This document shows positions 1-64,000 of a stretch of 64,000 bases of DNA, piece by piece. The notes below the pieces were generated by a model, which made no database searches, was not told the DNA's origin, and saw only the letters and a program-made list of their open reading frames with translations. The stretch covers positions 124,001-188,000 of the forward strand of contig DASTAW010000048.1 of NCBI GenBank assembly GCA_035712365.1. The letters run 5' to 3'. A program made the position numbers and the translations under genes. Numbering within the stretch: position 1 is the stretch's first letter; each line of letters starts with the position of its first letter. This stretch comes from Terriglobia bacterium. GTDB taxonomy: Bacteria; Acidobacteriota; Terriglobia; UBA7540.

Positions 1-1
1 C

Positions 2-2860
2 TACGATCGGAAGGGGCGGAGGCCGGATCCCACCGAATATCTGACCTTGCTAAAGGATTATGTGAAGCAGGCCAGGGAGTTGGTGGCAATTGCCGGTCCC
101 CGGCAGGTTATCCGTATCAGTAGCTGCGACCAGGCCGGGCCGTTGCTCAAAACCCTTGGCTACGAGCTGGCAAGCCCCTGCGGACCGGACACTTACCTCG
201 TCACCGGTGACTCTGAAAGGGCCTTTCTCACCGATGATTCGGGATTCCCTCTTACGGCCCTCGAGCAAACACTGCGCGGAGGCCAACCTTTCGAGTACGG
301 TTTTGAGTCCGTCAAGGTGCCGGTGTTATTCAGCCAGGGCGATTGGATGGCACTTGACCCGAATAAGAAGGATGATTTACTGGACGCCATCCTCTCCGAC
401 GCGGGAGTAGCAAGACTCTACTGGGCCATGGCGCGGATTGACCGGCACACTTGCGAATATCTCCGGAAATCCCCGGGCCTCAAGGGCCTTTTGCCTCTTG
501 CCCCGGCCCTCGATTTCTATGGTAGCCAGATCACGATCCAATCGGGACGCATCATGGTGCCTGGAGGAAAACCGGCTGAAGGGGCCTGGGCACAACTGGC
601 GGGAGCAAATCCCGGCTCCCCTGGCCAGTTTGTGCTTCACGTTCTTGCCAAGGATGACGGTTGGCTGGCCGCCTATTTTGATGGGCTGTCGCGGGTTGAT
701 CCCGCACAGCAGGCCTATGTGTCACAATCTCATCACCTTCAGAATTTCTATAAGGCGCTGGTTGGCAAGAACCCCTCTCCCGGCCCGGCGCGCCCTGTTT
801 TCAGGCCGGACGCTGGGTTGCTGCTCCTCGTGTCTGGTCTCCAATTGGATGCGAATGGCAAACCCCAGATTCCGGGCGGACTGGTAGCGTGGAAGGCAAT
901 TCTGCAGGAGCTCCAGCGCCAGGACCATTCCAAACTGGTCCACGAGTGGGCCGGGCACGCGGCACGGTGGACCACCGCCGAACAGTTGTTGGAATCCATG
1001 TTTGCATTCTCCCGGCTCAATATTGACGACGGGCCTCTGCAGGCTTACCTCTCAATCAGCGGAATTGATCGCACGCGTTCTTCAGGAACGCGCCTGACGC
1101 CCGATACGGTGCGGTTGCTTGCAACCAACTTCAAGAAGTTTGGCGACCAATACCTCACCTTTTCTGAATTCCCCTTGGACAACCCTTCGATCACAAATTT
1201 TATTCGTGCTGCTGAGGCAATTGATGAAATCCACGACCGTAATTTGCGGTCCGACAGCCTCGGCATTTTCCAGGCCAACATAGGCCTCTGGAAAATTCTG
1301 GCCAGACAGCGTGAAATCCCTGAATCAAACTGGGACAAATCCTGGCAGGCGTTGATTAAGCCGTTTACGGGAATCCGCACCTCCGGCCAGCTCTATGATG
1401 CTGCCCGGACCTCGACTCGGGCGCTCTTGCAGGCATCAGCGGGGAACGCCAATCTCTCGCAGGCCGGGATCATCGACTTGCTGGCAGGGCCGGCGCAGAC
1501 GAGCCCGGAAGGCAGAGAGGTGAGGACGGACCTGGCCAATAAGCTTCGGATGATGATGGCGGCTCAACGCCTCGTCCCGCTCGATACTCTGTTCGAATTG
1601 GGCGACGGCCTGGAACAAATGGCTAAGGGTGGCGCGCCGTCCTCAGCCCTGGTTCCTTTGGCGGCGCAGCTCCGTCAGTTCCAGCTTCCCAAGCCTCTGT
1701 TCACCAGAGGTGAAAGGGCCGAGTGGTCCATGGGCCTTTACGAGAACCAGCATCTCCAGAGCGAGATGCAGACAAACCTCGCCAAAATAATACAGACGAG
1801 ACCTTCGGCTGACAGGCTTCGGGCGGCGCGCGGCGATTTGGTTCCGTTCCTTAGAGACACACTGGTGGGCCTGAACTATGCGTATTACGAACCTCCTGGC
1901 GCCCAGATGATTTACAACAACGTTCTGTTCGTGCGCTCCCACGATTTTTCGGGTGCAAGCAGCATGGAAGAAGATCGCTCCTGGAAAACTCCTGATCTCT
2001 TCGGTCGCGGCCTCTCAGCCGGCGGAGGCGCTCATCTGGTCGGCTCACTTTCGAACCTCCCGTACGTCCTCGCACAAGTGGAGGAGAACTTCATCGTGCC
2101 GAACAGCGTGCAGTCCCTGATCTGGGAAGATCTCGTGCCAACCTTAATAGCCGGAGCGGTGCTTCCACGCTGGTGGCATGTGACAAGAAATGAGCTCCAC
2201 GCGGTCACACTCTACCAGAGGTTTGGCGAAGAACTGGTGAAGGCTGCTGGTACCGATCCTCAATTGCGCGCAAAAGTGATGGGAATCTTTTCCGATCGCA
2301 TGCTGCCTGCGCGGTTTGAGGAGGTTGGGCAAGAACTGAGCGACGGCCGTTCCAGCGCCGCCCTTGCCCAGATGACACCGGCTGATTTGTTCTGCCTGGC
2401 CGCGGCGTTCAGGAAGAGCTTCCCTTCGGAGGACCCTGAAGGAGGAGAAGCCGAGAAGGAATTCGACCAGCTTGCCCAGCAGCATCCCAATGAGGTTAGC
2501 TGGGAGCGGTTGTCAGCGGATTTTGGGGTGCCGCATCCCGCCCTCGGTGGGACTGACGCGCGATCGTTGGTCAACATGAAACCCTTTCCCACCTACCTGG
2601 GTTACTCCAGCCGGCTGTTAGCGGAGTCCTGGGAGTCCAACAATTTGTACTGGGCCCGGCTGGCAGACGAAAAAGGCTACTCCCCGGTGATGCTGAATAT
2701 GCTGGTTCCGCAACTGACCTATCGTATGGTCGAGAACATTGCGGCTACTTATCTGGACGATTGGCCTGCTCTGCTCCGAGCTTTGCGGGTGACGGGGGAG
2801 GAGTTTCAGCAGGGAAAGCTGGCTTCGTTGCCAGGCGCGGGGAGTAGAGCCGGACTCTAA
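2..2860 (+). CDS. Large protein of unknown function, 5' end outside window
   Basis: The frame is open from the first base of the window, and the residues before the first possible start (a TTG at 47) read as ordinary protein, so the gene almost certainly begins upstream. About 952 residues are visible. I do not recognise a named domain. There is no membrane segment in the visible part, and the protein is rich in Leu, Ala and aromatic residues with Gly/Pro turns. It ends 81 bases before a secreted VWFA-related gene on the same strand, so the two may be co-transcribed. That partner suggests an acidobacterial lineage-specific exported or envelope protein, but this is inference only. The missing N-terminus would show whether it carries a signal peptide. 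Confidence 0.8.
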   Translation, partial: YDRKGRRPDPTEYLTLLKDYVKQARELVAIAGPRQVIRISSCDQAGPLLKTLGYELASPCGPDTYLVTGDSERAFLTDDSGFPLTALEQTLRGGQPFEYGFESVKVPVLFSQGDWMALDPNKKDDLLDAILSDAGVARLYWAMARIDRHTCEYLRKSPGLKGLLPLAPALDFYGSQITIQSGRIMVPGGKPAEGAWAQLAGANPGSPGQFVLHVLAKDDGWLAAYFDGLSRVDPAQQAYVSQSHHLQNFYKALVGKNPSPGPARPVFRPDAGLLLLVSGLQLDANGKPQIPGGLVAWKAILQELQRQDHSKLVHEWAGHAARWTTAEQLLESMFAFSRLNIDDGPLQAYLSISGIDRTRSSGTRLTPDTVRLLATNFKKFGDQYLTFSEFPLDNPSITNFIRAAEAIDEIHDRNLRSDSLGIFQANIGLWKILARQREIPESNWDKSWQALIKPFTGIRTSGQLYDAARTSTRALLQASAGNANLSQAGIIDLLAGPAQTSPEGREVRTDLANKLRMMMAAQRLVPLDTLFELGDGLEQMAKGGAPSSALVPLAAQLRQFQLPKPLFTRGERAEWSMGLYENQHLQSEMQTNLAKIIQTRPSADRLRAARGDLVPFLRDTLVGLNYAYYEPPGAQMIYNNVLFVRSHDFSGASSMEEDRSWKTPDLFGRGLSAGGGAHLVGSLSNLPYVLAQVEENFIVPNSVQSLIWEDLVPTLIAGAVLPRWWHVTRNELHAVTLYQRFGEELVKAAGTDPQLRAKVMGIFSDRMLPARFEEVGQELSDGRSSAALAQMTPADLFCLAAAFRKSFPSEDPEGGEAEKEFDQLAQQHPNEVSWERLSADFGVPHPALGGTDARSLVNMKPFPTYLGYSSRLLAESWESNNLYWARLADEKGYSPVMLNMLVPQLTYRMVENIAATYLDDWPALLRALRVTGEEFQQGKLASLPGAGSRAGL

Positions 2861-2941
2861 ACTGCCTTGGCCGATGCGGGCATTAGGCCAGGTGTGGGCG
2901 GAATCCAGGACCAAGGATCGGATTTTTACGGAAGGTGATCT

Positions 2942-4021
2942 ATGGGACAACGATACATTCTTCTCGCTTTACTTTCAATCGGGGTGTTCATGGGACCAGC
3001 CCTTGCCGCCCAAACCCAGAAGACGGATTCCGATGTGACGATCCTCCACATTACCGTCAACATGGTCCAATTGGATGTGGCGGTAACGGACAATAAAGGC
3101 AGGTATGTAACGGGCCTCGGCCCCGGGAACTTCCAGGTGTATGAGGATGGGATTCGGGAGAAAATCGCGGCTTTCGGGGAAGAGAACGGCGCTCCGAGAA
3201 GCGTGCGATACTCCGGGCCAGGCGGAAAGGTGCCTCAACTCGGGACGTTCGTCTTTGATGGCGCAGCCGGGGCCAACGCCATTGCCCCGTCCTCTCCGGG
3301 AGCCAGCGTTTTTGTCCTGTTTGACACCAGCAATTATATGTATCGGGGCTTTGCTCTGGCCCGGGATGCCATCGCGCAGTTCGTTCGGTCGCTCGACCGC
3401 TCAGACCGCGTGGCTTTCTATTCCTACAGCCGCGATTTTTTCCGGGCGAGTCCGCTTAGTGAAAAGCCTACGCAGGTCCTGGAGGCAGTCCGTTCCACAG
3501 TGGCTGGCGACGACGCGGCGCTCTACAACGCGCTCTTGTGGACCCTGAAAGACGCCGACAAGTTTTCCGGCCGAAGAGTTATCGTGGTCTTCTCAAACGG
3601 GCCTGACGATGCCAGCATGGTCTCGCCTGAGGATGTCCGGGAGCTCGCGCAGTCCGAGGGAATCCCCATCTACATGATCAGCACCCGGGAAGCCGAACGC
3701 GATCCGCTTTCGACAGCCGTGTTCAAACGCATCAGCACGAGCACGGGCGGCAAAGCTTATTTTGCCGGGCATTGGCAGGACCAGGAAAAGGCGTTTGCTT
3801 CCATCCGTGCGGACCTGGCTCACCTGTATACCATCAGCTACTATCCGGCGCCGAACCCGAATAACGGTTGGCGTAAAATTACGGTGGAAGTGAAAGGTAA
3901 AAACCCGAAAAAATACAGCATTCGGACGCGGACCGGGTACAGACCGCGGGTGCTTCCAGAGGCGACCGAGGCATTGCCGATGGATACCGCTCCGCTGCCC
4001 AAAAGCGCTGGCGGGAGGTAA
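2942..4021 (+). CDS. Secreted VWFA-related protein (acidobacterial type)
   Basis: A 359-residue protein with a cleavable signal peptide (hydrophobic stretch ending near residue 23, Ala-Leu-Ala-Ala). Residues about 35-75 form a beta-rich stretch with the wording typical of acidobacterial VWFA-related proteins (VQLDVAVTDNKGRYVTGL). A von Willebrand A domain follows at about 115-300. Its metal site begins with DTSNYM at the end of the first strand, a variant of the DxSxS MIDAS motif in which the last Ser is Tyr, so metal binding may be weakened. The start is supported by AAGGTGAT six bases upstream of ATG. These proteins are numerous in Acidobacteria; they are exported and their ligands are unknown. 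It follows the large unknown gene closely and is probably in its transcript. Confidence 0.9.
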   Translation: MGQRYILLALLSIGVFMGPALAAQTQKTDSDVTILHITVNMVQLDVAVTDNKGRYVTGLGPGNFQVYEDGIREKIAAFGEENGAPRSVRYSGPGGKVPQLGTFVFDGAAGANAIAPSSPGASVFVLFDTSNYMYRGFALARDAIAQFVRSLDRSDRVAFYSYSRDFFRASPLSEKPTQVLEAVRSTVAGDDAALYNALLWTLKDADKFSGRRVIVVFSNGPDDASMVSPEDVRELAQSEGIPIYMISTREAERDPLSTAVFKRISTSTGGKAYFAGHWQDQEKAFASIRADLAHLYTISYYPAPNPNNGWRKITVEVKGKNPKKYSIRTRTGYRPRVLPEATEALPMDTAPLPKSAGGR

Positions 4022-4418
4022 TTCGGGACCATTTGCGGGGCCTTCTGCGAAGTGCCCGCCCTTGCCGCAGTTCGAAACTGCGCGAGGGCCGGAGAGTTAA
4101 ATCCTGCCTGCGCCGCCACTCCCGCCCTCATCTTAATCCATGCCACCGAGGTTCCCGGTCCAGTTTTGGACCCGCAATTCCACTGACCCATCGAATTTCC
4201 TAACGAGTGACAGTTTTTCGAGATGCCGGTGCGCCAACCGATCAGCTTGAATTGCCGGCACGGCTGGCGTATTCTCGTGCCCCAAGGCAAAACGGCTTGA
4301 GGGGCAATCGAGACCGCTGCTGCGCTTCGTCCTGATTGAGATCGCGGCGGCGCTTGACCTCGCCAATCTTTCCATTTGCCGAATCCCCATTTGGACCACC
4401 GTGCAAGGGTCATGGCTG
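4022..4418. other. Intergenic region before the GH106 gene
   Basis: About 400 bases without a convincing gene. Open frames on the minus strand here are shadows that continue into neighbouring coding DNA. The only signal I can support is the promoter-like pair listed separately at 4247-4275. No RNA gene or strong terminator hairpin was seen. Confidence 0.5.
4247..4275 (+). promoter_or_regulatory. Possible sigma-70 promoter for the rhamnosidase gene
   Basis: TTGAAT at 4247-4252 and TATTCT at 4270-4275 are separated by 17 bases. The -10 keeps the important T, A and final T. It lies about 140 bases before the start codon, leaving a long leader. Consensus matching by eye only. Confidence 0.35.
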
Positions 4419-7190
4419 ATGAGACCCCGATATTCACGAAGAGAATTTTTGCGGACGACTTCTCTCGCGCCACTTGAACTCCGGATGCTGGCCTGGCTTT
4501 CCAGATCTTCGGACGCGGCAGCGACAGCCGCCGGCGCGTCGCTGTGGGCGCCATTCATCAAGCCGCCGGATGACTCACGCATCATGATGCGCTGGTGGTG
4601 GTTTGGGCCGGCAGTGGCCAACCAGGAACTGGAACGCGAAATCCGCGCGATGAAAGAAGCCGGCATCGGCGGGTTTGAAATTCAACCGGTCTACCCTCGG
4701 GAGATGGATGATCCCGCTCGCGGGATTCGCAACCTGGCTTATCTTTCCGACGGCTTTCTTGATGCATTGCGGTTCGTCAACCAGAAGACCCAGGAAATGG
4801 GGATGCGGCTGGACCTGACGCTTTCGAGCGGCTGGCCTTACGGAGGGAGCCTCGTTCCGATCACGCAGGCCGCTGGCATGCTGCGGGTGGTGGCTGTTCC
4901 GATTCCGGGCACCGACAATTCTGTGGCAGCGCCCAGTCTTGAAGCAGGCGAGTCCCTGATAGCCGCGTGGGCCATGCCTGGCGATCATTTGCGCTTTCCC
5001 AAATCGAGTGCTCAGCAACTGGACGACCTCAGCGGCGTCAGAGTCATGGTGCCGGACCGGCGGCAATTCCGCGCGGTGTTGTTCTTCATTTCCAGCCGCA
5101 CAGGCATGCAGGTGAAGCGCCCTGCCGTGGGAGCTGAAGGCTTTGTGATCGATCACTACGACGCCGCGGCAATCGGTGCTTATCTGCGCTCAACAGGCGA
5201 TCGCCTGATGCAGGCCTTCAGCGGAAAGCCCCCTTACGCAGTGTTCAGCGACAGTCTTGAAGTCTACGGATCCAACTGGACTCCGGACCTGCTGGCCGAA
5301 TTTCACCGCCGCCGCGGCTATGATCTCAAACCGCACCTCCTGGCGCTGGTGGGCGATGCTGGAGAGACGACGTTGGCTATTCGCTGCGACTGGGGCCGCA
5401 CGCTCACGGAGCTTGCCAATGACCATTACCTGGCGCCGCTGCGGGAGTGGGCGGACCGAAACGGCACCAGGCTTCGCTGCCAGGCCTACGGCGAGCCGCC
5501 GGTGACCCTGTCCAGCAATCGCCTCGTGGACCTCCCGGAGGGCGAAAGTCCAGACTGGAGAGGATTCAGCCCGGCGCGCTGGGCATCCTCTGCCTGCCAC
5601 CTCTACGGCAAGCCGGTCGCTTCGGCGGAAACATGGACATGGATCCACTCTCCGGCTTTCCGCGCAACGCCGCTGGACTTGAAGGCTGAAGCCGATTGCG
5701 ACTTCCTTCAGGGAATCAACCAGATTGTCGGCCACGGCTGGCCTTACTCGCCGCCGGAGGCCGGCGAGCCCGGCTGGCGTTTCTACGCGGCTGGCGCCTT
5801 GAATGATCACAACCCCTGGTGGCCCGTGATGGCCGACCTGGCGCTTTACCTCCAACGGATGTGCTTCCTGCTTCGCCAGGGCAAACCGGCCAACGACGTT
5901 GCACTATATCTTTCCAACAGCGATGCCTGGGCGCAGTTCACCGCCAACAGCAATCCCTCGGTTAACGGCGTGCTGGCCATGCTGTTGGGGAAGAACATAC
6001 TCGGCCACATTCTGGATGCCGGTTTCAATTTCGATTTCATCGACGATGAAGCCATCGACCTTGTTGGCATCCCCTACGCCGCTCTGGTTCTGCCCGGTGT
6101 TGAGCGAATTCCGCTGGCCGCCTGCCAGAAGGTCCGGGAATACGCGCTTCACGGCGGAGTGGTCATCGCTGCCCGCGTGATTCCCCAACTTGCCCCCGGC
6201 CTCCTGGAAGGCAGGCGCGACAGCCCGAAAGTCCGAGCGCTTTCCCGTGAACTCTTCGAGGGGCAAAACGCGCGCGGCCTCTTGGTTCAAAATGAAGCAG
6301 CCTTGGGTGCGGCGCTTACCAGCAAGCTGACTCCCGACGTCGAATTGAATGCCGAAGCGCCTGAAATCGGCTTTATTCATCGCAAGCTCGATGAGGGCCA
6401 CCTCTACTTTCTGGCAAACACGGGCAACAAGGCGCACGATGTTGAGGCCACCTTCCGGGTGAAGCAGCTTTCGCCGGAGCGATGGGATCCGTTTACAGCC
6501 ACGAAATCCGCCGTGCGATGGAAGTGTACAGATGATGGGCGCACCGCAGTGACGCTTCACTTTGAACCCTATGAATCCGCTGTGCTGATGTTCTCCAGTT
6601 CGCCGAGCGCTTCTGCCCCAGCCCCGGCCCGCGCCAGGCGAAGGTCAGTGCCGGCTTCCGTCGATTTAAGCCGCGGCTGGAAAGTCACTTTCACCGGCAC
6701 GGGCAAATCCATTCAAATGGACCGTCTGCGCCCCTGGACGGAACTGGCCGGCCTTCGCTTTTTCTCCGGCCAGGGCGTTTATGAAAAGGCCGTATCGGTG
6801 CCGGAATCCATGCTCAACTCCGGGGCGAAGGTTTACCTGAATTTCGGCAAGGGCGTTCCCATCGAACCGCATCATCGACAGAATGGCACGCAGGCCTGGA
6901 TTGAGAGTCCCGTGCGCGAGGCAGCCGTCGTGTATGTGAACGGGCAGCGGGCCGGTTCGGTTTGGCGCCCGCCGTACGAGCTGGAAATCACGGAATGGCT
7001 GCATACAGGAGCGAACGCGTTCCGGGTGGTTGTCGGGAACCTTGCCATCAATTCCATGGCGGGCAGATCGCAGCCTGACTACCGCCTCCTCAACCTACGC
7101 TACGGCAAACGTTTTGACCCGCAAGACATGGAGAACCTTCAGCCCGTGCCCTCCGGCTTGCTGGGGGTCGTCACCTTGATCGCTCGTTAA
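4419..7190 (+). CDS. Tat-exported alpha-L-rhamnosidase-like glycoside hydrolase, GH106 type
   Basis: The chosen ATG at 4419 gives 923 residues starting MRPRYSRREFLRTTS, a twin-arginine signal with the SRRxFL core, and has AAGGG nine bases upstream. A GTG at 4401 is in frame but lacks a ribosome site. After the signal, the conserved opening of the family is visible (MMRWWWFGPAVAN, then KEAGIGGFEIQPVYP near residue 90). Later come DSLEVYGSNW near 283 and ETWTWIH near 404, two carboxylate-bearing stretches conserved in this family and likely near the active site. The last 200 residues form a galactose-binding-like beta sandwich. GH106 enzymes release terminal rhamnose from pectin-type and other plant glycans, which fits a soil saprophyte. 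Substrate here is inferred from family only. Confidence 0.87.
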   Translation: MRPRYSRREFLRTTSLAPLELRMLAWLSRSSDAAATAAGASLWAPFIKPPDDSRIMMRWWWFGPAVANQELEREIRAMKEAGIGGFEIQPVYPREMDDPARGIRNLAYLSDGFLDALRFVNQKTQEMGMRLDLTLSSGWPYGGSLVPITQAAGMLRVVAVPIPGTDNSVAAPSLEAGESLIAAWAMPGDHLRFPKSSAQQLDDLSGVRVMVPDRRQFRAVLFFISSRTGMQVKRPAVGAEGFVIDHYDAAAIGAYLRSTGDRLMQAFSGKPPYAVFSDSLEVYGSNWTPDLLAEFHRRRGYDLKPHLLALVGDAGETTLAIRCDWGRTLTELANDHYLAPLREWADRNGTRLRCQAYGEPPVTLSSNRLVDLPEGESPDWRGFSPARWASSACHLYGKPVASAETWTWIHSPAFRATPLDLKAEADCDFLQGINQIVGHGWPYSPPEAGEPGWRFYAAGALNDHNPWWPVMADLALYLQRMCFLLRQGKPANDVALYLSNSDAWAQFTANSNPSVNGVLAMLLGKNILGHILDAGFNFDFIDDEAIDLVGIPYAALVLPGVERIPLAACQKVREYALHGGVVIAARVIPQLAPGLLEGRRDSPKVRALSRELFEGQNARGLLVQNEAALGAALTSKLTPDVELNAEAPEIGFIHRKLDEGHLYFLANTGNKAHDVEATFRVKQLSPERWDPFTATKSAVRWKCTDDGRTAVTLHFEPYESAVLMFSSSPSASAPAPARARRRSVPASVDLSRGWKVTFTGTGKSIQMDRLRPWTELAGLRFFSGQGVYEKAVSVPESMLNSGAKVYLNFGKGVPIEPHHRQNGTQAWIESPVREAAVVYVNGQRAGSVWRPPYELEITEWLHTGANAFRVVVGNLAINSMAGRSQPDYRLLNLRYGKRFDPQDMENLQPVPSGLLGVVTLIAR

Positions 7191-7289
7191 AAAATGGGCT
7201 TACGCATGGCGACGGCGTTCCGGGAGAGCGTTTGGGCTGATTTTTGACGATCGCCTAGCCCTCTTGAGAAGCTCCGGTTCGTTTTAGGT

Positions 7290-7510
7290 TTGATTTTTCG
7301 GCTTTCTAATGTTTTCAACAAGATCGGTAGCTTTGTTTTTAGGTTCGTTCCGGTTCGTTTTTTCCACAGCTACGTGTTTTCAACAACTTCTCCGCTTTGT
7401 TTTCCGGTTCGTTCCGGTTTGTTTTTTGGCAATTTCTCTTTTTTTTCAACAACCTCTCCGGTTTGTTTTTCAAAAAACGTGTTTTTCTGTCCCATTTCGT
7501 TGTTTTTGGT
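7290..7510. repeat. T-rich imperfect tandem repeat, period about 66 bp
   Basis: The block TTTTCAACAA recurs at about 7311, 7376 and 7443, spaced 65-67 bases. Each copy is followed by variants of CTCCGGTTTGTTTT and GGTTCGTTCCGGTT. Read on the minus strand, parts of it give repeated peptide words such as NEPE and ENKPER, because the period is close to 22 codons, but in-frame stops break it up. Pyrimidine bias is extreme compared with the 60 percent GC surroundings. Confidence 0.7.
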
Positions 7511-7599
7511 CCCGGAAAACTCGACAGGCGCAGGCACTGAAAGGAGACTACCATGCTAGGCCAGTGTTTGTCAAGCAAATTCGACGGGAGAGGTTGGAA

Positions 7600-7634
7600 G
7601 TCAGGAGTCAGGAGTCAGGAGCCAGAAGTCAGGA
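7600..7634. repeat. Heptanucleotide tandem repeat GTCAGGA
   Basis: Five consecutive 7-base units: GTCAGGA three times, one degenerate unit (GCCAGAA), then GTCAGGA again. It resembles the short tandemly repeated heptamers known from filamentous cyanobacteria. It lies in non-coding DNA. Confidence 0.85.
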
Positions 7635-7983
7635 GCGGCGGGTCAATGACGTAGACTTTCCCGATGATCGCTCCGGCCTCCGAAGGAGTAAGGCCTGGCT
7701 CCGATTTCCTAAGTTGATGAACGCGGAGCTGAGGCCGGCCGTCTGAGCGGGAGCGCGGTCGGCAATGCCTGGTTGACCGCCGCCGTCCAACGAGATATCG
7801 TTGTACTCGTACCTCGGCAGTCCGCGATCAAGGTCACCCAACGGACTCTACCTGCACTCTCCAGCTCTTGAGGGAATGTGGATGGAGGCGCATCAAGAGC
7901 ACACCGGGAAAGGTGTGCGTGCGCCGTCGATCCGCAGCACACTTTCCCCTATTCCATTGAGCATAAGGCAAAGGAGAGAAGCA

Positions 7984-8349
7984 ATGAGCAATCCGGGAAA
8001 CCACCATAAGATCAATTATATTGAGTTCGCCTCGAATGATCTCGAACGGACGAAACGGTTTTACGAGAAGGTTTTTGGATGGAGTTTTCAGGACTGGGGA
8101 CCAGACTATGTCAGCTTCAGTGGGGCACTGGCCGGGATCGACGGCGGTTTCAGAAAATGCTCCCGGCAGGAAGAGTTGGCCCATTTTGACCCGCTCATCG
8201 TCCTCTACTCAGAGAATCTGAAGGCTACCCAAGACGCCATCGAGGCCGCGGGCGGCACCATCGTTGTACCGGCGTTTGAATTCCCAGGCGGGCGACGATT
8301 TCATTTCGCGGACGGCTCGGGAAATATCCTGGCGGTCTGGTCAAAGTAG
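7984..8349 (+). CDS. VOC family protein (glyoxalase/bleomycin-resistance fold)
   Basis: A 121-residue protein. The ATG at 7984 is preceded by AAAGGAGAG at a good distance. The upstream in-frame extension to 7801 has no protein character. It has the opening of a single-domain VOC protein: IEFASNDLERTKRFYEKVFGW near residues 12-32, a central AGGTIVVPAFEFPGGRRFHFADGSGNILAVW at the end, matching the paired beta-alpha-beta-beta-beta modules. Such proteins bind a divalent metal and act as lyases, isomerases or dioxygenases, or merely bind drugs. Nothing here fixes the substrate. It stands alone, convergent with the sulfatase-fold gene. Confidence 0.88.
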   Translation: MSNPGNHHKINYIEFASNDLERTKRFYEKVFGWSFQDWGPDYVSFSGALAGIDGGFRKCSRQEELAHFDPLIVLYSENLKATQDAIEAAGGTIVVPAFEFPGGRRFHFADGSGNILAVWSK

Positions 8350-8422
8350 CCGCTGGACGAACACGCGCCGCACACATCGCAAACCATCGCGACGTGTGCG
8401 GCACCCGGGGCTGCAAGCACAT

Positions 8423-10561
8423 CTAATGGTAAGGCAGGCTCTTCAGCGATTCCTGGTCGGGCCTGGCAGGCTTGTCAGAAGGCGGAATTTCCTCGGAAGC
8501 ATCGAGGGCCTGCGCCGCTCCGATAAACCGGGATTTGCTCGCGAGCTGGGCGCCGGCGGGTTTGCGGGCGGCCATCAATTCACTCATAAACGCGCGTCCG
8601 TTGGCGCTATGGGCAAAAAGGTAGTCCTGATCGCGCCAGGGCTGGGATGAGGCTGCCAACACCTGGATCAGCCGGCTGCGAAGGCCCGCCAGGGTGTCCT
8701 GCGAGTCGTCGAACTGGGCGAGATTAATCTGGTCGAGCGGATCGGCCGTCCAGCGGTAAAGCTCCTGGCGGCCGTTCGATTGGTAAATATATTGCCATTC
8801 GGGCGTGGTGAGGCTGATCATGGCCTGCTTTCCGCCTTCATTGAAGATAGGCACTAGCTCCGAGATGGCGAAGTTGTCAAACGGCGTCGGCGCGAATTTC
8901 GGGTCCCAGAATCGCCCCAGGCTGTCCCGATTGAAGCGCGTCTTGCCGCCCCCGGCCAGATCGAGCACGGTGGAGAAAAGGTCACGGGTGCGGACCAGTT
9001 GGCTGATCCGCACGTCTTTGGGGATGCCGGGCCCGGCAATAATGAGCGGCACGTGCAGCGCCTCGCGGTACAGATTGTAGCCGTGGCTGTAAAAGCCCTG
9101 TTCGCCGAATTCTTCGCCATGATCGGAAGTAACGATGACGATGGTGTTCCGGCCCTGGGGAGTGTTGTCGATAAAATCGAGCAGGCGCCCAACTTGCGCG
9201 TCGAGAAAGGCCAGGCAGTTGTCATAGCCTGCGATCAGCGCAGCCTGCTCGTCCGACGTGATTCCGCGGGGCGGGTCGGGGCCTTGCAGGGCATCAAACA
9301 GCTTGTGGACGAGCTTGTCTGAAATCCTGCCGAAGCGATGGTCATAAGGCGGGCTGGTCAGGTAGGGCACGTGGACGTCAAAATAGTTGATAAAAAGAAA
9401 ATAGGGATTCGCGGGGGGGCGCCGAAGCCAGCGCAAAGCCTCCTGGTTGGTTTCACGCGCGTTCTGGCGCTCGAGATAGTCAAACCGGAAAAGGGTCTGG
9501 TAAGCAGGCTGGATGAGCGCCGTTCCCAGCAGCGTGCCGGCCAGATTGCGCTGCAATGACTCGCTGTCGTCGCGGTAGATGTCAAAGCCGCGACCGATAC
9601 CCCAGCCTCTCTGGCAATAGTCAAAATTAGCTGCGAACCCGGCCGTCCGGTAGCCGTTCAACCGCAGGGCCTCGGCAAGCGTGCGCGGCCCCGGCGGCAG
9701 CGGCAGCCACCAGTCGGCCCCGTTCTGATGGGGCAGTAGGCCGGTGAACATGGAGGCGTGCGAGGCCAGGGTCCATGAGCTCGGTGAAATGGCGTTCTCA
9801 AACAAAACGCCGCGACGGGCCAGCCGGTCCAGGTTCGGCGTGGTGGGGCGCAAATAGCCGTAGGACGAAAGATGGTCCGCCCGCACCGTATCGAGGACAA
9901 TGAAGACAACGTTCGGGCTCCCCCGCCGGGCGGAAGGTCCGTCGCTGCTCTGTGCCGGGACTGCCGATGGGAACGACCGCCAGAAAAAATATCCGAGGCC
10001 ACAGAGGGCAACGACAGCAGCCGCTACAAGCCCCCATGACAGCAAACGCACCACTGGGAAGCGGACCCGGCCGGCAATACGTGAGACGGGTCCCCACAAC
10101 AGATAAGCGCCCCCTGCCACCACTGCGAAGCCAGCGGCGAAAGCAGCAAGCGGAACCAGGACGTCGCTGCGGAAGGTGAATTCCGTTATGACGATCCGGG
10201 TGTGAAGCCAGCGAATCCGCAGCGCCACAAATGCCGCGACGGCCGCGACATCGGCTGCCACAAGCAAGGCGATTCGGTGTTTTCCGGGACGGCGTGCCGC
10301 GAGGGACCCCAGGCCCAGGCCCCAGAGCGCGAACCAGGACATGTCAATAAGCGGCGCCAGAAACCATTCCACGAACCCTATGTCGGGAACCAACAGGAAC
10401 CTGATGCCCGGCGAGCTTCTGAGGAGGGCGGCTTCAAAGGTCCCCAGTAGAAGGCCGGCCAGTGCGCTGATGGCGACGAAGCGCAAAACGATTTCGCGGC
10501 GGCCCGTGGCGCTTCCAGGCGAGGTTGCGGGGGCGGCCGAGTCTGTAAGCGCGATTGGCAT
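8423..10561 (-). CDS. Membrane-anchored sulfatase-fold (alkaline phosphatase superfamily) enzyme
   Basis: A 712-residue protein. The first 200 residues hold five likely membrane helices (about 25-47, 62-88, 97-115, 133-156, 170-195). The sulfatase fold begins near 216 with NVVFIVLDTVRADHLSSYGY, whose Asp is a metal ligand, and later has VTSDHGEEFGEQGFYSHG. The segment matching the sulfatase signature is SSWTLASHASMFTG: Thr264 sits where sulfatases have the Cys or Ser that becomes formylglycine, and the usual CxPxR Pro and Arg are Ala and His. A true sulfatase is therefore unlikely. Thr nucleophiles occur in the phosphoethanolamine and phosphoglycerol transferases of this superfamily, so a membrane-linked phosphotransferase or phosphodiesterase acting outside the cell is a better guess. 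Confidence 0.87.
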   Translation of the reverse strand: MPIALTDSAAPATSPGSATGRREIVLRFVAISALAGLLLGTFEAALLRSSPGIRFLLVPDIGFVEWFLAPLIDMSWFALWGLGLGSLAARRPGKHRIALLVAADVAAVAAFVALRIRWLHTRIVITEFTFRSDVLVPLAAFAAGFAVVAGGAYLLWGPVSRIAGRVRFPVVRLLSWGLVAAAVVALCGLGYFFWRSFPSAVPAQSSDGPSARRGSPNVVFIVLDTVRADHLSSYGYLRPTTPNLDRLARRGVLFENAISPSSWTLASHASMFTGLLPHQNGADWWLPLPPGPRTLAEALRLNGYRTAGFAANFDYCQRGWGIGRGFDIYRDDSESLQRNLAGTLLGTALIQPAYQTLFRFDYLERQNARETNQEALRWLRRPPANPYFLFINYFDVHVPYLTSPPYDHRFGRISDKLVHKLFDALQGPDPPRGITSDEQAALIAGYDNCLAFLDAQVGRLLDFIDNTPQGRNTIVIVTSDHGEEFGEQGFYSHGYNLYREALHVPLIIAGPGIPKDVRISQLVRTRDLFSTVLDLAGGGKTRFNRDSLGRFWDPKFAPTPFDNFAISELVPIFNEGGKQAMISLTTPEWQYIYQSNGRQELYRWTADPLDQINLAQFDDSQDTLAGLRSRLIQVLAASSQPWRDQDYLFAHSANGRAFMSELMAARKPAGAQLASKSRFIGAAQALDASEEIPPSDKPARPDQESLKSLPYH

Positions 10562-10798
10562 CTGCTCCGGTCCGGCCTGACTGCTGGCGACTTCAGCCTA
10601 ACAGGCTTCCAGCTCACCTGACAAACACGCTGGGGATTTACAGCAGCATTCAGCGGTGAGATGCCCGCAGCCGGCCATCAGTTGCATTCTGTAGATATTG
10701 GCCAGCGGAAGGTCCCTGCGACAGAAAAGTTACGGCGCCGGATACGGGGATTGAAAAACCAGGAAAGAAACTCGGCCAGAATTTGAGCAAGGACGGGC

Positions 10799-11911
10799 TT
10801 ATTTGAGCGCAAGATATTTTTCCACTTCTTCCCGTCTGAAACCTACCAGTTCCGGCTCGAGCTCGATGGTCATGCCCGTGCGCGCGTAAACGGTCCGCCT
10901 CACAAGGCCGGCGAGCGTCATCACATCGTGGGCGGTTGCGCCGCCGTCGTTGAGCAAAACCAGTGGCTGGGCTTCATTCACACGCGCGCCACCCTCGCGA
11001 TGCCCTTTCAGCCCGCAGATTTCAATCAGGAATGCGGTGGGAACCTTCACCGCCCTATCCGCGCCCGAGGGCTTGCGAATTTGTTCGAGGCGCTCCGATT
11101 CCGCTGTGGAGAAGTTGCGCCGGATGCTGTCCCGCAGAACCTTAAACTCAGCTTCGTGCAGCACGAGATTCTTGAAAAAAGATCCGGCATTGCCGCCTTT
11201 CTCTTCACGCGGGAAAGGGAATTTGCGATCGCGGATCTGGATGACGGCCTCACGGACCTGCTGGATGGAAGGATCCTCGATTCCGCGATCGTTGAAGAAA
11301 TTGCGCACGTCGGGGTAGCGAAGATCTGGTGTGCCATGCCGGTTGAGCGCCAGTTCGAGCTGCAGGATGATAAATTCGTTTTTCGCGCTGGAGTTGAAAA
11401 TACTTTTCCGGTAGCCGAATCCGCAATCGGCGGCGCTCAGTCTCATCACGCTGCCGGAGCGAGCCTCCATGACGGTCGCGCTGGCGAAGACCTCGCTGAT
11501 CTGCTGTCCGTAAGCCCCGATGTTCTGCACGATGGCGGCGCCGCTCTGCCCGGGAATGTGCGAAAGGTTTTCAATGCCATAAAACCCTTCCGCCACCGCG
11601 CGGCCGACCACGTCATCCCAGGTTTCAGCCGCTTCAACCCGCAGCATGACCTTCTGATTTTCCGCCGGCTCAATTGCGATGCCGCGCTCGACAGGATGAA
11701 TCACCAGCCCGTCGAAACCGTTGTCGCTCACCAGGATGTTGCTTCCCCCTCCGAGCACAAAGACGCGCAGGCGTTCATCGTGAGCAAACTCGAGCGCTGC
11801 AAGAAAATCTTCCCTCGTGGCGGCGCCGGCAAAAAAAACGGCGGGACCTCCCACTTTGAAAGTGGTGAAGGGCTTGAGCGGCTCGTCCCGTTTGATTTCG
11901 AAATGGATCAT
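10799..11911 (-). CDS. murB: UDP-N-acetylenolpyruvoylglucosamine reductase MurB, type I
   Basis: 370 residues. MurB reduces the enolpyruvyl group of UDP-GlcNAc-enolpyruvate with NADPH and FAD, making UDP-MurNAc for peptidoglycan in the cytoplasm. The FAD-binding half shows FTTFKVGGPA near residue 17 and LGGGSNILV near 54. The substrate half shows IPGQSGAAIVQNIGAYGQ, the type I loop with GYRKSIFN and DLRYPDV, then GGNAGSFFKN, which carries the catalytic Ser, and ELEPEL near the end with the acid. Length suits type I enzymes of the E. coli kind. It begins 30 bases after the acyl-CoA synthetase gene on the same strand, so they share a transcript, which is an unusual place for murB (more often in a cell-wall cluster). 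Confidence 0.95.
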   Translation of the reverse strand: MIHFEIKRDEPLKPFTTFKVGGPAVFFAGAATREDFLAALEFAHDERLRVFVLGGGSNILVSDNGFDGLVIHPVERGIAIEPAENQKVMLRVEAAETWDDVVGRAVAEGFYGIENLSHIPGQSGAAIVQNIGAYGQQISEVFASATVMEARSGSVMRLSAADCGFGYRKSIFNSSAKNEFIILQLELALNRHGTPDLRYPDVRNFFNDRGIEDPSIQQVREAVIQIRDRKFPFPREEKGGNAGSFFKNLVLHEAEFKVLRDSIRRNFSTAESERLEQIRKPSGADRAVKVPTAFLIEICGLKGHREGGARVNEAQPLVLLNDGGATAHDVMTLAGLVRRTVYARTGMTIELEPELVGFRREEVEKYLALK

Positions 11912-11941
11912 GCCTCAGTGTAGCGCCTGAAGACCGGCGGG

Positions 11942-13534
11942 TCATTGCACGCGGCGCTCGCGCCCCGCCCAGTAAGGCTCCCGCAGCACCTTTTTCAGGA
12001 TCTTGCCGGTGCCGCCTTTGGGTAGACTCTCGAGGAATTCCAATGATTTGGGAACTTTGAATCCGGCCAGGTGGCAGCGACAATGGTCAAGGATTTCGCA
12101 CCCGGTGGCGCTCTGCCCCGCCCTGAGCACCACAAGCGCCTTCGGGACTTCGCCCCACTTATCATCCGGGACGGCAATCACCGCGCATTCCAGCACTGCC
12201 GGATGACCGCCCAGGACGCGCTCAATCTCCGCCGAGGCGATATTTTCGCCTCCGCTCAAGATCATGTCCTTCGCGCGATCGACGATCAGGACATAACCTT
12301 CTTCGTCGATGGTGGCCAGGTCGCCGGTGTGGAACCAATCGTCCTGGATGGCATACGCGGTAGCTTCCGGCTGCTTCCAATAGCCGGCCATCACCACGTC
12401 GCTGCGCACAATCACCTCGCCCACTTCGCCGCTGTCGGGCTTCACATCATTGCCACGCAGATCCACCACGCGAATTTCGGCGCCCGCCAACGCCCAGCCC
12501 GCGGTCGCCTTGCGGCGGTCGAGAACTTCGCGCGACTCGCCCGCCAAGTGGTCTTTGATGCTGGCAATGGAAATAACCGGGGAAGTTTCCGTCAAGCCGT
12601 AACCGCCCTTCGCCACACAGCCGGGCAATTTTTCTTCAATCTCGCGAATCAGCCTCGTGTTGCAAGGCGCCCCGCCGACAAACATCACCTTGACACTGGA
12701 AACATCATAGCGAGAAAAATCGGGGTGGTTTAGCATCGCAGTAACCATGGTGGGCACCATCTGAATCTGTGACACGCGCTCGGTCTGGATCAGCTCGAGC
12801 ACGGTGAGAGGATCGTACTTTCTGATGATCACATGCTTTCCGCCCAGCAGCGTCAGGGAGTGCGGCGTTCCCCAACTGTTCACGTGAAATAGCGGGACCG
12901 TGTAGATTCCAACCTCGTTGTCAGTTTCCGTATCCGCCTGCAGCTTGTAAAACGCGTGAAGATAGAGGTTGCGGTGCGTGAGCATCACGCCCTTGGGATA
13001 GGCCGTTGTTCCGCTGGTGTAGAAAAGCTCGGCCACCGAGTTCTCATCAATCTCGCGGTAATCGATTCTTGCAGGCTCTGCTTCCTCCAGAACCTCGTCG
13101 TAGGATTGGGGATGCGCCCACTCGGGCGGGCTGCTGCGAAGAGCAACATAGTGCCTGACGGACGGGATGCGCGGCCGCAGAGTTTCAAGGAGCGGGATAA
13201 ACTCGGGATCGAAGAAAAGCAAGGCGGGATCGGCATCATTCAAGATATAAGCCAATTCTTCCGGCGCCAGACGGATGTTGAGCGGCAGCAGGATGGCGCC
13301 CACTTGAGGAACGCCGTAGTAACCCTCCAGCAACCGATGGCAGTTGAAACTCAGGAAGGCAACGCGCTCGCCTTTCTTAAGCCCCAGCCGGAGCAGCGCG
13401 GCTGAGAGCCGGTCGCAGCGCTCGTCAAACTGGCGATACGTGAACCGCAGGTTTTCGCAGACTACGCCTTCCTTGTTTCCGAAAATGCGGGCGGCATGGC
13501 GCTTCAGGCGGACTGGAGTGAGCGGAAGAATCAT
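11942..13534 (-). CDS. Long-chain acyl-CoA synthetase / AMP-binding ligase
   Basis: 530 residues. These enzymes activate a carboxylic acid to an acyl-AMP and then an acyl-CoA. The AMP-binding signature YTSGTTAYPKGVMLTHRN is near residue 175, GYGLTETSPV near 313, the hinge and Asp-bearing DDWFHTGDLATIDEEGYVLIVDRAKDMI near 395-422, and the C-terminal catalytic Lys region PKGGTGKILKKVLR near 510. Length and motifs fit a medium or long-chain fatty acid:CoA ligase. The exact acid cannot be read. No membrane helix is visible. It lies between the MFS gene and murB, all on the minus strand with gaps of 81 and 30 bases. Confidence 0.92.
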   Translation of the reverse strand: MILPLTPVRLKRHAARIFGNKEGVVCENLRFTYRQFDERCDRLSAALLRLGLKKGERVAFLSFNCHRLLEGYYGVPQVGAILLPLNIRLAPEELAYILNDADPALLFFDPEFIPLLETLRPRIPSVRHYVALRSSPPEWAHPQSYDEVLEEAEPARIDYREIDENSVAELFYTSGTTAYPKGVMLTHRNLYLHAFYKLQADTETDNEVGIYTVPLFHVNSWGTPHSLTLLGGKHVIIRKYDPLTVLELIQTERVSQIQMVPTMVTAMLNHPDFSRYDVSSVKVMFVGGAPCNTRLIREIEEKLPGCVAKGGYGLTETSPVISIASIKDHLAGESREVLDRRKATAGWALAGAEIRVVDLRGNDVKPDSGEVGEVIVRSDVVMAGYWKQPEATAYAIQDDWFHTGDLATIDEEGYVLIVDRAKDMILSGGENIASAEIERVLGGHPAVLECAVIAVPDDKWGEVPKALVVLRAGQSATGCEILDHCRCHLAGFKVPKSLEFLESLPKGGTGKILKKVLREPYWAGRERRVQ

Positions 13535-13615
13535 GTTGGTCTATTTTACCTTTAATCATTTCGGGTGAAGATCAGCCAGCCGCGGCACGGCGATGCCTGC
13601 GCGTCAATTCCTGAG

Positions 13616-14920
13616 TCAGGAATCCGCAGTCGCGGCGGCCTCCGAGTCCGCCGGGGATTCGAGCTTGCCGACAACGAACCAGTAGGCGAGCAGGCCGCTC
13701 ACCAACAGCAGCGGCCCCAGCACAAAACCGGCGACAAACGAGCCGGTCCAGGCAATCAAGAAACCCGTAATCAGCGGCGCCGTAATGCCTCCGATGTTTC
13801 CCGCAAAATTCAGGAAGCCGGTCCAGACCCCGATTTCTTCTGACGGCGCGCAGAGTTGCACCATCACCAGAAGGTTGGCGGTCGAGAGTCCCACCAGGCC
13901 CGCGCCGACGATCAAGGCAACGGCCACGTTGGCGCTGTCAGCAAACGCCGCGGGAATCATCAGCAGGCCAAACGCGAAGCCAAAAGAGATGATACCTTTG
14001 CGCGTCCGGGTCGGGTCCCAGCCGCGGCTGATCAGGCGGTCGGAAATCCAGCCTCCCAGCGGCTGGCAAACACCAAAGACGGCGTAGGGGAGGGCGGAAA
14101 AAAGTCCCGCCTTGATGATGCTCAAGTGTCGCGCCTCGTACAGGTAATCCGGGAGCCACGTCAGCATCAGGTACCAGAAATAATCGAAACAGAAAAAGCC
14201 CAGGCAGACCCCCAGCAGATTGCGGTCAAAATGCGCCAGCCTGAAGCGCGGGCGTGCTTGCCGGCTGGAAGCTAACGCTTGGGTTTCTGCCCTGTTTGCG
14301 AGCGAGGCGGGGAAAGCAAAAAACCAGGGAACCAGCCAGATGAGGCCCAGGATTCCGATCAGCACAAAGGCGTCTCGCCATCCGTAATGGACCAGCAGCC
14401 AGGGAATGGCAAGTCCTCCCAGGACGAGGCCGAAGCGGGTGCCGGAATCAAAGAAGCCTGAGGGCAGGCCGCGTTCCAGGCGGCCGAACATCAGGCTGAC
14501 AATCTTCGTGCCGCCCGGCAGATAGATGGATTCGCCAAATCCCAGCAGCACGCGAAGCAGGATGAGGACGGTCAGCGTGCCGGCCAGCCCCGTGAGCCCT
14601 TGCGCCACGGACCACAGCGCAAAAGCTCCGGCGTACACCCACAACAGATTCATGCGGTCTGCCATAAGCCCGATGGGAATCTGCATCAGCGTGTAGGACC
14701 AGAAGAATGCAGAGAGCAGAACTCCCTTGGACTCCGGACCCAGGTGGAGATCGTGAGATAGCAGCGGCAGAGCAAACGAAATGGTGGTGCGATCCAGATA
14801 GTTGATGATCGACGCGGCAAACAGCAGCCACATCACCACCCAGCGCCGGGTGTTGCTGATGGCAATGGGAGGGACCGGGTTGTACGGTGCGCCGGATGCT
14901 ATTCCGTTGGAATTATCCAT
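13616..14920 (-). CDS. MFS transporter, anion:cation symporter (hexuronate/organic acid) type
   Basis: 434 residues with about twelve membrane helices. The N-terminal helix carries the ACS-family wording INYLDRTTISFALPLLSHDL, followed by a loop LMADRMNLLWVY and RVLLGFGESIYLPGGTKIV in helix 4. ACS members take up hexuronates, glucarate, galactonate, tartrate or similar anions with protons or sodium. The upstream neighbour, divergent by 234 bases, is a Tat-exported putative glycan-active protein, so uptake of a sugar acid released outside the cell is plausible. Substrate is inferred from family and context. Confidence 0.88.
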   Translation of the reverse strand: MDNSNGIASGAPYNPVPPIAISNTRRWVVMWLLFAASIINYLDRTTISFALPLLSHDLHLGPESKGVLLSAFFWSYTLMQIPIGLMADRMNLLWVYAGAFALWSVAQGLTGLAGTLTVLILLRVLLGFGESIYLPGGTKIVSLMFGRLERGLPSGFFDSGTRFGLVLGGLAIPWLLVHYGWRDAFVLIGILGLIWLVPWFFAFPASLANRAETQALASSRQARPRFRLAHFDRNLLGVCLGFFCFDYFWYLMLTWLPDYLYEARHLSIIKAGLFSALPYAVFGVCQPLGGWISDRLISRGWDPTRTRKGIISFGFAFGLLMIPAAFADSANVAVALIVGAGLVGLSTANLLVMVQLCAPSEEIGVWTGFLNFAGNIGGITAPLITGFLIAWTGSFVAGFVLGPLLLVSGLLAYWFVVGKLESPADSEAAATADS

Positions 14921-15154
14921 ATAATCTCAGCCTTCAGCGGGCTTGGGCAGAATATCGCATTTCTCGGAGAGATCAAGAGAAAGATGGAAAACTGCTCCTC
15001 GCGCCTGTGGGTTTGGGCTTTGTTAACGCGCGCCAGGCCGGTAATTCACGCCGCCGGCAGCAGGCCGAAGGCGATGTGAGATTATCTCTCCGCAGCATTT
15101 GCCGTGTGGTATTGTTGTGCGTCGAAAATCATTCCATGGCGGAGACATCTTCCG

Positions 15155-16828
15155 ATGCATTCCATTAGCAGAAGACAATTTTTGCAAGCAGGCGCAGCCG
15201 CTACGGCTTCGCTCGAAGCTCTGGCCTTCGACGACCCAAGGATTTACCCCGATCGGTGGGTTTACGTTCCAACCGGCCTCGCGAGTGACGAAGAACTGGA
15301 ACGCGTGCAGGGCATCGCGCACACAGCCTCCAGCCATGGGTTGAACGGCATGCTGCTCTCTTCAGGGTTCGATCAACTCGATTTGAAGCCTCAGGACTAC
15401 CTCGAGCGGCTCACACGCCTGAAGAAAACCTGCGACAGCCTGAAAGTGGAAATCATACCGCTGGGTTTCAGCGTAGGGTATGGCAGCGGCGTGCTGGCCC
15501 ACAACAGGAACCTTGCCGCAGGATTGCCGGTCCATGGCGCGCTGTTCGTTGCCGCCGAACATGAAGCGCGCTTCGTTCCCGATTCGCCTGCAAAGCTCTT
15601 GAACGGCGGATTTGAAGAACGGCAGGGAAATCTTCCCACGGGCTTTTCCGTTCACGGAGCCTCCGCGTCAATCGACACGGCGGTGTTCCACTCCGGGAAG
15701 GTTTCCGTTCGTTTCTCGAATTTTAACGGCTCCTCAGGTGACAGTTACCTGGCGCAGGACATCCGCACCACTCCTTACTGCTGCTATCGGATGCGCTGCT
15801 GGGTCAAAACCGAGGATGTGTCGCCGGAAACGCGCTTCCATTTCTGGGCCATCGCGCCGGACGGTCGTAATCTTTCCTACCTGGAGCATCCCCTGAAGGC
15901 AACCAGTGACTGGAACCGGTTGGACTGGGCATTCAATAGCTGGTACGCAGACCGGGTGAGTTTTCGCGTCGGAATCGCGGACGGCAAAAGCGGCAGCGTC
16001 TGGGTGGATGACGTGGAGATGGAAGAAGTCGGCCTCACCAATGTTCTGCGCCGGCCGGGGACGCCCGTGGTGGTTCGAAATGAGAAGACGGGCGAGGCGT
16101 ACGATGAGGGACCGGATTATGCTCCCATCGCCGATCCTCAACTCAACTTCCGATGGGACCACGTCGGCCCCTCGATTCACCTGCCTGCGGGCAGCCGCAT
16201 TCGTCCCGGTGACCGCCTGCGTGTGGATTACTTCCATAGTTTGATGATCTACCACGGCCAGGTCCCCATCGACATGTCTGAACCGGAGGTCTACGAAATC
16301 TGGAAAAGGCAGATTCCGCTGATCGAAAAATACCTCGCGCCGAAAAAATACTTCCTCAGCATGGATGAAGTCCGCATCGGCGGCTTCTGCAAGGCATGCA
16401 AAGACCGCCGTCTGCCGATGGCGGAAATACTCGGAGATTGCGTCAAAAGGCAGGCGGAGATGATTCACGCCGCCAATCCCGGCGCGCAGGTTTTTGTGTG
16501 GTCCGACATGTTTGATCCGAACCACAACGCCCGCAAGCAGTATTACCTGATCGACGGCAGCTTTGAAGGCGCATGGAAATATCTGCCGAAGGACCTGGTG
16601 ATCGCCTGCTGGTACTACGAAAAACGCAACCTGAGCCTGCCGTTCTTTTCCAAACTGGGATATCACACGCTTGCCGGGGCTTACTATGACGCCGACAACC
16701 TTGACAATCCAAAGGGCTGGCTGGAGTCGCTCGACCGCACGCCCGGCGCCGTCGGCATCATGTACACCACCTGGGAGCACAAGTACAAGCTGCTACCTGC
16801 CTACGGCGACCTGGTTTCCAAAAGATGA
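15155..16828 (+). CDS. Tat-exported protein, putative glycoside hydrolase with carbohydrate-binding insert
   Basis: The ATG at 15155 has GGAG ten bases upstream and gives 557 residues starting MHSISRRQFLQAG, a twin-arginine signal. A longer frame from 15104 is rejected because it buries the Tat motif. Residues about 30-140 and 330-557 look like the two parts of an (alpha/beta)8 barrel (for example KVEIIPLGFSVGYG; KKYFLSMDEVRIGGFCKAC; QVFVWSDMFDPNHNA). Between them, about 145-300, lies a jelly-roll resembling a carbohydrate-binding module (LNGGFEERQGNLPTGF, then SGKVSVRFSN, then VWVDDVEM). The Asp-Glu pair in SMDEVR recalls the acid of GH20/GH84-like barrels. I cannot assign a known GH family. 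It is divergent from an MFS gene and may supply that transporter's substrate. Confidence 0.82.
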   Translation: MHSISRRQFLQAGAAATASLEALAFDDPRIYPDRWVYVPTGLASDEELERVQGIAHTASSHGLNGMLLSSGFDQLDLKPQDYLERLTRLKKTCDSLKVEIIPLGFSVGYGSGVLAHNRNLAAGLPVHGALFVAAEHEARFVPDSPAKLLNGGFEERQGNLPTGFSVHGASASIDTAVFHSGKVSVRFSNFNGSSGDSYLAQDIRTTPYCCYRMRCWVKTEDVSPETRFHFWAIAPDGRNLSYLEHPLKATSDWNRLDWAFNSWYADRVSFRVGIADGKSGSVWVDDVEMEEVGLTNVLRRPGTPVVVRNEKTGEAYDEGPDYAPIADPQLNFRWDHVGPSIHLPAGSRIRPGDRLRVDYFHSLMIYHGQVPIDMSEPEVYEIWKRQIPLIEKYLAPKKYFLSMDEVRIGGFCKACKDRRLPMAEILGDCVKRQAEMIHAANPGAQVFVWSDMFDPNHNARKQYYLIDGSFEGAWKYLPKDLVIACWYYEKRNLSLPFFSKLGYHTLAGAYYDADNLDNPKGWLESLDRTPGAVGIMYTTWEHKYKLLPAYGDLVSKR

Positions 16829-16878
16829 AGCAATCGCGGCATTGTGAATAGGATTTAGAAGAGAATACGAAGACGGAC

Positions 16879-17052
16879 TCATGCAAAGGGAAGCATGATC
16901 CAGCCGAGCAGCAAGGCGATGCCGACAAAGGCAACAAAAACCTTGGCGCCGTAAATCACCTGCTCCCGCAGTGTCTGCTTGCTGAGAATCGCAAACACCA
17001 CGGAGACCAGGAAGGAAAACAGCACCAGAGCTTCAAAATGAGAGAGGACCAT
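16879..17052 (-). CDS. Small two-helix membrane protein
   Basis: 57 residues from ATG at 17052, which has AAGGTGAG five bases upstream. The longer frame from a TTG at 17073 has no ribosome site. Two hydrophobic helices are visible, about residues 4-22 and 36-55, separated by a polar loop (SKQTLREQVIYGAK). No known domain. It has the look of a conserved acidobacterial small membrane protein, but this needs a homology search. It lies between the Tat-exported enzyme and the next membrane gene. Confidence 0.6.
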   Translation of the reverse strand: MVLSHFEALVLFSFLVSVVFAILSKQTLREQVIYGAKVFVAFVGIALLLGWIMLPFA

Positions 17053-17115
17053 TTTTCTCACCTTGCCGGGCAATCATCGCCGGCTGCCAGCTTCAACAGG
17101 ACGCTGAAAAAGACT

Positions 17116-17186
17116 GTAGCGGCGGCTTTACGCCGCCAACTCACGTTGAAAGCATGGGCCTTATGGCAGGATGAACCCGCCGCTAC
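17116..17186. repeat. Palindromic intergenic repeat with GTAGCGGCGG ends
   Basis: A 71-base unit bounded by the perfect 10-base inverted repeat GTAGCGGCGG / CCGCCGCTAC. The left part is itself a palindrome (GGCGGC TTTAC GCCGCC). A related hairpin followed by GCTAC is found at 17960-17981, so it belongs to a dispersed family. Confidence 0.65.
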
Positions 17187-17207
17187 GCCGGATCTTTCGG
17201 AAACCTG

Positions 17208-17648
17208 CTAAGCCTTTCTTCCCACCGCGATGTCGTACGTGTCAAGGATCGTCAGAATGTTCAGCATGCCGGCGGAGATCAAAAACGCCGTACCATAATC
17301 CGAGCAGACAAAAAAAGTGTCGCCGCCTCCATAGCCGAAGAAGGTGGCCGCCGGCATGGGTAGTCCGGTGGAAAGCTCCGCAAAGTAGCCCAGCGTGTGC
17401 AGATATGAACCGGAGCCGGTGGCAAAAAACTGCCCCTGCATCGCCAGACCGAAAGCAAACATTCCCACAATGGCCAGAAACAACACCAGGGCCCGCCATT
17501 TGCGGCCCTGAAGGAAATGTCCAAGACCGGGGACCAGCCACGCAGCAAAGCACAGGCCGAACAGGCTGCCGGTCGAGGGCGGTGTGCCGGAAGGCTTGCC
17601 GGCCTCCCTCGGCGCTTTCTCTGCCTGTTCCTCGGTTTTCCTGGCCAT
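17208..17648 (-). CDS. Membrane protein resembling the DUF6677 family
   Basis: 146 residues. A hydrophilic N-terminus of about 27 residues rich in Lys, Glu and Pro precedes four hydrophobic segments. The segment FAAWLVPGLGHFLQGRKWRALVLF (residues about 33-56) has the Pro-Gly-Leu-Gly-His turn seen in small TM2-like membrane proteins. I believe this is the family called DUF6677, common in Acidobacteria, with no known function; family assignment is from memory. No co-directional partner is close. Confidence 0.7.
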   Translation of the reverse strand: MARKTEEQAEKAPREAGKPSGTPPSTGSLFGLCFAAWLVPGLGHFLQGRKWRALVLFLAIVGMFAFGLAMQGQFFATGSGSYLHTLGYFAELSTGLPMPAATFFGYGGGDTFFVCSDYGTAFLISAGMLNILTILDTYDIAVGRKA

Positions 17649-18025
17649 AAGCTGGATTCAGAAGGCATTGCAGAACCTGGCCCCACGGCCCGCGAGGCCC
17701 CTGCACAGCCAACCTGTAACCTTACCACACGGCCCAAACCAGCGGCAATTAAGGTGACGACGCGGCAACGCGAGAATTCGAGGATGTTTTCGAGGAAAAT
17801 TATGAATGCTGAATTATGAAAGATGAGTTCTGTGCGGGAGTTTCCAAGGTTCGTGACAGTGAATTCGGGACGCAAAGCCCAGAACCACAGGGGCATTCAT
17901 AACTCGTAATTTGTAATTGCGCCTTTTCAATCACCAATCGCAAATCACAATTCGCAAATGGCGCGATAAACGCGCCGCTACAGCGTTTCCTTCCACTCAC
18001 TAACCACTAACCACTAGCCACTGCC
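17649..18025. other. Intergenic region with short dispersed repeats
   Basis: About 375 bases between two minus-strand genes. It contains AT-rich stretches rich in AATTATGAAT and AATCGCAAATC words, a hairpin GGCGCG-ATAAA-CGCGCC at 17960-17976 followed by GCTAC, and a heptamer array that ends just before the permease stop codon. No gene is supported. Confidence 0.55.
18000..18020. repeat. Heptanucleotide tandem repeat CTAACCA
   Basis: Three 7-base units, CTAACCA twice and CTAGCCA once, ending five bases before the stop codon of the permease gene (TAA at 18026-18028 on the minus strand). Confidence 0.8.
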
Positions 18026-20686
18026 TTATTCATACCTCAACGCTACCATCGGATCAACTTTCGCGGCACGGCAGGCGGGGATGTAGCAGGCCGCGAGCGC
18101 GACGGCAATCAGGATGAGCGAAACGGCGATAAACGTAAGCGGGTCAGTGGGCTTCACGCCAAAAAGCAGGCTGGCCAGGAACCGTGTGAGCGCCAGAGCG
18201 CCTGCGATGCCGATCGCCACGCCAATCAGCGCCAGTTTTAGCCCTTGCCCAACTACGCCACTCAAAACTTCTTGAGGCCGCGCTCCGAGCGCCAGACGGA
18301 TACCGAACTCGCGGGTGCGCTCGGCGACCGAGTAGGACATCAAGCCGTAGACGCCCACCGCCGCCAGGACCAATGCGAGCGCGGCAAACAATCCGACCAG
18401 GAACGCACTGAATCGGTGGGGCGCCAGCCAGTCCGACAGCCGGGTTTCCATCGTCGCAACATCGTAGACCGGCTGATCCTTATCAATGAGCTGCACCTGC
18501 CTGCGAACCGCAGCGGCGAGACTTAAGGGCCGTGAGAGTGTGGTGCGGATGGCAAGAACCATCTCCGAGTCCGGGCTTTGCAAGAATGGAGCAAAAAGTT
18601 GGGGAGCGGCGTTCTGGTCAAGGGACTCCTGTTTCACGTCGTGAATGACGCCGACAATCGTCCGCCATTGCCCGCGTATCTTGATGGTTCTCCCCAGCCG
18701 GTTCTGGTTCGGGAAGTAGCGTCGAGCCAAGGTCTGATTGACGATTGCGACCTCCGGCGCGCCCTCACGATCTGACTCGCTGAACTCGCGGCCCGCGACG
18801 AGCGTAATACCGAGAGTCCTAAAATAGCCCGGGCTCACTACCGTGTAAGGAGTATCGGGAGCCATTCCGGGCGGTGGCTCGGGGTGCCCGCCCAGTACGA
18901 GGCCGGCCAGGCCGCCATAGCCCATCATCGGGAGACCACCCCCGGCAGCAACGGAGGCGACTCCTGGTAGGGCCTTGACCCGATCCAGAACCTGGCTGAA
19001 GAAGGCCGCCTGCGCCGCGGGCTTCGAATACCTGTTCTCTGGCAAAGGAATCCTCAGCGTCAGGAGCTGGCCGGGACTAAAGCCAAGATCGACATCCGTA
19101 AGGAGCATCAAACTTCGCATCAGCAATCCCGAGCCAGTCATAAGCGCCAAGGCCAAAGCCATTTCCACCATCACTAGCACAGCGCGCAATCGTCTCCCAT
19201 GACCTGCGTGCGCCGCGGGTGCGCTCTCCTTTAGCGCCTCACTCAAATCAATCTCTGACGCAGCGACAACAGGTGCGAGACCAAACAGGACGCCTGTGAG
19301 CAGAGCTATCAGCAAAGCAAAGACGAGAGCCGGGCCCTGGATTCCGGCGCTTTCGAGCCCACGGATATCATGTGGCCCGAGGGCACGCAGAGAGTGAACA
19401 CCCGCGAAGGCTAACAGCACTCCGGCGGCACCACCCAGACTGGCCAGCAGGACACTCTCGGTCATCAACTGCCTGGCAACTCGTTTCCGCCCGGCTCCCA
19501 GTGCGGCACGAACGGCCACTTCCCGCTGTCGCGACGCGGCACGAGCCAATTGAAGATTGGCCACATTGACGCACGCGATCAGGAGAACGAAAACGACCGC
19601 CCCGAACAGCGTCCAGAGAGCCGTCTGCATGCGTCCTAGCAACTTATCGTATAAAGGTGTCACTGACAGTTTCATGCCTTCGCGCATACGCGCGTAAATT
19701 GGTGGCACGTTCGAAGCGCTCTCACGCAGGATTCGATTCAGGTCGGAAGCGGCCTGTGCCACCGTGACGTGTGGGCGGAGCCGTCCCAGAACGTGGATCA
19801 TTCTCAGGTCGTCCTTTGCGGCATACCAGCTTGATGAATTGAGCAGATCAATCGGCATCAGGACGTCAGCCTTGCGTTGGTCGGGAAACCGGAAGCTCGG
19901 CGGCATGACTCCAATCACGGTCCATTTCGCATCCCCGAGCGTGATGGACCTCCCAATGATGCGGGTATCCGATCCGAAGTGCCGCTGCCAAAGCCCGTTG
20001 CTCAATACCACGACGCGCGGACCACCGGAACGGTCTTCGTCGGGCAAAAAGGCGCGACCCAAGAATGGCTGCACACCGACAAGTGGAAAGAAGGTCGCTG
20101 TAACCCGCACACCTTCGATGTGTTCCGGTTCATCGATTCCCGTCAGGTTGAGAGTGACGCCTCCGCCGTATCCGGCCAGCCCCTCAAAAGCACGATTGCG
20201 ATCACGAAAGTCCACGTACTCGGGGCTGGGGATGAACGACAGGCCGGAAACGCCGAGGTGCGGCCACTGCTCGGTGATCGAAACCAGTCTGCCTGGTTCG
20301 CTGTAGGGGAGTGGCCGAATCAAAGCGGCATAAACCACGCTGAAGATCGCCGTGTTTGCGCCGATGCCAAGGGCGAGGGTAAGAACGGCGACGATGGTAA
20401 AACCAGGGTTGCGACGAAGCTGGCGGAGGCCGTAGCGAATATCCTGACAGAGTTCCTGCAGCAGGCGCGTGCCCAGGGCTTCGCGGCATTCTTCCTTGTA
20501 ACGCTGATAGCCGCCGAATTCGACGCGGGCCTGGCGCTCCGCCTCTCGCTCGGAAAGGCCCTGTTGCTCGAGGTCCTCAGCCCGGAGTTCGAGGTGCGAG
20601 CGGAGCTCTTCGTCCATTTCGCGCTCGATGCGGGAACGGCGGAATACAAACCCCGTGACGGTTCGAAGCCACGACCACAATCTCAT
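18026..20686 (-). CDS. Acidobacterial duplicated orphan permease (MacB/FtsX-like ABC permease)
   Basis: 886 residues from the ATG at 20686, which has GGAGGAG four bases upstream. A GTG at 20698 is in frame but is part of that ribosome site. The N-terminus has the subfamily's cytoplasmic helix (EREMDEELRSHLELRAEDLEQQGLSEREAE near 20-50), then DIRYGLRQLRRNPGFTIVAVLTLALGIGANTAIFS with the first membrane helix near 95. A MacB-type periplasmic domain and an FtsX-like core follow, and then the whole arrangement repeats (second periplasmic part about 520-760, last helices to 880). No ATPase domain is present and none is encoded beside it, hence orphan. Such permeases are expanded in Acidobacteria and typically sit next to a PadR regulator, as here. 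Confidence 0.92.
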   Translation of the reverse strand: MRLWSWLRTVTGFVFRRSRIEREMDEELRSHLELRAEDLEQQGLSEREAERQARVEFGGYQRYKEECREALGTRLLQELCQDIRYGLRQLRRNPGFTIVAVLTLALGIGANTAIFSVVYAALIRPLPYSEPGRLVSITEQWPHLGVSGLSFIPSPEYVDFRDRNRAFEGLAGYGGGVTLNLTGIDEPEHIEGVRVTATFFPLVGVQPFLGRAFLPDEDRSGGPRVVVLSNGLWQRHFGSDTRIIGRSITLGDAKWTVIGVMPPSFRFPDQRKADVLMPIDLLNSSSWYAAKDDLRMIHVLGRLRPHVTVAQAASDLNRILRESASNVPPIYARMREGMKLSVTPLYDKLLGRMQTALWTLFGAVVFVLLIACVNVANLQLARAASRQREVAVRAALGAGRKRVARQLMTESVLLASLGGAAGVLLAFAGVHSLRALGPHDIRGLESAGIQGPALVFALLIALLTGVLFGLAPVVAASEIDLSEALKESAPAAHAGHGRRLRAVLVMVEMALALALMTGSGLLMRSLMLLTDVDLGFSPGQLLTLRIPLPENRYSKPAAQAAFFSQVLDRVKALPGVASVAAGGGLPMMGYGGLAGLVLGGHPEPPPGMAPDTPYTVVSPGYFRTLGITLVAGREFSESDREGAPEVAIVNQTLARRYFPNQNRLGRTIKIRGQWRTIVGVIHDVKQESLDQNAAPQLFAPFLQSPDSEMVLAIRTTLSRPLSLAAAVRRQVQLIDKDQPVYDVATMETRLSDWLAPHRFSAFLVGLFAALALVLAAVGVYGLMSYSVAERTREFGIRLALGARPQEVLSGVVGQGLKLALIGVAIGIAGALALTRFLASLLFGVKPTDPLTFIAVSLILIAVALAACYIPACRAAKVDPMVALRYE

Positions 20687-20777
20687 GATCTCCTCCACTT
20701 AACGCTACAGGTTAGGAGTTCAGGGGTAGCGCGAACCTCCGATTTTGAGGTCCGCGGTTCTTTCTCTATCCGAAATC

Positions 20778-20804
20778 CGCAGACCGCAACGCCGGCGGTC
20801 TGCG
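20778..20804. repeat. Perfect 10-bp stem palindrome between PadR and permease genes
   Basis: Arms CGCAGACCGC and GCGGTCTGCG enclose a 7-base loop and are followed by CTAC, like the GTAGCG-type repeats elsewhere. There is no T-run on either strand, so a terminator is unlikely. Within a padR-permease transcript it could stabilise or attenuate the message. Confidence 0.6.
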
Positions 20805-20817
20805 CTACGACCTACCA

Positions 20818-21159
20818 CTACAACTCGCCTGTTTCCGTCTTCAGCGCCGCGCCGATGGCGGCTACCAGCCGGTTCCAGCCCTCGGTTTCCTCGCGCAGCC
20901 GTTTACGGCCGGCCGGTGTGAGCTCGTAGTACTTGGCCTTGTGCTTGTTTTCTGAAATCCCCCACTCGGTTTTCAGCAATCCCTGGCGGACCAGCCGGAA
21001 CAGCGCCGGGTAGAGCGCTCCCTGTTCGATGGACAGAGCTCCCCTGGAAATCTGTCCGATGCGCAACAGGATGCCGTACCCGTGCAGGCGCCCGAGCGAG
21101 ACCGCCTTGAGGATGAGAAGGTCGAGCGTACCGGGAAGAATCTGCGCCTGCTTGTCCAT
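20818..21159 (-). CDS. PadR family transcriptional regulator
   Basis: 113 residues. A winged-helix repressor: the N-terminal LPGTLDLLILKAVSLGRLHGYGI (residues 8-30) and IEQGALYPALFRLVRQGLLKTEW (about 43-66) are the PadR core, and YYELTPAGRKRLREE is the wing and start of the dimerisation helix. It lies upstream of the duplicated permease with a 131-base gap, the standard acidobacterial arrangement, and probably controls it and itself. The start at 21159 has TAGGAGTGAAGC upstream, and that ribosome site is part of a perfect inverted repeat, suggesting autoregulation. Confidence 0.93.
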   Translation of the reverse strand: MDKQAQILPGTLDLLILKAVSLGRLHGYGILLRIGQISRGALSIEQGALYPALFRLVRQGLLKTEWGISENKHKAKYYELTPAGRKRLREETEGWNRLVAAIGAALKTETGEL

Positions 21160-21164
21160 GCTTC

Positions 21165-21185
21165 ACTCCTAAGATGATTAGGAGT
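21165..21185 (-). promoter_or_regulatory. Inverted repeat over the padR ribosome-binding site, possible operator
   Basis: Perfect 8-base arms ACTCCTAA and TTAGGAGT separated by 5 bases. The arm nearer the gene contains the AGGAG of the padR ribosome site. It could be a protein-binding operator or an RNA hairpin that hides the ribosome site. It does not match the classical ATGT-N8-ACAT PadR operator. Confidence 0.55.
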
Positions 21186-21270
21186 ATAGGACGGCTTGTG
21201 GCGCTTGTCAATGGAAGACGTTCGCAACTTGTATTTCAAATGCCCTCAAAGATGGATAGAAACGCACAAA

Positions 21271-21356
21271 GGATGGAGTGTGAAGTCTGAAGTATGAAAC
21301 AGGACCGGCCGAGGTTTTTTCATCCTTCATCCTTCATCCTTCACACTTCATACTGC
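21271..21356. repeat. Solo copy of the ggatgaa/ttcatcc inverted repeat
   Basis: Left half carries GGATGGAGTGTGAAGT and GAAGTATGAA. Right half carries three heptamers CATCCTT (21321-21341), then CACACTTCATACT. The halves are roughly complementary. The same words in the same order form the outer ends of the cassette at 38031-38612. It lies between the padR leader and the gcv promoter. Confidence 0.65.
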
Positions 21357-21373
21357 AGTTGCGGCGCAATTTC

Positions 21374-21402
21374 TTGACCCGTTTCGTGCGGGCGTGATAA
21401 CT
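21374..21402 (+). promoter_or_regulatory. Probable sigma-70 promoter of the glycine cleavage operon
   Basis: TTGACC at 21374-21379 and ATAACT at 21397-21402 with a 17-base spacer, about 45 bases before the gcvT start. No glycine riboswitch pattern was seen in the short leader. Confidence 0.5.
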
Positions 21403-21448
21403 TCCATCTTTCAGTATCATTCAAGCATTTGGTCAGGGAGGATTGGAT

Positions 21449-22558
21449 TTGGCGACGCCGGCGGAGTCCGGGCCAAAGCGGACGGCGCTCTATTCTGTCC
21501 ACAAGGCAGCGGGCGCGCGGATGACGGAATTCGGCGGCTGGGAAATGCCCATCGAGTACTCGGGCATTGCCCAGGAGCACCTGGCCGTGCGGACGCGGGC
21601 CGGCCTGTTTGACGTCAGCCACATGGGCGAGATCACCGTGCGCGGCCCCAAGGCGCTCGCCTTCCTCCAGTCGATCACCTGCAATGACGTGGCGCGCCTG
21701 AGCGACCGCCAGGCACAGTACAGCGCCCTCATGTTACCCAATGGCTGTGCTATTGACGATTGCGTGGTCCACCGGACGGGTGAAAACGATTACTTTATCT
21801 GCGTCAACGCGGCCAATACCGATAAAGATTTCAAGTGGCTTGTGGAGCACAACTCCGCGGGAGCGGAACTGGAAAACGTTTCATCACGCTATTCGCAGCT
21901 TGCCGTGCAGGGCCCGCGGGCTGCGGCGATCTTGAGCAAGGTGACCGGACTTGATCTTGCTCCCATCCGTACCTACTGGTTTTCGCCCGCTGAATGCTGC
22001 GGAGTGGAAGGCATCCTGGCAAGGACCGGATATACCGGCGAAGACGGCTTTGAGTTTTATTTTTCACCCGAGCATTCCGTGCACGTGTGGAATGCCCTGC
22101 TGGAAGCGGGAAAAGATGACGGCCTGCAGCCGGCCGGCCTGGGCGCCCGCAACACGCTGCGGCTGGAGGCCGGGTACGCGCTTTACGGCCACGAACTGGA
22201 TGAAGACACCACGTTGCTGGAAGCCAACCTCGGATGGATTTGCAAGCTCGAAAAGGGGGAATTTCTCGGCCGGGATGAACTGCTGAAGCAGCGCCAGGAA
22301 GGCGTGCGCAAAAGGCTGGTGGGCTTTGAGATGGCCGAACCCGGAATCGCCCGCGACGGCTACCCGGTGTGGATTGATGGCGAAAAGGCAGGCCTCGTGA
22401 CCAGCGGTTCACCAGCGCCGTTCCTGAAGAAAAACATTGGCCTTGCCTATGTGCCGCCGGAGGCAGCCCAGCCCGGCTACGAGATCACCATCGAAATCCG
22501 GCAGCGGCAGGCGCGGGCAAGGCAAGTGATACTACCTTTTTACAGACGGCCAAAGTAG
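21449..22558 (+). CDS. gcvT: Aminomethyltransferase, glycine cleavage T protein
   Basis: 369 residues from the TTG at 21449, eight bases after GGGAGG; an in-frame TTG at 21443 is too close to that site. GcvT takes the aminomethyl group from lipoylated GcvH and, with tetrahydrofolate, releases ammonia and makes 5,10-methylene-THF. Family features: GARMTEFGGWEMPIEYSG near residue 20, GLFDVSHMGEI near 50, LAVQGPRA near 150, ARTGYTGEDGFE near 190 and ARNTLRLEAGYALYGHELDE near 230, which carries folate-site residues. The C-terminal barrel domain is complete. First gene of gcvT-gcvH-gcvPA-gcvPB. Confidence 0.95.
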   Translation: MATPAESGPKRTALYSVHKAAGARMTEFGGWEMPIEYSGIAQEHLAVRTRAGLFDVSHMGEITVRGPKALAFLQSITCNDVARLSDRQAQYSALMLPNGCAIDDCVVHRTGENDYFICVNAANTDKDFKWLVEHNSAGAELENVSSRYSQLAVQGPRAAAILSKVTGLDLAPIRTYWFSPAECCGVEGILARTGYTGEDGFEFYFSPEHSVHVWNALLEAGKDDGLQPAGLGARNTLRLEAGYALYGHELDEDTTLLEANLGWICKLEKGEFLGRDELLKQRQEGVRKRLVGFEMAEPGIARDGYPVWIDGEKAGLVTSGSPAPFLKKNIGLAYVPPEAAQPGYEITIEIRQRQARARQVILPFYRRPK

Positions 22559-22620
22559 GATGGGAAGACGGGGTAAAATAATACCAGCCCCGAAGCTAAT
22601 CATAAGGGAGCGCGGGTCTC

Positions 22621-23010
22621 ATGTACCCTGAAGAATTTCAATACACCAAAGACCATGAGTGGATTCGAGTGGATGGCGAAACCGGGACGATCGGAATAAC
22701 CGACCATGCACAGAAGGAACTGGGCGACATTGTCTATGTTGAGCTTCCCAAGTCAGGCGACACAGTGACGGCTGCTGAAATCTTTGGAACGGTGGAGTCG
22801 GTGAAAGCCGTTTCAGAGATTTATTCTCCCGTCAGCGGAGAAGTGACGGCCGTCAACGACAAGCTCCAGGAGCATCCGGAGCTGCTGAATTCCGACCCGC
22901 ACGCGGCGGCGTGGCTGATCCGCGTCCATCTGTCGGACGCTCAGGAGCTGGGAAAACTGATGTCGTCGGAACAATATGAGAAGTACATCCGGGAGGGTGG
23001 GTCGCAATAA
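22621..23010 (+). CDS. gcvH: Glycine cleavage system H protein
   Basis: 129 residues. The lipoyl carrier that shuttles the aminomethyl intermediate between P, T and L proteins. YTKDHEWIRVDGETGTIGITDHAQKELGDIVYVELP opens the protein, and the lipoyl Lys lies in VESVKAVSEIYSP near residue 64. Length matches the family. Its stop codon overlaps the gcvPA start by one base (TAATG), so they are translationally coupled. It follows gcvT by 62 bases. Confidence 0.97.
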   Translation: MYPEEFQYTKDHEWIRVDGETGTIGITDHAQKELGDIVYVELPKSGDTVTAAEIFGTVESVKAVSEIYSPVSGEVTAVNDKLQEHPELLNSDPHAAAWLIRVHLSDAQELGKLMSSEQYEKYIREGGSQ

Positions 23011-24410
23011 TGCGCTATCTCCCGAACTCCCCGCGCGACCGTGCCGAGATGCTGCGGACGCTTGGCCACGGGTCCATCGAAGAGCTCTTTTCTCAAATTC
23101 CTGAACAGGTCCGGCTTCAAGGCCGTCTGGATCTGCCCGGCCCGCTTTCAGAACAGGAAATTCTGGAATTCTTTAAGCAGGCTGCCAGCCGGAGCACACG
23201 CGAACATGCGTCGCTGCTGGGCGCTGGCGCTTATTCGCACTTCCGGCCCGCGGCGGTTGACGCGCTGCTTTCCCGCGGCGAATTCTTTACCGCTTACACG
23301 CCTTACCAGGCCGAGCTTGCGCAGGGCACGCTGCAGGCGATGTTCGAGTTTCAGACGCTGATTACCCAGTTGACCGGGATGGAAGTGTCGAACGCCTCGC
23401 TTTATGACGGCTCCACAGCGACAACTGAAGCGGTGTTGATGGCCCTCCGGCTGACCCGCCGCAATCGCGTGGTTGCGGCACGCACCCTGCATCCGGAGTA
23501 CCGCGAGGTGATGGCCACCTACCTGCGCCACCTGGGGACGGAAGTCGCGGAAGTCCCATACGCAGCTTCCGGGCAAGTTGATCTCGCTGCGCTCGAGAAG
23601 GCGCTGAATGAGGAAACGGCCGTCGTCGTCATTCAGTCGCCGAATTTTCTTGGAGTCATCGAACGTTTCAGTGAAGTCGCGGAGATTGTCCACCGAAGCG
23701 GCGCTTTGCTGGTGGTTACAGTGAATGAGCCGCTCTCGCTGGCGGTGGTCAATCCTCCGGCGGAAGCGGACATCGTCTGCGGCGAGGCGCAGTCGTTTGG
23801 CGTGCCCGTCGCCTTTGGAGGGCCTTACGTCGGCTTCCTCGCTACGCGTGAAAAGTTTGTGCGGCAGATGCCGGGCCGGCTGGTGGGCCAGACCACGGAT
23901 TCCCAGGGCCGCCGGGGATTCGTGCTGACCCTGGCCACTCGCGAGCAGCACATCCGGCGCGAGAAGGCCACTTCAAACATCTGCACTAACCAGTCGCTTT
24001 GCGCTCTGGCCGCAACCATCTATCTGTGCCTGCTGGGCAAGCAGGGATTGCGGGCGCTGGCTGAGCATAACCTTGGCAAAGCGCACTATGCCGCCCACCG
24101 GCTGGCTAAGGTTCCGGGAGCGTCCATCGCATTTGCCTCTCCGTTCTTCAATGAATTCGTCGTCAAGGCGCCAGGCGATGCCGGGGTGCTTCTGCGCGAC
24201 CTGCGGCAGGAGAAAATTCTGGGCGGCATCAATCTCGAACGCTTCTACCCTGAGTTGAATAATCACCTGCTGGTTTGCGTCACCGAAACGGTGAACAAAG
24301 CCGCTCTCGACCGGATGGTCAGGGTGTACCAGGAATTTTCCGCACAGAAACACGCCAGGGCCGCGGCGCCTTCCGCTGTGTCGCATACGGTTGGCCAGGA
24401 GAAAGCATGA
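23010..24410 (+). CDS. gcvPA: Glycine dehydrogenase (decarboxylating) subunit 1
   Basis: 466 residues. The alpha half of the two-subunit P protein. It has the PLP-fold of the partner but lacks the PLP lysine, and forms the active site at the interface with GcvPB. Typical segments: LLGAGAYSHFRPAAVDALLSR near 75, TAYTPYQAELAQGTLQ near 95, and REQHIRREKATSNICTNQSLCALAA near 320. It starts one base inside gcvH and overlaps gcvPB by four bases (ATGA). Confidence 0.96.
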   Translation: MRYLPNSPRDRAEMLRTLGHGSIEELFSQIPEQVRLQGRLDLPGPLSEQEILEFFKQAASRSTREHASLLGAGAYSHFRPAAVDALLSRGEFFTAYTPYQAELAQGTLQAMFEFQTLITQLTGMEVSNASLYDGSTATTEAVLMALRLTRRNRVVAARTLHPEYREVMATYLRHLGTEVAEVPYAASGQVDLAALEKALNEETAVVVIQSPNFLGVIERFSEVAEIVHRSGALLVVTVNEPLSLAVVNPPAEADIVCGEAQSFGVPVAFGGPYVGFLATREKFVRQMPGRLVGQTTDSQGRRGFVLTLATREQHIRREKATSNICTNQSLCALAATIYLCLLGKQGLRALAEHNLGKAHYAAHRLAKVPGASIAFASPFFNEFVVKAPGDAGVLLRDLRQEKILGGINLERFYPELNNHLLVCVTETVNKAALDRMVRVYQEFSAQKHARAAAPSAVSHTVGQEKA

Positions 24411-25894
24411 AGGAACGTCCCCGCCACGCCAGGCCGCACATCACACGGGACGAGAACCTGATCTTCGAGCGGAGTTCACCCGGCAAATGCGGTGTTGATC
24501 TTCCCGTGCCAGAAGTCCAGGCTGCATCGGCGGTTGAGCTCCTGGGTGATGATCTCTGCCGGAACGACATCCCCGGCTTCCCGGAGGTGTCGGAACTGGA
24601 GGTCATCCGGCACTTCACGCGCCTGTCCACCTGGAATTATGGCGTCGATACGGGACTTTATCCGCTGGGCTCCTGCACCATGAAGTACAATCCGCGCATC
24701 AATGAAGTGGTGGCCCGCCTCGAAGGCCTGGCGACAGACCATCCTTACGCGCCGGCGGAACTCACCCAGGGTTGCCTGAAAATCCTGTACGACACGGAGC
24801 GCTGCCTGGCTGAAATAACAGGCATGGACGCAGTTTCGCTGCAGCCGTCGGCGGGCGCGCAGGGTGAACTGGCGGGCATCCTGATGATTCAGGCCTGCCT
24901 GGCGGACCACGGCAACCCCCGAAAATACATCCTGATTCCCGACTCGGCGCACGGCACCAACCCCGCCAGCGTTACCACATCCGGCTACCAGGTGAGAAAC
25001 CTGAAATCCGACGCCCACGGCTGTATCGACCTCGCCGAGATTGACCGCGCCATGACGGAAGAAGTGGCCGGGCTGATGCTGACCAATCCGAACACGCTGG
25101 GCATTTTTGAGGTCCGTATTCGCGAGATTTGCGAACTGGTCCACCGCAAGGGCGGCCTGGTCTATATGGATGGGGCCAACATGAATGCGCTGGTGGGCGT
25201 GGCGCGTCCTGCCGACTTTGGCGTGGACGTCATGCACCTGAATCTGCACAAGACCTTCACCACCCCTCACGGCGGCGGCGGGCCGGGCTCGGGACCTGTT
25301 GCGGTGAGGAAGGTCCTTGATCCGTATCTCCCCTCGCCTACGGTTATCCAGTCGCCTGACGGGACTTACAGCCTGAATTATGACCGTCCGAAGAGCATCG
25401 GCCGCGTCCGCGCGTTCTACGGGAATTTCGGGATGGTGGTGCGCGCGCTGGCCTTTATGGCCGCCAACGGAGCCGAAGGTTTGCTGCAATCCACCCAGGA
25501 TGCCGTGCTCAACGCCAACTACGTGATGCGGGGGCTGCAGGACCTTTACGATCTTCCCTACAACGAACCCTGCATGCACGAGTGCGTGCTCTCAGACCGC
25601 CGCCAGGCCATGCGCGGGGTTCACACCATGGACATCGCCAAGCGGCTGATCGATTACGGTTTTCACCCCTACACAACCGCGTTTCCGCTGATCGTGCCGG
25701 GTGCCATGATGATTGAACCCACGGAAAGCGCCAGCAAGGAAGAATTGGACGAGTTCATCGAAGCCATGCGGGCCGTGGCTGAGGAGGTTGAGGAGGACCC
25801 GGAATTCGTTTTGGACGCCCCACACTCCACCCGTGTCAGCCGCCTGGATGAGGCCGCCGCCGCCCGCAAGCCGATCTTGCGCTGGAAACCCTAG
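24407..25894 (+). CDS. gcvPB: Glycine dehydrogenase (decarboxylating) subunit 2
   Basis: 495 residues from the ATG at 24407, which has AGGAG upstream and overlaps the gcvPA stop. A longer open frame from 24275 overlaps gcvPA and is not used. This subunit carries PLP: the Schiff-base Lys is in NLHKTFTTPHGGGGPGSGP near residue 285. LGSCTMKYNPRINE near 90 and SAHGTNPASV near 185 are also family-typical. With GcvPA it decarboxylates glycine and loads the aminomethyl group on GcvH. The L protein (dihydrolipoamide dehydrogenase) is not in the window. Confidence 0.97.
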   Translation: MKERPRHARPHITRDENLIFERSSPGKCGVDLPVPEVQAASAVELLGDDLCRNDIPGFPEVSELEVIRHFTRLSTWNYGVDTGLYPLGSCTMKYNPRINEVVARLEGLATDHPYAPAELTQGCLKILYDTERCLAEITGMDAVSLQPSAGAQGELAGILMIQACLADHGNPRKYILIPDSAHGTNPASVTTSGYQVRNLKSDAHGCIDLAEIDRAMTEEVAGLMLTNPNTLGIFEVRIREICELVHRKGGLVYMDGANMNALVGVARPADFGVDVMHLNLHKTFTTPHGGGGPGSGPVAVRKVLDPYLPSPTVIQSPDGTYSLNYDRPKSIGRVRAFYGNFGMVVRALAFMAANGAEGLLQSTQDAVLNANYVMRGLQDLYDLPYNEPCMHECVLSDRRQAMRGVHTMDIAKRLIDYGFHPYTTAFPLIVPGAMMIEPTESASKEELDEFIEAMRAVAEEVEEDPEFVLDAPHSTRVSRLDEAAAARKPILRWKP

Positions 25895-26240
25895 CGCATC
25901 GGTCGTTTGCAGAAACCAGCCAAACCACAACATCTAGCATCCTGCGAAATTCTGCCCCACGATATTGGGTTTTTTTGACTTTACAGCACTCGCGAATCGT
26001 GGTAGGTTGAGCAAAGTGTTTGGGGTAGCTCGCTTATAGCCTTTTGTTGCGCGCCAAAGGCATGACGGGTAAGGCGAGCGTGTTAAAGAAAAAGCGGCAA
26101 GGGCGTCGAGGAAAATCGGCGAGAACCTACCTGTGTGGGTGGCGCGCTTCCTTCGAAACTTCAGGAGAAGACGTGTGCCTGAGGTGCATCTGCGGGGCGC
26201 TTGGTGTAGACAATTCCGGTTTTGATTGGAGGCAACTACC
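25895..26240. other. Intergenic region between gcvPB and smc
   Basis: About 345 bases. A weak terminator-like hairpin lies at 25956-25976. TTGACT at 25975 could be a -35 box, but the -10 is poor. A 67-codon open frame crosses the smc start, has no ribosome site and no family look, and is not called. Confidence 0.5.
25956..25976 (+). terminator. Weak intrinsic terminator after the gcv operon
   Basis: CCCA-CGATAT-TGGG followed by seven T. The stem is only four pairs, so efficiency is doubtful, but the position 60 bases after gcvPB fits. Confidence 0.4.
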
Positions 26241-29200
26241 TTGCTGAAATTAAAGAGATTGGAGCTGCTCGGCTTCAAGTCGTTTGCAGACCGGACACGC
26301 TTGGAATTTCAGGACGGAACGGTCAGCATCGTGGGGCCGAACGGGTGTGGCAAGTCGAATCTGTCAGACGCCATGAACTGGGTGCTGGGCGAGCAGAGCG
26401 CGCGACTGCTGCGGGGCGAGCGCATGACAGACGTCATTTTCAACGGAACGGGCAGCCGGCCTCCGACGGGCATGGCGGAAGTGAGCCTGACGCTTGCGGA
26501 TCCCGAATACGATAGCAGTGAAGAACCTGCGGAGGACTCAGAACCGGTCAAGGCCCAATCCGCAGATTACGCAGATTCCACAGATTTAATACAGTCCGTA
26601 CGTTCCGCAGATTCCACTGATAACCCGAAAGGCGAAGCATCTGAAATCGAACGGAGCGCAGCGGGCAAACGCGCCGTGTACAGAGGCTACCTGAAGGACG
26701 GCTCCGGTCACATCACCGTCACCCGGCGGCTGTTCCGCTACGGCGAAAGCGAATACCTCATCAACGGCCGCGCCAGCCGCCTGCGCGACATTCAGGACCT
26801 CTTCATGGGCACAGGCCTGGGCCCGGAGTCCTACGCCATCATCGAGCAGGGGCGCATCGGCCAGATTCTGAGTTCCAAGCCGTCGGACCGCCGCCTGATC
26901 CTGGAAGAAGCCGCCGGCATTTCCAAATTCAAGGCCCGCAAGCGCGCGGCGGAGCTGAAACTGGAATCCTCGCGCGGAAACCTGTCGCGCATCACAGACA
27001 TTCTGGAAGAAGTCATCAAGCAGGTCAGCTCGCTGAAGCGCCAGGCGTCGAAGGCTCGCCGCTTTCGGGAACTGCACGACGAGATGATGGGCCGCCAGAA
27101 AATCACTCTGGCCTCCCGGTTGCGAATTCTTGAATCGCAGTGCCAGCAGCTTCGCAAAGATTCTGAAACGCTCCAGCAGCTCTCGGCGGAAGAGAGCAGG
27201 GGGCTTGAGCTGCTGACGAACGAACAGCGGAGCACCACGGCTCGCTGTGAAGAGCTGGAAGGCAGGCTGATTTCCATCCGCGAGACGCTTTCCGAGAATG
27301 AACTCGAACGCCAACGCTTGCAGTCGCGGCTCGAGCAGATCCGCCAGCAGATTGCAGCGCTCGATTCGCGGAGCGCCGACGCGAAACAGGAGAGCGGACA
27401 AGTCCGCTCGCGCATGGAGTCACTGGAGCGGGAAGCCGAGTTGCGGGCGCAGGAGCATGAGGCGCTGCTGCATGAACAGGCGTCTGCCGAAGAGGACGGG
27501 GCGCGGCTGCAGGCAAAGCAGGAAGAACTCGGCCAGCGCATCCGCGAGGCCGAACGCGCCGTCGAGCAGTCTCGCCAGGCGCTGCTGGCCTGCCTCAGCC
27601 GGGCGTCCAACCTTCGCAATCAGCTTGTGCAGGCGGAGGAAATGGGCCTCGCCCTCGAGCGGCAGGCAGCGAGGATCAGCGAGGAGCGCGCCGGCGTTGA
27701 AGCCGAACGCGTGCAGAGTTCGACCGAACTTGAAATGCTGTCGCAGGAAAATGCACGCTTCCAGAATGAGCTGGCGCAGCTTGCCGAATCGGTTTCGCAA
27801 ACGGCTGCGGCACTCGACCAGGCGCAGAAGGCGGAAGCGGCGGAGAGGCGGGACCTGGAAAACCTTCGCCGCGAGTTTTCCGGCATGCAGGCCCGCAAGC
27901 AGACCCTTGAAGAGTCGCTGGCGCGCCATGCCTACTCAACGGAAAGCGTCCGGCGGCTTTTGAACGGAGAGTTCCCCTCGAACGGCCATCACTTCCGGCC
28001 ACTCGGCGTGCTGGCCGATTTTCTGGAAGTTTCTCCCGGATATGAGGAGGTTGTTGAAGAATTTCTGAAGAGTGAACTTGATTGCGTGGTGGTTGAGCAG
28101 CACGCTGAGGCGCGCTCCGGCATTGCGATCCTTCAGGCGGAAGGCACGGGCCGGTCAACATTTTTTGTGACCCGCGCGGACGCCGCCGGACACCTCAGCG
28201 GCAACGGGCATCACCAGATCAGCCAGGAGCCCGGCGTGGTGGCATCGCTGCGTGAGATGGTGCGCCTCGAGCCGCGGTTGGGACTGAACGGTGACCCGCC
28301 GCTGCCCTCGCTCGACAAGGCCTACCTGGTGGAGGATGCCGCGGCTGCGGAGCGGCTGGCTGCCGGATATCCCGAATGCCACTTTGTGACGCGCTCCGGC
28401 GAGCACTATCACCATCGGCTGGTTTCCGGCGGGCGCGGATCGAGCGCGGGACCGCTGGCGCTGCGCCGCGACTTCCGTGACCTGGAGCGCCGAACGGTGG
28501 AAGTGGAATCAGCCATTCAGGCCCGGGAAACCGGGCTGGCCGCGTTTGAAGAGCAGGTGCGAACGTTAGGGGCGACACTGGGCGGCCTGACGGCGGCGCG
28601 GCAGGAGTCAGAAAAGAACTCCGTGGTGGGATCGGAGCGGCTGCGCCAGGTGCAGCAGGCGCTTGCCCGCGCGATCGAGCGGCTGCGTGTTTTTGAAGAG
28701 GAGAGCCGGCGGCTTGAGGCTGAGCGCCTGTCTCTCGAATCAAAGCAGGTGGCGATACGCGCCCAGCTTGAAGCCGAGGAAGCTGAAAAGGTCCGGCTGG
28801 AGGCTGAGATCGCTTTCAGCTCTGAAACGGTAGGTGTGGAGCGGCAGCGGTTTGACCACGGGGCGCAAGCCCTGGCGCAGGCCCAGGCCCGCTTCAGTTC
28901 CCTCCAGGAGCGCACTCGGGCGCTTGCCGCCGAGCGCGAGCGGCTGGCCGCCCAGGCGCGCGAAATGGGCGACCGCGCGGACTATCTTGCCCGGCAGGTG
29001 AGCGGCTGGGAAGAAAACCAGCGGCAGCTTGCCGCGGAAGCCGATTCGGAACGGGCGCGCAATGCCGGGCTGGAAAACACTCACAGCCGGCTGAAGCAGG
29101 AGTTGCAGGGCGTTGGCGATGAATTGCAAACGGTGCGGACACGGCGGGACCAACTGCGCCCGCAGGTTGAGCAGGCCCGCGCGCGATATGAAGCGGCGCG

Positions 29201-30023
29201 TGAAAAACGTTCCGAAGTGGAGATCGCGCTGGCCCGAGCGGAATCTGACCGCGATCACCATGCCGTGCAATGCCGCGAATCCCTTCAGCAGGAACCCGAG
29301 ACTCTGCTTGCCGAACTTGCCGCCGAAGTATTCCTGGTGGGCGAAGCCCTGGAGCTTGCGGAAGAAGAAGTTCGCCAGCTCAAGAAGAAGATTGACAACC
29401 TCGGACCGCTCAATATGATGGCGCTTGAAGAACTAAAAGAAGCCGAAGAACGCTATGAATTTCTGGAAAGCCAGCGGCAGGACCTGCTTGCTTCCATCGA
29501 AGATACCGCGCAGGCCATCCGGGAAATTGACCGGCTCTCGCGCCTGCAGTTTATGGAAGCCTTCAAGGCCATCAACATTCACTTTGCCGAGTCGTTCCGC
29601 ACGCTGTTCGGCGGCGGCATCGGTCAGTTGCGGCTGACCGATGAGGAAGACCCCGACAGCGGGCTCGACATCGTGGCCCAGCCGCCGGGCAAGCGCCTGC
29701 AGAACATCCTGCTGCTCTCGGGCGGTGAAAAAGCGCTGGCGGCGCTGGCGCTGCTGATCGCGATTTTCCGCTACACGCCAAGCCCGTTCTGTGTGCTCGA
29801 CGAAGTGGACGCTCCGCTTGACGACACCAACGTCGGCCGCTTTACACGCATGATCCAGAGAATGAGCGCTGCCACACAGTTCATCCTGATCACTCACAAC
29901 AAGACCACCATGGAAATTGCGCGCGCCATCTACGGCGTAACCATGGAAGAACCCGGCGTCTCAAAGCTGATTTCGGTTCAACTGGAAGCATTCGAGGAAG
30001 AGCCCGTGGCCATCACGGCGTAA
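26241..30023 (+). CDS. smc: Chromosome segregation ATPase SMC with repeat-derived insert
   Basis: 1260 residues from TTG at 26241, eight bases after GGAGG. An in-frame TTG at 26226 overlaps that site. SMC forms the condensin ring with ScpA and ScpB. The N-terminal head begins MLKLKRLELLGFKSF with Walker A GPNGCGKSN near residue 32. Long coiled coils flank a hinge at about 575-730. The C-terminal head has signature LLSGGEKALAALAL and Walker B FCVLDEVDAPLDDTN near 1180-1205. Compared with the usual 1150-1200 residues it is long. The surplus includes an acidic, low-complexity insert near residues 90-140 of the head, part of which is encoded by a 9-bp-period simple repeat (see separate entry). 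All catalytic motifs are intact. Confidence 0.96.
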   Translation: MLKLKRLELLGFKSFADRTRLEFQDGTVSIVGPNGCGKSNLSDAMNWVLGEQSARLLRGERMTDVIFNGTGSRPPTGMAEVSLTLADPEYDSSEEPAEDSEPVKAQSADYADSTDLIQSVRSADSTDNPKGEASEIERSAAGKRAVYRGYLKDGSGHITVTRRLFRYGESEYLINGRASRLRDIQDLFMGTGLGPESYAIIEQGRIGQILSSKPSDRRLILEEAAGISKFKARKRAAELKLESSRGNLSRITDILEEVIKQVSSLKRQASKARRFRELHDEMMGRQKITLASRLRILESQCQQLRKDSETLQQLSAEESRGLELLTNEQRSTTARCEELEGRLISIRETLSENELERQRLQSRLEQIRQQIAALDSRSADAKQESGQVRSRMESLEREAELRAQEHEALLHEQASAEEDGARLQAKQEELGQRIREAERAVEQSRQALLACLSRASNLRNQLVQAEEMGLALERQAARISEERAGVEAERVQSSTELEMLSQENARFQNELAQLAESVSQTAAALDQAQKAEAAERRDLENLRREFSGMQARKQTLEESLARHAYSTESVRRLLNGEFPSNGHHFRPLGVLADFLEVSPGYEEVVEEFLKSELDCVVVEQHAEARSGIAILQAEGTGRSTFFVTRADAAGHLSGNGHHQISQEPGVVASLREMVRLEPRLGLNGDPPLPSLDKAYLVEDAAAAERLAAGYPECHFVTRSGEHYHHRLVSGGRGSSAGPLALRRDFRDLERRTVEVESAIQARETGLAAFEEQVRTLGATLGGLTAARQESEKNSVVGSERLRQVQQALARAIERLRVFEEESRRLEAERLSLESKQVAIRAQLEAEEAEKVRLEAEIAFSSETVGVERQRFDHGAQALAQAQARFSSLQERTRALAAERERLAAQAREMGDRADYLARQVSGWEENQRQLAAEADSERARNAGLENTHSRLKQELQGVGDELQTVRTRRDQLRPQVEQARARYEAAREKRSEVEIALARAESDRDHHAVQCRESLQQEPETLLAELAAEVFLVGEALELAEEEVRQLKKKIDNLGPLNMMALEELKEAEERYEFLESQRQDLLASIEDTAQAIREIDRLSRLQFMEAFKAINIHFAESFRTLFGGGIGQLRLTDEEDPDSGLDIVAQPPGKRLQNILLLSGGEKALAALALLIAIFRYTPSPFCVLDEVDAPLDDTNVGRFTRMIQRMSAATQFILITHNKTTMEIARAIYGVTMEEPGVSKLISVQLEAFEEEPVAITA
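26561..26625. repeat. Simple repeat, 9-bp period, inside the smc reading frame
   Basis: Consecutive units CGCAGATTA, CGCAGATTC and CACAGATTT at 26562-26588, then a diverged stretch and CCGCAGATTCCACTGAT near 26606-26622. In frame they encode A-D-Y, A-D-S, T-D-L and later SADSTD. The words match intergenic-type simple repeats rather than normal smc codons. Confidence 0.8.
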
Positions 30024-30149
30024 TCGGCGTCAGCGAAAGCTCATGCCCCGGTCGATCGACCTGCGCCTATCTACACCTCACAACTCAAATGCAACCGCGC
30101 GTTAGCTGCGCATGTACCGTGCAGAACAATGTACGCTTTTTCTTTCCCA

Positions 30150-30177
30150 TTGACATGATTTTCTGATGCCGTAGAAT
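30150..30177 (+). promoter_or_regulatory. Sigma-70 promoter of purC-cvpA operon
   Basis: Perfect TTGACA at 30150-30155, 16-base spacer, TAGAAT at 30172-30177. Transcription would start near 30184, giving a leader of about 30 bases. The best promoter by eye in the window. Confidence 0.7.
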
Positions 30178-30214
30178 TAATGACTGCCGACTTCCACAAT
30201 TAAGGGACACACAC

Positions 30215-31105
30215 TTGATCATTCATGAGACGAACCTCCCAGGAGTAGAACTATTATCTCGCGGCAAAGTACGCGACATTTACGCCGTGGGTGGCGACCA
30301 GCTTCTTGTGGTTGCCACGGACCGCATTTCCGCATTTGACGTCATTCTCGACCAGCCGATTCCGGACAAAGGACGGGTGCTGACGCAGCTTTCCTGTTTC
30401 TGGTTCGACCGCTTTCTGGGCCTTGTGCCCACTCACTTTTTGACGGCCGATTTGTCGGAGTACCCGAAGGAACTCCAGGCGATGGCGGACGAAATCGAAG
30501 GGCGCTCGATGCTGGTGAAAAAGGCCCAGCCGTTCCCCATCGAGTGTGTTGTCAGAGGTTATCTGGCCGGGTCGGGGTGGAAGGAATATCGTTCGAACGG
30601 CACCGTTTGCGGGATCAGGCTGCCTGCGGGGCTGATGGAATCGAGCCGCCTGGACCAGCCGATTTTTACGCCGGCCACCAAGGCCCAGACCGGCCACGAT
30701 GAAAACATCTCCTTTGAGGAGGCCGTAAAGACGATTGGAAGACACGCTGCCGAAAAACTCCGCGACATGAGCATTCGGCTTTATACGGAGGCGAGGAAGT
30801 ACGCAGAGGAACGCAGAATCATTATTGCGGACACTAAATTTGAATGGGGCCAGCTTGGAGATGAGATCATCCTGATCGATGAAATGCTCACTCCAGACTC
30901 TTCACGCTTCTGGCCCAAAGACAGCTACGCGCCCGGAAGGTCCCAGCCTTCCTTTGACAAGCAGTTTGTGCGGGACTACCTGGAATCGATCCACTGGGAC
31001 AAAAATCCTCCCGCGCCGCCTCTTCCCCCCGAGGTTGTCGAAAAAACAAGTCAGAAGTACAGGGATGCCTATCGGCTTCTGACCGGCAGAGCGCTGAATT
31101 CCTGA
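30215..31105 (+). CDS. purC: Phosphoribosylaminoimidazole-succinocarboxamide synthase
   Basis: 296 residues. SAICAR synthetase joins aspartate to CAIR with ATP in purine synthesis. Motifs: GKVRDIYAVGGDQLLVVATDRISAFDVI near residue 15-42, ECVVRGYLAGSGWKEY near 108-125, and RIIIADTKFEWGQ near 205. The TTG start has AAGGGA upstream, and the conserved N-terminal ETNLPGVELLSRGKVRDIY begins right after it, so no later start is possible. Length suits the longer, eukaryote-like form. The next gene follows after 22 bases. Confidence 0.96.
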   Translation: MIIHETNLPGVELLSRGKVRDIYAVGGDQLLVVATDRISAFDVILDQPIPDKGRVLTQLSCFWFDRFLGLVPTHFLTADLSEYPKELQAMADEIEGRSMLVKKAQPFPIECVVRGYLAGSGWKEYRSNGTVCGIRLPAGLMESSRLDQPIFTPATKAQTGHDENISFEEAVKTIGRHAAEKLRDMSIRLYTEARKYAEERRIIIADTKFEWGQLGDEIILIDEMLTPDSSRFWPKDSYAPGRSQPSFDKQFVRDYLESIHWDKNPPAPPLPPEVVEKTSQKYRDAYRLLTGRALNS

Positions 31106-31127
31106 TTCTGAATGGGCAGAGAACTGC

Positions 31128-31703
31128 ATGGCACACTGGAACTGGCTCGACTGGGTCCTCGCCACCATCGTTTTTGTATCGGTAGTGACGGCCATCCGAA
31201 AGGGGTTTGTCGCGGAGCTGCTTACCCTGGCCTCGGCGATTGCCGGCCTGATTATTGCAGCGATTTACTATGAGCGCCTGGCCCATCTGCTGACGGGGTT
31301 CACGCGGAGCGCCGGCGTTGCGCGCGGGGTCAGTTTCTTCCTGTTGTTTGTCGCGGTCCTGGTGGCTGGCGGGCTCATCTCACTGGCTGCCAGAAAGTTG
31401 ATCAAGCAGGTTCAGCTTCAGTGGTTCGACCGCTTTCTTGGCGGGATATTCGGCCTGGCCCGTGGCGTGCTGATTGATTGCGTCATGCTTCTGGTGATGA
31501 TGGCCTTCGCCATCCAGCAGGGGACTGTTGAAAAGTCGGCGCTGGCTCCTTATTTCAGCGCGGGATCGAGGGCCCTGGCCGTTGCCATGCCCGCCAGCAT
31601 GAGAAACGGCTTCCGAGACAGCTTTGAAAAATTCAAGAAGGAAATGATTGAAACCGACAAGAAAGCCATGGAAGCCCGTTCAGCGGAGAAGAAGAACCTG
31701 TAG
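31128..31703 (+). CDS. cvpA: CvpA family membrane protein
   Basis: 191 residues with four hydrophobic helices (about 5-25, 30-50, 65-90, 103-125) and a charged C-terminal tail rich in Lys and Glu. The opening NWLDWVLATIVFVSVVTAIRKGFVAELLTLAS is typical of CvpA, first named for colicin V export in E. coli where it adjoins purF. Association with a purine gene is kept here. Its function in envelope homeostasis is not settled. Confidence 0.87.
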   Translation: MAHWNWLDWVLATIVFVSVVTAIRKGFVAELLTLASAIAGLIIAAIYYERLAHLLTGFTRSAGVARGVSFFLLFVAVLVAGGLISLAARKLIKQVQLQWFDRFLGGIFGLARGVLIDCVMLLVMMAFAIQQGTVEKSALAPYFSAGSRALAVAMPASMRNGFRDSFEKFKKEMIETDKKAMEARSAEKKNL

Positions 31704-31718
31704 GATCGGAGTGCGTCG

Positions 31719-31952
31719 ATGAAGAACCAGCTCGATGCCGTCGTCAATCAACTCGTCGAACACGATATTCTCTTTGAGGATGCCGTCTGCGAATTCGAAA
31801 AACAATTCATCAGAAAAATCCTGGAGAACAACCACGGAAATCTGTCCAAAGCCGCCAAGGTCCTCCACATCCATCGCAACACTTTGAGCCGAAAGCTGGC
31901 GACTTGGGAGATTGACCGCCAGCCTAAGCGCCGAAGACAGGCCACCGCCTGA
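31719..31952 (+). CDS. Small Fis-type helix-turn-helix protein
   Basis: 77 residues. Residues about 26-66 are a Fis-type HTH (EFEKQFIRKILENNHGNLSKAAKVLHIHRNTLSRKLATW), the kind found at the C-terminus of NtrC-family activators and in Fis itself. There is no receiver or AAA+ domain, so it is a stand-alone DNA-binding protein or nucleoid factor. The basic tail PKRRRQ may add DNA contacts. It begins 15 bases after cvpA and is the last gene of purC-cvpA-HTH. Confidence 0.85.
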   Translation: MKNQLDAVVNQLVEHDILFEDAVCEFEKQFIRKILENNHGNLSKAAKVLHIHRNTLSRKLATWEIDRQPKRRRQATA

Positions 31953-32114
31953 GGACAAAAATCCCGAACGCCGCTGGAAGTCCCTCTATACGGCGCCCTG
32001 TAACACCTTCACCATTGGTTCAGTGCGGACCGGCCTGGGGCCAGACCGCCAGTTCCACTGCTGGTTGCTGATGTGAAAGAACGGAACTTCGGATTTATTT
32101 CCCCGGCCGTTCGC

Positions 32115-33467
32115 TCACTTCTTTTTCTTCTGCGCGGCGGCTGCGGCCTTCTCCTGCGCGGCCTTCAAAACGGCCTCATCAATCTTCACGTCACTCAGGG
32201 TGAGATTGAAATTAGGGGTGGTTGAATAAGCCTCGATGTTTCCCTGGAACCGCAGCGGATCGCCCGGCTGCAAGTACTTGGCGTTTGGCTGCGTATCCTG
32301 GAGGACGATGTCGTAGACTCCTGGCTTACTTTGTGCGTCGGGAGTGATGTCCACCCGGACCAGAGTGGTTTTGGGATCGCTGCTGGTGTCAACGCTGTCC
32401 ACGTGGCCTACCAGACCGAGGGGCTGGCCCTTCAACTGCGACCAGTTTTGTTCGGCCGTATCACCGCCCACCGCGAGCGCGTCCTCAATCTTATAAAATC
32501 CATCGAGGTAGGTGTCCCCGGTGGGCTTGTGTTGTGGCGGCGGCGCTACGCTAAAGCCGGCTGGCATGCTGTCTGAAGTCTTCGCGGCTTCCAGCACCTT
32601 GTCTTCTCCCTCATTGGAGCCGTGCTGGGCCTCATACACCTGGCCGAAAGATTTCTTGAGCTGTTCCGCATTCTGGCCGTTCTTGCTCTCCGCCAAAATC
32701 GCGGCCCGTGCCAGGCTCCAGATCGCTTTGTTCACGTCCCGCGGGTTTTCGTTGTAGTACGCCTGGCCAAGGAAGGAATAAATCAGCACGTTGTCCGGCT
32801 GGTCCTGTTCTGCAGCTTCAAGGAATTTGATGGCCTCGCTATAATTTTTTTGCATCAGCGCGGCATAACCGGCGGCTATGTTGAAGACCGCGCGTTTTGT
32901 TTTCGGCTGAACATATTTCTCAAACTGTTCGTCGGTGACGCCCGCGGGCTTCTTCAGGTTTTGCAGAACTTCCAGACCGTGCTGGGCGTTTTTGCCGGCC
33001 GTCGCCAATTCCCCCGAGGCGTTCGCATCAGAAGCCTTGAATGTGTAAGGGAACGTGAAGCTCAGATAAGAAAGCGCGTCCAGATTGTCGGCGTCAGCAG
33101 CCAGGGCCTTCTTGGCCGACGCGATTGCGCTGGTGGTCTGGTTGAGTTGAACATAGGTTTGCATTTCGGCCACATACGCATTGGCGAGATAATCAGAATT
33201 GGCATACTTACTGATGAAATCCTGAATCAGCGAAATTCTCTTTTGCGCGTCGGCTTCCTTGACAAAAGCCTGAAAGGCATCATATTCGGCGCGGCTCTTC
33301 CATCCCCGGGCCTGGGCCTGAGGCGCGGCGGGCGCCGGCGCTGGCAACGCGGCTGCTGGAAACAAAGCAAGATGTCCTTCGAGTTTGCCTGAGGCGCGCA
33401 TTGAGCTTGGCAAACAGACGAAGCCAGCCAGCAACATCATGCTGAAAAGCACAGTCGTTTTCTTCAT
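32115..33467 (-). CDS. Secreted TPR-repeat protein
   Basis: 450 residues from the ATG at 33467, which has AGAGGTAG about eight bases upstream. The track beyond it has no protein character. A signal peptide (MKKTTVLFSMMLLAGFVCLPSSMRA) is followed by a Pro/Ala-rich stretch. Residues about 70-290 are tetratricopeptide-like helix pairs (for example AYVAEMQTYVQLNQTTSAIASAKKALAADADNLDAL; NIAAGYAALMQKNYSEAIKFLEAAEQDQPDNVLIYSFLGQAYY). A beta-rich C-terminal domain (330-430) ends in Ala/Lys repeats. It probably acts as a periplasmic scaffold; no partner is evident. It is convergent with the purC operon. Confidence 0.85.
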   Translation of the reverse strand: MKKTTVLFSMMLLAGFVCLPSSMRASGKLEGHLALFPAAALPAPAPAAPQAQARGWKSRAEYDAFQAFVKEADAQKRISLIQDFISKYANSDYLANAYVAEMQTYVQLNQTTSAIASAKKALAADADNLDALSYLSFTFPYTFKASDANASGELATAGKNAQHGLEVLQNLKKPAGVTDEQFEKYVQPKTKRAVFNIAAGYAALMQKNYSEAIKFLEAAEQDQPDNVLIYSFLGQAYYNENPRDVNKAIWSLARAAILAESKNGQNAEQLKKSFGQVYEAQHGSNEGEDKVLEAAKTSDSMPAGFSVAPPPQHKPTGDTYLDGFYKIEDALAVGGDTAEQNWSQLKGQPLGLVGHVDSVDTSSDPKTTLVRVDITPDAQSKPGVYDIVLQDTQPNAKYLQPGDPLRFQGNIEAYSTTPNFNLTLSDVKIDEAVLKAAQEKAAAAAQKKKK

Positions 33468-34058
33468 TGTGAAACTACCTCTTGTTTTAGGGTTTTGGTT
33501 TCCGGGCCACAAAGACGTTTTCTGTACCTGGCCCGGGTCCGCCGCGGAAGACTCGCAGAACTCCGCCCAGTCACTCGGCCGGTCAGACCCCATCGTTCGG
33601 GAGCAGTTCTCCAAATACCAAGACTTTCTTAACATTGCAAGTAAAAACTTATCTTCCACTGTTCGCCTTCGCTCAGCGAGCCCAGAGCAACCCTGTGACC
33701 TTAGATGCAAAAAAAAGGGGCTAAGCCGCTTTCGACAGCTTACCATCAATCTCCCCTCGGTACATCCTCAACAAAACAATCGTCCAATTCGGCCTCTGAG
33801 CTTTCAGCACCCTGGTTGCGCCCGCCGCGGCCGCAAAGCATCCCGCGCCTTCCAGAAAGCTCTCTGAACCAATCTTATCGGCCAGCACGCCTCAAAGTCG
33901 TTCCGCGTACTTCATGCGGGCAGTGTGTTATTTGAAACCCGGAAAAACAGAATTCACCTTATCTGCAAGTTCCGAGAGGGATTGCAATTTTCGCACGTTT
34001 AGCACAATATGGCAACTTCCCTTTAGCAATTTTCAGCGAACAAATGAAAGGACGACAA
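33468..34058. other. Divergent intergenic region between TPR gene and ino1
   Basis: About 590 bases that must hold both divergent promoters. No box pair stands out convincingly. A-rich and T-rich patches occur near 33620-33660 and 33980-34040. The open frames here are short and not called. Confidence 0.5.
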
Positions 34059-35384
34059 TTGGCAAAGAAAAATATCCAGATCTCGAAGCCTCAGGGCAAG
34101 TTAGGCGTTATGACCTGCGGAATGGGCGCCGTAGCAACCACTTTCTTTGCGGGAGTGGAGGCGGTCCGCCGGGGCCTCGCGCCGCCCATCGGCTCGCTGA
34201 CCCAGATGGGCGCCATTCGCCTGGGAAAGCGGACGGACCGACGCGTCCCGCTGATTAAAGATTTTGTTCCCCTGGCAGAACTTCACGACCTTGTTTTCTC
34301 AGGCTGGGATATTTTCCCCGATAACTCCCACCAGGCTGCTCTGAAAGCCGGTGTGCTCAGGACAGAGCATCTCAGCGAAGTGAAGGATTTCCTGGAAGAG
34401 ATTCGTCCTCTCCCGGCAGTATTCAACCGCAAATACGTGAAGAAGCTGAATGGGCCGAACGTCAAGCGAGGCAAGAGCAAAATGGACCTCGCCAAGCAGT
34501 TGATGGACGATATCCAGCAGTTCCGCGAGAAGAGCGGGGCAAGCCGCATGGTGATCATCTGGTGCGGGTCAACGGAAATCTTCATGAAGCCGGGACCGGT
34601 ACACCAATCTATCGCTTCATTTGAAAAAGGCCTGCGGTCCTCCGATCCTGGCATCGCGCCCAGTATGGTTTACGCTTACGCGGCGCTGAAGCTTGGCATT
34701 CCCTTCGCCAACGGCGCTCCCAACCTTACCACTGACATCCCCGCGCTCCAGCAACTGGCGCTTGAGAATAGGGTCCCCATCTGCGGGAAAGACTTTAAGA
34801 CCGGGCAGACGCTGATGAAGACCATCCTCGCCCCGGGACTCAAAGCGCGAATGCTGGGATTGAGCGGCTGGTTTTCAACCAATATCCTCGGCAACCGGGA
34901 CGGAGAAGTGCTCGACGATCCCATGTCATTCCGGACCAAGGAAGAGAGCAAGCTTTCCGTACTGGAATACATCCTCCAGCCTGAGGTCTATCCGCAACTC
35001 TACAAGGACTTCTATCACAAAGTGCGAATCAACTACTATCCGCCGAGCGGCGACAACAAGGAGGGATGGGACAATCTCGACATCTTCGGTTGGATGGGCT
35101 ATCCCATGCAGATCAAAATCAACTTCCTTTGCCGCGATTCGATTCTGGCCGCCCCCATCGTTCTTGACCTCATCCTGTTTATGGACCTTGCCCAGCGCTG
35201 CCCTGAAATGGCGCGAAAGGGAATCCAGGAGTGGCTCTCCTTCTATTTCAAGAGTCCCATGTGCGCTCCCAACCTCTATCCCGAGCACGACCTGTTCATC
35301 CAGCTCATTAAGCTCAAGAATACTTTACGATATCTGCGAGGCGAGGAGTTGATCACGCACCTCGGCCTTGAGTACTACGACTGA
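34059..35384 (+). CDS. ino1: Inositol-3-phosphate synthase
   Basis: 441 residues from the TTG at 34059, which has AAAGGA six bases upstream. An ATG at 34044 in the same frame gives five more residues but no ribosome site. The enzyme isomerises glucose-6-phosphate to myo-inositol-1-phosphate with bound NAD. A Rossmann motif GVMTCGMGAVATTFFAGVEAVRRG sits near residue 13, and the catalytic-domain wording PNLTTDIPALQQLALENRVPICGKDFKTGQT lies near 220-250, with the active-site Lys residues in GKDFKTGQT. The remainder fits the prokaryotic/archaeal group. Products may feed inositol lipids or osmolytes. It stands alone. Confidence 0.94.
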   Translation: MAKKNIQISKPQGKLGVMTCGMGAVATTFFAGVEAVRRGLAPPIGSLTQMGAIRLGKRTDRRVPLIKDFVPLAELHDLVFSGWDIFPDNSHQAALKAGVLRTEHLSEVKDFLEEIRPLPAVFNRKYVKKLNGPNVKRGKSKMDLAKQLMDDIQQFREKSGASRMVIIWCGSTEIFMKPGPVHQSIASFEKGLRSSDPGIAPSMVYAYAALKLGIPFANGAPNLTTDIPALQQLALENRVPICGKDFKTGQTLMKTILAPGLKARMLGLSGWFSTNILGNRDGEVLDDPMSFRTKEESKLSVLEYILQPEVYPQLYKDFYHKVRINYYPPSGDNKEGWDNLDIFGWMGYPMQIKINFLCRDSILAAPIVLDLILFMDLAQRCPEMARKGIQEWLSFYFKSPMCAPNLYPEHDLFIQLIKLKNTLRYLRGEELITHLGLEYYD

Positions 35385-35477
35385 AAAGCTTGCGGGCTTC
35401 CCAGAAATCCTTCAACTCTATTTGACAAAAGCGCGCGACGGTTCGGATAATCGATGGGTAGCCCGCGACGCTGCCCT

Positions 35478-36710
35478 ATGAAAAAACTTTTCCTTGCTCA
35501 TCTTGCGATATTGGTGGCGGCGGCCTGCTTGCCGGCGGCGCAGCGTTCGGCGGCGGAGGCGCGGCAAGTTACGGAGCAGGCGCTTCGGCACGCGATCATC
35601 ATCGATACTCATGCCGACACTCCTCAAATGATGCTGGACGAGGGCTACGATCTTGCCAGTCCGGCAAGCCCCTACATGATCAGCATCCCCAAGATGCGCA
35701 AGGGCCACCTGGGCGCGGAATTTTTCTCCATTTGGGTTCCCGTGGATTGGCCCTCACAAGATCTGGTTCACCGCGCTCTCGATCTCATCGACGTCGTGTA
35801 CGAGCAAGTGGCGCGGCACTCGGATACGCTTGGCCTTGCGCGCAGCGCCGCGGATGTGGTTCGCCTCCACCGCGAGCACAAGATTGCCATCCTGATGGGG
35901 CTGGAGGGCGGGCACATCATCATCAATGATCTGAGGGTCCTGGACAATTTCTACCGCCTGGGTGTCCGTTACATGACGTTGACTCACACCAGGAACACGG
36001 ATTGGGCGGACTCTTCCGGAGACAAGCCCCGGCATAACGGACTCACGCCTTTCGGCCGCAGCGTGGTTGAACGCATGAACCGCCTGGGCATGATGGTGGA
36101 TATTTCGCACGTCTCGGACAAGACCTTTTACGACGCAGTGGCGGCGAGCAAGGCGCCAGTGATTGCTTCGCACTCCTCCTGCCGCGCTCTGTGCGATGCG
36201 CCGCGCGACATGACTGACGACATGATCCGAGCTCTGGCCAAAAATGGCGGCGTGATCGACATTAATTACTACTCCGGTTTCGTTGATTCCGGTTTCCACG
36301 CGGCGCAGGACAAGATCTCCAAGCAGGTTGACGCCGCCGTGGACGCCGCCAGGAAGCAGCGCGCGCTGCAGGGCAAGAGATTGACGTATGCGGAGGAGAA
36401 TGTCATTCGCAGGAAAATGCAGGCTCACCTTCCCAAGCCGAGCTACCAAGAGATTGCTGACCACATTGACCACGCTGTCAAAGTGGGCGGCATCGACCAC
36501 GTTGGTCTTGGTTCGGACTTTGACGGCGTCGATGCCATCCCACGCGGTATGGAAGACGTTTCCCAGCTTCCCAACCTGGTGGCGGAGCTGGCCCGCCGCG
36601 GTTACAGTGAGAAGGACTTGGAAAAGATCCTGGGCGGAAACGTCCTGCGAGTCATGCGGGAAGTGGCCCAAGTGTCCCGGGAAATGCAGGCGGGAGGAAG
36701 TTCGCAATGA
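35478..36710 (+). CDS. Membrane dipeptidase (renal dipeptidase type, peptidase M19)
   Basis: 410 residues from the ATG at 35478, which begins a clean signal peptide (MKKLFLAHLAILVAAACLPAAQ). An ATG eight codons earlier is possible. A di-zinc dipeptidase, probably exported. Metal-site motifs: IIIDTHADTP near 40, the bridging Glu in LMGLEGGH near 147, and the His motifs in DISHVSDKTF and ASHSSCRAL near 215-240, then GSDFDGVD near 350. It hydrolyses dipeptides, including those with D-residues in some bacteria. It overlaps the following cyclophilin gene by four bases. Confidence 0.93.
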   Translation: MKKLFLAHLAILVAAACLPAAQRSAAEARQVTEQALRHAIIIDTHADTPQMMLDEGYDLASPASPYMISIPKMRKGHLGAEFFSIWVPVDWPSQDLVHRALDLIDVVYEQVARHSDTLGLARSAADVVRLHREHKIAILMGLEGGHIIINDLRVLDNFYRLGVRYMTLTHTRNTDWADSSGDKPRHNGLTPFGRSVVERMNRLGMMVDISHVSDKTFYDAVAASKAPVIASHSSCRALCDAPRDMTDDMIRALAKNGGVIDINYYSGFVDSGFHAAQDKISKQVDAAVDAARKQRALQGKRLTYAEENVIRRKMQAHLPKPSYQEIADHIDHAVKVGGIDHVGLGSDFDGVDAIPRGMEDVSQLPNLVAELARRGYSEKDLEKILGGNVLRVMREVAQVSREMQAGGSSQ

Positions 36711-37402
36711 GAAATGGCAGTCACCTCAATCGGATACTTTGGGCAGGGCTCATCCCGGCGCTGCTTTTGCTGGCGGCGTGCGAGTCCGCCAAAAAGGAAC
36801 AAACCGCCAGTAACGCCGGCCAACCCTCCCTCAGCAATCCGTCGTCGCTAAACGCGCAGGCGCCGGCCCTCTACTGGGCAAAGTTTGACACCACAAAAGG
36901 TAGCTTTGTGATTAAGGTAACGCGAGACTGGGCGCCCATTGGCGCAGACCGCTTTTATAACCTGGTGAAGAACGGCTACTACAACAACGCAAGTTTTTTC
37001 CGCGTGATCCCCAGTTTCATCGTCCAGTTTGGCATTAGTGCTGACCCGAACATTTCCGCGGTATGGCACGATGCCAACATTCAGGACGATCCCGTCAAGC
37101 AGAGCAACGCGCCGGGCACCGTCACCTTTGCCACGGCCGGGCCTGGTACGCGCACAACGCAGGTGTTTATCAACCTGGCGGACAATAAGGGCCTGGACGC
37201 CCAGGGCTTTTCGGCCTTTGGGGCCGTCACCGACGGAATGAACGTCGCCCAGAGCTTCTACAGCGGATATGGCGAAGGCGCTCCCATGGGGAGCGGTCCC
37301 GACCAGCAACTGCTCCAGAGCCAGGGCGAAGCCTATCTCGCCGCGCAATTTCCCAAGCTTGACCACATCAAGTCAGCAACCATACTGCAATCGGCGCCTT
37401 GA
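36707..37402 (+). CDS. Lipoprotein cyclophilin-type peptidyl-prolyl isomerase
   Basis: 231 residues. The signal ends in lipobox LLAAC with Cys25, so it is probably anchored in a membrane facing the periplasm. The cyclophilin domain spans about 55-225: GSFVIKVTRDWAPIGADRFYNLVKNGYYNNASFFRVIPSFIVQFG, with the catalytic Arg in FFRVIP. The usual GGD after the active-site strand is replaced by FGISADP, so activity may be changed. Its start overlaps the dipeptidase stop (ATGA), and a second, cytosolic-looking cyclophilin follows after 98 bases. Confidence 0.92.
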   Translation: MRNGSHLNRILWAGLIPALLLLAACESAKKEQTASNAGQPSLSNPSSLNAQAPALYWAKFDTTKGSFVIKVTRDWAPIGADRFYNLVKNGYYNNASFFRVIPSFIVQFGISADPNISAVWHDANIQDDPVKQSNAPGTVTFATAGPGTRTTQVFINLADNKGLDAQGFSAFGAVTDGMNVAQSFYSGYGEGAPMGSGPDQQLLQSQGEAYLAAQFPKLDHIKSATILQSAP

Positions 37403-37500
37403 TTTTCTTGAGTTCCGCCCCCTGCCGGAGCGATTCAGGTGTCGCCTGCAGCCGCCCATTTTCCGAAAAACATCCTTGAGCAACAGGAACAGGAGAACCA

Positions 37501-38030
<530 letters not shown>

Positions 38031-38031
<1 letters not shown>

Positions 38032-38612
38032 AGGATGAAGTGTGAAGGATGGATGAAGAAGTGTGAAGGATGAAAAAACTGCCGCGAGGAGCCGCCATTT
38101 GCCTGTGGCTCCGGGGTTTTTGCTTCGCTTCGACTTAACGATGGTGAATGAAGGATGAAGTATGAAAGCAAACCAGATGACCGGCCAGCCGACATAAGGA
38201 GACGGTCCTTCCAATATGCCCTCCGCGCACTGAAGCTCTATCGTTATCTGGGCGAACAAAAAGATGACGCTTGCTGGCAGTTGGCGAAGCAGTATGCGCG
38301 GGCGGCAACTTCAATTGGCGCAAACTTGCAGGAAGCGATTTCCGGCGAGAGTCGTGCCGATTTCATTCACAAGTAAGGAGTGGCTCAAAAGGAAGCGAGA
38401 GAAAATCTTTACTGGCTTGAATTAATGGCCGAATCCGGTCTTGTACCCAGGAGCAGCCTCGATCCGCTAATTCAGGAAACGGACGAATTGATTGCAATCA
38501 TTACGACCATCATCGTGAAGTCGAAGCGAAGCAAAAACCCCGGAGCCACCGGCGATTAGTGGCCTGCCACGGCGGCTTTTTTCACCCTTCATCCTTCACA
38601 CTTCATACTTCT
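38031..38612. mobile_element. Putative inverted-repeat cassette carrying a four-helix-bundle gene
   Basis: About 580 bases exactly filling the gap between two stop codons. The inner inverted repeat is perfect over 30 bases (38105-38134 and 38520-38549; starts GTGGCTCCGG). Outside it the arms stay recognisably complementary for about 60 more bases, ending in ggatgaa / ttcatcc heptamer-like repeats. Between the arms lies one gene of the four-helix-bundle family, broken by a stop. Both its start codon (in a repeat word at 38146-38165) and its C-terminal codons (in the right arm) come from repeat DNA. No transposase is encoded. Calling it mobile is inference. Confidence 0.5.
38155..38559 (+). pseudogene. 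Four-helix-bundle protein (23S rRNA IVS type), interrupted by one stop codon
   Basis: The frame reads 73 codons, meets TAA at 38374-38376, and continues in the same frame for 60 more codons to TAG at 38557. Before the stop: RSFQYALRALKLYRYLG, then ARAATSIGANLQEAISGESRADFIHK. After it: GVAQKEARENLYWLELMAESGLV and DELIAIITTIIVKSKR. Joined, this is a complete member of the family known from 23S rRNA intervening sequences and related to the Avd proteins of retroelements. The family has an aromatic or hydrophobic residue where the stop is (HK-x-GVAQKEARE), so a one-base Tyr-to-stop change would explain it. The last residues KSKRSKNPGATGD are encoded by the inverted repeat. Confidence 0.8.
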
Positions 38613-39539
38613 TCAGACTCCGATCACTTCCACGAGTTCTTTCACGGCGTCTGCGGATTTTTGCAGCGCAGCCTGTTCTTCTGCAGTCAGTTTGATCTGG
38701 ATGATCTCCTCGATGCCATTCTTTCCAAGCTTGACGGGAACTCCGACAAACAAGCCCTTGATTCCGTACTCGCCTTCCAGGTAAGCGGCGCAGGGCAGAA
38801 TCTTCTTGCGGTCGTAGAAGATGGCCTCCACCATTTCCACCGCCGCGGCGGAGGGCGCGTAGAAGGCGCTGCCGGTTTTCAGATAGTTCACGATTTCCGC
38901 TCCGCCCTTCCGCGTGCGGTCGATGATGGCGTCGAGTTTGTCCTTCGGCATCAGCTCACCGACCGGAATACCCGCCACGGTGGTGTAACGCGGCACCGGA
39001 ACCATCGTGTCGCCGTGGCCGCCCAGCACAAATCCCTGGACGTTCTGCACCGAAACGTTCAAGGCCTCGGCGATGAATGTCCGGTAGCGCGCGGTGTCGA
39101 GCACGCCCGCCATTCCAATCACGCGGTTCCTTGAAAAGCCGCTCACCTTCAGCGCCGTTTGCGCCATGGCGTCCAGCGGATTGGTCACGATGATCAGGAA
39201 GGCCTCAGGCGACGTCCTAGCAACTTTTTCGATGGTGCCCTTCACCACGTCATAGTTGGCTTTCAGCAGATCGTCGCGGCTCATGCCGGGCTTGCGCGGA
39301 AAACCGGCCGTCATCACCACCACGTCCGAATTTGCGGTGTCGGCAAAATCATTCGTGCCCTTGACGCGAACGTCGTAACCTTCAATAGGCCCCGCTTCCA
39401 GCAGGTCCAGCGCCTTGCCTTGCGGCACTCCTTCCAGAATGTCGATCAGCACAACGTCGCCAAGCTGCTTGTCGGCCAGGCGATGGGCACACGTGGCGCC
39501 AACATTTCCCGCGCCCACTACGGTGATCTTTTTGCGCAT
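38613..39539 (-). CDS. mdh: Malate dehydrogenase, LDH-like type
   Basis: 308 residues from the ATG at 39539 with GGAGG seven bases upstream. A longer frame to 39590 is not used. It oxidises malate to oxaloacetate with NAD in the TCA cycle. Motifs: [16 protein letters not shown] at the N-terminus, the substrate loop with Arg residues in [14 protein letters not shown] near 80-93, IVTNPLDAM near 118, and catalytic His in [10 protein letters not shown] near 173. Part of a minus-strand TCA cluster acnA-icd-mdh, with 185 bases holding a dispersed repeat between icd and mdh. Confidence 0.96.
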
Positions 39540-39583
39540 CTTCAGCCTCCGTTGGTAAGTTCGAAAGTCGTGGCCACCATACG

Positions 39584-39682
39584 CCGTCATTCCGATGGCC
39601 GGTGCTCTTCCGGCCCGAGGAATCTGCTTCTACGCAGGAGCAAAGACAGATCCTTCTCCCGCTTCGTGGGATCAGGACGACA
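39584..39682. repeat. CGTCATTCC...GGACGACAG dispersed repeat
   Basis: About 100 bases with CGTCATTCCGA at the left and ATCAGGACGACAG at the right, and inner words GAGGAATCTGCTTC and AGATCCTTCTC. The same layout appears at 54143-54246 and 58670-58776. It lies between icd and mdh. Confidence 0.6.
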
Positions 39683-39724
39683 GGCGAAGGGTTGGCATTA
39701 CGGGTCTCCGTTGCAAGCCGTCTG

Positions 39725-41164
39725 CTACACAGCCCCGGCCCTCACTGGCGCCATGTTTTCGATGATGGCGTCGGCGAAGGCGGCGGTCCCGAGTTTTGTG
39801 ACTCCGGAAATGCCTTCCATCTTCAGCAGGCGTTCCAGGTCATAAGTCACGCGATGCTGCGCGATGGTTTCGGCAAGCGCCCGCTCGATCATCTCCCCGG
39901 CTTCCGGCCAGCCAATAAATTCAAACATCAGCACCGCTGAGCGGACCAGCGCCGCCGGATTGATCACATCCTTGTCGGCGTATTTCGGCGCGGTGCCGTG
40001 CGTGGCTTCGAAAACTCCGTAGCCGTCGCCGATGTTCGCGCCTGGCGCCAGCCCCAATCCGCCAATCTGCGCCGCGCAGGCATCGGAGAGATAATCGCCA
40101 TTCAGATTGGGCGTGCAAAGCACCTGATACTCATCGGCGCGGGTGAGGATCTGCTGGAAGATCGAGTCGGCGATGCGGTCGTTTATCAGGACCATCTTCT
40201 TCCATTTGCCGTTGCCGTGCGTCGGGTAAATGGAGTCCAGGCAGTCCTTCACCTCCTTGCAGATTTGCTGCCTGAAGGCGTCCGGAGCCATTTCAAGCCC
40301 GGGCTCCACCATCGCGGCGTTCTCTTCAATCGAAAGGCCGGGATCGCTGTCCTTGTTGCCGATCATCCAGCTTTCGCGCTCGGTCACAATGCGATCGCGG
40401 AATTCCTCCCGCGCCAGTTGATAACCCCAGTCGCGGAAGGCGCCCTCGGTGAACTTCATGATGTTGCCTTTGTGTACCAGGGTGACGCGGTTGAGTCCGT
40501 GGTCCAGCGCATACTGAATGCCCCGCCGGACCAGCCGCTTGGTCCCCAGAATGGAAATGGGTTTGATACCGATGCCCGAATCCGCCCGGATCTGCTTGTT
40601 GTTCTTGTCTTCGCGCAGCAGCGTATTGACAAATTCGATGGCGCGCCGGGCCTGCTCCGTGCCTTCCCGCCATTCGATGCCCGCATAGACGTCTTCCGTG
40701 TTTTCACGAAAGATAATCACGTTCATATTGGTCGGGCGCCGCACGGGCGAGGGCACGCCTGGAATGTATTTCACCGGCCGCCAACAGGCGTAAAGATTCA
40801 GCAACTGGCGCAGCGCCACATTGAGGCTGCGAATGCCGCCCCCCACCGGAGTGGTCAGCGGACCCTTGATGGCGATGTGAAATTCCTTGATGGCGTCCAG
40901 GGTCCCCTGGGGCAGCCACTCGCCAAATTGCCGGAAGGCCTTCTCGCCTGCGAAAACCTCAAACCAGGCCACGCGGCGTTTGCCGCCATAACACTTTTCC
41001 ACCGCAGCATCCGAGACCCGCGCGGTAGCTTTCCAGATGTCGCGGCCGGTGCCGTCGCCTTCAATGTAGGGAATAACGGGATTGTCAGGAACCAGCAGCC
41101 TGCCATCTGCAGAGGTGATTGCCCTGCCGTTTTCGGGGACGGGAACTCCGTTAAACGATTTCAT
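39725..41164 (-). CDS. icd: NADP-dependent isocitrate dehydrogenase
   Basis: 479 residues from ATG at 41164; a TTG two codons earlier is possible. It oxidises isocitrate to 2-oxoglutarate with [21 protein letters not shown] opens the dehydrogenase fold. [26 protein letters not shown] near 115-140 carries the substrate Ser that isocitrate dehydrogenase kinase phosphorylates in E. coli. [12 protein letters not shown] near 160 and [25 protein letters not shown] near 355-380 complete the family pattern. It is somewhat longer than the 416-residue E. coli enzyme. It lies 160 bases downstream of acnA. Confidence 0.96.
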
Positions 41165-41324
41165 ACCCAAAAATTCCTCTCAGCAAGTTTTCGACAAACA
41201 CCAAATGCCTGCCTGGAGCAACTGGACGAGGGAGCAGTCCGCCCAGGGCGTTCATTGCTCAAATCTTGATTTTCACCGCGTCCTGCGGGTGGAATCGAAC
41301 TGAGCGAAGGCCCGCCGGCCTCGA

Positions 41325-44045
41325 TCAGGCATCCCGCAGAAAATTCCGAAGGACGGCTGGCAGGATGCCGCCGTTACGGTAGTAGGTGACTTCGACCTCT
41401 GAATCCAGGCGTGCGATCGCCTTAAAACTGTTCGGCCTGCCGTCCGGAGCCACAGCAGTCACGCTGATTTCCGCGCGGGGCTGGATGTGTTCCCCAAGCC
41501 CGGTGATGTCAAAGACCTCTTCCCCAGTCAACCCGAGTGAAGCTGCATTCTGGCCCGGCAGGAATTGCAGGGGAAGAACGCCCATGCCCACCAGGTTTCC
41601 GCGATGGATGCGTTCATAACTTTCTGCAAGCAGGGCCTTCACGCCTAGCAGCAGCGTGCCTTTGGCGGCCCAGTCTCGCGATGAGCCGGACCCGTATTCC
41701 TTGCCGGCCAGCACCAGCAGCGGGACTCCCTCCTGCTGGTAGCGGATCGCGGCGTCAAAAATCGACATCTGCTCGCGCTCCGGTAAATGCAGTGTGTAGC
41801 CGCCTTCCTTGCCTGCCACGAGCTGGTTGCGCAGCCGGATGTTGGCGAACGTTCCCCGGACCATCACGCGGTCATTACCGCGCCGCGACCCGAAAGAGTT
41901 GAAATCCTTTTTGATGACGCCCTGCTCAATCAGGTAGCGGCCTGCCGGGCCGTCTTCCGGAATGTCTCCGGCGGGTGAAATGTGGTCCGTGGTGATCGAA
42001 TCGCCCAGCAGCGCCAGCACGCGCGCCCCGCGGATGTCCGCAACGGGCGGGACCTTCGCCGTCAAGTCTGTGAAAAACGGTGGTTCCTGAATGTAAGTCG
42101 ATTTTTCACTCCAGGGATAAAGCGCTCCACCGGCCACCGGGATATTGTTCCAGGTGGAATTGCCATTCCAGACATTTTCGTAAACCTCGCGGAACATCTC
42201 CGGCCGGATCCCCCGGTCCATGGCATCAATGATTTCTTCGCGCGTCGGCCAGATTTCGCGCAGATAAACGGGCTTGCCCGCGCGATCGTTGCCGAGCGGC
42301 TCGTTGGGCAGGTCGATATCCACCGTTCCCGCCAGCGCATAAGCCACCACAAGCGGCGGAGAGGCCAGATAGTTGGCGCGGACCTGCGGGTGAATGCGTC
42401 CTTCAAAGTTGCGGTTTCCCGAAAGCACCGCGGCCGCCACGAGATCGTTTTCTTTCACCGCCCGCGCTACTTCGGGCGGCAGCGGGCCGCTGTTGCCAAT
42501 GCACGTGGTGCAGCCGTAACCCACAAGGTCAAAGCGGATCTTCTCGAGCGGTTCCAGCACCCCGGCGGCTTTCAGGTATTCGGTCACCACCTTCGAGCCC
42601 GGCGCGAGGCTGGTCTTCACGTAGGGCGGAACGCTCAGACCGCGCTCAACCGCTTTCTTGGCCAGCAGGCCGGCGGCCAGCATCACGGAAGGATTCGAAG
42701 TGTTCGTGCACGAGGTGATGGCGGCAATCACCACCGCGCCGTGGCCGATCTTTGCGCTCGAGCCGTTAAAACCGATCGTTGCCGTGCGGCCAACCTGTTC
42801 TGGCGCGAGGCCCAGCCCGCGCTCTTTGGTTGGAGCGGTCAGCGCCTTTTCGAAGGCAAGTTTCATGTTTGAAAGCGCCACGCGGTCCTGCGGGCGCTTG
42901 GGCCCGGCCAGGCTGGGCTCAACCGTCTCGAGCTGCAACTCCAGGGTGTCACTGAATTCGGGGTCGGGCGTATCGGCGGTGCGAAAGATTCCCTGCTCCT
43001 TCGCGTAACGTTCCACGCGTTCCACTTCATCGTCCGCGCGGCCCGTCTGGCGGAGATAGCGCAGCGTTTCTGCATCCACCGGGAAAAATCCCATGGTCGC
43101 GCCATATTCCGGCGACATGTTGCCGATGGTTGCGCGGTCCGGCAGCGCCATTTGCGCAAGGCCGTCGCCGAAGAACTCCACAAACTTGTCCACCACGCCT
43201 TTTGCCCGCAGCATCTGGGTGACGGTCAGCACCAGGTCTGTGGCCGTCACGCCTTCCTTCAGCGCGCCCTTCAGCTTGAAGCCGATCACCTGCGGCGTGA
43301 GAAAGTAAACAGGCTGGCCCAGCATGGCCGCCTCGGCTTCAATGCCTCCCACGCCCCAGCCCAGAACGCCGAGGCCGTTGATCATGGTTGTATGCGAATC
43401 GGTCCCAACCAGCGTGTCAGGATAAAGGACCGTTTCGCCGCCCTGTTTTCCGGCCAGCACCACTTTTGCCAGGAACTCCAGATTCACCTGGTGCACAATG
43501 CCCGTGGCTGGAGGGACCACGCGGAAATTTGCAAAGGCCTGCTGACCCCAGCGCAGAAACTCGTAGCGCTCGCGATTGCGCTTGAATTCGATTTCTGCGT
43601 TCATCTCGAGCGCTCTGGGAATTCCGAAAACGTCCACCTGCACCGAGTGGTCGATCACCAGGTCGACGGGCACCAGCGGATTGATTTTCGCCGGATCGCC
43701 GCCCAGCCGCTGCATGGCCGAGCGCAACGCCGCCAAATCCACCACCGCCGGAACGCCAGTGAAATCCTGCAGAACCACGCGCGCGGGCTTGAAAGGCACC
43801 TCATGTGGGGCCGGCGACCTGGCATTCCATGCAGCCAATGCCGCTACGTCGCTTTCCTTGATCAGGTTGCCGTCGCAGTTGCGCAGCACGGCTTCCAGCA
43901 GCGCTTTGATGGAAAACGGCAGCCTTGAAATGCTGCCGAGGCCTGCCTTCTCAAGCGCCTCGAGGCGGAAAATAGTGGCGCGGCCACCTCCAATTTCCAG
44001 TTGCGCACGCGACCCAAACGGGTTGTTGATCCTATTCTCAGTCAT
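41325..44045 (-). CDS. acnA: Aconitate hydratase A
   Basis: 906 residues. It converts citrate to isocitrate with a 4Fe-4S cluster; the cluster cysteines are in [13 protein letters not shown] near 440 and [16 protein letters not shown] near 508. NVDMFETL is not part of it; the N-terminal half has [34 protein letters not shown] near 215-250. The swivelling C-terminal domain is complete with [16 protein letters not shown] near 780. Length and order match bacterial AcnA/IRP type. First gene of acnA-icd-mdh. Confidence 0.97.
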
Positions 44046-44180
44046 TTGGGGTGTCGTAAAAACTCTTTATTTTATCAGGAAAGGCGGCTGCTGACGAACC
44101 ATTTGTGTCCGCCGCGGCATCCGAGGAGCGCGCCCCCACTGGGAATCTGTGCGCAGCCACTCTATCGCGAGAAGTTTCTC

Positions 44181-45761
44181 TTATTGCGCGGACTGGCTCG
44201 ATGGCGGCAGCGTCCACGCGTAGAGCACGCTGCCTACGGCGGTCAGGAGGTATTGCCGGCCGTTCAGTTCGTAGGTCATGGGGCAGCCAGTCAGGTCGTC
44301 GCCGCCATAGGTGTGCCACAGGGATTTGCCGGTGGCGGGATCCAGCGCAACAATGTCGCCGGAAATGTCGCCAGTGATCAGCAGGCGGCCGGCAGTGGTC
44401 AGAATTCCCGAACCGTTCTCGCCGAATCCCGTTACGGCGGGAGCCTCCCTGTGCCATGCCATCTTTCCTGTCTTATAGTCAATCGCCAGCAGTTGGGCGT
44501 GCGACCAGAGCCGGCTGACCACCGCGCCCTGGTGGTCGGACTCGTTGGCCTTTCCCTCCCGGGTCAGGTAGGCGACGAAAAGCCCGCGATAGGCGTTCAC
44601 GTAAAAGAGGCCGGTATCCGGATCAAAACTGGGAGCCCACCAGTTCGTTCCCATACTGTCCAGAAACGTTCCTGAGTCTTGCGGCTGCTTTTTCAGATTC
44701 GGAATCGGCTCTCCGCGCTTGTTGAGGCCTTCCGACCAGTTCTGGGGGCCGTAAGGCACGCTGAGAAGATCTTTGCCGGTGGCGCGATCGAGCAGAAAAA
44801 AGTACCCGTTGCGGCTGGCCTGGGCCAGCAGCTTGCGCGGCTTTCCCTGGAAATTCGCGTCAAAAATAATCGGCGTTTCGTTGGCGTCGCGGTCCTGAGT
44901 GTCGTGCGGCGAAGCCTGGAAGTACCACGCCATTTTGCCGGTGTCCGGGTTGATGGCCACAATCGAGCAGGTATAGAGATTGGCGCCAGGGCGCACCTGG
45001 CCGGCCATGACCGGGTGTGGATTCCCTGTTCCCCAGTAGATCAGGTTCAGCTCAGGATCGTAGCTGCCCGTCATCCAGGTTGTTCCGCCGCCGTGGGCCA
45101 TGATGTCGGCGTTCGGCCAGGTATCGGCGCCCGGCTCTCCGGGCTTGGGCGTGGCCCACCACCGCCAGATCAAATGGCCATCCTCCGGACTCCGGCAATC
45201 GAGAAACGCCTTCACGTCTGTCTGGTCGCCGGAGATGCCCACGATCAAATGATCGCGAACCACCAGCGGCGCCATGCTGATGTAATATCCGAACGCCGTG
45301 TCAGCAACCACAACGTCCCAGAGCTTCTTCCCGGTGCGCGCGTCGAGGCAGATCAGGTGCGCGTCGGGCGTGCCGAAAAACAATCTGTCCCTGAACATCG
45401 CCACGCCGCGATTGGCGATAAAGTTTCCTTCCGACTCGCGCTGGAAATGCCAGATCTGCCGGCCGGTGCGCGCGTCCACGGCCCACACATGGTTCGGGAC
45501 GGTGAAGTAAGCAATTCCGTCCACTTCGAGCGGCGTCGATTTCATCGCCTGTTGGTGCGTCTGGAACGCCCAAGCCACCGTCAGCGAATTCACGTTACTT
45601 TGATTAATCTGCGACAGCGGGCTGTATCGCCGGCCGGTGTAATCGCCGTTATAGGTGGGCCAGGTGTCTGTGGGAGGCTTCAGCAGCGCGCTCGGGTCGA
45701 GCCCCTGGGCGAAAATCGACGGCGCCCAGAGCAGCATCAGAATGGCGATCAGCTTCCTCAC
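44181..45761 (-). CDS. Quinoprotein-like dehydrogenase lacking the PQQ vicinal cysteines
   Basis: 526 residues with a signal peptide ending FAQG. An eight-bladed beta-propeller like methanol and ethanol dehydrogenases: WPTYNGDYTGRRYSPLSQIN near 32-52, WGTGNPHPVMAGQ near 275, LDRATGKDLLS, and GSGILTTAGRLLITGD near 445. In PQQ enzymes, adjacent cysteines next to NRG stack on the cofactor. Here the same place reads EGNFIANRGVAMF, with no Cys pair. This agrees with a group I recall being named acido-empty-quinoprotein, thought to lack PQQ. Its first codon overlaps the stop of the upstream di-heme cytochrome gene, the likely electron partner. Substrate and cofactor are unknown. Confidence 0.88.
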   Translation of the reverse strand: MRKLIAILMLLWAPSIFAQGLDPSALLKPPTDTWPTYNGDYTGRRYSPLSQINQSNVNSLTVAWAFQTHQQAMKSTPLEVDGIAYFTVPNHVWAVDARTGRQIWHFQRESEGNFIANRGVAMFRDRLFFGTPDAHLICLDARTGKKLWDVVVADTAFGYYISMAPLVVRDHLIVGISGDQTDVKAFLDCRSPEDGHLIWRWWATPKPGEPGADTWPNADIMAHGGGTTWMTGSYDPELNLIYWGTGNPHPVMAGQVRPGANLYTCSIVAINPDTGKMAWYFQASPHDTQDRDANETPIIFDANFQGKPRKLLAQASRNGYFFLLDRATGKDLLSVPYGPQNWSEGLNKRGEPIPNLKKQPQDSGTFLDSMGTNWWAPSFDPDTGLFYVNAYRGLFVAYLTREGKANESDHQGAVVSRLWSHAQLLAIDYKTGKMAWHREAPAVTGFGENGSGILTTAGRLLITGDISGDIVALDPATGKSLWHTYGGDDLTGCPMTYELNGRQYLLTAVGSVLYAWTLPPSSQSAQ

Positions 45762-46585
45762 TTCAGGGTCTCCAGGTAGGCGAACAGGTTGTGCATATCG
45801 GTGTCCGTCATCACGGAAAGCAACTGCCGGTGCGCCGCCAGCGGGTCGTCAATCTTGACCTTGACGGAATCGAGCGGCCAGGAACGGTACCAGCCCGCGC
45901 CGTCAACAATCGCAATGTCATATTGTGAGAGCAGGCGAATCTCGCCGGTGTATTGTTTCCCCGATTCATCCGTCACCGTAGCCGTGGGATGTGGTCCTCG
46001 GCTCGGGTAAAGCATCGCCGCCTGCAAATCCACCGGTGGATACCTGCTCGCAATGCCTTTCAAGTCGCCGGTAGGCGAGTGGCAACTGGAACACTTGCCT
46101 GCGCCGTTGAAGAACTCTTTCCCGGCCTCCGCGTTGCCCACCAGCAGCTTGGCAAGTGAGTAGCCTGCGCCGGCCTGCGCGGCCGAGCGGCGGTCAGACT
46201 CATTCAGTCGGAAGCGGAGGAACGCCACGACATCCATGATCTGGTCGCTTGGAAGCTGGAAAGCCGGCATGCCCTTATCAGGAAATCCGTTGCGAATCAC
46301 CGGACCGATCTGGTCGCCCTTGTTGTCGTGGCGCACCACCGCGCTGCGCATCAGATTGGGGCCTGTCGCCCCACCATTGGCGTCAGGGCCGTGGCAGAAG
46401 GCGCAGGTCTTTTGGAACTGGATTTTCCCGCGTTCCACCTGCGCGGCCGGATATTCATTCCAAATTCCCCGGCGCCTTCGCGGCGCTTGCCGTTCCTGGC
46501 CCGCCAGCAGCATGGGCAGGCAGCAGCACGCCACGACCAACAGTGCCCTCCAGGTCTGCTTTGGGTTCGGAAAGATTTTAATCAT
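45758..46585 (-). CDS. Di-heme cytochrome c
   Basis: 275 residues from the ATG at 46585; a TTG 45 bases earlier lacks support. A signal peptide (hydrophobic ALLVVACCCLPMLLAG) sends it to the periplasm. First heme site CAFCH near residue 60 within RGKIQFQKTCAFCHGPDANGG, with GMPAF containing a possible Met ligand. Second heme site CSSCH near 165 in FFNGAGKCSSCHSPTGDLKG. The last 70 residues (TGEIRLLSQYDIAIVDGAGWYRSWPLDSVKVKIDDPL) resemble a small beta module found in acidobacterial cytochromes of this kind. It overlaps the quinoprotein gene by four bases and probably accepts its electrons. Confidence 0.92.
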   Translation of the reverse strand: MIKIFPNPKQTWRALLVVACCCLPMLLAGQERQAPRRRRGIWNEYPAAQVERGKIQFQKTCAFCHGPDANGGATGPNLMRSAVVRHDNKGDQIGPVIRNGFPDKGMPAFQLPSDQIMDVVAFLRFRLNESDRRSAAQAGAGYSLAKLLVGNAEAGKEFFNGAGKCSSCHSPTGDLKGIASRYPPVDLQAAMLYPSRGPHPTATVTDESGKQYTGEIRLLSQYDIAIVDGAGWYRSWPLDSVKVKIDDPLAAHRQLLSVMTDTDMHNLFAYLETLK

Positions 46586-47072
46586 TAGAATGGGTGGGTC
46601 TGCCCCTCTCCATATGCCCAACCCCGCCAAAGTTCAGCAACTTATCTGATATATGAATGCAATGTCAAGAAAATCGAGTGCCGGGTAATGACTCGGTTTG
46701 GTTCGTGGCACGGGCGTCCTCGCCCGTGCTTCCGTGAAAAGACACAGCCATGCCCGCCCTGAACGAAGTGAACGGGATGGCCGTGCCACAAAACAGCAAC
46801 CAAACTGGTTCACCGCCCACCTACGACCACCACGCGTCCCAAGAGTGCCCAAGGCATACTAGCGTAGTGCGTCTAACGGATATCTGCGGACTATGGAGTG
46901 CGAATCATGACGCACTACCCTGGCACCGTCCCTGTACTGAGGCGCCAGCGTAGCTGTCACCGGAACGTAGAGGCCATAACCGCCTGGCTAGGGGTCGAAG
47001 ACCAGAAAGCCTCCTCAAAGCTCGCCAAAGACCCGCGCCGCCAGCACATCGCTTAAAACCGATAACACAGAT
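46586..47072. other. Intergenic region with palindromic repeat
   Basis: About 490 bases. It holds the repeat at 46705-46789 and otherwise no supported gene. A 72-codon minus-strand frame here translates the repeat and is not called. Confidence 0.5.
46705..46789. repeat. Palindromic repeat with GTGGCACGG terminal inverted repeats
   Basis: 85 bases between GTGGCACGG (46705-46713) and CCGTGCCAC (46781-46789). Inside the left end is a strong hairpin, nine pairs with loop TCCT (46708-46729). The same end sequence recurs at 52353. Confidence 0.75.
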
Positions 47073-47873
47073 TCAGGATGCGGCTGGCGCGAAGAGAGCC
47101 ACTGAGGTGCTTTGGCCAGGCTCTAGTAAGCGCAGGCGATTGGAGAGACCAGCCCCGGCAAATGCCTTCTGAATATCGTCAGGGCCTTCCGAGAAATGCG
47201 CCCAGCCCTCAAAGTGGACCGGCACAATCACTACGTGCGGGAAAGCGTGGGCCGTTTTGATCGCGTCTTCCGTGGTCATGGTCACCGGCTCGGGCCCTAT
47301 CGGGGTTGCCGCGCCCATAGTCAACACGATGACTGTGACGTTGTACCTCCGCGCAACTTCTCCCACGCCTTCAAACCACACCGTATCCCCTGAAAAATAA
47401 ACAGCCTCGTTCGGCCGGTCATCGAAGGCGAGCACAAAGCCAGTGACTTCTCCGCTCACAGGCTCAATGCCGGGCGGCCCGTGCCGGCCAGGTGTGGCGG
47501 TAATTCGCAGTATTCGGCCGTCCGGTGCAGAAAGTGTCGCGGATTGCCAGGGCTTAAGTCCGATGGCCAGGCCGCCGAGCCGCCCGCCTCCCGAGGCTGT
47601 CGTAAACACGCGGCCCGCTTTTCCCAGCATGGCGCGGCCTGCGTGATCGAGATTGTCGAAGTGCTGATCATGGCTGAGCAGCACCGCATCGATGCGCCCC
47701 ACAGCGTCCGGGCCAAGCGCCGGGCTGGATAGTTTCCTCAGCGTGACCGGTCCGGTGGTATACTCGCCGCCCGCCGGGTCGAAAGTCGGGTCCGTCAGCA
47801 GCCGCAAGCCGGACGTTTCCAGCAGGGCGGTTGGCCCACCCACCAGAGTGATCTTCAGATTCCCATCGCTCAC
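47073..47873 (-). CDS. MBL-fold metal-dependent hydrolase, UlaG-like
   Basis: 266 residues of the metallo-beta-lactamase fold. KITLVGGPTALLETSGLRLLTDPTFDP opens it, the metal motif appears as LLSHDQHFDNLDHAGR near 68 (a SHDxHxDNLD form, close to UlaG-like lactonases), VYFSGDTVW near 165 and VPVHFEGWAHFSEG near 220. The first His of the usual HxHxDH is shifted to SHDQH. Substrate unknown. It lies just after the AhpD-like gene on the same strand with a 69-base gap. Confidence 0.87.
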   Translation of the reverse strand: MSDGNLKITLVGGPTALLETSGLRLLTDPTFDPAGGEYTTGPVTLRKLSSPALGPDAVGRIDAVLLSHDQHFDNLDHAGRAMLGKAGRVFTTASGGGRLGGLAIGLKPWQSATLSAPDGRILRITATPGRHGPPGIEPVSGEVTGFVLAFDDRPNEAVYFSGDTVWFEGVGEVARRYNVTVIVLTMGAATPIGPEPVTMTTEDAIKTAHAFPHVVIVPVHFEGWAHFSEGPDDIQKAFAGAGLSNRLRLLEPGQSTSVALFAPAAS

Positions 47874-47942
47874 GTCGCGCCTCCTCTGCTCGCGTTCTTT
47901 GGATGCATACGGTTTGGATGCGCGGGAACGGTGCGCGTTCCA

Positions 47943-48431
47943 TTACGATTTCGCGCTTGCAGTACTGTGCCCTTGCGCCGGCTGGTAGCTGCCCGGAACG
48001 GCCCGGAATCCGATGGACAGCCGGTTCCAGCCGTTGATGGTCACGATGGCGACGGTCAGGTTCACGAGTTCCTCTTCGCTGAATTGCTTGCGCACCTCCT
48101 CGTAAACTTCGTCCGGCGCATGAGTGGAGCTGATCAGCGTAATCGCCTCAGTCCATGCGAGAGCCGCCCGTTCGCGGTCGGAGAAAAACGGCGTCTCACG
48201 CCAGGCGTCGAGCGTGTAGAGCCGTTGTTCGGTTTCGCCCGCGGCCCGCGCATCCTTGCTGTGCATATCCAGGCAGTAGGCGCAGCCATTAATCTGTGAA
48301 GATCGCATTCTCACCAGCTCCAGCAGCGGTTTCTCCAGGTTTGATGATTGCTTTACATAAACTTCCAGCGCCGCCATGGCTTTGTACGCTGCCGGCGCCA
48401 CTTTTGTAGGATTCAGTCTTGGTTCCATCAT
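47943..48431 (-). CDS. Carboxymuconolactone decarboxylase / AhpD-like protein
   Basis: 162 residues; two adjacent ATG codons (48431 and 48428) follow AGGAGG, either usable. The longer frame is ignored. All-helical AhpD fold with the CxxC-type site: NGCAYCLDMHSKDARAAG, Cys50, Cys53 and His57, plus an upstream Glu in LLELVRMRSSQ. Such proteins reduce peroxides or act as thiol-disulfide enzymes (the redox Cys pair is present, favouring alkylhydroperoxidase over decarboxylase). It begins next to the terminator of the radical SAM gene, so it is transcribed separately. Confidence 0.88.
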   Translation of the reverse strand: MMEPRLNPTKVAPAAYKAMAALEVYVKQSSNLEKPLLELVRMRSSQINGCAYCLDMHSKDARAAGETEQRLYTLDAWRETPFFSDRERAALAWTEAITLISSTHAPDEVYEEVRKQFSEEELVNLTVAIVTINGWNRLSIGFRAVPGSYQPAQGHSTASAKS

Positions 48432-48472
48432 TTTCCTCCTTTTAAAGCCCCTGGATATAGAGATGCACGAGA

Positions 48473-48507
48473 AGAAAAAAAGGGCCGGCTGATGCTCAAC
48501 CGGCCCT
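48473..48507 (-). terminator. Intrinsic terminator of the radical SAM gene
   Basis: On the minus strand AGGGCCGG, an 11-base loop and CCGGCCCT form a perfect 8-pair GC stem followed directly by a run of seven T. It lies about 70 bases after the radical SAM stop codon. Confidence 0.85.
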
Positions 48508-48577
48508 CCCTGAATGTTCCATTTTATTCCGCAGGCCATCTCCGAAGGCGCAGCGCCCTCGGAAAACCAGCAAGGCC

Positions 48578-49873
48578 CTAATCGTCGAAGTGGCCGCTGA
48601 CCCCGCGGAAGCCGCGAAACGCCTGTTTGACGCCCCACCGGATCACGCGCGAGCTGTCATAGCAGTGTGACAGGATGTAGTTGCAGGTAGACAGGCACGT
48701 GGTTGAGCAGGTCTTCTTCATCTCGTCGAGTTGGGCCACGTCAAACTTGTGGCTGCCCACGGTACCCCAGTCATAGCTGGCGGAATACATTGGGAAGCAC
48801 GGTGCCAGCGTGCCCTCCGGACGGATGATCAGATTGTTCTGTCCCGCCCGGCACGGCCAGGATTTTACCTTGCCGCGCATCAGCTTTTTCATGTCATGCA
48901 TGTGCTGCTGCGGATTGGCCATCTTGTAGCCGTGGCGGCTCTTGTCAATCAGGTAATCGAGCAGCGCCTCCACCTTGGGGAAATCGTCAGGCGTCAGATA
49001 GGTGGAGTTGTCGTCCAGATGCTTGAAGTGGCTCTGTTCGAGCATCGGAGCTTCGTTCAGGTGGTAGTCGGTGGCGATGCCGTTCGAGCGCGCGATCTCC
49101 GTCAACTCCTTCACGTCGTCCTGGTTGATGTGGGTGATGTTGATGTTCATCATCACCGTGTATCCATAATGCCGCTGCCTCTTGATCAGGTAATCGAAGT
49201 AAGGCCGGATGCGGTTCAACGCCTTGGGCAGCCCCGGCTTTTCCTCCACGCAATCGATGGCCAGGTTGACGATTCCGATACCCGCATCGCCAATGCGATC
49301 AATCACCTCAGGACGCATCAGCCGGCCGTTGGTGGGCAAATACACGTAGAAATTCTTCTTGGCGGCGTAATAGACCACCTTGTGCACAAATCCCGGCCGC
49401 AGCAGCGGCTCGCCACCCATCAGTGCCAGAACACGGCAGCCGGTGTCGTGCAGCCAGTCAATCGACCGCCGGCCAACGTCTTCGGTCATGCCCTTCACAT
49501 CGTTGTTGTACGACCAGCAATAGTGGCAATCCACGTTGCACTTGAACTCAGTGAAAAGGTAGGCGATGATCGGCCGCAACTCCGAGGGACGAAAACGCGA
49601 CTTTACAAACGGCAGAGCCCAGCACTTGAACGCCCGCATGGTGTTGATCTTGTGATACTGCTTCTCGCTGTAGTCCACGCCTTCAGGAAGCGGGTTCTGC
49701 GGGTAAACGGGTTCCGGCAACGTCAGCGCCGGTGAGTCCGATGAAATTTTCGGCTGCAGAGGCGGGGGTGCTGCGCCGGTCCCCGGCTTCATCAGCAGGT
49801 CGTGCAACTGAACGTCCACCCGGACCGGCGACGAAGCTCCTGCGGTGCGCTCCAAATTCTGAACTTCTGCCAT
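48578..49873 (-). CDS. Radical SAM protein with extra C-terminal cysteines, substrate unknown
   Basis: 431 residues from the ATG at 49873, preceded by AAAGGAG. The first 105 residues are a Pro-rich, non-catalytic extension. The radical SAM cluster motif CNVDCHYC is at Cys112, 116 and 119, and LALMGGEPLLRPGF is the SAM-binding GGEP region. The C-terminal part has six or more cysteines (WPCRAGQ, LAPCFPMY, CSTTCLSTC, HCYDSS), a SPASM or Twitch-like arrangement that would hold auxiliary clusters. Such enzymes modify peptides, cofactors or tRNA; no precursor peptide or partner gene is visible. AT-rich DNA at 49990-50025 could be its promoter. Confidence 0.88.
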   Translation of the reverse strand: MAEVQNLERTAGASSPVRVDVQLHDLLMKPGTGAAPPPLQPKISSDSPALTLPEPVYPQNPLPEGVDYSEKQYHKINTMRAFKCWALPFVKSRFRPSELRPIIAYLFTEFKCNVDCHYCWSYNNDVKGMTEDVGRRSIDWLHDTGCRVLALMGGEPLLRPGFVHKVVYYAAKKNFYVYLPTNGRLMRPEVIDRIGDAGIGIVNLAIDCVEEKPGLPKALNRIRPYFDYLIKRQRHYGYTVMMNINITHINQDDVKELTEIARSNGIATDYHLNEAPMLEQSHFKHLDDNSTYLTPDDFPKVEALLDYLIDKSRHGYKMANPQQHMHDMKKLMRGKVKSWPCRAGQNNLIIRPEGTLAPCFPMYSASYDWGTVGSHKFDVAQLDEMKKTCSTTCLSTCNYILSHCYDSSRVIRWGVKQAFRGFRGVSGHFDD

Positions 49874-50148
49874 CGAATCTCCTTTCGTCACTCTCAGCTA
49901 GAACTCTTTACGGAAGGCGCGCTTTGGACCCGCACCTGCAACTAAAACGCCAAGGTGCTATTGTAAGCGAATTAATCAGGCTTGCAAACCGGGTATATAA
50001 CAATTTCGCATGATTTCCCAATATACAACTAAAACGGGCCGCGTCGGCACCTTTTTTCGAAACTCGCTTTTCCGGCGAGGGGCGAGGGCGCGAGGTAGTC
50101 TACACTGTAGCCCCGGACGGCCAGCTCCGAGAGGATTTGCCGGCCGCG

Positions 50149-51390
50149 CTACTTGGACTGCGCTCTCAACCCATTGATTTTATGTGATTTCTCGGCGCGG
50201 TGGGAGCTGCGCTGTCGTGCGGCAGCGGCGCTTAGCCCTTCATCAGCGCCCTGGCGTTCGTAAACAACTTCACCGTTCAGGACGGTGGTTTCAATCTCGA
50301 GCTGGTCGCTGCCAACGCGGAAAAGCACCAGGTTGGCAGGACGTCCAGCCACGATTTCGCCGCATGTTCCATAGCGGCCAAGCAGCCGTGAAGGATTGAA
50401 GGTTGCAGCGCGGATGGCGTCCGCCAGCGGCACGCCGGCGTAGTCCATGAAAACTTTGACGGCACAGTTCATGCTCACCGCTGAACCCGCCATGCTATGC
50501 CGGTCTGCCGCAACCACCTGGCCCGTCGGGAGAAGCTCGATCTCCAGGTCCACTAGCCGGTAGCGTCCCGGAGCAAGCCCGGCCACGTGGACCGCGTCCG
50601 TGATCAGGATGCAGCGTTCAATCCCTTTCACTCGGTGGATGACCTGCACCAGCTCCGGCGGCAGATGGAAGCCGTCGCAGATCATGCTGGCCGCGAGACT
50701 GTCAATGGCAAGCTGGGCCCACAGCGGAGTCCGGTGGCGGTCAATCATCTGCGGGCAACCGTTCCCCAGGTGCGTGTTCAACTGCGCGCCCGCCTCCGCG
50801 CCCTGGTGGATTTGCTCCGGCGTCGCGTCCGTGTGTCCCATCGCAACCACCACTCCTGCTGCGCGCGCGTGCCGGATGAAATCAAGCGCGCCCGGCAGCT
50901 CTGGGGCCAGCGTGACGATTCCAATCCCCCCGCCCGCCGCCTCCTGCAGTTCCAGGAATTCTTCCCAGTCAGGCGGCCGCATCAATTTCGGATTGTGCGC
51001 ACCGCGCGATCCGCCCGGAGAGATGTACGGCCCCTCGAGGTGATAGCAGGGAGCGCATTGGGCAAAGCGCGGATCGATGCGCCGGGCCTTCTCGAGCGCC
51101 CGGAAACATTGAAGCAATCCTCTCTGGCTGTTGGTAATGACGGTGGGACAAAATGTGGTGACACCCGACTTCCAAAGAGCGGGCAGAATGTTCGGAGCTT
51201 TCACCGGGTCGAGGTCAGCGTCGCAGAAGTCGATTCCGGCAAACCCGTTCAACTGAATGTCGATCAGACCTGGGCTTACGTAAGGCTTTTCGCCGTCCGG
51301 CGGACCCACGCTGTCGACTGATGCAATTCGCCCGTGCTCAATCTCGATCCGGCTCAGACCTTTTTCTGGAACATTGGCGATGAATTCCAT
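50149..51390 (-). CDS. nagA: N-acetylglucosamine-6-phosphate deacetylase
   Basis: 413 residues from the ATG at 51390 (an upstream GTG in frame at 51495 is less protein-like). An amidohydrolase making glucosamine-6-phosphate and acetate from GlcNAc-6-phosphate, in cell-wall recycling or chitin use. Motifs: VSPGLIDIQLNGFAGIDFCD near 40, metal Glu in YHLEGPYISPGGSRGAHNP near 117, GHTDATPEQI near 195, ITDAVHVAGL with the catalytic Asp near 272, and HSMAGSAVSMNCAV near 305. The usual THLFNAM is here NTHLGNGCPQM, a variant in the region that closes the active site. No nagB or PTS gene is in the window. Confidence 0.9.
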   Translation of the reverse strand: MEFIANVPEKGLSRIEIEHGRIASVDSVGPPDGEKPYVSPGLIDIQLNGFAGIDFCDADLDPVKAPNILPALWKSGVTTFCPTVITNSQRGLLQCFRALEKARRIDPRFAQCAPCYHLEGPYISPGGSRGAHNPKLMRPPDWEEFLELQEAAGGGIGIVTLAPELPGALDFIRHARAAGVVVAMGHTDATPEQIHQGAEAGAQLNTHLGNGCPQMIDRHRTPLWAQLAIDSLAASMICDGFHLPPELVQVIHRVKGIERCILITDAVHVAGLAPGRYRLVDLEIELLPTGQVVAADRHSMAGSAVSMNCAVKVFMDYAGVPLADAIRAATFNPSRLLGRYGTCGEIVAGRPANLVLFRVGSDQLEIETTVLNGEVVYERQGADEGLSAAAARQRSSHRAEKSHKINGLRAQSK

Positions 51391-51613
51391 TTTGCTGGGC
51401 GCCGTACTTCTTCTGATGTGGCGGGCTGTCGTCGCTATTCCGCCAGCGCCCGCCCCTGACTGCGCATGCCACTCTGTTTGATAGTCGGGGAACACCTTTC
51501 AGCGTTCAGCCATCCTGGTGGATGGCGCTGCAGGCTTTGCTTCGTCTCACCGGCCCCCAGGACGTCCACGCCCCAAATCATCACCCAATTGACGCACGGC
51601 ACTCTGGGGGCAA

Positions 51614-51802
51614 CTATGTGGACTTGTTGACCGTGTTGGCCGTCTTCTCGGCCTCATCGTTCACGCCGTTGATGGCCCCCTTGAACTCGCGGATGCCCTT
51701 CCCCAGCGACCGGCCGAGGTCGGGTAACTTTCCGGGGCCAAAAATGATCAGCACAATGAGCAGAATGAAGAAGAGATGAGTAGGTTGAAGCAATCCATCC
51801 AT
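51614..51802 (-). CDS. tatA: Sec-independent translocase protein TatA/TatE
   Basis: 62 residues, near the lower size limit for TatA. A single N-terminal membrane helix (THLFFILLIVLIIFGPGKLP) with the conserved Phe-Gly hinge, then an amphipathic helix LGRSLGKGIREFKGAI and a short polar tail. GGAGG lies six bases before the ATG. TatA forms the translocation pore for folded twin-arginine proteins, of which this window encodes at least two. No tatB or tatC is nearby, which is common in this phylum. Confidence 0.93.
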   Translation of the reverse strand: MDGLLQPTHLFFILLIVLIIFGPGKLPDLGRSLGKGIREFKGAINGVNDEAEKTANTVNKST

Positions 51803-51945
51803 GGTGGTCCTCCCTGGCGCGTTTTCTCAAACGCTGCCACTTTCATTATATCGCGGCGCAGGGCATAACCGTATCAGATTCCATCGCTATTAAAAAGGGG
51901 CTTATCTGTGCATCCTCAGGAAGCCTTGTCCGGTCAGCAGCTTTG

Positions 51946-52317
51946 CTAATCGTCGGCCACCGGGTAGCCGGCCTCCATCCATCCGCGCCAGCCGCCCGCC
52001 ATGGATGCCACGCCCGTATATCCCATTTTCTGCAGGCTGTCGGCTGCCAGGGCCGAGCGGTAGCCGCCTCCACAATAGAGCACCAGCGTGGTGTTGCGGT
52101 CGGGGATGGCCTGCTCGATGTCGCGCTCAATGACTCCCTTCCCGATGTGGATCGAGCGGGGCAGGTGGCCGGCGGCCCATTCGCGGTCTTCGCGAACATC
52201 AATCAGGCCGAACTTGTTGCCAGAATCGAGCCATTGCTTAACCTGATGGATATCCACTTCCTTGATTCGGCTCTTTGCGTCGTCCACTACTTTCAGGAAT
52301 CCGGGTGTGTGTTTCAC
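51946..52317 (-). CDS. Rhodanese-like domain protein
   Basis: 123 residues, GTG start with GGAGGG upstream. A single rhodanese domain: LIDVREDREWAAGHLPRSIHIGKG near 38-60 and the active-site loop YCGGGYRSAL with Cys82, then MAGGWRGWMEAGYPV at the end. Single-domain rhodaneses carry sulfane sulfur as a Cys persulfide. The loop CGGGYRS is the form used by sulfurtransferases. No partner is evident. Confidence 0.92.
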   Translation of the reverse strand: MKHTPGFLKVVDDAKSRIKEVDIHQVKQWLDSGNKFGLIDVREDREWAAGHLPRSIHIGKGVIERDIEQAIPDRNTTLVLYCGGGYRSALAADSLQKMGYTGVASMAGGWRGWMEAGYPVADD

Positions 52318-52352
52318 AATCCCTCCAATGCTTCATCATACAAAACTGCATT

Positions 52353-52452
52353 GTGGCACGGCTACTCCTGGCCGTGTTAGGACACGGGCCAGACGCATGT
52401 TGTAGCGCCGAGCTTGAACTCAGCGCCTGCCCACCTAAAGGCAGGCGCTACA
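52353..52452. repeat. Two adjoining palindromic repeats after the RraA-like gene
   Basis: The left part starts GTGGCACGG, as in the repeat at 46705, with hairpin CACGGC-8-GCCGTG. The right part is bounded by TGTAGCGCC (52401-52409) and GGCGCTACA (52444-52452), and contains a perfect 10-pair stem AGCGCCTGCC / GGCAGGCGCT. It ends five bases before the RraA-like stop codon. Confidence 0.7.
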
Positions 52453-52457
52453 TCGCC

Positions 52458-53243
52458 TCAAATCCGCCCGAACTTCTTGATGGCTTCCTCAACGGACTTG
52501 TACTTGAAGATGAATGGGTACATCGAGTGCTCGGTGAAGTCGAGCCCTTGCGCCTTCCGCAGCACCTCTTCCGCCCTGGCGCGCGGCACCACCACAACAC
52601 CGTCGCTATCCGCGGCGATGATGTCTCCGGCCGAAACCGGCACACCATCGCAGTCAATCTGAATGTTCGATCCGCCGAAAACGTAATGATTAACCGAAGT
52701 GGAAGGAACAATCCCCTTGGCATAAACCGGAAACTGGATCTTCTGCAGGTAGGCGGTGTCGCGCGTTCCGCCGTCGATGACCGCGCCCACAAAGCCGCGT
52801 GCCGCCATGGCCGTGCCCATGATGCCTCCCATTCCGGCAATGTCGAGCCCATCTTCCAACTTCATCACGTAAACATCATTTGGGCCGCCGTGATCAATGG
52901 CCGCCAGCATGCCGCCCAGCGCCGCTCCGCCCTGATGATTTTCCTGTTTTTTCAGCAGGACCGTCACAGCATAGCCCACAAATTTCGTCCGAAAGATCGG
53001 CCGCATCTGGTGGCTCATATACATCCTGCGGCCATAGATCTGTTCCTCGGCGTCGGAAATCGAGGCGACCTCCACCTGGCGGTATTCTTGCAGCATCTGC
53101 TGCTCCGCGCTCGTGCTTGCCGAAGTTGATTCAGCGCTCGACTGGGCCTGTTTTCCACTGCTCCGCGCGACCATCCAGAGGAGCGCCCCACCAATTAGCG
53201 CGAACATGGCTAATTTCTTCCCAAGCTGACCTTGATTTTCCAT
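52458..53243 (-). CDS. Membrane-anchored RraA-like (aldolase/RNase E regulator fold) protein
   Basis: 261 residues from ATG at 53243 with AGGAG six bases upstream. An N-terminal hydrophobic helix (KLAMFALIGGALLWMVA, residues 10-26) is followed by a Ser/Ala-rich linker and then the RraA fold from about 60. The diagnostic GAVIDGGTRDT (GxxxDxxxRD site for Mg and substrate) is near 183, with AGDIIAADSDGVVVVPRARAEEVL near 220. Family members are class II HMG/CHA aldolases, oxaloacetate decarboxylases, or RNase E inhibitors, normally cytosolic and about 160-220 residues. The added membrane anchor is unusual. It lies 36 bases after the GNAT gene. Confidence 0.87.
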   Translation of the reverse strand: MENQGQLGKKLAMFALIGGALLWMVARSSGKQAQSSAESTSASTSAEQQMLQEYRQVEVASISDAEEQIYGRRMYMSHQMRPIFRTKFVGYAVTVLLKKQENHQGGAALGGMLAAIDHGGPNDVYVMKLEDGLDIAGMGGIMGTAMAARGFVGAVIDGGTRDTAYLQKIQFPVYAKGIVPSTSVNHYVFGGSNIQIDCDGVPVSAGDIIAADSDGVVVVPRARAEEVLRKAQGLDFTEHSMYPFIFKYKSVEEAIKKFGRI

Positions 53244-53279
53244 TTTCTTCTCCTGTTCAGTTGTCAGATTCATGAGCTC

Positions 53280-54116
53280 CTATCCGAATTCCGGGCCCAG
53301 GATGGCGCAGAGCAACTCCGGCCGGCCCGGATAGTCGTTAGGCCCGCGCACCATGCGCGTCAAGGGACGCGATACCTGGAATCCGCGGGCCAGCAGCATT
53401 TCAGCTACAAAGCGACGGTCTTTGAGGGCATCCACAAAGATCATTTCGCGGCGGGAGCGCGCGAGGAATTCATCCAGCAATTGCGTCGCTGTCTGTTCAT
53501 CGCGCGCCATCCACGGCCCCAGGTGGTCTGCCAGCGTTCCCCGGCGCCCGAACGTATAACCGGCAGTCTCTCCCTCCCGCTCCGCTGCCAGGGCAACGTC
53601 CGGATTCTCAGCCGCAAGCGAGCGCAACAGGCTGCCGCGATCGGCGCCGAAAATCTCCCGGTCGAGCTGCAGCACGCAGTCCGAAACGGAATGCAGTCGA
53701 GAGGCTGGTGGAGCTTTGGGGACGGGCCGCTTCAGCAGCCAGCGATCAATCTCGTATTCGTCGTGGAATCCGAGCTTCTGATAAATCGGCCGGCCCGCTG
53801 GCGTGGCATCGAGCTTCATGGTGCAGATGCCGATCTCATCAAGATGTTCAATGGTCTTCCGCAGCAGGCGCGTTCCGATGCCCCGCCCGCGGAATTCCGG
53901 ATCCACAAGCACCATCCCTATCCATGCAAACCGCTGCTCATAGACCATCGTGGCCGCGGTACCAACCGCTTTGCCATCGACTTCCGCTGCAAAGCAGCCC
54001 TCCGGACTCGATTCCAGAAAACTCCGCCAGTCGGCCGGCGTCTGGTTCCATCCCGCCAGGTTTTTCAGCCTCATCCCGGCAGAAATGTCGGCGGTCGTCA
54101 TGGTGCGAAGGTTCAT
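53280..54116 (-). CDS. Tandem GNAT-fold acetyltransferase
   Basis: 278 residues from ATG at 54116. The longer frame upstream translates the dispersed repeat at 54143-54246 and is rejected. The N-terminal GNAT domain (1-130) has the acetyl-CoA motif LVDPEFRGRGIGTRLLRKTIEHL near 78-100 and KLGFHDEYEIDRW. A second GNAT-like domain (140-278) has degenerate motif A, as in the family with YitI-like architecture. The amine substrate is unknown. It is followed on the same strand by the RraA-like gene. Confidence 0.86.
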   Translation of the reverse strand: MNLRTMTTADISAGMRLKNLAGWNQTPADWRSFLESSPEGCFAAEVDGKAVGTAATMVYEQRFAWIGMVLVDPEFRGRGIGTRLLRKTIEHLDEIGICTMKLDATPAGRPIYQKLGFHDEYEIDRWLLKRPVPKAPPASRLHSVSDCVLQLDREIFGADRGSLLRSLAAENPDVALAAEREGETAGYTFGRRGTLADHLGPWMARDEQTATQLLDEFLARSRREMIFVDALKDRRFVAEMLLARGFQVSRPLTRMVRGPNDYPGRPELLCAILGPEFG

Positions 54117-54142
54117 GGCCTGCCCCGCGGGTGCCTCCCTCC

Positions 54143-54246
54143 CGTCGTCATCATGAGGAGCCCCGTCGGAAGGGGACGGCAAAGGATTTGCTGCGTTTGT
54201 TTTTCTAAGGATACAGCAGATTCTTCGCTGCTGCTCAGAATGAAAA
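54143..54246. repeat. CGTCGTCATC...CTCAGAATGA dispersed repeat beside the IS110 gene
   Basis: About 104 bases, starting CGTCATCATGAGGAG and ending CTGCTGCTCAGAATGA, with inner word GCAGATTCTTCGCTGCTG. Same family as 39584-39682 and 58670-58776. Its right end abuts the IS110 leader. Confidence 0.6.
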
Positions 54247-54324
54247 TATGAAAACGCGACTCCTGCCGTCGGCGTAAGCTGACGGTGGAAGAAAAGATTC
54301 CTCGAAGAGGAAAGGAGCCGCGCC
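54247..54324 (+). other. Structured leader of the IS110 transposase gene
   Basis: 78 bases with two hairpins: CCGTCGGC-GTAA-GCTGACGG (eight pairs with one G-T, GNRA-type loop) and TTCCTC-GAA-GAGGAA. IS110 elements encode a guide (bridge) RNA in their non-coding ends; this leader is shorter than known examples, so it could be only part of one. Confidence 0.35.
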
Positions 54325-55197
54325 ATGGAAGAATATATCGCATTTGACAGTCACAAGCACTACACCTGGGTGGAGCGGGAAGAGGCGAGCAGTGGCAGAG
54401 TGCGGCAGTATCGGGTGGAGCACGCGCCGGGGGCGATTCGTGGAGCGCTGGCCGGGTGTGCGCCGGGGACGGCGGTGGCGGTGGAAGCGACGGCGAACTG
54501 GTACTGGATTGTGGATGAGATTGAGCAGGCGGGTCTGGCGCCGAAGCTGGTGCACCCGCGCAAGGCGAAGCTGATGATGGGGATGATCAACAAAACCGAC
54601 CAGATGGACACCCACGGGCTGAACCGGCTGCAGCGCAACGGCACGCTGCCGACGGTGTGGATACCGCCCGGGCCCTTGCGGGAGTTGCGCGAACTGACGC
54701 GCACGCGAGTGGCGCTGGTGGCGCAACGGACGCGCTGGAAGAACCGGGTGACCGCGACACTGGCCAAGTACGGCGCGGCGGCGAGCGAATACAGCGACCC
54801 GTTCGGGCCGAGGGCGCGAGAGGAGATGGCCGCCCGCAGTGAGCGCCTGCCGGGCGTGGGAGTGATCCTGTCGGCTACCCTGCAACTCGAGATCGGCGAG
54901 ATCGCACGCTTCCCCAGCGCCGAACATCTGGCGGCCTATGCCGGCACCACCCCGCGCGTGCACTCCAGCGGCGATCGCACCCGCTACGGACGCACCCGGC
55001 CCGATGTCAACCGCCACCTGAAGTGGGCCTTGGCCGAAGCCGCCAATTCCGTGGCCGTCAATCATGCCCGATGTCCGGACCGGCATGTCAGCCGCCTCTA
55101 CCGCCACCTGCGCGAACGTAAGGGCCACAGTAAGGCCATCGGAGCCGTGGCGCGCCATCTGGGCGAGGCCGCCTTTCACCTGCTCGACCCCGTTTGA
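54325..55197 (+). mobile_element. IS110 family transposase
   Basis: 290 residues, start with AAAGGAG seven bases upstream. DEDD-type RuvC-like N-terminal domain: Asp in YIAFDSHKHYTW near 8, Glu in VAVEATANWYW near 58, and the Asp pair in NKTDQMDTHG near 92-95. The C-terminal Tnp domain has AYAGTTPRVHSSGDRTRYGR near 215 with the catalytic Ser in SSG, then NRHLKWALAEAANS. The protein appears intact, at the short end of the family. IS110 elements usually lack terminal inverted repeats and are now known to be guided by a bridge RNA. It sits between the GNAT leader and the 3' end of the RND pump gene, next to a GTCATC-type repeat. Base composition is close to that of the neighbours. Confidence 0.9.
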
Positions 55198-55276
55198 ACT
55201 ACCGGAGTTCCTACTTGACACCTCGCGCTTTCAGAGATGACGGGCACCTACCTCCACGACCTGATCAGCCACCCGA

Positions 55277-58200
55277 TTACGCCGTTTTTCTGCTCAGGTA
55301 ATAGTACAAAACCGGCGTCACCATCAGCGACAAAACAATGGCGATCAGGATGCCGCCGATCACGGCGATGGCGAGCGGCTGGAGCATTTGCGAACCCGCG
55401 CCGATCGCCAGCGCCAGCGGAAGGAACCCCAGCGCAGCCGCCAGCGCCGTCATCACAATGGGCCGCAGCCGCCTCCGGCCAGCCTGCACAATCGCTTCCC
55501 GCCGGCTGTAGCCCGCCGCGCGGAATTTCCCGTCCGCGTCCAGAATCAGGATGCCGTTCTTGGCCACAATGCCGATCACCATAATCAGTCCCATAAAGGA
55601 TGACAGATTGAAAGTTGTGCCGGTGAGGAGCAAGGCGAATAGCACTCCCGAAGTTGAAAGCGCGGCGGAGGCCAGAATGGCAACCGGCGCCGAAAAGCTC
55701 TTGAACTCAAACAGCAGCACGAGGAAAACCAGAATGACCGCCAGGAATAGCACCATCACCAGATCGCGGAATGATTGCTGCTGCGTCTGATAAAGTCCGC
55801 CATATTCGACCCGGATGTACGATGGCATGTGCAGGCCCGCCAGCGTCTGCCTGACAGCGGCGATTCCGTGACCCAGGTCGAGGCCCTCCAGTCGCGCCGT
55901 CACAGCCACGTACCGCTGCTGGTGGTCCTGCAGGATTTCCGTCTGGCCGGGCAGCTGCGTCATTTGCGCCAGACTGCCCAGGCTTGCAAGTTGTCCTGTT
56001 GGGCTAATCAGCAGGGCATTGTTCATGGCGCTCAGCGATGCGCGGGCCGCTTCCGGGAATCGAATCCTCACTGTGTAAGGCCGGTCATTCACCACGGCGG
56101 GCTGCGCCGCCGGCACGCCATCGAGCATGGCCTGGGCTTCGGTTGAAACATCCTGGGGCGTGAAGCCCGCGTGGGCCGCCTTCGCCACATCGACCTGATA
56201 CACAATGGCCGGGCCGCTTGTAGTGGAATCGATCCCGTTGTCGATATCCACTACGGGATGCCCGCCTCCCGCCTGGATTTTGCCGATGGCGTCGGCAACC
56301 TTTGGGGCCCAGTTGTCCAGAAGCTCAGGATCCTGAGAGAAAAGCTCGATGAAGATCGGCTGCGGAGCATTGCTGAGGTCGCCGATCATGTCCTGGAGTT
56401 CCTGGACGAAATCAATCGTCACGGCGGGCACTTCGCGGGCGGCCTTGTCGCGGATTTCGTTCATGATCTGATAAACGTCACGCTTCCGGTCCGCCTTGAG
56501 CTTGACGGAGATGTCGCCCGTATTCGCTTCCGTCACGGTTGCCAGTCCAAGCTGGAGGCCGGTGCGCCGGGAGGTGCTGGCAACTTCAGGAAGCGACCTG
56601 ACGATCTTCAGGATATCGCCCAGCAGGCGGTTGGTTTCCTCGAGTGAGCTGCCGGGAGGCGCCACGTAATCGATGATAAAACCGCCTTCATCCATCCTGG
56701 GCAGCAGGTCAGTGCCGATATGCCGGTAGCAAACAAACGACGCCACGATCAGGACCGCGGCCAGCACCGCCAGCCACCACGGGCGATCGAGCGCCCTGCG
56801 GAACCAGTGGTCGTAAAAATCAATCACCCGGCTGATGGTCTTTCCCATTGAGCGCTCTTCCAGCTCGGCCATCCGGCGCATTTCGATCTGTTCGGGCGCC
56901 AGGTCCTTCAGCTCGTCCGGAGTTGCAGGTTCCGCGTCCCCCGTCGAAGGTCCAGGCGAAGTTCCGCTGGCCGTGCCCGCCCCGGGCGGTTCCGCCTCAG
57001 GTCTCGGCTTGTTGCGCAACAGGTAAAGGCAAAGGTTGGGAGTCCAGGTCAGCGCCAGTGTCAGCGAAGCCAGCAGCGCCACGCCCACGGTGACGGCCAG
57101 GGCGCGGAAGAAAACCCCGGTGACGCCGGTGATGGCGATCAGCGGGATGAAGACCACGATGGGCGTCAGGGTCGAGCCGATCAGCGGCACGGTCAGCTCT
57201 TCCAGCGAGCGCGCCACGGCTTCAAACCGCCCCTGTCCCGCCTCGCGGCGCAGCACGGTGTTTTCCACCACCACGATGGCGTCGTCGATAATCAATCCTA
57301 CGGCAGCCGCCAGCCCGCCAAGCGACATCAGGTTGAAGCTCTCACCCAGAAATTTCAGGGCCACAAACGTCATCAGGATGCTGATGGGAATCACCATGCC
57401 GGCGATGAAGCTCGAACCCCAGTCGCGCAGGAAGAGCACTAACACGGCGGAAGCCAGAATAATGCCGATCAGGATGGCGTCGCGCACGCTTTTGATGGAT
57501 TCCCCCACGATCCACGACTGGTCATAAAAATTGCTGACCACCACTCCGGGCGGCAGCGTCTTCTCGATTTGCTGCATCTCCGCTTGCACTTCCGTGGCCA
57601 CCCGCATGGTGTTACTCTGCATCTGCCGGTTGATATTCACCAGCACGGCAGGCTGGCCGTTGGCGGTCAGGATGGTGTAATTCGGCGCAACCCCTGAGGA
57701 GACGGTCGCAACGTCGCGAACGTAAAGAGGAAATCCGCCCGGATCGTTCTTAACATAAATGCCGGAGATTTCGGCCGGGTCATGGACCTGGCCGGTGATC
57801 AGGTCCAGGTAGAGCTGGTGATCGTGGGTCAGCAGCCCCGGCGACTGGACCAGGTTCGAGCGGTCAACCGCGCTCAGCAGATCGGAAACCGTCACGCGGG
57901 TTGCCAGCAGCTTGGCCGGGTCGGGCGTGATGTGGAATTCCGGCACCTCGGTCCCCTGGACCAGAATGCTGCCCACCCCCGCCAGGCTGTTCAGCCGCGG
58001 CTTGATGTTATAGGTCGCCAGTTCCCAGAGCTGGGTTTGCGGCACCGTCTTCGAGGTCAGGCTGTACCCCAGAATTGGAAAGCTCGAAAACTCCAGCCGG
58101 TTGGTATCAATCCGCGCCGTGGCCGGAAGGTCGGGCCGCACCTTGGCAATCGCCGCATTCACCCGCGCGAGCGTCTCAAACATGTCCACGTTCCAGTTGA

Positions 58201-58543
58201 AAAACAGGTCGATTTCCGCCGAGCCGCGGCTGGTGATTGACCTCACGTCCTGGATGCCTAGCACACCGCTCACTGCTTCCTCAATCGGCCGCGTGATGGT
58301 CACCATCATCTGGTCAATGGGCATCACGCCGTTGTCCACGCCAATGATGACGCGCGGGAAATTAGTAGTGGGGAAAACCGCAATGGGAATGGTGAACGCC
58401 AGGTAGGCGCCCACCAGCGCCAGGGCGATGATCAGGAAGATGATCGGTTTGGTTTCCCGCGCAAACCAGTAGGACGACGCATCCTTATCGCGCGCGCCGG
58501 AAAGGGGCTTCATGCCGGGATTCGGTTGGGTGCGGTTATCCAT
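55277..58543 (-). CDS. RND efflux pump, inner-membrane subunit (AcrB/CzcA superfamily)
   Basis: 1088 residues with the twelve-helix, two-large-loop plan of RND pumps. First helix near 33-52; helix 4 carries the proton-relay Asp pair in AAVGLIIDDAIVVVENTVLRREAG near 405; helix 10 has GIVAKNGILILDADGKFRAAG near 980 with the relay Lys. TFVALKFLGESFNLMSLGG near 385 is typical. Between helices 6 and 7 the cytoplasmic loop is extended by a Pro/Gly/Ser/Glu-rich linker of about 50 residues. Proton-driven efflux across both membranes with the adaptor and TolC-type protein upstream. Substrate class (metal, solvent or drug) cannot be read. A repeat-bearing gap of 262 bases separates it from the adaptor gene. 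Confidence 0.94.
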   Translation of the reverse strand: MDNRTQPNPGMKPLSGARDKDASSYWFARETKPIIFLIIALALVGAYLAFTIPIAVFPTTNFPRVIIGVDNGVMPIDQMMVTITRPIEEAVSGVLGIQDVRSITSRGSAEIDLFFNWNVDMFETLARVNAAIAKVRPDLPATARIDTNRLEFSSFPILGYSLTSKTVPQTQLWELATYNIKPRLNSLAGVGSILVQGTEVPEFHITPDPAKLLATRVTVSDLLSAVDRSNLVQSPGLLTHDHQLYLDLITGQVHDPAEISGIYVKNDPGGFPLYVRDVATVSSGVAPNYTILTANGQPAVLVNINRQMQSNTMRVATEVQAEMQQIEKTLPPGVVVSNFYDQSWIVGESIKSVRDAILIGIILASAVLVLFLRDWGSSFIAGMVIPISILMTFVALKFLGESFNLMSLGGLAAAVGLIIDDAIVVVENTVLRREAGQGRFEAVARSLEELTVPLIGSTLTPIVVFIPLIAITGVTGVFFRALAVTVGVALLASLTLALTWTPNLCLYLLRNKPRPEAEPPGAGTASGTSPGPSTGDAEPATPDELKDLAPEQIEMRRMAELEERSMGKTISRVIDFYDHWFRRALDRPWWLAVLAAVLIVASFVCYRHIGTDLLPRMDEGGFIIDYVAPPGSSLEETNRLLGDILKIVRSLPEVASTSRRTGLQLGLATVTEANTGDISVKLKADRKRDVYQIMNEIRDKAAREVPAVTIDFVQELQDMIGDLSNAPQPIFIELFSQDPELLDNWAPKVADAIGKIQAGGGHPVVDIDNGIDSTTSGPAIVYQVDVAKAAHAGFTPQDVSTEAQAMLDGVPAAQPAVVNDRPYTVRIRFPEAARASLSAMNNALLISPTGQLASLGSLAQMTQLPGQTEILQDHQQRYVAVTARLEGLDLGHGIAAVRQTLAGLHMPSYIRVEYGGLYQTQQQSFRDLVMVLFLAVILVFLVLLFEFKSFSAPVAILASAALSTSGVLFALLLTGTTFNLSSFMGLIMVIGIVAKNGILILDADGKFRAAGYSRREAIVQAGRRRLRPIVMTALAAALGFLPLALAIGAGSQMLQPLAIAVIGGILIAIVLSLMVTPVLYYYLSRKTA

Positions 58544-58669
58544 CCGTCACCTTGGTATCTTTGCGCCTTGGCGGCTTTGCGTGAGCTGCTTCTGCAGCTC
58601 TGGGTTGAGCTTTGGAGCTCCCATGATCATCAGAGCATGACAAATTGCTGAAAAAAGTTACTTGTTCGT

Positions 58670-58776
58670 GTCATCCTGAGCGTAGCGAAGCATCTGCTGT
58701 ATCTTCCTGAAAGGCAATGAAGCAGTTCCTTCGCTCCGTCCCGTCCCAAAAGGGGCAGGCCTCCGCTCAGGATGAC
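58670..58776. repeat. GTCATCCTGAGCG repeat with 16-bp terminal inverted repeats
   Basis: GTCATCCTGAGCGTAG at 58670-58685 and CTCCGCTCAGGATGAC at 58761-58776 are inverted repeats with 15 of 16 matches. Inner words CGAAGCATCTGCTG and CAGTTCCTTCGCTCC are shared with the copies at 39584 and 54143. It lies inside the efflux operon. Confidence 0.75.
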
Positions 58777-58805
58777 GCCCCGCGGGTGCTTGTTCGGCAT
58801 GCAGC

Positions 58806-60050
58806 TTAATACTTCACCTTGGTGCCGTCCGGCAACGCATAGGCGCCCTGGCCCACAATCAGGTCCCCTGCTTTGAGCCCTTTGGTGATCTGCACCCGGT
58901 CGCCCTGCTCGATCCCGGTCTCGACTTTCGCCCGGCGCGCGACGCTCGCGGAATCAATCAACATCACGTAGGGGCCGGCATCAGGATCGTTCAGCAACGC
59001 CGCCCGCGGAACCACCAGCGCGTCCGGAACCCTCCTGGAGGTCATGGTCACTGTCACTGTTCCGCCAGGTGTCAATTTGTCGCCCGGGTTCCGTGCCTGC
59101 ACCCATACCTGGACGGTTGTGCTGTTCGGATCAACCGCCGGGCTCACCACCGTCACTTTTCCCATCACTTGCTTCGATCCATCCGGCAGAGAAATCTCAG
59201 CCTTGTCCCCCACCCTCAGCGTTGCAGCCTCGGCTGCCGGAACCCGCGCCCGCGCCACTACCTCGGACAAATTCATCACCGTCACCAGCGGCGTCCCTGC
59301 TGAGGCCATGTCGCCCGGAAAGAGCGGACGGTCGGTGACAACGCCGTCAATCGGGCTGCGGATTTCCGAGTACGAAAGCTGTGCCGCCGCATTGTCATAA
59401 GCGCCCTTGGCGGCATCCAGTTGTCCCTGGGCCGCTTTCACTTGGGCCTGCATCCCCACGGATTGCAGCTTTTGCAACTGCTGCTCGGCGCTCTGCAATT
59501 GCGCCTGCGCCTGCACCAGCCCCGCGCGCGCCTGGTCCAACTGCTTCCCGGCCAGGGCGCCCTGCTTATAAAGGTTTTGACTGTTCTCGTAGAGCTTCTG
59601 AGCGGCTGCAAACGCCGCCTGGGCGGTCTTCAGGTTGCCTTTGGCCTGCGTAATCTGTTCGGGAAGGTTGGAGGCAGTGGCGGTTTCGTAATTCGCCTGG
59701 GCCTGCTCATAAGCGCCCCTGGCGCTAGCGGCGGCCCCGGCCAGGTCTCTGTTTTCGAGCTCCGCCAGCAGCTCGCCGGCATGCACGCGGTCACCGCGCT
59801 GCACATAAAACTTCCGGACGGGCGCGCTGATTTTGGGCACGATGGTGGCCTGGTTGAGGGGAAAGAGCACGGCAGCCGAAGTGATCTGATGCGCGATCTC
59901 CGCCCGCCGGATGCGCACCGCCTGCACCGCAACCAGCGGTTCAGGCTCCGGAGCTTCCTTTCCGCCGCAGCCGGCCGCCACAATCGAAACTCCCACCGCC
60001 AGCAGGGCGGGCGCCCAGCGCTGCGAGCGGCGCCATGACTTGTCGGGCAT
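58806..60050 (-). CDS. RND efflux periplasmic adaptor (membrane fusion) lipoprotein
   Basis: 414 residues. A signal with lipobox VAAGC, Cys28, anchors it to the inner membrane. Lipoyl halves flank a coiled-coil hairpin at about 90-205 (EQAQANYETAT ... LYKQGALAGKQLDQARAGLVQAQAQLQSAEQQLQKLQ), followed by YSEIRSPIDGVVTDRPLFPGDMASAG and a beta-barrel. HlyD/AcrA family; it bridges the pump and the outer-membrane channel. It starts four bases after the tolC-like stop codon, so translation is coupled. Confidence 0.94.
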   Translation of the reverse strand: MPDKSWRRSQRWAPALLAVGVSIVAAGCGGKEAPEPEPLVAVQAVRIRRAEIAHQITSAAVLFPLNQATIVPKISAPVRKFYVQRGDRVHAGELLAELENRDLAGAAASARGAYEQAQANYETATASNLPEQITQAKGNLKTAQAAFAAAQKLYENSQNLYKQGALAGKQLDQARAGLVQAQAQLQSAEQQLQKLQSVGMQAQVKAAQGQLDAAKGAYDNAAAQLSYSEIRSPIDGVVTDRPLFPGDMASAGTPLVTVMNLSEVVARARVPAAEAATLRVGDKAEISLPDGSKQVMGKVTVVSPAVDPNSTTVQVWVQARNPGDKLTPGGTVTVTMTSRRVPDALVVPRAALLNDPDAGPYVMLIDSASVARRAKVETGIEQGDRVQITKGLKAGDLIVGQGAYALPDGTKVKY

Positions 60051-60053
60051 CAG

Positions 60054-61613
60054 TTAAAAGCTCCCCGTAAGCGTCTGCAAGTTGGCCAGCGCCACGCGAT
60101 ACCGGGCCAGGCCGGCCGCATAACCGTCGCGCGTCTGCGTCAGCGAATTCTGGGCGTTCAGCACATCCAGCACCGTTGCCTCTCCCCCCTTGTAGCGCAG
60201 CGTGTTCAGCCGCAGGCTTTCTGCCGCAAGGCTCGCCGAACTCCCGAGCGAAGCCAGCTCCGACTGCGCCGTGCGCGCCTCATTATAGTCGGAATAAAGG
60301 TTCTTCAACATTTGCCGCTGCGCCGCGCTCAATTCCACCTGCGCCAGCTGCTTCTGATATTCAGCCTGGCGCAGCCTGCTGATGTTTGCGCCCCAATGCC
60401 ACACCGGAATGTTCACGCTGGCCGTCACAAAAAATCCCAGGTTGGGCAGCGAGCCGGCTTCCGGAAATCCGCTGGCTACACTGCGCAGCGCAAAGGCGTT
60501 GGCCTGGATTCCGTAATCGACGTCAAAGGATAGCGTCGGCAGAAATGCCGCTTTCGCCTGCGACACTCCGTAGCGCGACTGGCGCAGGGCGGCCATTGCG
60601 GTGCGAATGTCGGGATTACCGGCTTCTGCCATTTTAACCGCGTCTTCGAGGGTTGGCAGCGGCGGTGAGTTGTCAAGATCGTCCACCACGTTGAAGTTCT
60701 GATTGAAGTCCGGGAACAGCATCACTGCCAGCGCGAGGCGCGCATTTGCCATGGCGAGGGCAGCCTCCTGGAACGCCTGCTGTTGCTGATTGTCCTGGAT
60801 CTGGAAAGTGATCACATCGCTGTGTGCCACTTCGCCGCCCTTCTCAAGGTCCTGGCTGGCTTTGAGCGACTGCCCTGCTTGCTGCATGCTCTGCTGCGCC
60901 GTGGCATAGCCGCGCTCGGCCACCACCAGCGCATAATACGCTTGCGTCACCGCCACCTTCAGCCCGCGCCGGGCAATCTCCTGCTGGGCTCGAGCTATCT
61001 CTTCCCCTGCCGTCGCAGTGCGGTAGCTGGCCAGCGTAAACGTGTCTGCGGAAAAGGTCTGCCGGAAGACTCCAAAGGCGTTGTAAACGTGAATGCCATC
61101 GTTGGTAACATAACGCCCGGTGGGCACCACGCCGTTCCCTTGCGTCAGGAGCTCCTGCACGGTAGCGTCCGCAGACGGCAGCAGCGCCGACCGTGCCTGC
61201 GTCACGCTGGCCCGCGCCACCTTCGTGGCCGTCACCGCCGCCTGAAACTGCGGGCTGTATTTCTCCGCGCGCTCCAGCGCATCCTGAAGCGTAAGCGTCA
61301 GCGGCGCGGCGGTATCGCTCGCGGCACCGGCCGAGGGTTGCTGCTGCGAATTCACTGTGGCGGTCGGCCCGGAGGCCAGCGTTGAGAGCAGCTGCGCCGC
61401 CGAAACACGCGAAATCCCGGCCGCGCTGTTGTTCTCCGCCGCCAAGGCCCGCGCACAGGCCAATCCCTGCACCAGAACCAGCGCACAGGCTGCCAGGACC
61501 GTTCCCGCCCCTCGCGCGCGCGGCCATTGCGCTCGCGTAACACCGCTCCTCGAGAGATTGGAAATGATGGCCGTTCGTTTCCGGCGTTCCTGCACACTCC
61601 GGCTGCTCTGCAT
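60054..61613 (-). CDS. TolC family outer-membrane efflux channel
   Basis: 519 residues from ATG at 61613, which has AGGAGG five bases upstream (a GTG two codons earlier overlaps that site). Basic N-terminus, hydrophobic signal (VLAACALVLVQGLACARALA), a variable stretch to about 90, then two structural repeats of the TolC fold: LTLQDALERAEKYSPQFQAAVTATKVARASVTQARSALLPS near 105 and LEDAVKMAEAGNPDIRTAMAALRQSRYGVSQAKAAFLPTLSFDVDYG near 310. It forms the outer-membrane exit duct of the pump. First gene of the operon. Confidence 0.94.
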   Translation of the reverse strand: MQSSRSVQERRKRTAIISNLSRSGVTRAQWPRARGAGTVLAACALVLVQGLACARALAAENNSAAGISRVSAAQLLSTLASGPTATVNSQQQPSAGAASDTAAPLTLTLQDALERAEKYSPQFQAAVTATKVARASVTQARSALLPSADATVQELLTQGNGVVPTGRYVTNDGIHVYNAFGVFRQTFSADTFTLASYRTATAGEEIARAQQEIARRGLKVAVTQAYYALVVAERGYATAQQSMQQAGQSLKASQDLEKGGEVAHSDVITFQIQDNQQQQAFQEAALAMANARLALAVMLFPDFNQNFNVVDDLDNSPPLPTLEDAVKMAEAGNPDIRTAMAALRQSRYGVSQAKAAFLPTLSFDVDYGIQANAFALRSVASGFPEAGSLPNLGFFVTASVNIPVWHWGANISRLRQAEYQKQLAQVELSAAQRQMLKNLYSDYNEARTAQSELASLGSSASLAAESLRLNTLRYKGGEATVLDVLNAQNSLTQTRDGYAAGLARYRVALANLQTLTGSF

Positions 61614-62200
61614 GTTCACCTCCTGATCACTGGATCTACGCCGATTCTCCTCTTATTCCATCCAGTCGGATCGCCGCTCCCGAAGAAAAATACGCAAAAC
61701 GTGATCCTGCATACCATACACGGCGGAGCAAAGAATTTCCTCAGCCGCATCTGGACAAACACCTGGAGAGCTTAGACGCCACTGCCTGTGATTCTCGGCG
61801 TTGCGAAACGCCCCCCGGAAATAATACATCAACGAAATATCCGGACGATTCGCCGCCTACGGCTCGTGAGGGTATTACCCCTCAACCTGCAACACGCTTT
61901 TCGACCATATCCGAGTCGGCCAGGCCAAGTCCTGAAGTCTGAATTAATTTCCGTTTATGCAGGATACCCATAGCGGCTTCGCAGGCCAACAGGTGATGCC
62001 TCCGTGCAGACCGTCAAGCAATGAAGTGGACTTGAAGTTCCCCCGGCCTAAGCCGCTGTCGCACTGCAGCGCGTAGACCCAGCGAAGGGCGACCGGGTTC
62101 CCGACTTCCTGAAATTGGCCGGTTTGCGGCCGCTGCCACTGAGCGTGGATGTAGAGTTGCAGGTCGCGCGGAGCTTTGCTGTCCGCCACTCCTGAGGCTC
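61614..62200. other. Intergenic region upstream of the efflux operon
   Basis: About 590 bases. It must contain the efflux promoter on the minus strand. An 86-codon minus-strand frame coupled to iolB (61944-62204) occupies part of it and is listed separately as doubtful. No RNA gene or repeat was recognised. Confidence 0.5.
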
Positions 62201-62204
62201 TCAT
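61944..62204 (-). CDS. Short open frame coupled to iolB, possibly a gene remnant
   Basis: 86 residues. Its ATG overlaps the iolB stop codon (ATGA), the usual sign of translational coupling. The product (starting MRASGVADSKAPRDLQLYIH, with WQRPQTGQFQEVGNPVALRWVY in the middle) has no family I recognise and no membrane segment. It could be a real small gene or the stub of a decayed inositol-operon gene. Existence as a gene is uncertain. Confidence 0.3.
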   Translation of the reverse strand: MRASGVADSKAPRDLQLYIHAQWQRPQTGQFQEVGNPVALRWVYALQCDSGLGRGNFKSTSLLDGLHGGITCWPAKPLWVSCINGN

Positions 62205-63085
62205 GTCCGCCTCCACTCTTGTTCCACGCGGTCGTAATGATAGCGTACCAACGGTAGGCGTGGGTCTATGTTCGTCCACGTCGAACAAACCCAGGCATGA
62301 TCGGGATCCGCGACGTTGGCAAGCGAACGGGCACTCCCCGCTAGACAATTCAGGTAGTAGACGTTATACCCGTGGCCGGCAACAACAGGATGGAAGCCGT
62401 CACGGACTAGCACGACATCGCCGTCAGTCACAGTTAGAGTTACGTCGTTCCGGCCTTCTCCGCGGTAAAGACGCTGATACGCATATCCCGCTTGGCGATC
62501 CATGCGGTAGTAATAGATCTCTTCCAAGTCGACTTCAAGGGGAGGATTGTGCACATCGTGCTTGTGCGGTGGGTAGCTCGACCAGTTTCCGCCCGGTGTA
62601 TAGACTTCCACCAGCATCAATTTATCTGCGGGAAATTCTGGCGGCATCACATCTACAATTTGACGTGAAGCGTTGCCGCCACCTCGCAAACTCACTCTGA
62701 CATCTTTCGGCGAAATCAGCCTTGGTTCAAGCCGGGCATTCGACGGCACGGAACACAAGGCGAACTCACAATCGGTCTCCGCCTCGACCCGCAAGCAGTT
62801 GCCGGGAGGCAGGTACAGCGCATAAGGAAGGCCGTCGAAGACATGGGTTCTTTCTCCAATGCACCGCCGTCCCTCACCCCAATCCGTCCAGCATTTTCCC
62901 CCCAGGAGGACAAGTGCCGTTTCCTGATCGTCGCTCAGGACCTTCCAACTTGTGTTCGCTGCAAGGCGGTGGACAAAGAAGCTCATATACTCCCATCCTG
63001 CTTCCCCCCGCGTAAGATGTATCAGTTCGCCTGATTGTCCAACCGTGATCTTCTTCGAATGAACGCAATGAGTGCCCAAGCTCAT
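62201..63085 (-). CDS. iolB: 5-deoxy-glucuronate isomerase
   Basis: 294 residues from ATG at 63085, with GGAGGAG upstream; the TTG at 63103 overlaps that site. A double-cupin enzyme of myo-inositol breakdown that converts 5-deoxy-D-glucuronate to 2-deoxy-5-keto-gluconate. Family wording: VYTPGGNWSSYPPHKHDV near 165-182 supplies metal His residues, followed by LEEIYYYRMDRQAGYAYQRLY and DVVLVRDGFHPVVAGHGYNVYYLNCLAG near 235-262. It lies 146 bases from a LacI-type regulator on the same strand, and the rest of an iol operon probably lies beyond the window. Confidence 0.93.
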   Translation of the reverse strand: MSLGTHCVHSKKITVGQSGELIHLTRGEAGWEYMSFFVHRLAANTSWKVLSDDQETALVLLGGKCWTDWGEGRRCIGERTHVFDGLPYALYLPPGNCLRVEAETDCEFALCSVPSNARLEPRLISPKDVRVSLRGGGNASRQIVDVMPPEFPADKLMLVEVYTPGGNWSSYPPHKHDVHNPPLEVDLEEIYYYRMDRQAGYAYQRLYRGEGRNDVTLTVTDGDVVLVRDGFHPVVAGHGYNVYYLNCLAGSARSLANVADPDHAWVCSTWTNIDPRLPLVRYHYDRVEQEWRRT

Positions 63086-63231
63086 TTCTGTTTTCTCCTC
63101 CAAATCCTACTTAGACCTGCCTTCTTCTTTCGCTTGCAGCCTGCAAATCGAAAATGGCGATTGCTTATCCACGTCACGCTTTGGAGACTGGGACTCATGT
63201 TCTGCATGACAACGTAACTCCCGATTCGCTT

Positions 63232-64000
63232 TTATGGCGTCCCCTCCCTGGTTAACTGGACTTCGGAGGTATGTTCGGATATCTGCAATGGCTCACCCGA
63301 TGCACTTTCCACCGGCCTTCTCATACGAAGCGTAAAGCCACATGATTCACGCACTATCATTCGAGGAATCAGCTTCCTGATGATCGGTGGACCGGACTTA
63401 TGCTCTATCCGCTTCAACAAAACTTCCGCAGCCTCAGCTCCGACCTCGTATTTCGGCAAGTCTATGGTTGTCAAACGCGGATGGAAGCCATCCATTAAGG
63501 GATAATCATCGAAACTCACCAAAGCGAAGTGCTCAGGGCAGCGCATTCCCATTTCGTTCGCCGCTTTCAAAAAGCCAGCGGTCATAGGGTAATTCGCCAC
63601 ATATACGGCATCCGGCCGGCGGGGGAGCAAGGTGAGGCCAGCCCGATAGCCAGAATCGAAATGGTAGTCTCCTTCGACTACCAGATCTGGGAGCATGGGT
63701 AATCCGCTAGACTTTAATGCCTTCCTAAAGCCCTGCAAGCGTGCCCGGCCGTTACTTACATTGAGAGGACCACCCACAAGAGCGATTTTATGGTTTCCCA
63801 TTCGTGCCAAATGACATACGGCCTCAAATGCCCCTTGAACGTCATCAGTAAGGACTACATCTGTTTTCAAACCGGGACATGTTCTCATCATCAGGACGAA
63901 TGGAACTTCTGTATCTGACAGCATCTGGAGTTGCCGCGTAGTGAAGGGTCCTGGCGCCTTAGTAATCAAGATTCCGTCCACGCGTTTCGAGAGCAGCAAC
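63232..64000 (-). CDS. LacI family transcriptional regulator, N-terminus outside window
   Basis: About 255 residues visible; the frame is open at the window edge, so the DNA-binding N-terminus is missing. The visible part is the periplasmic-binding-protein-like sensor domain: RVDGILITK, LTDDVQGAFEAVCHLARMGNHKIALVGGPLNVSNGRARLQGFRKAL, RPDAVYVANYPMTAGFLKAANEMGMRCPEHFALVSFDDYPLMDGFHPRLTTIDLPKYEVGAEAAEVLL. Such regulators release their operator when a sugar or polyol binds. Beside iolB, an inositol-type inducer is likely but inferred. Confidence 0.9.
   Translation of the reverse strand, partial: LLLSKRVDGILITKAPGPFTTRQLQMLSDTEVPFVLMMRTCPGLKTDVVLTDDVQGAFEAVCHLARMGNHKIALVGGPLNVSNGRARLQGFRKALKSSGLPMLPDLVVEGDYHFDSGYRAGLTLLPRRPDAVYVANYPMTAGFLKAANEMGMRCPEHFALVSFDDYPLMDGFHPRLTTIDLPKYEVGAEAAEVLLKRIEHKSGPPIIRKLIPRMIVRESCGFTLRMRRPVESASGEPLQISEHTSEVQLTREGTP

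What the first reader, a model, noticed from the sequence alone, without database searches (positions are those of the whole stretch)
54143..55276. IS110 element abutting a GTCATC-type palindromic repeat
The repeat at 54143-54246 ends where the element's leader begins, and GTCATC-like sequence recurs past its right end (55230-55245, minus strand GTCATCTCTGAAAGCG). Several IS110 relatives are known to target REP-like palindromes. The guide RNA of this one may be matched to this repeat family.
Basis: partly seen in the sequence, partly recalled or inferred. Interest (0 to 1): 0.52.

Follow-up and report, generated by a model that had tools for sequence, protein, structure and literature searches.

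The report
Broken RNA-guided jumping gene in palindrome
A jumping gene of the RNA-guided IS110/IS1111 type sits exactly inside the end of a repeated palindrome, the same kind of site its relatives' guide RNAs spell out, but this copy has lost its guide RNA and part of its enzyme and is probably stranded there.

Summary
A 997-bp IS1111-type element (54243-55239) has split a REP-like palindrome (54147-54242 on the left, AC at 55240-55241 on the right) at a shared TG. Joining the flanks restores CTCAGAATGAC, which is present, without the element, between the same two genes in a congeneric genome. All 8 left junctions examined in the close group read CTC[AG]G[AG]ATG. In relatives an RNA encoded 3' of the transposase has covarying stems and two guides that match each element's own left and right flank far better than shuffled flanks (0 of 20,000 shuffles on either side). 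For this copy it fails: a 162-bp deletion removed the guide region, a 135-bp in-frame deletion removed the second coiled-coil helix of the recombinase, and no such RNA was found in the window or its genome. Most likely it is an immobile relic of a known kind: a REP-targeting, bridge/seekRNA-guided IS1111 element. The added value is natural guide-target matching across several phyla and a clean empty site.

The parts
54147..54242 (+). REP-like palindromic repeat, left part up to the insertion point (ends CTCAGAATG)
   Evidence: genome-wide family, 49 half-copies in own genome
54241..54242 (+). TG shared by target and element end (putative recombination core, left copy)
   Evidence: TG was part of the patterns used to extract the relatives' ends
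54243..55239 (+). IS1111-type element, 997 bp, deletion derivative
   Evidence: alignment to L034 and to the empty site
54249..54259 (+). left subterminal inverted repeat TGAAAACGCGA (10 of 11 with the right one)
54325..55197 (+). DEDD/serine transposase (recombinase) gene, 290 aa, lacking 45 aa of the coiled-coil linker
54840..54852 (+). junction of the 135-bp in-frame deletion (ER|LPGVG)
55183..55188 (+). junction of the 162-bp deletion that removed the gene's 3' end and both guide loops of the RNA
55223..55233 (+). right subterminal inverted repeat TCGCGCTTTCA
55238..55239 (+). TG core, right copy
55240..55241 (+). last two bases (AC) of the split palindrome
   Evidence: joined flanks give CTCAGAATGAC, as in G001
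58670..58776 (.). second, intact copy of the palindromic repeat (GTCATCCTGAG...CTCAGGATGAC)

Best explanation
This is the relic of an IS110-family, IS1111-group insertion sequence that inserted by RNA-guided, scarless recombination into the end of a REP-like palindrome of an Acidobacteriota-type genome. In intact relatives the RNA encoded just 3' of the transposase carries two guide pairs. One loop reads the target: its 5' guide pairs with the top strand right of TG, and its 3' guide equals the top strand left of TG. The second loop resembles the element's own joined ends (seen by eye, not tested). In the window copy two deletions removed the second helix of the recombinase coiled coil and the guide region, so it should no longer move by itself. 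Shown here: insertion point, empty site, RNA structure covariation, guide-target matching in relatives, both deletions. Inferred: that recombination is RNA-guided in this clade as in IS621 and ISEc11, that the copy is immobile, and that the deletions came after insertion.
For: Pfam domains. AlphaFold model of relative L051 matches IS621 recombinase structures (best E 1.5e-14). Subterminal inverted repeats. Empty orthologous site in G001 between the same genes. 8 of 8 close left junctions at CTC[AG]G[AG]ATG. RNA stems: 86.2% of cells paired, 13 of 21 pairs with changes on both sides, covariation score 0.326 against 0.124 shuffled and at most 0.085 slid. Guide-target matches: left 112 of 168 positions (24 elements) against 55.4 +/- 6.0, right 103 of 140 (20 elements) against 54.4 +/- 5.5, 0 of 20,000 shuffles each; with related elements removed, 90 of 126 (n=18) and 89 of 112 (n=16), again 0 of 20,000. 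Linker present in 19 of 19 relatives aligned, absent only from the window; predicted helix 177-207 lies inside the missing 175-219. RNA model: no credible hit in the window (best 6.6 bits, inside the gene), none in the own genome at E<=1, while it rings in 12 of 299 genomes of the class. Window branch has more amino-acid changes (20.5 nonsynonymous to 31.5 synonymous) than L051 (3.5 to 40.5).
Against: The window reading frame has no stop and keeps the DEDD and serine residues, and pairwise dN/dS is 0.14-0.18, so decay must be recent or the gene may still be used. L052, the outgroup in the three-way count, also has many nonsynonymous changes (27 to 53). The genome is a draft in 65 contigs, 98.9% complete, so a misassembly or an unassembled autonomous copy cannot be ruled out. 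The RNA was not shown to be made. Some elements fit poorly on one side (right side: L069 2 of 7, L085 1 of 7, the latter probably a wrongly chosen end).
Confidence: 0.9

Rival explanations
1. The shortened element is a working non-autonomous (MITE-like) passenger: its ends are intact and a relative's recombinase and guide RNA move it in trans.
For: Both subterminal repeats and the TG cores are kept. Donor ends are served in trans in the published reporter assay (PMC11187229, passages).
Against: Single copy in its genome. No compatible RNA and no close second transposase: the other listed matches in G000 are 32-38% identical over parts.
Confidence: 0.12
2. Insertion at the palindrome is chance adjacency; element and repeat are unrelated.
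For: The window copy of the palindrome is degenerate (z -1.07) and such repeats are common.
Against: 8 of 8 junctions at the same base of the repeat, restored empty site, guides that spell the site.
Confidence: 0.01
3. The recombinase recognises the palindrome by its DNA hairpin (protein- or structure-led, as proposed before the guide RNAs were known), and the RNA match is secondary.
For: Several targets in the clade lie in palindromes: inverted partner clearly better than shuffled targets in L056, L082 and G118.
Against: Only those 3 of the 21 sites show a clear inverted partner; L055 and others match their guide without one, so the guide match is the common factor.
Confidence: 0.04
4. Assembly artefact: the deletions come from collapse of several copies in a metagenome assembly.
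For: Draft genome in 65 contigs; multi-copy relatives in G005 do break at contig ends.
Against: The copy lies inside a 390-kb contig, is single, and both deletion junctions are clean with one in frame.
Confidence: 0.05

Closest known systems
IS1111-group elements with seekRNA, e.g. ISPa11 (targets REP of Pseudomonas aeruginosa), ISEc11, ISKpn4 (PMC11187229)
   Same: DEDD transposase, subterminal inverted repeats of about 11 bp, in relatives a non-coding RNA 3' of the gene with the top-strand complement 5' and the bottom-strand match 3', site-specific insertion, REP as target
   Different: Here Acidobacteriota-type hosts and their own palindromes; the window copy has no RNA and a shortened recombinase
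IS621 and bridge RNA (PMC11208160, PMC11208158)
   Same: Recombinase fold, target and donor loops in one RNA, core dinucleotide, REP target in E. coli
   Different: RNA lies 5' in IS621 and 3' here; core TG instead of CT; long subterminal repeats here
REP-inserted IS110-family elements ISPpu9, ISPpu10, ISPa11, ISRm19 (PMC1525189)
   Same: All copies at a fixed base of the host's REP
   Different: Other hosts and repeats; guide RNA was unknown in that paper

Membership tests
IS110 family (DEDD recombinases) | PF01548 and PF02371 domains | tested here: met
   both above the curated cut-off
IS110 family (DEDD recombinases) | catalytic DEDD and Tnp serine residues | tested here: met
   D8, E54, D92, D95 and S260 columns kept in the window (residue roles from PMC11208158)
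IS110 family (DEDD recombinases) | recombinase fold RuvC - coiled coil - Tnp | tested here: not met
   relative L051 has it; the window copy lacks coiled-coil helix 2 (residues 175-219 of L051). It is therefore filed as a deletion derivative, not an intact member
IS1111 group | subterminal inverted repeats of 11-13 bp | tested here: met
   11 bp, 10 of 11 in the window
IS1111 group | terminal extensions of 7 bp left and 3 bp right | tested here: inconclusive
   6 nt left and 4 nt right between repeat and shared TG; depends on where the ends are set
IS1111 group | long non-coding region with guide RNA downstream of the gene | tested here: not met
   met in relatives, deleted in the window copy
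IS1111 group | top-strand complement precedes bottom-strand match in the RNA | tested here: met
   in relatives only; no RNA in the window copy
REP-targeting IS elements | element splits a REP at a fixed base; empty site restores the REP | tested here: met
Bridge/seekRNA-guided elements | RNA made and bound by the recombinase, programmable in an assay | not testable with these tools
   needs RNA sequencing and transposition assays

The most novel reading that the evidence does not exclude
The 290-aa recombinase without coiled-coil helix 2 and without a guide RNA of its own is still in use, either borrowing guides in trans or doing another DNA job. Its open frame, kept catalytic residues and intact ends do not exclude this.
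Probability: 0.05. Interest if true: 0.6.

Novelty: new member of a known kind. Interest (0 to 1): 0.33.

Why it matters
It confirms by sequence comparison alone, in uncultured Acidobacteriota-type bacteria and in relatives from several other phyla, that IS1111-type guide RNAs spell their insertion sites on both sides of a TG core, and that the host's abundant palindromes serve as landing pads. The elements found give a set of naturally reprogrammed guides with their targets for anyone testing such recombinases. The window copy shows how such an element dies: guide and dimer helix are lost while the gene stays open, which a gene-level annotation would call an intact transposase.

Tried and rejected
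Searches that led nowhere: viral contigs with the L034 protein gave no match. Exact full palindromes in the own genome: only the one at 58670; the looser half-pattern gave 49. First scripts for guide extraction were faulty: one search found only 3 elements (pattern too long) and one search missed all left ends (off by one); one search is the corrected version used for the test.

Rows dropped before counts. Guide test: 30 elements were tried; L075, L077 and L078 gave no RNA match and were left out, leaving 27. Of those 27, L080, L083 and L085 had no left end by pattern (24 counted) and 7 had no right end (20 counted). The right-hand score takes the better of two registers, in observed and shuffled data alike. 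Protein alignment: (28 rows) failed on a stop in L054, (24 rows) failed on stops in L082; one search kept 20 rows (19 relatives). Dropped on the way: L054, L059, L061, L079, then L065, L075, L077, L082; none was dropped for its linker. The structure counted was read from L051-like folds and that same alignment, which favours it over the slid control; the shuffles and covarying cells are the stronger part.

Considered and rejected: a REP-following clade in all hosts. The test for an inverted partner near the site was clear in 3 of 21 sites only (the window itself was not among them, 60 of 500 shuffled targets as good), so this is not claimed. A tRNA target for L055 was suspected from memory; ARAGORN found no tRNA in the joined or unjoined sequence, so it is left open. 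Within-genome retargeting in G111 is real but between copies 86-90% identical in the gene, and natural retargeting is already described for other IS of this group (PMC11187229).

Full report
WHAT IS THERE. The window carries one IS110-family transposase gene, 54325-55197, 290 aa, with the DEDD_Tnp_IS110 and Transposase_20 Pfam domains. It is the only close copy in its genome, a draft of 4.67 Mb in 65 contigs. The gene lies in an element of 997 bp, 54243-55239. The ends are set by a left junction CTCAGAATG|AAAATATGAAAACGCGA and a right end TCGCGCTTTCA-GAGA-TG|ACGGG, with 11-bp subterminal inverted repeats, 10 of 11 alike.

THE REPEAT. To the left lies a REP-like palindrome whose half-pattern occurs 49 times in the genome (control pattern 0). 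An intact copy lies 4.4 kb away at 58670-58776. The element splits the window copy just inside its end: joining the flanks gives CTCAGAATGAC. In the same-genus genome G001 the same two neighbouring genes flank a site that reads CTCAGAATGAC with no element, and the joined window sequence aligns to it without a gap at that point. The window palindrome is worn (fold z -1.07).

OTHER COPIES. Close relatives were found by protein and DNA search. All 8 left junctions examined, including the window, a 24-bp left-end remnant in the same genome (G000:C39), two ends in G005, G009, a remnant in G027, G118 and L052, read CTC[AG]G[AG]ATG followed by the element end. C39 and the G005 ends were found with a query that included the repeat; G009, G027, G118 and L052 were found by protein alone. 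Four right ends in G005 begin ACAG (3) or ACAT (1).

THE GUIDE RNA IN RELATIVES. Just 3' of the gene, relatives share a 98-113 nt stretch. On 25 sequences a structure with an outer stem, a conserved GCGC stem, a loop with an apical hairpin, and a second loop has 86.2% of cells paired and 13 of 21 pairs with changes on both sides. None of 500 shuffles reached the paired percentage or the covariation score, and sliding the partners gives at most 45.6% paired. In the first loop the 3' side matches the bases left of TG in the insertion site, and the 5' side is the reverse complement of the bases right of TG. Across 24 left and 20 right flanks, matches are 112 of 168 and 103 of 140 positions against 55.4 and 54.4 expected on shuffled pairings (0 of 20,000 each); with close relatives removed (18 and 16 elements) the result stands. 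The match follows single changes: L051 CAGAA, G118 CGGAA and L052 CGGGA all meet the same letters in their own flank. Order and position fit the IS1111 group as described in PMC11187229 (abstract, passages and section 13 read).

WHAT THIS COPY LOST. Against L034/L051 (82% aa identity) the window lacks 135 bp in frame inside the gene and 162 bp at its 3' end. The first deletion takes residues 175-219, which 19 of 19 aligned relatives keep. In the AlphaFold model of L051 (mean pLDDT 87.8) they hold the helix 177-207. [quoted passage not shown] The second deletion removes both loops of the RNA. A covariance model of the RNA finds nothing credible in the window or the own genome at E<=1, although it rings in 12 of 299 genomes of the class. 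A count of changes in three sequences gives 20.5 nonsynonymous to 31.5 synonymous on the window branch against 3.5 to 40.5 for L051 and 27 to 53 for the outgroup L052: relaxed but not yet neutral. The frame is open and the catalytic residues are kept.

MECHANISM. Best reading: an RNA-guided, scarless insertion at TG into the palindrome end, followed by decay that removed guide and dimer helix. RNA guidance itself is inferred from the match and from the family, not tested. Papers on the family (PMC11208160, PMC11208158, PMC1525189, PMC11187229; passages read) already report bridge RNAs or seekRNAs, REP targeting and natural retargeting, and PMC11187229 notes that 17 of more than 350 catalogued elements had no long non-coding region. 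So the kind is known. Two literature searches, for Acidobacteria with REP and for IS110 bridge RNA phylogeny, showed in their listings no report of this clade; that is not proof of absence. The Acidobacteriota label of the host rests on named relatives (L051 and L052 records), not on a name for the window.

LIMITS. Draft genomes, no expression data, no reads. A wider claim, that the whole clade follows host palindromes, was tested and is supported in 3 of 21 sites only.

Noticed in passing
own genome G000:C39:28474-28505 (L002 about 1501-1532, minus strand): A 24-bp left-end remnant of the same element at CTCAGAATG, followed directly by CTCAGGATGG: a second, nearly erased insertion in this genome.
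   Followed up: partly
L115 (G018:C312:8103-8247): A right-end remnant in which the RNA's first half is replaced by palindrome sequence, the junction lying exactly at the 3' guide (CTCGGAATG|CGACACACC). It looks as if the guide-coding DNA, which copies the target, itself served as a crossover point.
   Followed up: partly
L045 (G118:C211): Right end with its RNA present twice in tandem behind one transposase gene fragment.
   Followed up: no
L069, L071, L072, L087 (one genome, G111): Copies 86-90% identical in the gene carry different guides, some of which match their own right flank (L087 strongly; L069 poorly): natural retargeting within one genome.
   Followed up: partly
own genome, C21, C64, C39, C38 and others: Ten Y1 transposase (PF01797) matches, 9 over the cut-off, candidates for the enzyme that spreads the palindromes.
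   Followed up: no
L055, near 1904: Insertion site resembles the 3' half of a tRNA gene (from memory) and matches the guides 7 of 7 and 6 of 7; ARAGORN found no tRNA in the short joined sequence.
   Followed up: partly
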